Shown here in pieces: positions 1 through 31,495 of a stretch of DNA of 31,495 nucleotides (positions are counted from its first letter, which is position 1; every line of letters starts with the position of its first letter). This stretch comes from a virus, in the IMG/VR virus record IMGVR_UViG_3300030519_000035, positions 1 to 31,495 of that record; one strand, 5' to 3'. A model generated the notes under the pieces. The model did not search any database. It saw only the letters and a program-made list of their open reading frames with translations, and was not told where the DNA came from. The position numbers were made by a program, and so were the translations under genes.

Positions 1-667
1 CGCCGCCGAGCTAAACCGCAAGCGCGGCTCGATCGGCGAACGCGCGTGGTCCGCGTTGTTCCAGCAGGCGCCAAAGCCGCTGGAAGGCGGCCTGTTCAAG
101 GTGCCGCGGCTGGAATTTGTGGACGCTCCGCCCCCGCCTGCCAGCGGGGTCGTTGTGCGCGCCTGGGACCTTGCGGCCACGCAGGCGTCCGGCGGCAACG
201 ACCCGGACTGGACGGCCGGGGTCAAGCTGCTGCGAGACGCCTCCGGACGATACACGGTACTCGACGTGTCCCGTCTGCGCGGCACACCACGCGAGGTGGA
301 GGCTGCCATCGTGGCGGCCGCACGCGCCGACGGCACGAACGTGACGATCGGGCTACCGGAAGATCCCGGCCAGGCGGGAAAAAGCCAGGTGTCCTATCTG
401 GCGACTTTGCTCACCGGCTATCGGATCACCGCATCGCGCGAGACCGGCGCCAAGCTGACGCGCGCCATGCCGGTGGCCTCGCAGATCGAGGCGGGAAACG
501 TTGCACTGGTCCGGTCCGCCTGGACCGACGCGTTTCTGGAAGAACTTCGCGACTTCCCTTACGGCCGCAAGGACGATCAGGTCGATGCGTTGTCGCGCGC
601 CTTCGCGATGGTGACCGAGCTTGGCCGTCCCGCGCGGCGTCTTAACGTGCCGCTGCTCGCCCGATAG
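1..667 (+). CDS. Terminase large subunit, C-terminal nuclease part (5' end outside window)
   Basis: The reading frame is open from base 2 through the window start, so this is the 3' part of a longer gene. The visible product (about 221 residues) has features of the RNase H-like nuclease domain of phage large terminases. There is a beta-strand ending in RAWDLAAT (first metal-binding Asp, codon 167-169), a central GLPEDPGQAGKSQ segment that fits the second acidic site, and a C-terminal KDDQVDALSRAF motif carrying the last acidic residue. The ATPase domain would lie upstream. The enzyme cuts concatemeric phage DNA and pumps it into the prohead through the portal, which is encoded 24 bases downstream. 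This is consistent with a standard terminase-portal-capsid order. The identification is firm; the exact terminase subfamily cannot be told from this fragment. Confidence 0.93.
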   Translation, partial: AAELNRKRGSIGERAWSALFQQAPKPLEGGLFKVPRLEFVDAPPPPASGVVVRAWDLAATQASGGNDPDWTAGVKLLRDASGRYTVLDVSRLRGTPREVEAAIVAAARADGTNVTIGLPEDPGQAGKSQVSYLATLLTGYRITASRETGAKLTRAMPVASQIEAGNVALVRSAWTDAFLEELRDFPYGRKDDQVDALSRAFAMVTELGRPARRLNVPLLAR

Positions 668-691
668 CAACGCCGACCAAAAAGGCACAAG

Positions 692-2110
692 ATGTTCGAA
701 ACGATACTCGACCTGACGCCGCGCGACCCTGACTATGCGCCGCGCACGCGAACGCTGGACATCCTGCGGCGTGTCCTGGACGGGCGCTTCTACGACGTGC
801 TGCCCTACCAGTTTCATGAGGAACGAGGCGCGGGCGGCGAGTACATCCCGCTGCGCAACCGTCGTCCGAGCGTGCGGTACGCCCTGTCTCGCGTCGTCGT
901 CGAGGACAGTGTGTCGCTGCTGTTCAGCGAGGGTCACTTTCCGACCATAGACTGCGCCGACCACACGGTGCGCGATGTCTTCGCCGATCTGGTGAAGGAG
1001 AGCCGGCTCAACCTGATCATGACGGATGCGGCGATTCGCGGCTCGATCGGCTCGGTGGCGGTGCTGATGCGGGTTCTGCGCGGGCGGGTGTTCTTCAATG
1101 TCCTAGACACGCTGTTCCTGCAGCCATCCTGGAACCCGAACGAGCCGGATACCCTCGCCGGCGTCACCGAACGCTACAAGGTTCCAGGCAGTCTCCTGGC
1201 CACGAACGGTTACGACATCGATGATCCCGCCGCGGACTATTGGTTCACGCGGACATGGGACCAGCAGGCAGAGACCTGGTTCCTCCCGACTGCCACCGAC
1301 AGCGACGAGTCGCCACTGATCGACGAGGCGCGGTCAGTTAGGCACGGGCTGGGCTTTGTCCCGATCGTCTGGATCAAGAACCTGCCCGGACCGTCGGCAA
1401 CCGGCGACGAGAGCGACGGCGCCTGCACCTTCCGCGCCGCCATCGAGACGCAGATCGAAATCGACTACCAGCTCAGCCAGGCCGGGCGCGGACTGAAATA
1501 CAGCAGCGATCCCACCCTGCTTATCAAGGAACCTGCGACGACCGACAGCGAAGTCGTGAAGGGCGCGGGCAATGCTCTGGTCGTCAGTGAAAAGGGGGAC
1601 GCAAAGCTGCTGGAGATCGGTGGCACCGCATCCGCCGCCGTGATCGACTATGTGCGCACCTTGCGGGAGCTGGCGCTGGAGAGCGTTCACGGCAACCGTG
1701 CCAGCGCTGACCGGCTGACCGCGGCGCAATCCGGCCGCGCGCTGGAATTGATGAACCAAGGACTCATCTGGCTCGCCGACAATCTTCGGACGAGTTACGG
1801 CGAGGGCGCGCTGCTGGCACTCGCGCATATGGTTCTGCGCGCCTCTCAGGTCTTCCGGCTCCGGGTCATGGGACGCGACGTCCCGCGGCTCGATCCCCAC
1901 TCTCGGCTGTCCCTGAAATGGCCGCGATGGTACCCGCCGACCGCGGAAGATCGCCAGCGCGATGCGCAAACGCTGAGTACGCTCGCCAACGCCGGCCAGA
2001 TCAGCCGGGAGTCGGCGGTGAAGGCCATCGCCGACACGTACGACATCGAGGACGTGTCGCAAGAGCTGGCGCGCATCGCCGCCAATCGCAAGACCACCAG
2101 GAAGAACTGA
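692..2110 (+). CDS. Phage portal protein (SPP1 gp6-like style)
   Basis: A 472-residue protein directly after the terminase. Its size, position and composition fit a portal: the ring at the capsid vertex through which DNA enters and leaves and to which the tail connector binds. Visible hints are an N-terminal region rich in Arg and aromatic residues, a central segment around GRGLKYSSDPTLLIKEP, a helical stretch VRTLRELALESVHGNRASAD followed by LTAAQSGRALELMNQGLIWL, and a C-terminal KWPRWYPPTAEDRQRDAQTL segment, which is common near the end of Gp6-type portals. The ATG follows an AAAAAGG ribosome site. The stop overlaps the start of the next gene (TGATG at 2108-2112), so the two are probably translationally coupled. 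The family assignment is by motif memory, not by search. Confidence 0.9.
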   Translation: MFETILDLTPRDPDYAPRTRTLDILRRVLDGRFYDVLPYQFHEERGAGGEYIPLRNRRPSVRYALSRVVVEDSVSLLFSEGHFPTIDCADHTVRDVFADLVKESRLNLIMTDAAIRGSIGSVAVLMRVLRGRVFFNVLDTLFLQPSWNPNEPDTLAGVTERYKVPGSLLATNGYDIDDPAADYWFTRTWDQQAETWFLPTATDSDESPLIDEARSVRHGLGFVPIVWIKNLPGPSATGDESDGACTFRAAIETQIEIDYQLSQAGRGLKYSSDPTLLIKEPATTDSEVVKGAGNALVVSEKGDAKLLEIGGTASAAVIDYVRTLRELALESVHGNRASADRLTAAQSGRALELMNQGLIWLADNLRTSYGEGALLALAHMVLRASQVFRLRVMGRDVPRLDPHSRLSLKWPRWYPPTAEDRQRDAQTLSTLANAGQISRESAVKAIADTYDIEDVSQELARIAANRKTTRKN

Positions 2111-2520
2111 TGTCAGACACTGCCCAATCGACCGACCAGTCCACGGACCCCATCGCCGAGCTGCGCGAGCACGCGGAGGCGCTCGAACGCCGGCTGAGCG
2201 AGGTGACGCAGCAGGCGGACGCACGCCTCATTCGCGCCGAGCTGAAAGCCGAGGCGTTGCATGCCGGCATGGTCGACCTCGATGGCCTGAAGCTGATCGA
2301 CGCAGCGGACTTGAAGCTGCTGCCCAGCGGCGAGGTCGAAGGCGCGGCGGAGCTGATGACCAGGTTGAAACGCGCCAAGCCCTGGCTGTTCGGCGGCAAA
2401 TCGTCTTCCAGCCACGCCACGCCGCCTCCAGCGCAACCGCCGCGTCAAAAGCTGGCCACGGAAATGACCGACGACGAATACCGCACCGCCCGAGCCGCCT
2501 TGCTCAAACACCGACCCTGA
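2110..2520 (+). CDS. Scaffold-like small phage protein
   Basis: A 136-residue protein between portal and major capsid, where scaffolding proteins are normally encoded. The N-terminal half is charged and predicted helical or coiled coil (IAELREHAEALERRLSEVTQ). It is followed by a segment AGMVDLDGLKLID that resembles the central part of GP20-type phage minor structural or scaffold proteins, and by a Pro/Ser-rich linker. It ends with a short acidic and basic tail (TDDEYRTARAALLKHRP) of the sort that binds capsid. It would organise capsid subunits during prohead assembly and then be lost. The start is chosen at the ATG overlapping the portal stop by one base; longer in-frame starts lie inside the portal gene. 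No protease gene is visible nearby. The role is inferred from position and helical character. Confidence 0.7.
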   Translation: MSDTAQSTDQSTDPIAELREHAEALERRLSEVTQQADARLIRAELKAEALHAGMVDLDGLKLIDAADLKLLPSGEVEGAAELMTRLKRAKPWLFGGKSSSSHATPPPAQPPRQKLATEMTDDEYRTARAALLKHRP

Positions 2521-2566
2521 ACGCCGCACGTTCGAACAATCACACGCCATATCAAGGAATCGTTGA

Positions 2567-3889
2567 ATGGGCATCCAGAATTTTCCCGCAGCCTTGCAGC
2601 CGATCATCCAGCAAGGATTCCTGCAGCGGGAGTTCCAGCAGGCGCTACGCTCGCGGATCGGCTATCGCGCCTGCGCCGATCGCGAACAAATTCCGGCAGG
2701 CATCGGCGAGACCCTCACCAAGACCCGTGCCGGGTTGAAGCCCACAGTCACGACGCCACTGCCGCCTAACACCAACACGAACCTCGATAACGGCCTTACC
2801 CCGGCGGGCTGGGGCGTCGAGCAGTATACGCTGACGATCAACCATTACGCCGCGACCACCGACCTGAACATGGTCACCAATCTCGTCGGCATCGCTTCGC
2901 AATTTCTACAGAATGCCTATGTCAACGGCGAGCAGGCTTCACGGAGCCTCGACGAGCTGGCGCGCAACGCTCTGTTCAACTCTTACTTCGGCGGTAATAC
3001 CCGGGTTCGCGTTACGCTCACAGCCGCAGGACCGGCTATCTCGGTCGATGACATTCGCGGGTTCCAGACGGCGTTCGTTAACGGCGTGCAGCAGGCGGTG
3101 AGCAGCTCCAACCCACTGACCGTGACTGTTGGATCGAACGCCTACTCCCTGGTGGGCGCGGCGGCCGATACGACCAACGTCTCGACCGCGCCGAATGGTG
3201 TCTCCGGCGTCTTCACCTTTGCGACCAATGTCACCGTCGCCGATGGCACGCTGGGCAATTCCGTGCAGGCGTCCAACGCGTCGGTGATCGTCAGGCCATC
3301 CGCTCGCGGTAATACGTTGCAGCTTGCGGCGGGTGATACGCTCACCATGTCCTGCCTCCTGGATGCCGTCGCCAAGCTCCGGCAGAATGCCGTCCCTGAT
3401 ATCGGGGGGCTTTACAACTGCTATCTCGACCCGGTTTCAGCGCGACAGCTTTTCGCTGACCCGGACTTCAAGCAGTTGTTCCAGGGTGCAAGCTCGGCGA
3501 ACCAGGTGTTCCGCCAGGGCATGACCAATGATTTCCTCGGGCTTCGGTTCGTTCCGACCACGGAGGCCTTTGTCCTGCCGCACCCGACGCTAAGCAACCT
3601 GAATGTCCGGCGGCCGATCATTTGTGGCCAGGGCGCGCTGATCGAGGGCGACTTCGCCGGCATGGCGCACGAAGACGTGGCGCCGAAGGACTCGATCGTC
3701 ACAATGGTCGATGGCATCGCCATGGTGACCCGCGAGCCGATCGACCGGCTGCAACAGATCATCGCCCAGTCCTGGTATTGGATCGGCGGGTTCTGCACGC
3801 CGTCCGACACGACGACCAATCCCACCACCATACCAACAGCAACGAACGCCGCCTTCAAGCGGGCGGTGATGGTCGAGCACATCGGCTGA
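2567..3889 (+). CDS. Major capsid protein
   Basis: A 440-residue protein that would form the icosahedral shell. Its position after portal and scaffold, its length, and segments such as YTLTINHYAATTDLNM, LDELARNALFNSYFGGNTRV and YNCYLDPVSARQLFADPDFKQL fit the HK97-fold capsid proteins of dsDNA tailed phages. Residues of about 145-265 form a Gly/Ser/Thr/Val-rich, probably beta-rich region between the helical parts, which looks like an inserted or surface domain. An AAGGA ribosome site precedes the ATG. The gene sits 46 bases after the scaffold-like gene. The capsid call is strong from context; the insertion-domain reading is inference and would need a structure prediction. Confidence 0.9.
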   Translation: MGIQNFPAALQPIIQQGFLQREFQQALRSRIGYRACADREQIPAGIGETLTKTRAGLKPTVTTPLPPNTNTNLDNGLTPAGWGVEQYTLTINHYAATTDLNMVTNLVGIASQFLQNAYVNGEQASRSLDELARNALFNSYFGGNTRVRVTLTAAGPAISVDDIRGFQTAFVNGVQQAVSSSNPLTVTVGSNAYSLVGAAADTTNVSTAPNGVSGVFTFATNVTVADGTLGNSVQASNASVIVRPSARGNTLQLAAGDTLTMSCLLDAVAKLRQNAVPDIGGLYNCYLDPVSARQLFADPDFKQLFQGASSANQVFRQGMTNDFLGLRFVPTTEAFVLPHPTLSNLNVRRPIICGQGALIEGDFAGMAHEDVAPKDSIVTMVDGIAMVTREPIDRLQQIIAQSWYWIGGFCTPSDTTTNPTTIPTATNAAFKRAVMVEHIG

Positions 3890-3909
3890 CGAAAGGGGAC
3901 GGAACAGAC

Positions 3910-4218
3910 ATGGCCATTGGTTCCATCACGCCGTTCCGTCCCACCGGAACGGCTTCTCTCAGCGCCGGCACGACGTCATCGAACGTCGCGCTGGCGGGCG
4001 GCGGCGAATCGGTGGTGGTGACGAACACCGCCACTTCGCTCGCCTACGTCCGTTTCGGAGCAGACCAGACGGTCGCCGCCACCAACGCCGACATGCCGGT
4101 GCTGCCGAACACCCGCGTGATGCTATCGGTGAACAGTCTCATCGCCTACGCCGCAGCAATTCTTACCACTGGCAGCGGCACGGTCCTGTTCAGCCGCGGC
4201 GACGGGTCGTTCCTGTGA
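3910..4218 (+). CDS. Small beta-rich head-associated protein, unknown role
   Basis: A 102-residue protein starting at an ATG after an AAAGGGGACGG ribosome site, immediately downstream of the major capsid gene. The sequence is rich in Thr, Ala, Val and Ser with alternating hydrophobic residues (VVVTNTATSLAYVRFG, NTRVMLSVNSLIAYAA), which suggests a small beta-sandwich. Its place fits a capsid decoration or head-fibre protein, but I do not recognise a specific family. The stop codon overlaps the next start by 4 bases (GTGA at 4215-4218). The gene is real by codon pattern, spacing and ribosome site; the function is a guess from position. Confidence 0.75.
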   Translation: MAIGSITPFRPTGTASLSAGTTSSNVALAGGGESVVVTNTATSLAYVRFGADQTVAATNADMPVLPNTRVMLSVNSLIAYAAAILTTGSGTVLFSRGDGSFL

Positions 4219-4595
4219 ACCCGCTGACCGACGCTGAAAAGACCGATATCCGGCGCTTCTGCGGGTACCCGGCCTATGGTGCGGCCGGGGTCTCGCTGCA
4301 GAGCTGGCGCTTCTACCAGGCTTACGGGCTGCTGGAGTTCCGCATGACCAACCTATCGGACTCCGAGTTGGCGATCGCGCGGCGCTATCTCGGGTCGTTG
4401 ACGTTGCTTGAGTTTGCCGTTCCCCGGTCGGGCGAGAACCTCGACACCGACCAGGCGGCGGTCTGGACCCGCAACGCCAATGAACCGCGCGACCGGCTGC
4501 GGCTGTTCACCGAGTGGTGCCGCCGCCTGTGCGGGTTCCTGGGCGTGCCGCCAGGCCCCGCTTTGGCCGACAATGGTCTGGTCCTGGTGGTCTGA
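4215..4595 (+). CDS. Putative head-tail connector/adaptor protein
   Basis: A 126-residue protein starting with GTG that overlaps the previous stop by 4 bases. It has a helical N-terminus beginning LTDAEKTDIRRFCGYP, a start typical of small phage head completion or connector proteins, then aromatic and Arg-rich helices (RLRLFTEWCRRLCGFLG). By position it would sit below the portal and link it to the tail, as gp15/gp16-type or Mu gp36-type adaptors do. Translational coupling to the gene before is likely. I am confident that it is a gene and moderately confident that it belongs to the head-tail interface. Confidence 0.7.
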   Translation: MNPLTDAEKTDIRRFCGYPAYGAAGVSLQSWRFYQAYGLLEFRMTNLSDSELAIARRYLGSLTLLEFAVPRSGENLDTDQAAVWTRNANEPRDRLRLFTEWCRRLCGFLGVPPGPALADNGLVLVV

Positions 4596-4596
4596 C

Positions 4597-5241
4597 ATGC
4601 AACCGGCAGCTTTGCAGGACCGAATCCGCTGGGGGATGAACACGGCGGCCCGCAAGATCGGCGCGTCGACCGACGCGTATCGGCCATCGGGCGCGAGCAC
4701 GCCGCTCGACCCGGTGAACCGTTTTCTTCGCCTTCCGGCAGCCTTCAGCGGGATCGACGGGAATTTCGGACGCCCCGTCGGCTACGGCTCTTCACTGTGG
4801 CACGGCTTTTTCGATGCAGCCTATACGCGACCGGGCGACTATCTGGTCCAGGGTCGCGACGTATGGTTCGTCGTGGCGCAACAGCGGCTGCTTCCGGTGC
4901 TCTGTGTCCAGACGAACCGGGTCATATCCTTCAGCCGGCCCCCCGCACCAACCAGCGCCGGCGTGAACAGCTATGGGGGCATGGTTCCAAGTGCGAACGT
5001 TCCGCTGCTGACGAACTGGCCGGCGAGCGTGCTCGGCGCGTCGGGCGCGGGTCATCCCGAAGCCGACCTGCCGGGAGACTCGACCGTTCCCTACTGGACG
5101 ATTCTGCTTCCCGCCTGGCCCGGCGTCGTATTGCAGCCCGCAGATCTGCTGACGGACGATCTGGGCAGGAACGCCACGGTCTCCGCTGCCGAACTGACGG
5201 ACCTCGGCTGGCGCGTGACCGCCAAGCAGGCCGCCAACTGA
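4597..5241 (+). CDS. Conserved-looking phage structural protein, unknown function
   Basis: A 214-residue protein. The start is chosen at the ATG just after the previous stop; earlier in-frame starts would overlap the upstream gene heavily. It opens with a short amphipathic helix (ALQDRIRWGMNTAARKIG), then has a Pro/Gly-rich soluble body with no membrane segment, with YLVQGRDVWFVVAQQRLLPVLCV probably forming beta-strands. The C-terminus carries GRNATVSAAELTDLGWRVTAKQ. It lies between the connector-like gene and a probable tail completion gene, so it is likely a head-tail joining or minor head protein. I do not recognise a named family. The stop overlaps the next start by one base (TGATGG). Confidence 0.68.
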   Translation: MQPAALQDRIRWGMNTAARKIGASTDAYRPSGASTPLDPVNRFLRLPAAFSGIDGNFGRPVGYGSSLWHGFFDAAYTRPGDYLVQGRDVWFVVAQQRLLPVLCVQTNRVISFSRPPAPTSAGVNSYGGMVPSANVPLLTNWPASVLGASGAGHPEADLPGDSTVPYWTILLPAWPGVVLQPADLLTDDLGRNATVSAAELTDLGWRVTAKQAAN

Positions 5242-6050
5242 TGGCGGATCAATCCGATGTCGAGAACGCGCTCGTCACGATCATCGCGGGCGCACTCTAT
5301 CCGAACGGAACCGGTAGCCCGAGCGTTCCGGGACCTGACTGCCGGGTCTATCGCGGCTGGCCGCTGCCGGCGGCGCTCGATGCCGATTTGGCCGCTGGCC
5401 GCATCAACGTGACCGTGTTTCCTTCAGGCGGCGCGGGACGAAACACAACACGCTATGCAGAACAATGGACGGCAACGCCGCAGCAGCCGACGCTGACGGC
5501 GAGCGTCGCAGGCAACACGATCGACTTCGGCGGAACCGCCGACCCAGGCCAGCTAGCCGGCGTGCTGGCGGATCAGCATAGCTACGTGTATCGGACACAG
5601 GCTGGCGACACGCCGGCGCTCGTCGCAGCGAACCTCGCCGTACTGGTCCGTGCGGACTTCATTGTCCAGCAATCAGCGTCGAGCCTGACCATACCCGGTG
5701 CGGGCGATTTGCTGGCACGCGTGGTGGCCGACGCCTCGGCAACGCAGGAAGTCCGGCGCCAGCGCCAAATCTTCCGGGTCACCTGCTGGTGTCCCACACC
5801 GCCTGCGCGCGACGCGACTGCTTCCGCAATCGACCAGGCGATGGCCGGGATGCGGTTCATGCCGCTGGCGGATGGCACCAACGCCTGGGTCCGCTATGCC
5901 GGGACCACCGTGTTCGACCAATCGCAGGACGCCCTGCTCTATCGCCGCGATCTGTTGTACTCGGCTGAATACGCAACCACGCTCACCGAGATGCAAACAA
6001 GCATGCTGTTCGGCAACCTTCTGGTCAACGCCGCCAGCTTCATCGCCTGA
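5241..6050 (+). CDS. Probable tail completion/terminator-region protein
   Basis: A 269-residue soluble protein coupled to the upstream gene by a one-base overlap. The first part (VENALVTIIAGALYPNG, then GRINVTVFPSGGAGRNTTRY) and the last part (RQRQIFRVTCWCPTP, ATASAIDQAMAG) look like one fold that resembles tail terminator or completion proteins. It is interrupted by a Thr/Val-rich segment, residues of about 80-150, with alternating strands and the element YVYRTQAGDTPALVAANLA, suggestive of an inserted beta-domain. Proteins of this position cap the tail tube and join it to the head. The location two genes before the sheath fits the Mu gp37-like slot. The function is inferred. Confidence 0.65.
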   Translation: MADQSDVENALVTIIAGALYPNGTGSPSVPGPDCRVYRGWPLPAALDADLAAGRINVTVFPSGGAGRNTTRYAEQWTATPQQPTLTASVAGNTIDFGGTADPGQLAGVLADQHSYVYRTQAGDTPALVAANLAVLVRADFIVQQSASSLTIPGAGDLLARVVADASATQEVRRQRQIFRVTCWCPTPPARDATASAIDQAMAGMRFMPLADGTNAWVRYAGTTVFDQSQDALLYRRDLLYSAEYATTLTEMQTSMLFGNLLVNAASFIA

Positions 6051-6064
6051 ACATCGGAGCCTCC

Positions 6065-6214
6065 ATGGATATTCATCTGGTTGTTGTGCGGCCGTTCGCC
6101 GGCTTCGCGCGTGGCGATCTCGTGAGCGATCCCGCTCGCGTTGCCGAGATCCTGAAGGGCGAGCACGCCCACGCTGTCGTCCGCGTCGTATCGCCCGCCA
6201 AGCAGGGGGCCTGA
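6065..6214 (+). CDS. Small protein encoded directly upstream of the tail sheath
   Basis: A 49-residue open frame starting with ATG at 6065, with GGAG seven bases upstream, ending at TGA 6212-6214. The product begins MDIHLVVVRPFAGFARGD and contains DPARVAEILKGEHAHAVVRV. It is a small strand-and-helix protein without membrane segments. Its position exactly before the sheath gene matches the small DUF2635-type protein found before the sheath in Mu-like phages, though I see no clear sequence proof of that family. Good ribosome site, gap-free packing and phage-like codon use support a real gene. The role is unknown. Confidence 0.72.
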   Translation: MDIHLVVVRPFAGFARGDLVSDPARVAEILKGEHAHAVVRVVSPAKQGA

Positions 6215-6219
6215 GCAGC

Positions 6220-7782
6220 ATGCCGATCGTTCAGCAGGGCAGCATCAACACCACGTCCCTTGTGGTCCCTGACCTCTACGTCCAGATCGTTCCGCCGCAG
6301 AGCCTGGTTCTGAACGGCGTTCCGACCAACGTTGTCGGGGTGGTCGGAACGGCAAGCTGGGGACCCATCGGCCAGCCTGTGATCGTCGCGACCATGGCCG
6401 ACTACGCGCAGAGCTTCGGGCCGGTCGTGGCTCGCAAATACGACATGGGAACACAGGTCGCAACCGCCGTGCAGCAAGGGGCGCAGGATTTTCGCTGCGT
6501 CCGCGTGACCGATGGCACGGACACTGCAGCGCAGACCGTGTTTCCCGGCACGACCGTCACCTTCACCGCACTGTACACCGGTTCCCTCGGCAACCAGGTG
6601 ACGCTGTCGCTCGCCATCGGTTCGAAGGCGAACACCTGGCGGCTCACCATCTCGCTGCCGGGGCTGCAGCCGGAGGTGTACGACAATATCGGCGGCACCG
6701 GCGCGACGTTCTGGATTGCGCTTGCGGCCGCGGTCAACCAAGGCCAGGGGCCGCAACGCGGTCCCTCGCAGCTCGTGGCGGCAAGCGCCGGCGGGGCGAC
6801 GGCAACCCCGGGCGCATGCTCGTTTTCCCTCGGCGGCGGCAATGCCGGCAGCGATGGGGCAAACGGGGCGACCGTCACGCTTCTGGTGGGCAACGACGTG
6901 CTGCCGCGGACGGGCATGTACGCGCTGCGTGGCCAGGGATGCGGCATCGCGCTGCTGGCCGACGCGGACGATCCGCAACACTGGACGGACCAGGCAGGTT
7001 TCGGGTTGCAGGAGGGTATCTACGTGATCCTGACTGGCCCGGCCGGTGACACAATACAGAACGCCGTCGCCGTGAAGCAGCAGGCCGGCCTGGATAGTTA
7101 CGCCGCGAAGCTGATGTTCGGCGACTGGCTATGGTGGTCGGACCAGGTCAATGCGACAGTACGACTGGTTTCGCCGCAGGGCTTTGCGGCGGGCAGGCTG
7201 GCGAATCTGTCTCCCGAGCAATCCAGCCTCAACAAGCCGTTGTATGGCATTATCGGCAGCCAAAAGTCCGGAACGCCCGGATCGGGGCAGAACAATTCCT
7301 ATTCCAGCGCCGACCTTGCGGTACTGCTCGGGGTCGGCATCGACGTGATCGCGAACCCCCAGCCGGGCGGATATTACTGGGGTGTCCGCGGGGGGCACAA
7401 CTCCTCCTCGGACGCGGCGACAAACGGCGACAACTACACAAGGCTGACGAACTACATTGCCGCGACATTGGCCGCCGGCATGGGAAGCTACGTTGGCCAG
7501 GTCATCAACGCCGATCTGTTCCGCCAGATCCGGGCCACGCAGATGGCGTTCCTGCAGAACATGCTGTCACAAGGGCTGCTGGGCAGCACGGACGGGACCC
7601 TGCCGTTCAACGTCATCTGCGATATCTCCAACAACCCATCGAGCCGCACCGGACTGGGCTACGTCCAGTCCGACGCCCAGGTCCAGTATCAGTCGATCAA
7701 CGAAAAATTCATCGTCAATATCGAGGGCGGCCAGACCGTCCAGGTATCCCGCCAGACGCTGCCCGGCGGCCAGACTTCTTAA
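6220..7782 (+). CDS. Tail sheath protein
   Basis: A 520-residue protein. It would assemble around the tail tube and contract to drive the tube into the host cell. Sheath-like features are an N-terminal VVGTASWGPIGQPVIVATMADYAQSFG segment (the strand-turn-strand start common to sheath domains), a variable outward domain in the middle (residues of about 100-210, Gly/Thr/Ser-rich), and a conserved-type C-terminal region containing NYTRLTNYIAATLA, FRQIRATQMAFLQNML and IVNIEGGQTVQVSR, where the helix and final strand link neighbouring subunits. It is followed 12 bases later by the tube gene, the standard order. This gene establishes that the phage has a contractile tail. Confidence 0.93.
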   Translation: MPIVQQGSINTTSLVVPDLYVQIVPPQSLVLNGVPTNVVGVVGTASWGPIGQPVIVATMADYAQSFGPVVARKYDMGTQVATAVQQGAQDFRCVRVTDGTDTAAQTVFPGTTVTFTALYTGSLGNQVTLSLAIGSKANTWRLTISLPGLQPEVYDNIGGTGATFWIALAAAVNQGQGPQRGPSQLVAASAGGATATPGACSFSLGGGNAGSDGANGATVTLLVGNDVLPRTGMYALRGQGCGIALLADADDPQHWTDQAGFGLQEGIYVILTGPAGDTIQNAVAVKQQAGLDSYAAKLMFGDWLWWSDQVNATVRLVSPQGFAAGRLANLSPEQSSLNKPLYGIIGSQKSGTPGSGQNNSYSSADLAVLLGVGIDVIANPQPGGYYWGVRGGHNSSSDAATNGDNYTRLTNYIAATLAAGMGSYVGQVINADLFRQIRATQMAFLQNMLSQGLLGSTDGTLPFNVICDISNNPSSRTGLGYVQSDAQVQYQSINEKFIVNIEGGQTVQVSRQTLPGGQTS

Positions 7783-7794
7783 GGAGCAATCGGC

Positions 7795-8223
7795 ATGTCA
7801 CTCACGACGTTTTCCGTCGGCCGCGACACGCAGTTGGTCGTCATGGGGCCTTCCGGCCGTGTCGATCTGAACCATGTCACGGGATTCGAGAGCCGCCAGC
7901 TCACGCATTCGATTCGCGTGAGCCGGCTCGACGGCACGCAGGTCGGCACCGAGCTGCCCCGAGGATGGGAGGGCAGCTTCGAGATCGAGCGCGGCAATTC
8001 CGCCGCGGACGACTTCATCGCCAGCATGGAGCAGCAGTTCTTCACTGGCGGGCCGGCGACACCGGGCACGATGTACCAATACGTCAGCGAGACCGACGGC
8101 TCGACGTCCACCTACCAGTACGATAACGTCACGTTCCGGCTGGCCAGCGCCGGACTTTGGAAAGGCGACGCCAGCGTCAAGCAGAAGCTGGAGTACTTCG
8201 CGACCAGGCGGCGCCGCGTATGA
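7795..8223 (+). CDS. Tail tube protein
   Basis: A 142-residue protein directly after the sheath gene, the place and size of tail tube proteins of contractile phages. It shows a beta-rich pattern (DTQLVVMGPSGRVDLNHVTGFESRQ, SIRVSRLDGTQ, GWEGSFEIERGN) and a closing strand SVKQKLEYFATRRRRV, consistent with the two-sheet fold that stacks as hexameric rings. The tube is the channel for DNA and carries the spike at its tip. The stop codon overlaps the next start by 4 bases (ATGA at 8220-8223), so the tube and chaperone genes are probably translated together. Confidence 0.88.
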   Translation: MSLTTFSVGRDTQLVVMGPSGRVDLNHVTGFESRQLTHSIRVSRLDGTQVGTELPRGWEGSFEIERGNSAADDFIASMEQQFFTGGPATPGTMYQYVSETDGSTSTYQYDNVTFRLASAGLWKGDASVKQKLEYFATRRRRV

Positions 8224-8588
8224 TCACTTTGTCGGAGATCGCGCTGACATCCGCGGCTGACGGCCTGACGCTGACCACGAGCGATGGACGCAGGCTGACG
8301 TTGCGCCGCCTGACCGCGCTCGACAAGCTGCGCCTGTTCAAGGCGGCTGGACCTGCGTTGTCCCAGAACCAGCCCTGGCTGGGGATGGCGATGTTGGCAA
8401 GTTCCGTGACGGCTATAGACGACGTGCCGATCCCGCCGCCAACGAACGAGCCGCAGATCGAGGCGATGGTCGCCCGGCTCGGCGACAGCGGGATTACCGC
8501 GGTCGCCGAAGCCTTCCAGCATTTGGGCGAGGCCGCCGGCGCGGCCCTCGTTGTCAACGCGGGAAACTCGCGCGGCACCCCGACCTGA
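8220..8588 (+). CDS. Tail assembly chaperone, short form (G-type)
   Basis: A 122-residue zero-frame product overlapping the tube stop by 4 bases. It begins ITLSEIALTSAADGLTLTTSDGRRLTLRRLTALDKLRLF, typical of short tail assembly chaperones that coat the tape measure protein before tube polymerisation. The zero-frame C-terminus after codon 116 is only a few residues (SRGTPT), while the -1 frame continues with a well-formed domain. That is the G/GT layout seen in lambda and in many contractile phages. A frameshift signal lies at 8561-8567. The short form should be made in large excess over the frameshifted form. Confidence 0.88.
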   Translation: MITLSEIALTSAADGLTLTTSDGRRLTLRRLTALDKLRLFKAAGPALSQNQPWLGMAMLASSVTAIDDVPIPPPTNEPQIEAMVARLGDSGITAVAEAFQHLGEAAGAALVVNAGNSRGTPT

Positions 8589-8740
8589 TCGACTGTCTGT
8601 ATCTGGTCAGGAACGGGGTGCCGTTCGACATCGCCTTCAGTCTTCCCGGGGACGAACGCCTCGCCTTCGTGGTGGTGATGGGCACCCTCGATGGCCGCAC
8701 GTTCGACTGGGACCGCCTCGCATGGAAGGATGATCCGTGA
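8220..8740 (+). CDS. Tail assembly chaperone, -1 frameshift fusion (GT-type)
   Basis: Predicted product of -1 programmed frameshifting: codons 8220-8567 in frame, then reading resumes at 8567 in the -1 frame to the TGA at 8738-8740, giving about 116 + 57 = 173 residues. The -1 frame segment is LARHPDLIDCLYLVRNGVPF, continued by AFSLPGDERLAFVVVMGTLDG and FDWDRLAWKDD. This is a coherent domain with the kind of sequence usually encoded after the slip site (the T part). It has no good start codon of its own near its beginning. The stop overlaps the next gene's GTG by 3 bases. T-type domains are thought to recruit tube subunits to the tape measure-chaperone complex. Confidence 0.85.
8561..8567 (+). 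promoter_or_regulatory. -1 ribosomal slippery heptamer GGGAAAC
   Basis: The heptamer G GGA AAC is in the correct phase of the G-type gene: zero-frame codons are GGA (8562-8564) and AAC (8565-8567). It therefore matches X XXY YYZ exactly and allows re-pairing on GGG and AAA. Lambda uses the closely related GGGAAAG at the same point of the same type of gene. The reading frame after the slip is open for 57 codons. Confidence 0.88.
8573..8623 (+). promoter_or_regulatory. Stem-loop downstream of slippery site (frameshift stimulator)
   Basis: CGGCACCCCG (8573-8582) is perfectly complementary to CGGGGTGCCG (8614-8623), a 10-bp GC-rich stem. Inside it, CCTGATC (8584-8590) pairs with GGTCAGG (8605-8611) with one G-U pair, leaving a 14-base loop (8591-8604). 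The stem begins 5 bases after the heptamer, the spacing known to favour -1 frameshifting. The zero-frame stop codon TGA (8586-8588) lies within the inner stem. Confidence 0.8.
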
Positions 8741-9063
8741 TCTCGATATCCGGTTTGCGAGACCTCACGCAACGCCTTTCCGCCCTGGATCTCGTCGGCG
8801 CGCGAGCCGGCGCGCTGGCAGAGGCCGCCGAAGTCATCGAACAGTCGCTGACGTCAGAAGGGACGGGCAAACACTCGCTTGGCATAACGATCGAAGCAGA
8901 CCGTGCTGTGATCGGGACCGCCGACCCGGCCGCTGCGGACGTGGAGTTGGGGTCTCGGGCCACGCTCCCTCGTCCGTTCTGGAGCCAGGCGGCACAGGTC
9001 GCCTGTGACGATGCCGCGGACATTGTGGCTGCGCACTTCGTCGCTGCACTGAGAGGCGAATGA
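8737..9063 (+). CDS. Small minor tail protein, unknown function
   Basis: A 108-residue protein starting with GTG that overlaps the end of the frameshifted chaperone. It opens with SISGLRDLTQRLSALDLVGARAGALAEAAEVIEQ, an amphipathic helical start, and contains SRATLPRPFWSQAAQV followed by DDAADIVAAHFVAAL. The overall plan (helix, small beta part with a loop, closing helix) resembles small HK97 gp10-like or gpS-like tail completion proteins, but the similarity is weak by eye. It sits between the chaperone and the tape-measure position, so it probably acts in tail assembly. Confidence 0.65.
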   Translation: MISISGLRDLTQRLSALDLVGARAGALAEAAEVIEQSLTSEGTGKHSLGITIEADRAVIGTADPAAADVELGSRATLPRPFWSQAAQVACDDAADIVAAHFVAALRGE

Positions 9064-9064
9064 C

Positions 9065-10096
9065 ATGATCGACGCCTACACCATCGGCATTACGCTCGCA
9101 CTTGATGACGGTGTCTCGTCCGGCATCGCGGCCATCCGCAAGGAGCTGATGCTGCTGGATGGCGCCGTCAAGAGTGCCGCCAGCGCCATGTCCGGCATGC
9201 ATGCCCTCGCCGGGGTCGCTGACTGGACAAGGTTCGGCGACATCCCGGCCAAGAGTCTTGCCCGCCCGGTTTCAACAGCCGTGCCTGTCGCGGCCGACAC
9301 GCTTCAGGCGTTAGAGCCGGCGGTTCCGCCAGTCCAGTCATCTTCAGCCGCACCGACGCCGGAATGGCCAGCGGATTGTGTGCGCCCGTTCACCCCGATG
9401 TCGATGCCCGCGACCGCCGAGGTCACTGTCCGGCCTGCACCAGTGTTCGTCGGGATCACGCCTCCGCCCGCCACCGTTCGGCCTGACGCACCGCCGTCAC
9501 GCAAGACCACGCAAGTGGTTTCGGCACTGCCTGTGGCTGCGGCGCCGACGGTGCCTCCGCCACCGCCGCGGGCAGAAGCGCCGTCCGCTCCGGCAGCCGT
9601 TCTGCCAGAAAAGTTGGCCGTACTGGCGAGTCGCATACTGCCCGAGCGCCTTGCAGGCACGAGCGTCCCGCCACTGCAGGCACCAGCCACGACAGCGCCG
9701 CAACGCGCTCCGCTACCGCCGCGGCCGGAGTTGCCTTTGGCCAGCATTCCAACCGTGTACCCTCAAGATCCACCGAGCGCGCCGTTCGCTGTTATCCAAA
9801 CATCCGCTGCGATCGAGACGGGGATAGCAGCTCAGCAAGCCGCACCGTCGCCCACGCCAAAGTCCCGGGCAGCGCCGCCGCAGGACGCTCAGGATGACCG
9901 TCGTTCAGTCGAGCCGCCGCCCCTTCCCGATGCCGCACCACAGCTCGCCCAAGCCGACCTGTACATTGATGGCGCCGTGCTCGGACGCTGGGTGACCCGC
10001 CATCTTGAGCGGCAGTTGATCCGGCCGCCGTCCGGCATCGCGGCTGTCGATCCGCGGCTCACCCCTGGCTGGGCGGGGCCGGCGACGGGATTCTGA
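9065..10096 (+). CDS. Proline-rich protein in the tape-measure position (candidate short tape measure)
   Basis: A 343-residue protein immediately after the chaperone genes, where the tape measure gene always lies in such phages. Residues 1-45 (DAYTIGITLALDDGVSSGIAAIRKELMLLD and so on) resemble the N-terminus of tape measure proteins. The middle, residues of about 65-295, is very rich in Pro, Ala, Ser and Thr, with runs such as TVPPPPPRAEAPSAPAAV, and is probably disordered. The C-terminus, DLYIDGAVLGRWVTRHLERQL then PPSGIAAVDPRLTPGWAGP, looks folded and conserved. No hydrophobic transmembrane stretch or long coiled coil is seen, unlike most tape measures. It is either a short divergent tape measure or a gene that has lost its helical core. 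The coding frame is intact. Confidence 0.7.
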   Translation: MIDAYTIGITLALDDGVSSGIAAIRKELMLLDGAVKSAASAMSGMHALAGVADWTRFGDIPAKSLARPVSTAVPVAADTLQALEPAVPPVQSSSAAPTPEWPADCVRPFTPMSMPATAEVTVRPAPVFVGITPPPATVRPDAPPSRKTTQVVSALPVAAAPTVPPPPPRAEAPSAPAAVLPEKLAVLASRILPERLAGTSVPPLQAPATTAPQRAPLPPRPELPLASIPTVYPQDPPSAPFAVIQTSAAIETGIAAQQAAPSPTPKSRAAPPQDAQDDRRSVEPPPLPDAAPQLAQADLYIDGAVLGRWVTRHLERQLIRPPSGIAAVDPRLTPGWAGPATGF

Positions 10097-10166
10097 GTCA
10101 GGTCTGCACTCACGCTGCTGCGGTTGTGTCCGCCGAAAGCCGGGTACGCCGGTGCGAAAGGTCGCA

Positions 10167-10907
10167 ATGTCAGACACCACGCTCGTTCTCGGCCCCGTTA
10201 TCTTCCAGGATTTCGAGGTGCCCTCCGGCGTCGGCTTCGGCGGCCGGCAGCTTCTTGCCGTCCACCGCCTGGTTGGCGGCGCGCGCGTCATCGATTCGCT
10301 TGGCCGCGACGATGCCGCGATAACGTTCTGCGGCATCTTTTCCGGCACCGATGCCATGGCGCGGGCATGCGCAATCGACGCGTTGCGCGCGAGCGGTCTG
10401 CCCATACCGCTGACCTGGGATGTCGCCTTTTACACTGTCGTGGTCAGCCGTTTCCTGGCCGACTATCAGAATAGCTGGTGGATTCCGTTCCAGCTCTCCT
10501 GCACGGTCGTACGAGACGAAACCGCCGCATTGATCGATGCCGTCGCATCGCTGGCCGTCCTCGCCGTTGCGGACGTGGCTAACGCGGCAACGCTTGCATC
10601 GACCGCCGGCCTGGATCTGTCCGGCGCCCAAGCTGCAATCAGCGCTCCGCAAGCGACGGTGCAGCAAACCGGCGCCTACACCGCGGCCCAAGCGAGCCTC
10701 GCAGGCGCACAGACAAGCCTCGCCGGCGCAGTGCAGTCCTCGGAGACGACGATGAGCGGCCTCACCTTCAGCGGAAGCGGATCGGCCGAAGCTGGGATTG
10801 CGGCCCTGACGACCGCGACCGGGACGGCGCAGCGGCTCGCCAGCCTGGCGGCCGCTCAAGCCTATCTCGGCCGTGCCTCCGCCAATCTGGCTAGTGCGAG
10901 CACCTGA
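10167..10907 (+). CDS. Baseplate/tail protein with DNA-circulation N-like start
   Basis: A 246-residue protein. The start is chosen at the ATG 10167, preceded by GAAAGG; a GTG five codons earlier is possible. The first 120 residues (GPVIFQDFEVPSGVGFGGRQ, HRLVGGARVIDSLGRDDAAI, then LTWDVAFYTVVVSRFLADYQ) resemble the N-terminal domain of Mu gpN-like proteins, once called DNA circularisation proteins and now seen as baseplate hub or tail-tip components. The rest is Ala/Gly/Thr/Ser-rich and low in complexity, with repeated AQAS/AQTSLAGA elements. It lies between the tape-measure slot and the gpX-like gene, matching the hub cluster order. The 70 bases upstream show no other gene. Confidence 0.72.
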   Translation: MSDTTLVLGPVIFQDFEVPSGVGFGGRQLLAVHRLVGGARVIDSLGRDDAAITFCGIFSGTDAMARACAIDALRASGLPIPLTWDVAFYTVVVSRFLADYQNSWWIPFQLSCTVVRDETAALIDAVASLAVLAVADVANAATLASTAGLDLSGAQAAISAPQATVQQTGAYTAAQASLAGAQTSLAGAVQSSETTMSGLTFSGSGSAEAGIAALTTATGTAQRLASLAAAQAYLGRASANLASAST

Positions 10908-10910
10908 ATC

Positions 10911-11096
10911 ATGAAGACGATCACAGTGGCGGGTGGAAACCTGTTCAAGATTGCCGCGAGGGAGCTTGGCGATGCGACGCAGTGGTTACGGATCGCGCAG
11001 TTGAACGGCCTGGCAGACCCCATGCTGTCCGGCGTCATGACCCTCCGCATCCCGGACGTCAACACGAACGCAGGCGGCGGAATTGCTGCTCAGTGA
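10911..11096 (+). CDS. Tail protein X-like, small LysM-type protein
   Basis: A 61-residue protein starting with ATG 3 bases after the previous stop. The sequence TVAGGNLFKIAARELGDATQWLRIAQLNGLADPML is a LysM-like fold of the P2 gpX type: a first strand, a helix beginning LFKIAARELGD, the W-x-x-I-A-x-x-N-G-L motif, and a closing strand TLRIPD. Proteins of this kind belong to the tail hub or help assemble it. It overlaps the start of the gpD-like gene by 14 bases, which supports translational coupling. Confidence 0.88.
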   Translation: MKTITVAGGNLFKIAARELGDATQWLRIAQLNGLADPMLSGVMTLRIPDVNTNAGGGIAAQ

Positions 11097-12159
11097 GTCC
11101 CGCGCGCCACGGCTTCTGGCTTTGGTGAACGGCGCCGTGCTGAGTTCCGTTACGGACGCCGAAGTGATCGCCAACAACCACTACGCGGCGGACCGCTTCA
11201 GGGCGACCGCGGCGCTGGCCGGCGATCCGGCGTTCGGCAGCGCCTTCTGGTCGTCAACGGACACGATCGCGGTCGATATCCGGTTCAGCCTGGATGGCGG
11301 TGCCAGTTTCACGAGTCTCATTCGAGGGAATGTGGACAAGGTTTCGCTCGACCCCGCCACGGGGCTGGTGCACCTGGAGGGCCGCGATCTCGGCGCGGCG
11401 ATGATCGAGGCCCGGACGCAGGAGGCATTTGCCAATCGCACGGCAAGCGAGATCGCCACAATCCTTGCCCAACGCCATGGGCTGACTCCGAACGTCCGCG
11501 CCACCACAACACCGGTTGGCCGCTACTACCAGAACGAGCACGATCAGATCACGCTGGACCAGTTCAGCTTCATGACGACCGAATGGGACCTGCTCTGCAA
11601 TCTCGCGAGACTGGAGGGGTTCGATGTCTTTGTCAGCGGCAGCACGTTGAACTTCCAACCCGCCTTCGTGACGCCCGATGTCGTCCTGTCCGTGGCGCCG
11701 ACCGACCTGGTGGATCTGCGCATGGAACGCTGCCTGACGCTGGCGCGGGGTATTCAGGTGACGGTGAAAAGCTGGAATGCGCGGCAGCAGACGATGTTCG
11801 CCGAAACGGCAACTTTGGCTGGCACGTCCGACTGTGGCGGCCCGCCCCAGACCTACGTGTTCGTCCAGCCTAATCTTACGCCGGACCAGGCGCTCAATCT
11901 CGCCCAGCGCAAGCTCGCGGAGCTGGCACAGCACGAGCGGGTCATCGAACTGACGATGCCCGGCGAACTCACGCTGACGCCGCGTAGCCTGATCACGCTG
12001 ACCGCAACCGGGACGGCATTCGATCAAAGCTATTTCGTCGACACCATCGAGCGCCGGATCGGCGTCGGATGCGGATTTGTCCAGCGCGTCCGCGCAAAGA
12101 ACATGTCTTCCGGCGGCGCTGCCGGCTTGTCAAACCTCAGCAACGGAAGCGGAGCCTGA
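11083..12159 (+). CDS. Baseplate hub protein, late control gpD-like
   Basis: A 358-residue protein. It fits the P2 gpD / Mu gpP (T4 gp27-like) hub that connects the tube to the spike. Recognisable parts are an early beta domain (GDPAFGSAFWSSTDTIAVDI, LIRGNVDKVSLDPATGLVHLEGRDLGAAMIE), a helical part TASEIATILAQRHGL, the QITLDQFSFMTTEWDLLCNLARLEGFDVFVSG segment typical of this family, and a C-terminal region with ALNLAQRKLAELAQHERVIEL. The first in-frame start is TTG at 11083, preceded by a GGCGGCGGA purine stretch. No ATG occurs near the beginning, so a later GTG or TTG near 11122 is an alternative. The next genes in order are the spike and gp25-like proteins. Confidence 0.85.
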   Translation: MLLSESRAPRLLALVNGAVLSSVTDAEVIANNHYAADRFRATAALAGDPAFGSAFWSSTDTIAVDIRFSLDGGASFTSLIRGNVDKVSLDPATGLVHLEGRDLGAAMIEARTQEAFANRTASEIATILAQRHGLTPNVRATTTPVGRYYQNEHDQITLDQFSFMTTEWDLLCNLARLEGFDVFVSGSTLNFQPAFVTPDVVLSVAPTDLVDLRMERCLTLARGIQVTVKSWNARQQTMFAETATLAGTSDCGGPPQTYVFVQPNLTPDQALNLAQRKLAELAQHERVIELTMPGELTLTPRSLITLTATGTAFDQSYFVDTIERRIGVGCGFVQRVRAKNMSSGGAAGLSNLSNGSGA

Positions 12160-12163
12160 ACCG

Positions 12164-12679
12164 ATGGACCGCGTTGTCAACGCCCTCAAACGCCATGCGG
12201 GCATCCTGGACCAGGGACATGCGCAGCCCCGGTTCGGTCTGGTCACGTCGTACGATCCGGCCACCGCCGCGGCTCGCGTCACGTTGCAGCCGGAAGGCGT
12301 TCTGAGCGGCTGGCTGCCGGTGCTATCGGCCTGGACAGGCGCCGGCTGGGGGTTGATCTGTCCTCCTTCACCGGGAAACCAGGTCGTGGTGCTGTCCCAG
12401 GAAGGCGACGCCCAGCACGGCGTCATCATCGGCGGGACTTATTCAAACAGCCAGCCGCCGCCAGCGACGCCGGCCGGCGAAATTTGGCTGGTGCACCAGA
12501 CCGGGACTTTCCTGAAACTTTGCAACGACGGCACGGTGCAGGTCCAGGGTGACCTGCACGTCAGCGGAGACATCTACGACTCGAAGGGCTCCTTGTCGCG
12601 CATGCGCAGTCATTATGACTCGCACACGCACATTGATTCTCGCGGCGGAACGACCACCACGCCCAATCAGCAGGACTAG
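12164..12679 (+). CDS. Baseplate spike protein, gpV-like
   Basis: A 171-residue protein, start at ATG 12164 just after the hub gene. It has an OB-like N-terminal part (FGLVTSYDPATAAARVTLQPEGVLSGWLPVL, then WGLICPPSPGNQVVVLSQEGDAQHGVIIGG), a short triple-stranded beta-helix-like part (FLKLCNDGTVQVQGDLHVSGDIYDSKG) and a C-terminal apex SHYDSHTHIDSRGG. The His-Thr-His at residues 154-156 matches the HxH iron-binding site known at the tip of P2 gpV and related spikes, where three chains coordinate one iron ion. The trimeric spike pierces the outer membrane when the sheath contracts. Confidence 0.9.
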   Translation: MDRVVNALKRHAGILDQGHAQPRFGLVTSYDPATAAARVTLQPEGVLSGWLPVLSAWTGAGWGLICPPSPGNQVVVLSQEGDAQHGVIIGGTYSNSQPPPATPAGEIWLVHQTGTFLKLCNDGTVQVQGDLHVSGDIYDSKGSLSRMRSHYDSHTHIDSRGGTTTTPNQQD

Positions 12680-12685
12680 GCCGCG

Positions 12686-13063
12686 ATGAGCGATCTGTCG
12701 CAGCAATGGGGCTCCGACCTGCTGGCCGGACCGACCGGCGATCTCGCCCTCGCCTCGGGCGCCACGCTCGCCCAGCAGCGCGTCCTGCGGCGGCTGCTGA
12801 CCAACCCTGGCGACTATATCTGGCAACTTGATTACGGCGCCGGTTTGGGCCGCTTCGTCGGCCAGCCCGCCAATGCGTCGCAGATCCGGGCCGTCATTCG
12901 CAGCCAGATCTTCAAGGAGTCGGCGGTGGCACGCACGCCGGAGCCCGTCATCGACGTGCAGGGTCCGCCGAACGCCGCTGCCGGGACAATTTACGTCCAC
13001 ATCCGCTACGTCGACGCGCCCACTGGCGAGACCCAGCTTCTTTCCTTTTCGATCGGCGGGTGA
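12686..13063 (+). CDS. Baseplate wedge protein, gpW/gp25-like
   Basis: A 125-residue protein. The segments GSDLLAGPTGDLALASGATLAQQRVLRRLLTNPGDYIWQLDYGAGL and QIRAVIRSQIFKESAV fit the GPW/gp25 family: a lysozyme-like small fold with the conserved turn before the Asp-Tyr-Gly-Ala-Gly-Leu motif. In contractile tails this protein is part of the inner wedge and starts sheath assembly. It follows the spike gene by 6 bases and precedes the J-like gene by 3 bases, the usual V-W-J order. Confidence 0.9.
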   Translation: MSDLSQQWGSDLLAGPTGDLALASGATLAQQRVLRRLLTNPGDYIWQLDYGAGLGRFVGQPANASQIRAVIRSQIFKESAVARTPEPVIDVQGPPNAAAGTIYVHIRYVDAPTGETQLLSFSIGG

Positions 13064-13066
13064 ATC

Positions 13067-14188
13067 ATGCAGCTTTCGCTTCAGACCTTCACGACACTGG
13101 TACAGAACATGGCTGCAGCGGTGCAGTCGGCGGCATCGCAGCTTGTCGATCTCACCGTCGGCTCGGCGCTGCGCGCAATCCTCGAAGCGAACGCGTCAGT
13201 CGCGCTTTGGATGCAGTGGCTGATCCTGCAGGTTCTGCAGATGACGCGGGCCGCAACCAGCAGCGGTCCGGATCTGGACAGTTGGATGGCCGACTTCTCG
13301 CTGCAGCGACTGCCGGCCTGTGCGGCGACGGGTATCGCGGCCTTCTCGCGCTACACGGCTACGGGCCAGGCGCTGATTCCCGCGGCCTCCCTGGTGCGCA
13401 CGGCAGACGGGTCACAAACGTTCGCGGTTACCATCGACCCAACCAATCCAGCGTGGTCCCCGTCACAGAACGGCTACGCCCTGGCCACTGGCGTTGCCAC
13501 GCTGAACGTTCCGATTGCCGCTCAGATTGCCGGTACCGTCGGCAATGTTCAGGCCGGAGCGATTACAATGCTTGCCTCGGCGCTGCCTGGCATCGACACC
13601 GTGACGAACCCCGCTCCGCTGCAGAATGGGCTCGACGCGGAGACAGACGATGCCCTTCGGTCGCGGTTCCGCAACTTCATCGCCAGCCGCTCACGGGCCA
13701 CACCTGACGCCGTCGGCTACGCGGTCGTGAGCGTTCAGCAAGGCCTGGCCTACGCGATCGCGGAGAATCTAAACCCCGCCGGAATTCCGCAGATGGGGAG
13801 CTTCGTCGTCACTGTTGACGACGGCTCCGGATCGCCGCCGGCATCGTTGCTCAGCACCATCAGCACCGCCGTCGAAGCTGTGCGCCCGGTGGGGTCGATC
13901 TTTACCGTTCAGCCTCCCAGCGTCTTGCAGGCAAACGTGAGCGTGACGCTGGGACGATCTTCCGGTGCTTCACCCGCCGTTACGGCGGCGGTTGCGAACG
14001 CGATCTCCCGCTATGTCGATGCCCTGCCGATCGGCGCGCCCCTCGCGCTCACCCGGATCGCTCAGATCGCCTACGCCACGTCGCCGACAGTCACAAACGT
14101 CAGCCAGATGCAAATCAATGGCTGCACCGCGGACCTCGTGCCCCCGGCCTCGGGAGTGCTCAAGGCCGGAACGATTGCGGTAGCCTGA
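13067..14188 (+). CDS. Baseplate J-like protein
   Basis: A 373-residue protein. The features fit the P2 gpJ / Mu gp47 / T4 gp6-like family: a helical start LVQNMAAAVQSAASQLVDLTVGSALRAILEANASVALWMQWLI, then a repeated-strand central domain (RYTATGQALIPAASLVRTADGSQTFAVT, VGNVQAGAITMLASALPGIDTVTNPAPLQNGLDAETDDALRSRF), where the PAPLQNGLDAETDDALR segment is a hallmark of J-like proteins. A C-terminal part with beta-strands follows. J proteins form the wedge dimers that make the baseplate ring. It overlaps neither neighbour; the next gene starts one base after the stop. Confidence 0.92.
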   Translation: MQLSLQTFTTLVQNMAAAVQSAASQLVDLTVGSALRAILEANASVALWMQWLILQVLQMTRAATSSGPDLDSWMADFSLQRLPACAATGIAAFSRYTATGQALIPAASLVRTADGSQTFAVTIDPTNPAWSPSQNGYALATGVATLNVPIAAQIAGTVGNVQAGAITMLASALPGIDTVTNPAPLQNGLDAETDDALRSRFRNFIASRSRATPDAVGYAVVSVQQGLAYAIAENLNPAGIPQMGSFVVTVDDGSGSPPASLLSTISTAVEAVRPVGSIFTVQPPSVLQANVSVTLGRSSGASPAVTAAVANAISRYVDALPIGAPLALTRIAQIAYATSPTVTNVSQMQINGCTADLVPPASGVLKAGTIAVA

Positions 14189-14189
14189 C

Positions 14190-14864
14190 ATGACGGGTGA
14201 CCAGAGCGACATCGTAGCGCGGCTCAAGGTCGTGCTGCCCGGCGGATGGTTTGCCGATGAAACCCCTCTCCTCGATTGCGTGCTCGCCGGTCTTGGCTGC
14301 GCATGGGCGTGGGTCTATCAGACGCTGCAGTATGTAACTGCGCAAACCCGCATCGCCACCGCCACCGACGTCTGGCTTGACGTCATCGCCCGCGACTATT
14401 TTGGCCGGCGACTCGTCCGCCGGGCAGGTCAGGCGGATGATCCGTTTCGGCGGCGCATTATGGCGGAACTGCTCCGCGAACGCGGGACCCGGGCCGCCGT
14501 CATAGGCGTGCTGAAGGACCTCACCGGCCGGTCCCCCATCGTGTTCGAGCCTTCCCGCGCGACCGACACCGGAGCGTACGGGGCGGCTGGCGGCGGCTGG
14601 TCCGGGTTGGCTTATGGCGCGGCGGGCGGCTGGGGCAGTCTTAATCTCCCGTTCCAGTTCTTCGTGACGGCCTATCGGCCGGCCGGCTCCGGCATCGCCT
14701 TCGTCGCCGGCTGGGGCAGTGGCTGCGGCGGATACAACAAAGGCGCTGTTGAATACGGCAATCTGGCGATGCTGCAAGGCCAGGTGACCGACGTGGACAT
14801 CAACGCGGCAGCCGCCAGCGTGCTTCCCATCGCCACGACCGGCTGGCTACGCATCGCCAATTGA
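14190..14864 (+). CDS. Tail protein I-like baseplate protein
   Basis: A 224-residue protein directly after the J gene, in the P2 gpI / Mu gp48 position. The N-terminal part, LPGGWFADETPLLDCVLAGLGCAWAWVYQTLQYVTAQTRIATATDVWLDVIARDYFG, then FRRRIMAELLRERGTRAAVIGVLKDLTG, is helical and matches the wedge-completing family that anchors the tail fibres. The C-terminal part is Gly/Ala-rich (GAYGAAGGGWSGLAYGAAGGWGS) and probably contacts the fibres. The gene is followed by a 30-base gap with an AGAGGA ribosome site for the first fibre gene. Confidence 0.84.
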   Translation: MTGDQSDIVARLKVVLPGGWFADETPLLDCVLAGLGCAWAWVYQTLQYVTAQTRIATATDVWLDVIARDYFGRRLVRRAGQADDPFRRRIMAELLRERGTRAAVIGVLKDLTGRSPIVFEPSRATDTGAYGAAGGGWSGLAYGAAGGWGSLNLPFQFFVTAYRPAGSGIAFVAGWGSGCGGYNKGAVEYGNLAMLQGQVTDVDINAAAASVLPIATTGWLRIAN

Positions 14865-14894
14865 GCGCGCCCGCTGCAGCGCAAAGAGGACGCA

Positions 14895-16148
14895 ATGGAC
14901 AGGAATTTGGTCTATCCCGGAAGCATTCCGCTCGACACCGACCTGCTGACGACCAACCGGAACGCGATGGTCGCGCTGGGCTATCTGGCACAGGCAACAC
15001 TCGGCACAGGCACTGTCGCCGACGGGCTTGCCTGCAGTCCCACCGCACCCGCCTCGATGACGATCAACATCGGGCCTGGCAGCATCGCGCAATTCTCGGT
15101 CCTCGATCCGCTGCCTTTCGGCTCGCTGGCCGCTGACAATGCCAGCCCATTGGTCAAGATGGGCGTCAATCTCGCGCCCACCCCGTTTACGCTGAGCCCG
15201 CCCACCACGTCCGGCCAATCGATCAACTATCTGGTTGAGGCCGCGCTGCTGGAGTCCGATACCAATCCGGTCGTTCTGCCATACTACAATGCAGCCAACC
15301 CGGCGTTGCCATATAGCGGCCCGGCCAACTCGGGCGCTGCCCAGAACACACTGAGGTCCCAACGCGTTCAGTTGCAGTTGAAACCGGGGGCACCCGCAAC
15401 CACCGGGTCGCAGACGACTCCGCCCGTGGACAGCGGCTGGGCCGGGCTGTACGTTGTCACGGTCGGATACGCTCAGACCACAATCACCGCCGCCAACATC
15501 GTGCTGCATCCGCAGGCGCCCCTGCTCGCCTGGAAGCTCCCCGCCTTGCGCCCGGGCTTCGGCAGTGGCGTGCAGACTTTCCTGGCATCCGGTGCGTTCA
15601 CCGTGCCGCAAGGTGTCACCCAGGTTGAAGTCGAGCTTTGGGGCGGCGGTGCTGGCAGCTACGCCTCTACATCAACCTACCCAAGCGGCGGCGGCTCCGG
15701 TGGCGGCTATGCGCGCGGCCGAATAACCGGCCTGTCGCCAGGCCAGGTTGTTCCCGTAACGGTGGGCTCGGGTGGCGTTGCAGGAACGACCTCGGGCACG
15801 GCGGCGACCGCCGGCGGCACGTCGAGCTTCGGGGCATTCGTCAGCGCGACAGGTGGCAGCTTGAACTATCTCGCGACAGCCGCCTATCCGCTGTTCGGCG
15901 CCAAGCCTGGCGGCTACGGCGTCGGCGGCGACGTCAGCATCAGCGGCTCGGCCGGCCAGGGGGCGTTGTTGAACCAGGGCGGCATGGGCGGAGCGGCGCC
16001 GATGGGGGGAATGCAGAACAGCGGCACCACAGGCGTCGCCGGCTTGTTCCCCGGGGGTGGCGCGGCGGGTGCCGGAACGGGAGCGAACGGCGCAACGCCA
16101 TACAACGGGGCGCCGGGAGCCGCAGGTTATGTGGTGGTGAGATGGTAG
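14895..16148 (+). CDS. Tail fibre protein with glycine-rich C-terminal domain
   Basis: A 417-residue protein after the gpI-like gene, where tail fibres begin. Residues 1-210 contain a proximal part (DRNLVYPGSIPLDTDLLTTNRNAMVALGYLAQATLG) that probably attaches to the baseplate, and a mixed domain with INYLVEAALLESDTNPVVLPYYNAANP. From about residue 228, a beta domain begins with FLASGAFTVPQGVTQVEVELWGGG, a start known from many phage fibre tips, and is followed by a long Gly-rich region with GGG and GGYARGRI motifs to the C-terminus. Gly-rich adhesin tips of this kind recognise host surface structures. A short gene that could assist the fibre follows. Confidence 0.82.
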   Translation: MDRNLVYPGSIPLDTDLLTTNRNAMVALGYLAQATLGTGTVADGLACSPTAPASMTINIGPGSIAQFSVLDPLPFGSLAADNASPLVKMGVNLAPTPFTLSPPTTSGQSINYLVEAALLESDTNPVVLPYYNAANPALPYSGPANSGAAQNTLRSQRVQLQLKPGAPATTGSQTTPPVDSGWAGLYVVTVGYAQTTITAANIVLHPQAPLLAWKLPALRPGFGSGVQTFLASGAFTVPQGVTQVEVELWGGGAGSYASTSTYPSGGGSGGGYARGRITGLSPGQVVPVTVGSGGVAGTTSGTAATAGGTSSFGAFVSATGGSLNYLATAAYPLFGAKPGGYGVGGDVSISGSAGQGALLNQGGMGGAAPMGGMQNSGTTGVAGLFPGGGAAGAGTGANGATPYNGAPGAAGYVVVRW

Positions 16149-16150
16149 CG

Positions 16151-16435
16151 ATGAAAACGTATGCGCGGATCGAGGACGGTGTGGTGGCGGAATTGCTGAC
16201 CACAGCCGGTGATATTGCCGAAATGTTCCATCCCGAGCTGACCTGGCTGGACGTGACCGCCGTCGCCGGCATTGCGGAAGGTTGGACCTTGGCCGGCACG
16301 ACATTCAGCCGTCCGCAAACTTCCGCACCGGAAGCTGCCATTCCGAGCCTCGCCGATTTACAGGCGCGCATGGCCGCATTGAGCACGGAGCTACAAGCAC
16401 TGGCCTCGTCCGGTCAGGCCGCATCGGCGCAGTGA
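16151..16435 (+). CDS. Small fibre accessory protein
   Basis: A 94-residue protein starting MKTYARIEDGVVAELLTTAGDIAEMFHPELTWLDVTAVAGIAEGWTL. Small proteins beginning in this way are common next to phage tail fibre genes and often act as fibre assembly partners. The C-terminus (LADLQARMAALSTELQALASS) is a probable amphipathic helix or coiled coil. The start is taken at ATG 16151, two bases after the stop of the fibre gene; an ATG at 16142 in the same frame overlaps that stop. The function is inferred from position and style. Confidence 0.68.
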   Translation: MKTYARIEDGVVAELLTTAGDIAEMFHPELTWLDVTAVAGIAEGWTLAGTTFSRPQTSAPEAAIPSLADLQARMAALSTELQALASSGQAASAQ

Positions 16436-16436
16436 G

Positions 16437-16964
16437 ATGATATCAAACGACCCGTCAACCGTTCCGGGGACCTTGCTTATGCCGACGCCAGCATCCCATG
16501 TCTGGAAGCCGAGCACCGCTCGTACGGTCGTCCTGGATGCGTTCATTCCGGTACCGCGCGGATCTACGGCAGCCGCGCCTCCGCCATTGAACTGGCCGAC
16601 GAAGGATCCTCAGGATATTCTTGACTACCAGTTCGATATTACGCCAGCGCTGGTCGGCAACAAAGGCGACTCGATCGCAACGCTCGACGTAACGACAGCG
16701 CCAGGCAACCCCGGCGATCTGGTTGTAAACCAGGTCACTGCCGATGGGGCAGTGGTCGTGCTTTGGCTTGCGGGCGGACAGGCCGGCACGGTTTATACCG
16801 TAACGATTCTGATCACCACGGTGAACGGCCGCAGCATACAGCGCAGCATTCTGCTCCCAGTATTGGAGCTGTCGATCCCGATTGCGCCGGCGACGGCTAT
16901 TCTGACCAACACCGGCGCCGTGCTGACCGATCAGAACGGAAACCCCGTTCTCGCCGCCTCCTGA
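16437..16964 (+). CDS. Phage fibre-tail adaptor-like protein
   Basis: A 175-residue protein one base after the previous stop. The segment PTKDPQDILDYQFDITPALVGNKGDSIATLDV, then VVVLWLAGGQAGTVYTVTILITTVNGRSIQRSILLPV, has the look of Ig-like fibre-tail adaptor proteins of phages, where a short strand pattern with LDYxFD and the closing RSILLPV are typical. It would join the baseplate to one of the large fibres encoded next. The C-terminal tail ILTNTGAVLTDQNGNPVLA is a repeat-like strand element. The call is from motif memory, and the family needs a profile search. Confidence 0.75.
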   Translation: MISNDPSTVPGTLLMPTPASHVWKPSTARTVVLDAFIPVPRGSTAAAPPPLNWPTKDPQDILDYQFDITPALVGNKGDSIATLDVTTAPGNPGDLVVNQVTADGAVVVLWLAGGQAGTVYTVTILITTVNGRSIQRSILLPVLELSIPIAPATAILTNTGAVLTDQNGNPVLAAS

Positions 16965-17070
16965 GCAGTGGGCGGCATCCCTCGCCGCCCTGCACCAAAA
17001 TTCTGCCCAGGCATCACCGGACCCGCCAGCGACCGCTGCGCGGGGCTTCCTGTTTGGAGTTCCGTCAGGC
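16965..17070. other. Intergenic gap with hairpin before large fibre gene
   Basis: A 106-base gap between the adaptor and the large fibre gene. It contains GGGCGGC (16970-16976), a 7-base loop, and GCCGCCC (16984-16990), a perfect 7-bp GC-rich hairpin just after the adaptor stop. No run of T follows, so an intrinsic terminator is not shown; it may reduce read-through or protect the upstream messenger end. A GGAG ribosome site lies at about 17056-17059. Nothing else is seen. Confidence 0.5.
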
Positions 17071-20000
17071 ATGCCGACGATCGATCAGCTCGCGCCCGCC
17101 ACCGCAGCCTCGGACAACGACGAGCTTATGGTGAGCCAGGCAGGCACCGCCCGAAAGATCACGCGCGCGCAAGTTCTGGCCGGCGTGCAACCGGAGCTCG
17201 CCATCGCCGCCGGCACGCTGATGGGCCGCTGCAGCGCTGGCACCGGCGCGCCGGAAACGCTCGCCGTTGGCGCCAACCTTGTGCTTGCCAACGGGACACT
17301 GTCGGCGCAGGCCGCTCCCTACACCGTGTCGCAGCTTCCGGCCGGAACCGTGCCAGCGTCCGGAGACAGCGTGCCGCTCGGCCAGTCCGGCGAGAACACC
17401 GCCGTGACGTATGGCCAGTTCATGAGCGGCTTGCCTGGGGTTGCCAATGTGGACGCCTCGCAAACGCTGGTTACACCGACCGGCGCATCTGGCGCGGTCA
17501 GGCTCGCCGACTATGCGGCGTCCACGCTCAGCAGCAGCGGCGGCACCATGGCGGGCGCCCTGACCCTGGCCTCCGACCCCGCGGCGCCGCTGCAAGCCGC
17601 CACGAAGAACTACGTGGACAATCAGGTCGCAACGCTGGTCCCGACGACGGGGGGAACGCTGGCCGGGGCGCTGACGCTTGCCGGCGACCCCACGAGTGCC
17701 CTGCAGGCCACGACCAAGCAATACACCGACGCGCAGGTTGCCACGGCCGTCCCAAAGACGGGGGGAACGCTGTCTGGGGCGCTGACGCTTGCTGGCGACC
17801 CCACGAGTGCCCTGCAGGCCGCGACAAAGCAATACACCGACGCGCAGGTTGCCACGGCCGTCCCGAAGTCCGGCGGAACCATGACGGGCCCGCTGATGCT
17901 TGCCGCCGACCCGGCGTCGCAACTGCAAGCGGCAACCAAGCAATACGCGGATGCGCGCGTGCTGCGCAGTGGCGATGCCCTGACCGGACCGCTGATGCTC
18001 GCGGCGGATCCGACCGCGGCGTCGCAGGCCGCCACCAAGAACTATGTCGATACCCAGCTCGGCACGGCGCTACCCAAGAGCGGCGGCGCGCTGACCGGCG
18101 TCCTGACCCTCGCGAGCGATCCGACCGCCTCCACCCAAGCGGCCACGAAGCGCTATGTGGATACGCAGGTGGCCACCGCCTTGCCGCTGAACGGCGGCAC
18201 GCTGGCGGGCGCCTTGATGCTTGCCAGCGACCCTGCCGCGGCAAGCCAGGCCGCCACCAAGCACTATGTCGATGGTCAGGTTGCGACCGCATTGCCGCTC
18301 GGCGGCGGCACGCTGACAGGTGCTTTGTCGCTGGCCAGCGACCCTACCGCAGCGAGCCAGGCCGCCACCAAGCACTATGTGGACACCCAGGTGGCCGCCG
18401 CGGTGCCGCTGAGCGGCGGCACGCTGACGGGCGTCTTGACGCTGGCCAGCGACCCCACCGCTGCGAGCCAGGCCGCCACCAAACACTATGTGGACGCACA
18501 GGTCGCGACCGCCTTGCCACTCGGCGGCGGGACGCTGACCGGCGCGCTGACTTTGCCAGCCAATCCCACGTCCGCCCTGCAGGCAGCAACGAAACAATAC
18601 GTCGATGCCGCCGGCGGCGCTACGACGGGAGAAATCAACGTCAAGTCCGCGCCGTACAGCGCGAAGGTCGACGGCACGACCGATGATACGGCGGCATTCA
18701 AGGCAGCCTATCAGGCGGCCCCCGCCGGCTCGGTGATCTTCGTGCCAAACGGCGTGACGGTGCTGCAGAATCCAAACACGTGGGGCATCTCGCTTACCAA
18801 GCTGGTAAAGTGGGCCGTTGATGGAACGACGCTGCCGGACGGAACCTCGCTGGCGAGCGCAATCTCCGGAGGCACCCCCGCCGCGAATTTTTTGCCCGGC
18901 ATCGTTGTCGGAAATAGCAGCGTCAGTTCCGAAGCCAGCCGGTGCGGCTCGCAGCCTACCGACTTCGCCGTGCGACATGCCGCATACGTCGCGAATCACA
19001 GCGGCGGCACGGCCGGTTATGTCAGTTGCAACGATCGCACCGACACGATCATCTACGGTGCTCCCAACAATTACATTTGGGGCGGCCTGGACCGCCTGCT
19101 CTGGTGCGGCACGCAGACAGGGTCCTCGGCGACGCCGGCACAGCACGTCGGGCGCTACATCCAGACGATCCGCCAAGCCACGACGACCGGCCAGCCCCAG
19201 CCACAGTTGTGGGCAGCCTGCCTTGAATACCGGGACACCACCGGTCAGCCCTCAAGTGCGGTGAACGCTGCGCTGACCATCGAAATGGATTGGTACGGCA
19301 ACGGCGCCGACGATGCAAATAACCGAGCAATACAGTCCCTGGTTGTCGGCCAGGCCAGTTCTACCGGCAGCCCCGTCCAGATTTCGACCATCATTGGGGC
19401 TTATCTCGCGGCCGGCTCCTCAGGCTATGCTTACAGCGTGTTCCGCGTCGCGATTCCGTTCTCGACAGCGGTGCTGGATACGACCGCCGCCCAGCAGATG
19501 ACCGGCGCCGCGGCGATTAAAATGGCCGCCGGTCATGCGATTGCCTTCGAACCGACCAATAGCTATCGGCTGGCGTTCGACAACACGACCAATTCGCTTC
19601 GCTGGTCTGCGGCTACCCAATCATGCATCGTCGGCAAGGGTATCGCGGTCGGCTGGCAGACGGTCTGCGCCGGAACTACGACGCTCACCAGTTCCGCAGC
19701 CGGCAACATCGTCTTTCTGGCGGGCAGTGGATCAGCTTATACGATCACGCTGCCCGCTGCCAGCTCGATGGCTCCCGGTTCAGGCTTCACGTTCTCCGTT
19801 CTGGGCACGGCGGCTGCCACCATCGCCCCCGCTGGGTCCGATACGATCGACTGCCCGCCCGTGGTTCTGCATCAGAACGACCGCTACCACATCGTTGCGG
19901 ATGGCAGTGGCGCCTGGCGCGAGGTCTTCCGCGCCAATCTCGTCAACCCGCGATTCGCGGCGCCGCCGGTGCTGCCCAGTTACACGGTCGCCGCTCTCCC

Positions 20001-20142
20001 GACCGCGGTTGCAGGTGCCAAGGCATTCGCCAGCAACGGACGCAAGCCGAGCGAGGCCGCCGCGGCGGGAACTGGCGTCGAGGTCTTCTACGACGGCGCT
20101 CACTGGATATCGGTCTGCGGCGGCACTCAGGTTCTGGCCTGA
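17071..20142 (+). CDS. Large tail fibre with ten tandem 37-residue repeats
   Basis: A 1023-residue protein. Residues 1-80 (PTIDQLAPATAASDNDELMV, then GTLMGRCSAGTGAPETLAVG) form an anchor module shared with the next fibre gene. Residues 157-518 hold ten tandem repeats of about 37 residues built on GGTLxGALTLAxDPTxxxQAATKxYVDxQVATAxP; such phage fibre repeats form a long trimeric shaft. Residues from about 520 (SAKVDGTTDDTAAFKAAYQAAPAGSVIFVPNG) look like the start of a pectate-lyase-like beta-helix domain, and a large unassigned domain follows (DRTDTIIYGAPNNYIWGG, YIQTIRQATTTGQ). The final region, about residues 870-1023, has VFLAGSGSAYTITLPAA and ends in SNGRKPSEAAAAGTGVEVFYDGAHW, a common fibre C-terminus. 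It probably binds host surface polysaccharide. Confidence 0.85.
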   Translation: MPTIDQLAPATAASDNDELMVSQAGTARKITRAQVLAGVQPELAIAAGTLMGRCSAGTGAPETLAVGANLVLANGTLSAQAAPYTVSQLPAGTVPASGDSVPLGQSGENTAVTYGQFMSGLPGVANVDASQTLVTPTGASGAVRLADYAASTLSSSGGTMAGALTLASDPAAPLQAATKNYVDNQVATLVPTTGGTLAGALTLAGDPTSALQATTKQYTDAQVATAVPKTGGTLSGALTLAGDPTSALQAATKQYTDAQVATAVPKSGGTMTGPLMLAADPASQLQAATKQYADARVLRSGDALTGPLMLAADPTAASQAATKNYVDTQLGTALPKSGGALTGVLTLASDPTASTQAATKRYVDTQVATALPLNGGTLAGALMLASDPAAASQAATKHYVDGQVATALPLGGGTLTGALSLASDPTAASQAATKHYVDTQVAAAVPLSGGTLTGVLTLASDPTAASQAATKHYVDAQVATALPLGGGTLTGALTLPANPTSALQAATKQYVDAAGGATTGEINVKSAPYSAKVDGTTDDTAAFKAAYQAAPAGSVIFVPNGVTVLQNPNTWGISLTKLVKWAVDGTTLPDGTSLASAISGGTPAANFLPGIVVGNSSVSSEASRCGSQPTDFAVRHAAYVANHSGGTAGYVSCNDRTDTIIYGAPNNYIWGGLDRLLWCGTQTGSSATPAQHVGRYIQTIRQATTTGQPQPQLWAACLEYRDTTGQPSSAVNAALTIEMDWYGNGADDANNRAIQSLVVGQASSTGSPVQISTIIGAYLAAGSSGYAYSVFRVAIPFSTAVLDTTAAQQMTGAAAIKMAAGHAIAFEPTNSYRLAFDNTTNSLRWSAATQSCIVGKGIAVGWQTVCAGTTTLTSSAAGNIVFLAGSGSAYTITLPAASSMAPGSGFTFSVLGTAAATIAPAGSDTIDCPPVVLHQNDRYHIVADGSGAWREVFRANLVNPRFAAPPVLPSYTVAALPTAVAGAKAFASNGRKPSEAAAAGTGVEVFYDGAHWISVCGGTQVLA
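17539..18624 (+). repeat. Ten tandem 111-bp coding repeats in fibre shaft
   Basis: Units start at 17539, 17650, 17761, 17872, 17971, 18082, 18193, 18304, 18415 and 18526. Most are 111 bases (37 codons); the fourth and tenth are 99 bases. The core is QAATKxYVD. Units 2 and 3 differ at only 8 of 111 bases by my count, which suggests a recent duplication or gene conversion. Confidence 0.9.
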
Positions 20143-20202
20143 CGATACGGCCCTGCGGCCAGGCGGTCCGTTCCCCTCTTCTCTCTTGTACGGATTCACG
20201 CA

Positions 20203-22866
20203 ATGCCGACAATCTCGCAGCTTCCGGCCGCGGCCCAGGCCAATGCCGCCGATGAGGTACCGCTCAGCCAAGGGGGCAGCGCCAGGTCAGTCAGCGTCGG
20301 CTCGCTGCTTGCCGGCACCCAACCCGCCATAATCACCGACCAGGGCACGCTGCTCGGGCGCACAAGCATGGGGCCTGGTGGCCCCGAACCCGTCTCGGTC
20401 GGGACCGGGTTGGCCATCAACGCAACGACGCTGTGCGCGAACGGGGCAGATCACGCCGCGTTCGCGCCTCAGCCGACACTCGAGACCACCGACCAGGTTG
20501 TCCTCAACAGCGCAGGCGCTCCCAAGCTGCTGGATCTTGGCTTGCTGCGCGGTCTGTTCTCGGCTGGGCAGAATATTACGATCGATCCTACCGGCATCAT
20601 TGCCGCCACCGGCACCGGTGCGACCGAGCCGAGCTTCCTGGTCGGCGCGGCCGATCCGGCGCCCGGCATCGGCAAGAATGGCGACAGCTACCTCAATGCG
20701 ACAACCGGCAAGGTGTTTGCCAAGGAAGCTGCCGCCTGGACCGACACCGGCACCAATCTGCGGGGTCCGCAAGGGCCAGCCGGGCAAGCCGGGCAGCCCG
20801 GCGCGACGGGTCCGCAGGGGGCGGCCGGATCCAGCACCAGCATCACGCAGGCGCCGGCGGTCACCACGATGGCTGCGACCGACCTCGTGGGCATCAGCCA
20901 TGCCGGTGCGGACCATTCCATCACACTGGCGAACCTGCTGAACGCTGAAACGATCGACCAGGGCGCCGCGGCGGCACCGGCGAGCGACACCGATGCATTC
21001 TGGGTGGGCCAAGGCAGCAGCACGCTGCGGGTGCAGACGCTGTCAGCGCTATGGACCTGGATCGCCGCCAAGCTTCCCGGATACCAGGCGCCCGTCACCG
21101 AAGTGACGGCCAACCTGACATTGGACGCGACGCTTGCCGGCCATCTGCTGATTTGCTCACAGCCCGTCTCCGTCACGGCAGGTATTGGCGTCACGACGGG
21201 TTTCACCTGCCGCGTCCTGAACGTATCGGTCGGCAACGTCACCTTGGGGGGCATGACCACTTCCAGCGGGTCGTCGATACTGCAAGCCAACCAGCTCGCC
21301 GAGGTCAGCGCCGGCGCCTATTCCGGCGGCACCATCGTGTTCGCAGCGATCAGCGGGGGCATGGTGTTGCCGGTTCCGGGGCAGGTTACCGCCCTCACGA
21401 TCGGTACGGTCACGAGCAGTAGCGTGCCGCTGTCCTGGACAGCGCCGGGCGCCGGTGGCCCGGCTTCCGGCTACACGGTCAACTACCGTGTGACCGGGAC
21501 CAGTGCCTGGGCCGCGGCGGCGACGGCCGTACCCGGCTTGACCTTTGCCGTCGTCGGGCTGTCGGCCAGCACCGGCTACGATTTCGAGGTCATCGCGACC
21601 AACGCGACAGGCAGCGGCCCAGCATCTTCCGTGGTCAGCACCACCACCGCAGCGCCTGCGACGCTGCCGCCGGGCCAGCCAATGGGCTTGTCGGCCGGCA
21701 CGCTCACCAGCAGCAGCGTGGCGCTGTCCTGGACCGCGCCGAGTGGCGGAGGGGCCGCCGCTGGCTACACCGTGCAGTATTGTGCGCATGGCACGGGGAA
21801 TTGGATTACGGCGCAAACGGGCGTCGCCACCGCGTCGTACACCGTCACCAGCCTATCGGCATCGACGCAGTACGATTTCCAGGTCATCGCCACGAACGCG
21901 GCAGGCGCCGGCCCTGCTTCGCCCGTCATCAGTGCAACGACTCCGATGGCGCCGCCAGGCCAGGTCACCGGCCTCACCGCGGGCACCGCTTCCGCTGTGT
22001 CCGTTCCGCTCGCCTGGACTGCGCCTGGAGCCGGCGGCGCGCCATCCGGCTACACGGTGAAGGTTCGTGTGACGGGACAGACCGCCTGGACCACGGCGAC
22101 CAGCAACGCCACCGGTACCAGCTACACTGTTGCCGGCCTGACCTCGAGCACAAGCTACGACTTCGAAGTGATCGCGAGCAATACGGGCGGCAGCGGTCCG
22201 GCCTCCGCCGTCGTCACCGCCACCACCGCGCTTGCAGCGCCTGGCGCCATCACCACCCTGACCGCCGGTGCGGCAACCACCAGTACCGTGCCGTTGTCCT
22301 GGACGGCTCCTGCCGGAGGCGGCGCGGTCGCCGGCTATACGGTGCAGTGTCGTCTGCACGGCGCCGCGTCCTGGACCACGGCGAGCAGCGCAGTGACTGC
22401 GACCACTTTCACCGTGACTGGTTTGACTCCCGGCGCGACATACGACTTCCAGGTGTATGCAACGAATGCAGCGGGCACCGGGACGGCGGCCACGCTGTCC
22501 AGCGTCGCCACGGCGGCAGCCAGCAACTACGTGCTGACACCCGGATGGCTACCCGCAACGGGTTCGACCTGGACCTCGACAGCCAGCGGTATCGGCGTAA
22601 ACGCGAACGACAACAGCGCCTCGACCGACGGCGGCCATGCCGTGCCGGTCAGTGTGGCGTTCGTCTGGTCCGCCAGCAACACAATCTCACCGACCTCGTC
22701 CCAGCAACCGGGCGCCCAGTTCAGCAACAACGGACACAACTACTGGGGCGCCTACGTCAACGGACCCGGCACGCCTGGCAACTACTTCCTGTGGGCGATC
22801 GCCAAGGACGTGGGAGCCAACGTAGTGGCGGCCTGCGTGTTCCCCAGCGCCTTCACCTTCACCTGA
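20203..22866 (+). CDS. Large tail fibre with collagen-like segment and four FN3 domains
   Basis: An 887-residue protein. Residues 1-80 (PTISQLPAAAQANAADEVPL, GTLLGRTSMGPGGPEPVSVG) repeat the anchor of the previous fibre, so both probably bind the same baseplate or fibre site. A middle region with GIGKNGDSYLNATTGKVFAKEA, a typical fibre strand motif, leads into seven Gly-X-Y triplets (residues of about 188-208, starting GPQGPAGQAG), likely a short collagen-like triple helix. After a mixed region come four fibronectin type III domains at about residues 390-482, 489-581, 585-676 and 680-773, each with an SxxVPLSWTAP strand and a YDFxVxATNAxGxGP strand. The C-terminus is a separate beta-rich domain. 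FN3 repeats on phage fibres are thought to bind cell-surface carbohydrate. Confidence 0.86.
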   Translation: MPTISQLPAAAQANAADEVPLSQGGSARSVSVGSLLAGTQPAIITDQGTLLGRTSMGPGGPEPVSVGTGLAINATTLCANGADHAAFAPQPTLETTDQVVLNSAGAPKLLDLGLLRGLFSAGQNITIDPTGIIAATGTGATEPSFLVGAADPAPGIGKNGDSYLNATTGKVFAKEAAAWTDTGTNLRGPQGPAGQAGQPGATGPQGAAGSSTSITQAPAVTTMAATDLVGISHAGADHSITLANLLNAETIDQGAAAAPASDTDAFWVGQGSSTLRVQTLSALWTWIAAKLPGYQAPVTEVTANLTLDATLAGHLLICSQPVSVTAGIGVTTGFTCRVLNVSVGNVTLGGMTTSSGSSILQANQLAEVSAGAYSGGTIVFAAISGGMVLPVPGQVTALTIGTVTSSSVPLSWTAPGAGGPASGYTVNYRVTGTSAWAAAATAVPGLTFAVVGLSASTGYDFEVIATNATGSGPASSVVSTTTAAPATLPPGQPMGLSAGTLTSSSVALSWTAPSGGGAAAGYTVQYCAHGTGNWITAQTGVATASYTVTSLSASTQYDFQVIATNAAGAGPASPVISATTPMAPPGQVTGLTAGTASAVSVPLAWTAPGAGGAPSGYTVKVRVTGQTAWTTATSNATGTSYTVAGLTSSTSYDFEVIASNTGGSGPASAVVTATTALAAPGAITTLTAGAATTSTVPLSWTAPAGGGAVAGYTVQCRLHGAASWTTASSAVTATTFTVTGLTPGATYDFQVYATNAAGTGTAATLSSVATAAASNYVLTPGWLPATGSTWTSTASGIGVNANDNSASTDGGHAVPVSVAFVWSASNTISPTSSQQPGAQFSNNGHNYWGAYVNGPGTPGNYFLWAIAKDVGANVVAACVFPSAFTFT
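21370..22521 (+). repeat. Four tandem fibronectin type III coding repeats
   Basis: Four units of about 285-295 bases, each encoding the strand motif VPLSWTAP (or a close variant), an AGYTVxxR or YTVQY strand, and the closing YDFxVIATNAxG strand. The units are clearly similar in protein and less so in DNA, so they are older than the shaft repeats of the gene before. Spacing between units is near constant. Confidence 0.85.
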
Positions 22867-22879
22867 GCGGGGGATTTGC

Positions 22880-24943
22880 ATGTCCGTGGCACTCGTCGCA
22901 CCCGGCAGAGCGATGGCCCTTGCCGGGAATGGCGCCGTCGCGCTCTGGCAACGGCTCGCCGGGGCCGGCGGCGGTTCGGCTACCGGCTCCGGCCCGAGCG
23001 CGTCCGGCATCGCCGGTCTGTCGGGTTGGTGGGATGCCAGCTCGTACGGGGGCATGCTTGATGCCAACGGCAACGCGATCCCTGCCTGGAACAGCACGGT
23101 CGGGAGCCTGACGGACAACAGCGGCGGCGGACGGCCGATGACGGTGTACCGCGCGGCCGGCAGCGGACAGAACGCCACGGCGACGCCGCGTCTGTCCGGG
23201 TTGCTGGGCGGACTCGGCGCCACCGTCGCCGGCGGCACCTGGACGCCCTCGCTCGATCCCGACCTGGGGTTTCGCGTGTCCGGGATTTCGATGGCCTCGG
23301 GGCAGGCATGGACGCGGTTCCTGGTCTGGTCGCGCCCCAACTGGCGGCAGTCGAGCGGCAAGGATTCCGAGCCGGTCGCCCTGCTGACCAGCGGCAGCAT
23401 CGTGGTGCTGCAGGCGGACAGCGCTGGCGGCAGCAACCGCCTGATCCTGTTCCCGGGCGCGCAGCAAACCGTGCTCACGTCCAGCCTGACGCGCCGGCAC
23501 ACGCACTCGGTTATCCTGCGCAACACGCCGGGCGCCGGCGTGGATGTGTGGCTCGACGGAACGCAGGTTGCCACCGGAGCCGCGAACCCGATCGGTTCCG
23601 CCGCCGCGTCATTGCTGTTCCTGCATGACGGCACGTCGAACGGCGCCGCGCAATGTTGGTTTCATGAAGCGGCGAGTTGGGAACGAGCGCTGACCGGCGC
23701 CGACATCGCCACGCTGCTGACCGCGGCGGCGCGCTGGACCCGCGGCCCGCGCAAGGGGGTTGTGCTTCTGTTCACCGGGCAGTCCAACGCGGTGTACGCC
23801 ACGCTTTCCGACGGCGCCGGGATGCTGCTGGCGCAGGGCGTGGCCTGGTACCTGGGCGCGCTTGCCTGGGGCATGTTCGCCTCGAACGCAGTAGGCAGCG
23901 CCACCGAGGTCGGCGGTCACGGCATCTATGCGGCCCCGCCCTATGCGGGTGACTTCGTGCACAACCCCGGCGATGGCAGCGACCCATCCACCTGGGCCGA
24001 GGGTGCCGACGGGCAATGGGTGCAGACCTTCATGTCCGCGCAGTCCGCCCCGGATCTGGCCGATTGCGATGCGATCGTCTGGTGGTGGTCGGAAACCGAC
24101 AGCACGCGCGCCTACACCGAGAAGGCGACATTCGAAGCGGCGGCCAGGCGATGGCTGGCGCTGGAGCGCGGCATGGTGCCAGGCGCAACCGCCGGCTCCT
24201 TGCCGCTGATCTGGTGGAACGCCATGCCATTCGGCTCCGGCACCGATAACGGCACACAGATGCACCGGGAGGCGGTGGCGGCGCTTGCGGCTGACGCCAC
24301 GCAGAACGTGGCGATCGGCCTGCCGATGACCGCGGGCGCGCTGCCCCGCGGCGCGGCGCCGAACGGTGACGGAACGTGGTCCGGCGGCGATTACAATCAC
24401 CTCGACAGCATCGACAATATAGGCTTTGCCCGGCTCGCGGCGCCGGTGGTGGCGCGCGCAATCCTGTCGTCGCGCGGGGGCGATTCGATTGCTGCCATTC
24501 CCGTTGGCGTGCCCGCAGCAGGTGGCCCGCGCATCGCGAGCGCACAGTATACCAGCCCGACCACCGTGCTACTGACCGTGGTCCACGACGCCGGCACCGA
24601 TCTGCGCGTACCGTTGCTCGCCGCGCACGGAGCGGGCTTTGCCGTCATGGATGGCGGGTCCGTCGCCTCGCCGGGCACGGTCCGGACGGCCGTCGCCTGC
24701 ATCAGGGTGGACGCCACGCATCTGCAGATCACGCTGGCCAGCCCGCTGGTGAACCCGGCCACGGAATGCCTGCTGTTCTACCCCTACGGCCATGGCTTTA
24801 TCGGTCGCGGCAACGTCGTGACCGATAATTTCTCGGCTTTGCCAAGCCCGCCGGGCTGGAACATCGGGGGCGATCTCGGCAGCGCCTGGGTGCTCGACTG
24901 TCCGCTCGCCGCCACGACAGTGCCGATCGTTCTGCACACCTGA
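22880..24943 (+). CDS. Tail protein with LamG-like and SGNH esterase-like domains
   Basis: A 687-residue protein after the fibres. Residues of about 45-260 start with IAGLSGWWDASSYGGML and end with LFLHDGTSNGAAQCWFHEAASWERALTGADIATLL, the plan of a concanavalin/LamG-like carbohydrate-binding domain. Residues of about 295-520 resemble SGNH/GDSL esterases of the sialate O-acetylesterase/CE6 style: LLFTGQSNAVY (Ser302 in GQSN), GGHGIYAAPP, LIWWNAMPFGSGTDNGTQ (possible oxyanion Asn), and GDYNHLDSIDNIGFARLA with Asp504 and His507 in a DxxH arrangement. The C-terminal part is beta-rich. The enzyme could deacetylate host capsule or O-antigen during adsorption. Catalysis is inferred from motifs; the substrate is unknown. 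Confidence 0.78.
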   Translation: MSVALVAPGRAMALAGNGAVALWQRLAGAGGGSATGSGPSASGIAGLSGWWDASSYGGMLDANGNAIPAWNSTVGSLTDNSGGGRPMTVYRAAGSGQNATATPRLSGLLGGLGATVAGGTWTPSLDPDLGFRVSGISMASGQAWTRFLVWSRPNWRQSSGKDSEPVALLTSGSIVVLQADSAGGSNRLILFPGAQQTVLTSSLTRRHTHSVILRNTPGAGVDVWLDGTQVATGAANPIGSAAASLLFLHDGTSNGAAQCWFHEAASWERALTGADIATLLTAAARWTRGPRKGVVLLFTGQSNAVYATLSDGAGMLLAQGVAWYLGALAWGMFASNAVGSATEVGGHGIYAAPPYAGDFVHNPGDGSDPSTWAEGADGQWVQTFMSAQSAPDLADCDAIVWWWSETDSTRAYTEKATFEAAARRWLALERGMVPGATAGSLPLIWWNAMPFGSGTDNGTQMHREAVAALAADATQNVAIGLPMTAGALPRGAAPNGDGTWSGGDYNHLDSIDNIGFARLAAPVVARAILSSRGGDSIAAIPVGVPAAGGPRIASAQYTSPTTVLLTVVHDAGTDLRVPLLAAHGAGFAVMDGGSVASPGTVRTAVACIRVDATHLQITLASPLVNPATECLLFYPYGHGFIGRGNVVTDNFSALPSPPGWNIGGDLGSAWVLDCPLAATTVPIVLHT

Positions 24944-24984
24944 CCTTCCGACCGAGGTCGGATCGTCCCCTTCGGAGATTACCG
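24944..24984. other. Palindromic hairpin between adhesin and lysis genes
   Basis: A 41-base gap holding TCCGACC (24947-24953), GA, then GGTCGGA (24956-24962), a perfect 7-bp inverted repeat with a 2-base centre, so a stable 6-bp hairpin with a 4-base loop. It lies between the esterase and the holin-like gene. The following bases, TCGTCCCCTT, are only partly T-rich, so it may be a weak terminator, an attenuator or a protein-binding palindrome. A GGAG ribosome site for the next gene is at about 24974-24977. Confidence 0.45.
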
Positions 24985-25263
24985 GTGCATGAGCCAATCG
25001 ACTGCCCGATCAACGTGCAGGTCGCCCAACTGCGTTCGGCGCAGGAGGAGGCGATCAGGCGCGTCGCAGCCTGCGAGCTGCAGGATGCGGTGAGCAGGAC
25101 CCGCATCGGCGCGCTTGAAGACAAAATCAGGCAGATGGTCCTCTCCGCCGAGTTCGAGCCGGTAAAATGGATGGTCTACGGCATCGTCAGCACGACGCTG
25201 GCGGCCGTGCTCACCGCCCTTGTAGCCGGCGTGCTGTCGAGCGCGCCGCGCCTGCTCCACTAA
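24985..25263 (+). CDS. XhlA-like holin/membrane protein of the lysis cassette
   Basis: A 92-residue protein starting with GTG after GGAG. The first 55 residues are hydrophilic and helical (VQVAQLRSAQEEAIRRVAACELQDAVSRTRIGALEDKIRQM), a likely coiled coil. They are followed by FEPVKWMVYGIVSTTLAAVLTALVAGVL, a single transmembrane segment with a PVK-x-x-VYG lead-in typical of XhlA-type hemolysin/holin proteins in phages. It would sit in the inner membrane with the coil in the cytoplasm and help time lysis or stabilise holin assemblies. Its place, just before the other lysis genes, supports this. Confidence 0.78.
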   Translation: MHEPIDCPINVQVAQLRSAQEEAIRRVAACELQDAVSRTRIGALEDKIRQMVLSAEFEPVKWMVYGIVSTTLAAVLTALVAGVLSSAPRLLH

Positions 25264-25282
25264 AACTCTGACGAGGCCCTCC

Positions 25283-25762
25283 ATGAAAAAGAAGCCGAGC
25301 TATCTTGAAGTCCTGCCGACGGCGCTGGCCTTGATCATGGTCTGGATGATGATCGGACTCGTTTTGTACTGGCTTGCTTATGCCCCGCCCGCGTTCAGCG
25401 GCGTGCTGCAGAACGCGGCGATCGACGAGGCCCTTGCGCCCGGCCAGCCCCTCCTGGTGCAGCGCAAGTTCTGCCTTAACTATGACGTGACACTGCGCGT
25501 CCATCGCGAGTTTCAGGACGGGGTGGTGTTTGGTCTGCCCGATATCATGACCACGATGCAGAGAGGCTGCCACGACATGACTGTTGAGATCGACGTGCCA
25601 CACTCGCTGCCGCCGGGTGCCTATCTTTATCGCGTTACAGTCGAGTACGATGCGACTCCGCTGCGCCGGCATGTGGTCCAGTTCCCCGACGTTCACTTCG
25701 TACTGGCTGATCAGAGCGGAGACGCGCCGGACCAGGCGACGCGTCTGACCCTCGGCTACTGA
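25283..25762 (+). CDS. One-pass membrane protein of unknown function in the lysis region
   Basis: A 159-residue protein. Residues 10-33 (VLPTALALIMVWMMIGLVLYWLAY) form one clear transmembrane or signal-anchor segment after a short Lys-rich start, so the rest should be periplasmic. The soluble part has a strand pattern (QPLLVQRKFCLNYDVTLRVHREF, GCHDMTVEIDVPHSLPPGAYLYRVTVEYD) resembling a small beta-sandwich, with two Cys residues that could pair. No lipobox or spanin-like Pro-rich features are seen. It lies between the XhlA-like gene and the endolysin, 20 and 8 bases from them. It may be a spanin substitute, a superinfection factor or a lysis regulator. I do not recognise the family. Confidence 0.7.
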   Translation: MKKKPSYLEVLPTALALIMVWMMIGLVLYWLAYAPPAFSGVLQNAAIDEALAPGQPLLVQRKFCLNYDVTLRVHREFQDGVVFGLPDIMTTMQRGCHDMTVEIDVPHSLPPGAYLYRVTVEYDATPLRRHVVQFPDVHFVLADQSGDAPDQATRLTLGY

Positions 25763-25770
25763 TCGCCGCC

Positions 25771-26322
25771 ATGTCGACATTCGAGAGTGCCTTCGCCCTG
25801 CTTGTGGGTCACGAAGGCGGCCTGTCGTTGGACCAGGCCGATCCAGGCAACTGGACCGGCGGCCGACCGGGCCAGGGAACCTGCCGCGGCACCAAATACG
25901 GTATCAGCGCGGCGGCGTATCCGGACATCGACATCGCCAACCTGACGGTCGATCAGGCCGCCGATATCTATCGGCGCGACTTTTGGAATCGCATCATGGG
26001 GGACTCGCTGCCGCCGCCGCTGGCGCTGCTCGTGTTCGACGCCGCGGTCAACAACGGCATTGCACGTGCCACGGAGTGGTTGCAGCAGGCAGCAGGTGCC
26101 GAGCCCGATGGCGTCATCGGGCCGGCGACCGCAAAGGCCGTGCAGCGCGCGGCACAGACGCAGGGCGGCGCGGCGCTATGCGCCGAGTTCCTCGCCCGGC
26201 GGCTGTCCTTCATGGCGTCGCTGCCCACCTGGCGGACCTTCGGCCTGGGCTGGGCCCGCCGGCTCTGCTCCCTGCCCTATCAATCGCTGACCATGACCGA
26301 GGGAGACCAGACTCATGGCTGA
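25771..26322 (+). CDS. Endolysin, GH108 N-acetylmuramidase with peptidoglycan-binding end
   Basis: A 183-residue protein. It has the signature of glycoside hydrolase family 108: FALLVGHEGGLSLDQADPGNWTGG with the catalytic Glu at residue 15, then CRGTKYGISAAAYPDIDIANLTVDQAADIYRRDFW and VFDAAVNNG. A C-terminal segment with PDGVIGPATAKAVQRAA fits the peptidoglycan-binding domain that accompanies this family. It cleaves the glycan backbone of the cell wall at the end of the phage cycle. No signal peptide or SAR anchor is visible, so it needs a holin to reach the wall. It overlaps the next gene by 8 bases. Confidence 0.93.
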   Translation: MSTFESAFALLVGHEGGLSLDQADPGNWTGGRPGQGTCRGTKYGISAAAYPDIDIANLTVDQAADIYRRDFWNRIMGDSLPPPLALLVFDAAVNNGIARATEWLQQAAGAEPDGVIGPATAKAVQRAAQTQGGAALCAEFLARRLSFMASLPTWRTFGLGWARRLCSLPYQSLTMTEGDQTHG

Positions 26323-26503
26323 TCCCGTGAAGTGTGCCATTGTTGCCGCCCATGCAGCGGCCGTCGCGCAGGCTGACATGCTTGGGCGGTCGGCCTCGGC
26401 GGAGGTGGGCAAGGCCGAAAACGTCGTTGCCAGGAACAAGCTGCTACTAATCGTGGCGGCGACCGGGTTTGTTGTAGGTGTTACATTCGCGCTGCTGATC
26501 TGA
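26315..26503 (+). CDS. Very small membrane protein, possible pinholin or lysis helper
   Basis: A 62-residue protein whose ATG lies 8 bases inside the end of the endolysin gene. The N-terminal 40 residues are Ala-rich and mildly charged (AIVAAHAAAVAQADMLGRSA). Residues 41-62 (NKLLLIVAATGFVVGVTFALLI) are one hydrophobic segment ending almost at the C-terminus. Size, location and membrane segment fit a small lysis protein, but no named family is recognised. It is followed by the non-coding palindromic region rather than directly by the next gene. Confidence 0.65.
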   Translation: MADPVKCAIVAAHAAAVAQADMLGRSASAEVGKAENVVARNKLLLIVAATGFVVGVTFALLI

Positions 26504-26686
26504 ACAGATCCATTGGCAAGTAGGGCGGATAAGCGAAGCGCCATCCGCCGATGCGGTGCGGCTGGCTGCAATGGCGGATGGCGCTTCGCTTATCCGCCCT
26601 ACATCCCCCGAACAACGTTTCGTCTCAATAATGGGATGCTGTGTCGCGTCGCCCTTCCATCACCCCCGCCGCAAACGGAGCACGCA
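26504..26686. other. Non-coding gap carrying a long inverted repeat
   Basis: A 183-base gap between the small membrane protein and the last holin gene, long for this tightly packed operon. It contains the inverted repeat at 26520-26602 and, near its right end, GGAG (26677-26680), the ribosome site of the next gene. The rest shows no open frame, RNA gene or promoter that I can support. Confidence 0.7.
26520..26602. repeat. Perfect 30-bp inverted repeat (REP/BIME- or MITE-like element)
   Basis: The left arm, bases 26520-26549 (GTAGGGCGGATAAGCGAAGC plus ten more bases), is an exact reverse complement of bases 26573-26602, with a 23-base centre. Within each arm GGCGGAT and ATCCGCC form a smaller 7-bp hairpin, so the element is a pair of palindromes facing each other. 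The arm resembles a dispersed GGCGGATAAGCGAAGCGCC-type repeat that I recall from intergenic regions of many proteobacteria. No target-site duplication was confirmed. Confidence 0.88.
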
Positions 26687-27286
26687 ATGCTGCCATTGAT
26701 CCCGCTGGCAATCTCGATCGCGCCGGAGATCGCCAAGTGGCTGTTCGGCGACAAGGCTGAGAAAACCACCGCCGCCGTGGCGCAGGCGGTGCAGGTGGTC
26801 ACCGGGGTTGACGTCAATGCCCCGAACGGCGCAGCCGCCGCGCAAGCCGCCTTGGCCGGCAAGCCGGAGCTTGCGGTACAGATGCGCACGCAGCTTGCGC
26901 AGATCGCGGCGGCCGCGGAGGCCGATGCGCACAAGACCGAGTTGGACCAGTTGCAGGCAATGCTGGCCGATACGGCGAGTGCACGCGCCCAGACGGTTGC
27001 CCTGGCCCTGGCAAAGTCGCCGATCGCATTCGGAGCGCCGCTGGTGTCTGTCGTGGTCCTGGTAACATTCGCAATTGTCATGACGGTGGCCATCACGCGC
27101 ACCATGCCGAGCGGGAGCGAAACAGTCCTGACGATGCTGCTGGGCTCGCTGGCGGCGATGGCAACATCGGTCGTGTCCTATTGGGTCGGCAGCAGCGCCG
27201 GATCGGCACGAAAAGACGAGCACTTCGCCAGGATCGTCGCCGGACGAGACGCGTCATCCTCCGTGGGGTCCTCCGCGGGCAGCTAG
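26687..27286 (+). CDS. Holin, GTA_holin_3TM-like
   Basis: A 199-residue protein, start at ATG 26687, six bases after GGAG. It opens PLIPLAISIAPEIAKWLFGDKAEKTTAAVAQAVQVVTGVD, a start typical of the 3TM holin family first noted in gene transfer agents and common in alphaproteobacterial prophages. A helical middle (AVQMRTQLAQIAAAAEADAHKTELDQLQAMLAD) is followed by two strong membrane segments, SPIAFGAPLVSVVVLVTFAIVMTVAI and VLTMLLGSLAAMATSVVSYWVG. It would open the inner membrane for the muramidase. It is the last phage gene; its stop is 25 bases from the convergent dnaE2 stop. Confidence 0.85.
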   Translation: MLPLIPLAISIAPEIAKWLFGDKAEKTTAAVAQAVQVVTGVDVNAPNGAAAAQAALAGKPELAVQMRTQLAQIAAAAEADAHKTELDQLQAMLADTASARAQTVALALAKSPIAFGAPLVSVVVLVTFAIVMTVAITRTMPSGSETVLTMLLGSLAAMATSVVSYWVGSSAGSARKDEHFARIVAGRDASSSVGSSAGS

Positions 27287-27311
27287 CCCGACTTTCCGAT
27301 CCTGCCGGTAC

Positions 27312-30300
27312 CTAGCGAAAATCGCGCGAGCGCGGAACGACCCGCTCGGCGCGCGGGTGGCGCGGTGCGCGGGGACGCGGCATCTCATCGGCTGGCGTGG
27401 CAATCGTCAGGACGGGTGCGTCCTCGATGATGCCGGCCATCGCGGCGCTGCGATCCTCAAGCTGCTCGGCGATGACGTGCACAATCCCTTCCGGACTGCG
27501 CTGCAGCTTGCCCCGCACCAGCAACAACGAACTGCCGAGGATCGCACGGCGGAACTGCTCCAGCATGCTGGACCAGACGACGATGTTGGCGATGCCGGTC
27601 TCGTCCTCGATGGTGCAGAACACGACGTTGCCGTTGCCCGGGCGCTGGCGCACCAGCACCACACCGGCAACGGCAACCGCGGTGCCGTCGCGCCCCGCCG
27701 TCGCTTCGGCGCAGCTCAGCACGCCTTCGCGGGAAAACTGCGCGCGCAGGAAGCGCATCGGGTGCGCCTTCAGCGACAGGCCGGCGGTCTGGTAATCGGC
27801 GATGACGTGCTCGCCCTGCGTCATCAACGGCAGCGACGCGGGTTTTACCGCAACCGGCTGGTGGGCAAACAAGGGCAGTGCAGCCGACAGGCCACGCACT
27901 TGCCAGAGCGCCTCCCGCCGATCCAGCCCCAGGCTGCGCATCGCATCGGCGTCCGCCAAGGCAACCAGCGCCGCATGCGGCAACCCCCAGCGCGCCAGAT
28001 CGGCAAAACTACCAGCACGATCCTTGACCAAAAGGTCCGCCCAGTCCTGGCGGAAGCCCGATATCAGACGGAACCCGAGCCGCAGCGTCCCCCCGTCCTC
28101 CATCGTGCAATCCCACAAGCTCGCGCAAACGTCGATGCCGCGCACGGTTACGCCATGGTCCCGCGCGTCCCGCACGATCTGCGCCGGCGCGTAGAACCCC
28201 ATCGGCTGCGAATTGAGCAGCGCGCAGGCGAACGCCGCCGGATGGTGGCACTTCAGCCAGGCCGAGATATAGACCAGCAGAGCAAAACTGGCAGCGTGGC
28301 TTTCCGGGAAGCCATACGTGCCAAAACCCTCGATCTGGCGGAAGCAGCGTTCGGCGAAGTCGCGCTCGTAGCCGCGCGCCACCATGCCCTCCACCATCTT
28401 GGCGAAGAAGCGATGGATGGTGCCGACGTGGCGAAACGTCGCCATGGCGCGGCGGAGCTGGTTGGCTTCCTCGGGCGTGAACCGCGCGGCCTCGATGGCG
28501 ATCCGCATCGCCTGCTCCTGGAACAGCGGCACGCCGAGCGTCTTGCCGAGCACGCGTTCCAGCTCATCGGGCGGCCCGTGCTCCGGTGACGGCGACGGGA
28601 GAAAGACCTCTTCCAGACCTTGGCGCCGGCGCAGATAGGGATGCACCATGTCGCCCTGGATCGGACCGGGGCGCACGATCGCCACCTCGATCACCAGGTC
28701 GTAGAATTCGCGCGGCTGCATCCGCGGCAGCATGTTGATCTGCGCACGCGATTCCACCTGGAACACGCCGATCGAATCGCCGCGCGATAACATCGTGTAG
28801 ACGACGGGATCGTCCTGCGGGATCTCGGCCAGATCGGTGACGCCGAGCAGCGCAAACGCCTTGCGCACGCAGGTCAGCATCCCGAGCGCCAGCACATCGA
28901 CCTTCATCAGGCCGAGCGTGTCGATGTCGTCCTTGTCCCATTCGATGAAGCTGCGCTCGTCCATGGCGGCGTTGCCGATCGGCACGGTCTCGTCCAGCCG
29001 GCCGCGCGTCAGCACGAAGCCGCCGACATGCTGCGACAGGTGACGCGGAAAGCCGACCAGGTCGCGGGCCAGACCGACCGTGCGGCGGATCACGGGGCTT
29101 GCGGGGTCCAGCCCGATTTCCACCAGGCTGTCGTCCGACCACAGTTCGTCTCCCGCGTGCCAGGATTGTGCGGCAAGCGCCGCCGTTACGTCCTCGGTCA
29201 GGCCAAGCGCCTTGCCCACTTCGCGGATGGCGCTTTTCGGCCGGTAGTGGATCACGGTGGCGGCAATGGCGGCGCGGTGGCGGCCGTAGCGGCGATAGAT
29301 GTACTGGATGACCTCCTCGCGCCGTTCGTGTTCGAAATCGACATCGATGTCGGGTGGCTCGCGCCGCTCGGCGGAGATGAACCGTTCGAACAGCAGGTTG
29401 ATCTTGGTCGGATCGACCGCCGTGACGCCGAGGCAGTAGCACACAGCGGAATTTGCCGCCGACCCACGTCCCTGGCACAGGATTTCCTGGCTGCGGGCAA
29501 AGCGCACGATGTCGTGCACCGTCAGGAAATAGCGCGCGTAGCCGAACTGGCCGATCAGGCGCAGCTCCTTGTCCAGCGTCCCGCGCACAGCGGCTGGGAT
29601 GCCGGCGGGATAGCGCGCGGCGGCACCCTCCCATGTCAGGTTGGCCAGGTGCTCGTCAGGGGTCAGGCCGGGCGGGACCGGCTCGTCCGGGTATTCGTAG
29701 GCAATCTCGTCCAGCGAAAACCCGCAGCGCGCGACGATCTCCTGCGTGCGCGCAATGGCGGCGGGAAAATCCTTGAACAGCCGCGCCATCTCGGCGGGCG
29801 CCTTGAGGTGGCGCTCGGCGTTGGGCTGCAGCGCCAGCCCCGCTTCGTCGATGCGGCAGCCGAGCCGGATGCAGGTCATCACGTCCTGCAGCGATCTTCG
29901 CTCCGGGGCGTGGTACAGCACGTCGTTGGTGGCGACCATCGGCAACGGCAAGTCGGCCAGCGCGCGCAGCCGGCGAGCGTCGTCCGCACGGTAGCGGCGG
30001 CTGGCGGCGAGATAGGCGCGGTCGCGAAAATCCCCTGCAATGCGCTGGATGTTTGTGCGGAAGGCCGCATCCGGCCGAGCCGGCGGCACCGCCAGCACAA
30101 TCTGGCCCTCGCCATGCGCCAACAGATCGTCGTAGGCCAGGAAACAGCGGTTGGTGGCCTTCGCCGCCTCGCCGGTATCGCCATTCGGCACGCGCCGCTT
30201 GCCCAAGGTCAGCAGGCGCGTCAGGCGCCCCCAGGCGGCACGATCCTGCGGATAGCACAGCAAATCCGGCGTGCTGTCCTGGAAGACCAGTCGCGCGCCG

Positions 30301-30503
30301 AGCACCAGGCGGATGCCGACCTGACGCGCCGCATCGTGCATGCGCACCACGCCGGCCACGGTGTTGCGGTCGGTGATGCCGATCGCGCCCAGCCCAAGCA
30401 CTGCGGCCATGGCCGCCAGTTCCTCCGCCCGCGAGGCACCGCGCAGGAAGGAGAAGGCGCTGGCAACCTGAAGCTCTGCGTACGACGCTACGCTACGGGT
30501 CAT
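27312..30503 (-). CDS. dnaE2: Error-prone DNA polymerase DnaE2
   Basis: A 1063-residue C-family DNA polymerase that works with ImuA/ImuB in SOS-induced mutagenic translesion synthesis. Domains in order: a PHP domain at the N-terminus ([42 protein letters not shown]), the palm with PDIDVDF at residues 384-390 holding the catalytic Asp residues, the [10 protein letters not shown] and [18 protein letters not shown] segments, the fingers with [19 protein letters not shown] and [13 protein letters not shown]-like residues, and an OB domain near the end ([35 protein letters not shown]). It ends PRSRDFR, close to the usual SRDFH end of DnaE2, so the 3' end is intact. The start ATG overlaps the imuB stop (ATGA). 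A longer in-frame start would lie inside imuB and is not needed. Confidence 0.96.
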
Positions 30504-31495
30504 GCGAACAGGCCGTGCATGTACCAGCGCGGGGTCTCCCCGCTGCGGTAGAGACCGGCACGGAAGATCCAGAACCGCGCGCCCTCGGTGTCTTCCACGC
30601 GGTAATAGTCGCGAACCAGATCGGTCTCCGGCCGCGCCCCGCCCGGCTGGCGGCGCCACCACTCGGCGGCGATGCGCTCGGGACCGGCGGCGGCGCGCAC
30701 GCGATGCGGGGCACCGCGCCAGCGGAAGATGATCGGCGGGTCGTCCGGCACGGGTGCGGTGGCCTCGATCGGCTCCGGCCGGCGCAGCAGGCGGATCGGC
30801 CGCGGCAGCTTGGGATCGGCGACCCAGGCAGGCTGCGCAGCCAGCAGGGGCGGGACGCGCTGCACCGCGCGCTCCGGCACATGACTGGCGTGCGGGGCGG
30901 CACGCCAGACGCGCTCGGGGCCAAGCCGGTTGGCCAGGCGGTCCACCGTCGTCGCCAACTGCCCCACTCCGTCCGGCGCGGCCAGCGACGATAGCTGCGG
31001 CGCCGGCATCGGGACCACGTCATCGGCTTCCAGCGTCATCGCCTCTACGCCGAAGCCCGGATCGACCGTGTCGAGCTTTTCCCCCAGCAGACGTGCCAGA
31101 TAGGCAGCCTCGCGCACCGGCTGCGCTGTGCCGACGCCGATCTGCGGCACCACCCCGTCCACCCGAAAGAACCGTGCGGTAACGCGCTGCACGCCGCTGT
31201 GCTGGTCCGCGAGGCGCCGGCACAGGCGTTCGGCCAGCAGGGTCAGGGCGCGGGTCAGGTCCTCCGGCGTGCCGATCGGGTCGGCGAAGGCGACGCGCTC
31301 GAACCAGTCGATCGGCGTGCGCGGCCAGGCGATCGCCTCCGCTGCCGCGCCCAGCGCCTGGTCCAGCCGCAGCACGGGCGCCGAACCGAACCGCGCGGTG
31401 ATGTCGCCGCGCGGCAGGCGCAGCAGGTCGCGGACCTGGCGGATGCCGAGGCGGCGGAGCCCGGCCACGGTGCGGGGATCGAGCCGCAACAGGGC
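30500..31495 (-). CDS. imuB: ImuB, C-terminal part (5' end outside window)
   Basis: The frame is open through the window end, so only the last 331 codons are seen. ImuB is a catalytically inactive Y-family polymerase homologue that bridges DnaE2 and the beta clamp in the SOS mutasome. Visible parts are the helix-hairpin region [33 protein letters not shown], a little-finger-like part with [25 protein letters not shown], and the characteristic C-terminus [37 protein letters not shown]. The palm lies outside the window. The last base pairs overlap the dnaE2 start by 4 bases, so the two are one operon, normally with imuA upstream and a LexA box before it (not in this window). Confidence 0.95.

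Follow-up and report, generated by a model that had tools for sequence, protein, structure and literature searches.

A probable -1 frameshift signal with a conserved, stop-adjacent hairpin in a putative tail assembly chaperone gene of contractile-tailed phages

The viral DNA analysed here, a stretch of 31,495 nucleotides referred to as the window, contains a small tail gene (G) that very probably uses programmed -1 ribosomal frameshifting to make two proteins, G and the longer G-T. This had been proposed in a preliminary description made from the letters of the window, and comparison with relatives supports it, since the slippery heptamer, the stem behind it and a T domain in the -1 frame are conserved among widely diverged sequences, and covariation and frozen synonymous sites are confined to the stem. 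The heptamer GGGAAAC is by itself no rarity (four in the window compared with 2.7 expected). Chance is ruled out because the parts of the signal occur together and their combination is conserved in 79 of the 80 loci found with G, and not by the heptamer alone. The features of the G/T junction, all on the + strand, are as follows.

8220-8588 (+): G gene, ATG to TGA, 122 aa, the zero-frame product; member of PHROG 20383
8561-8567 (+): slippery heptamer GGGAAAC, read GCG GGA AAC in frame 0, of the form X XXY YYZ
8568-8572 (+): spacer TCGCG, 5 nt, between heptamer and lower stem
8573-8582 (+): 5' arm of the lower 10-bp stem, CGGCACCCCG; from RNA folding and covariation
8614-8623 (+): 3' arm of the lower 10-bp stem, CGGGGTGCCG; from RNA folding, covariation and frozen synonymous sites
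8584-8590 (+): 5' arm of the upper 7-bp helix, from RNA folding; holds the zero-frame stop
8605-8611 (+): 3' arm of the upper 7-bp helix, from RNA folding; the loop between the arms is 14 nt
8586-8588 (+): zero-frame stop TGA, end of G, 6 codons past the heptamer
8567-8740 (+): T domain, encoded in the -1 frame by 57 codons and a stop (LARHPDLIDCLYLVRNGVPFDIAF...DWDRLAWKDDP)

Most of what had been described at this junction was confirmed. The heptamer is in the right phase, the gap of five bases is followed by a perfect 10-bp stem for which RNAfold predicts exactly the pairs 8573-8582/8614-8623, extended by a G-U pair (8572/8624), and the second helix and its 14-base loop are where they had been drawn. 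The zero-frame stop was said to lie in the stem; it is indeed inside the hairpin, but in the upper helix and not in the 10-bp GC stem. Folding of 8568-8628, which had been suggested as a check, gave a stable hairpin of -37.6 kcal/mol (z = -6.0) that none of 200 dinucleotide shuffles equalled, and the longer segment 8555-8640 gave -42.2 kcal/mol (z = -4.5, RNAfold). Synonymous recodings of the T frame folded at a mean of only -16.1 kcal/mol, against -37.6 for the real hairpin (z -4.65). Read from C8567, the -1 frame encodes 57 residues and ends at TGA 8738-8740. G up to N116 followed by these residues amounts to 173 aa, and the reading frames thereby agree with the products predicted earlier, G of 122 and G-T of about 173 residues.

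The combination of signal and T domain was recovered from both sides. Firstly, G alone was searched against viral contigs, with neither T nor the heptamer used in the search, and gave 80 loci with 60 distinct junctions; in 79 of these loci GGGAAAC is in phase and T is encoded in the -1 frame. The exception (L052) misses one base at the slip site (CGGGAAC, around 1214), which shifts T to the other frame and is either a sequencing error or a broken signal. Secondly, a search of genomes with T alone gave 42 loci, 41 of them genuine; 41 of the 42 have the in-phase heptamer (38 G GGA AAC and three A AAA AAC). Nearly all T-found loci come from Acetobacteraceae/Rhodospirillales assemblies, including Rhodopila and Acidisoma, as prophages, and in five of the host assemblies an extended signature pattern was found no more than once per genome. 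Distant relatives occur in the Komagataeibacter phage phiKX2, in plasmid records of Rhodovastum, Aquitalea, Pantoea and Paraburkholderia and in more viral contigs. For the distant T families, single T sequences served as queries, a joint alignment being too divergent, and two loci (L122 from Herbiconiux and L227) were omitted as spurious. T of the distant relatives shows 32-42% identity and their heptamer is A AAA AAC, A AAA AAT or A AAA AAA; they preserve the spacing, the stem, the frame and a nearby zero-frame stop, and in most of them the stem sequence is altered. Across 107 non-redundant junctions (34 of them aligned as A2), which are kin and are not to be counted as independent events, the alignment is gap-free from heptamer to stem end, the heptamer is in phase in 106 and reads GGGAAAC in 85, and the 5' arm of the hairpin begins 5-6 nt past the heptamer in every relative. 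The preliminary description had advised comparing heptamer and stem among related phages and looking for relatives that lack the -1 frame domain; heptamer and stem are kept, T is in the -1 frame at all but one of the loci in either search, and the proposal is not refuted on this count.

Some further regularities were seen at the junction. The two bases before the heptamer (8559-8560 in the window) are mostly GC (G in 92 and C in 86 of 106), and the alanine codon that occupies the E site persists even where the heptamer is A6-7; it possibly has an E-site or framing role. One subgroup (L156, L157, L159 and L160) combines GGGAAAC and a GGGCACGCCG/CGGCGTGCCC-type stem with the lack of an immediate stop and with T frames of only about 41-45 codons.

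Strong comparative evidence shows that the hairpin is selected as RNA and is not merely a by-product of the protein sequence. In 106 junctions, 96.6% of the lower-stem cells are paired, compared with 35-47% when slid and with 68.0% (sd 1.0, maximum 71% in 300 resamplings) in a synonymous-codon null that keeps the protein fixed. The upper helix is conserved more weakly, with 76% paired where that null gives 63%. Pairing between the first base of T codon 4 and the third base of codon 18 is seen in 106 of 107 junctions, whereas shuffling gives a mean of 81 and a maximum of 90 of 107. The combinations found are CAC:GTG (89), AAC:GTT (9) and GAC:GTC (4), i.e. the valine codon at position 18 switches synonymously to match the amino-acid change across the stem. 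Among 34 diverse sequences, the structure described here outdoes 500 of 500 shuffles in both cells paired and covariation, with a covariation score of 0.285 versus 0.162 when shuffled (0 of 500 as high). In the 95 GGGAAAC-type sequences, the loss of synonymous diversity is limited to the stem codons H4, P5, N16, G17 and V18: V18 is GTG in 95 of 95 against a background of 35%, and G17 is GGG in 88 of 95 against 19%. R3 is confined to NGG (only CGG or AGG, 90 of 90 versus 37% background). The codons of V22, P19, G39 and G43 in the T domain vary at background level, and the freezing stops right outside the stem. Covariation and codon contrast stand despite the kinship of the sequences, because the former is seen between families and the latter inside one domain.

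A scan for further conserved helices near the junction recovered just the lower stem, as a run of 9 bp at 97%; the next-best runs are 4-5 bp long and overlap the lower stem or one another, and a pseudoknot is therefore not proposed. A covariation scan of all pairs was set aside, as family-level composition dominates it; the known pair between codon 4.1 and codon 18.3 was prominent there at 99%. Shine-Dalgarno-like 4-mers within 20 nt upstream were present in only 34 of 106 junctions, and no conserved upstream stimulator was found.

It could be argued that the frameshift is real and that the hairpin is kept for mRNA stability, as a terminator or for packaging rather than for slippage. To our knowledge, lambda-type sites function without a clearly required structure, which speaks for this option, but we regard it as improbable. 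The constant distance between heptamer and 5' arm falls inside the usual spacer range of 5-9 nt (PMC8211752), there is no U-run past the stem, and the conserved part of the hairpin is the lower stem, closest to where the ribosome enters, whereas the apical part drifts.

The T domain bears the marks of a protein-coding frame. Over T codons 24-54 the differences among relatives favour third positions (377:283:1105), and the -1 frame has 835 synonymous versus 565 nonsynonymous codon differences, where the two other frames have 132:1085 and 145:1037. This substitution pattern indicates that the -1 frame is the one translated as T and is under protein-level selection. Its AlphaFold2 model reached a pLDDT of 89.6; the fold search gave no match at E<=0.001 and no convincing structural relative, and T belongs to no PHROG or Pfam family in the profile libraries tested. 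T is unannotated in the plasmid records of Aquitalea, Pantoea agglomerans/dispersa and Paraburkholderia (L125, L126, L127), and in phiKX2 (L123:4213-4410) it is annotated as a truncated separate ORF, BCZ76137.1, that starts from an internal ATG at T codon 7. That automatic annotation would miss T had been foreseen, and these records support it.

The phiKX2 annotation is in line with T being a separate protein that is started internally or by re-initiation past the nearby G stop, with the hairpin gating the start, and the overlap of the G stop with the T frame resembles translational coupling. Still, we consider this very unlikely. In 85 of 106 junctions the T frame has no ATG, GTG or TTG ahead of the stem (before codon 4), and the first usable start in the window is the GTG of codon 18, within the 3' arm. 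The conserved residues of T start at codon 1, right at the heptamer, and an in-phase heptamer is left unexplained by a separate T. Even less probable is a frame change by transcriptional slippage on a homopolymer run, since the longest runs in GGGAAAC, the heptamer of the window and of most junctions, are of three bases, and a conserved hairpin at a fixed spacing of 5-6 nt suits a ribosome. Taken by itself, a -1 switch close to the end of a gene might be an error. That G and T are one frame split by sequencing error or by a recent inactivating mutation is nonetheless refuted, with practically no probability left to it, since 106 of the 107 non-redundant junctions, which come from numerous assemblies, isolates and plasmids, have the break at the same place.

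For programmed frameshifting at the G/T junction the following course of events is proposed, in which the slippage itself, its tandem character, its efficiency and the functions of G and T are what we infer. When GGA occupies the P site and AAC the A site, the ribosome would run up against the foot of a very stable hairpin. The two tRNAs would then, in a minority of passages, slip one base back, from GGA onto GGG and from AAC onto AAA, and translation would proceed through the hairpin in the -1 frame to give G-T of 173 aa. Ribosomes that do not slip would stop six codons on in the window, or straight after the heptamer in most relatives, and release G of about 116-122 aa. If lambda is a guide, the many G molecules may coat the tape measure protein and the few G-T may recruit the tail tube protein via T, so that the G:G-T ratio would matter for tail assembly; for lambda gpG/gpG-T, the mechanism and a ratio of 30:1 are given in PMC5009743. 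According to the same article, A AAA AAC is much less shift-prone than A AAA AAG in E. coli, and AAC in the A site is therefore not the best bacterial site.

The position of the zero-frame stop is a second regularity of the family. It lies within 0-12 codons of the heptamer throughout, and in 77 of 106 junctions it follows the heptamer directly, with TGA, TAG or TAA as the first three spacer bases. Of the 29 junctions without an immediate stop, 26 have one six codons on, as in the window, whereas only 38 of the 77 with an immediate stop also carry the +6 stop. Serine at T position 2 is encoded by AGC or AGT only, while Ser25 of the same domain uses TCN freely, as expected if CTG-AGY is retained to provide the TGA. 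For published tail-chaperone sites the mean distance to the stop is 26-36 nt (PMC10885494), and set against these distances the stop-adjacent layout distinguishes the G/T family. The stop codon may act as part of the stimulator. We tentatively suggest, as a possibility that is somewhat less than even, that the family forms a distinct stop-adjacent frameshift class, in which the stop directly follows an AAC-ending slip site, a weaker kind in bacteria, at the foot of a long hairpin, and in which slow termination acts with the hairpin to hold the ribosome there and to set the G:G-T ratio, and that the clade of the window is derived, its stop having moved by six codons.

The neighbouring genes place G in a tail operon.

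56-667: end of the terminase gene, followed by portal and capsid genes
6313-7782: sheath gene, PHROG 23
7795-8223: gene of tube size
8737-9063: small gene with GTG start, overlapping the T stop
9065-10096: short tape-measure-like gene with weak PHROG support (E 0.005); baseplate genes are also in the operon

The operon is that of a contractile-tailed phage. The genes are tightly packed: the G start overlaps the stop of the preceding gene as ATGA, and the T stop TGA overlaps the GTG start at 8737. The two overlapping frames, the second in -1, lie between the tube-size and tape-measure-like genes, which is the arrangement of a lambda-type G/G-T pair. With 343 aa and a proline-rich middle, the tape-measure-like product is very short, and a tape measure of that length would predict a very short contractile tail.

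The identity of G as a tail assembly chaperone, which the preliminary description had only inferred, is backed by gene order, G/T layout and predicted fold taken together. The window G matches PHROG 20383, catalogued as of unknown function, with E 3e-19, and six distant G proteins all match the same family (E 3e-13 to 4e-19); the match to PHROG 508 (tail assembly chaperone) is weak (E 0.0036). Pfam has no family above cut-off for G, and Pfam and PDB sequence searches gave no match for G or T. The AlphaFold2 model of G (pLDDT 89.6) has the HK97 tail assembly chaperone 2ob9 as top PDB fold match (E 0.27, prob 0.75, TM about 0.5, 16% identity), a predicted resemblance that is at fold level only and weak by E-value. 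Its best named BFVD match is Mu FS-gp41 (Foldseek E 0.007, prob 1.00), and further named viral fold matches include several annotated tail assembly chaperones; among all fold matches, no tail assembly chaperone scored below E 0.001.

Frameshifting in tail genes is well known in tailed phages, and the G/T family adds another case. In lambda, gpG/gpG-T arise by a -1 frameshift at G GGA AAG in a small gene between the tube and tape measure genes. The G/T family shares this gene position, the G GGA AA- heptamer and T in the -1 frame; it differs in the AAC instead of AAG A-site codon, the strong conserved hairpin 5 nt downstream, the stop 0-6 codons past the site and the contractile tail, and no sequence similarity is detectable. 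The tail chaperone of Mu uses a -2 shift. With FS-gp41 (gp41/gp42) of this contractile-tailed phage the family has a frameshift product and, judging from the model, a similar G fold in common, whereas the shift here is -1. Membership of the Mu gp41/gp42 family was considered and rejected, as T is in the -1 frame and the Gp41_Mu profile matches one of 67 members (E 0.042) and none above cut-off. With HK97 and its frameshift product the likeness is that of the fold. P2-like E/E+E' also belongs to a myophage tail operon and shifts by -1 close to the end of a small gene, but at another slip site (T TTT TTG) and in unrelated proteins (PMC3931495). Haloarchaeal viruses are known to use both heptamers of the present family at the same gene; these are archaeal siphoviruses to which no relation was detected, and the available part of the article reports no conserved hairpin there (PMC5009743). 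For the Burkholderia phages KL1 and AH2, a tail G-T frameshift with a possible downstream stem-loop was predicted, in which the stem came from folding one sequence, without covariation or a synonymous-site test (PMC3483164).

Three points set the G/T family apart: the stop-adjacent layout, an AAC A-site codon in combination with a strong hairpin, and covariation evidence of high quality. The analysis offers a function, tail assembly chaperone, for PHROG 20383, and reveals a hidden T domain that is usually unannotated and absent from the profile libraries tested, in a family that ranges from phages of acetic-acid bacteria and relatives to elements in Pantoea, Aquitalea and Paraburkholderia. Because the slip site (GGGAAAC or A6-7), the distance to the stop (0 or 6 codons) and the sequence of the stem change independently of one another, the family is a natural signal series that could be used to test control of frameshift efficiency by stop and hairpin in bacteria. 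The CAC:GTG / AAC:GTT / GAC:GTC covariation is an unusually clean case of an RNA element within a coding sequence.

Lastly, two observations concern the elements that carry these genes. The plasmid records of Rhodovastum, Aquitalea, Pantoea and Paraburkholderia (L124-L127 and related ones) bear this contractile-tail module, and they appear to be phage-plasmids or prophages inside plasmids. The end of the window (27312-31489, - strand) holds a DnaE2-like gene (DNA polymerase III alpha-like, 27312-30662) and an ImuB/Y-family-like gene (30500-31489). These are probably SOS-mutagenesis genes of the host that flank the prophage, and the viral record therefore appears to include host DNA.
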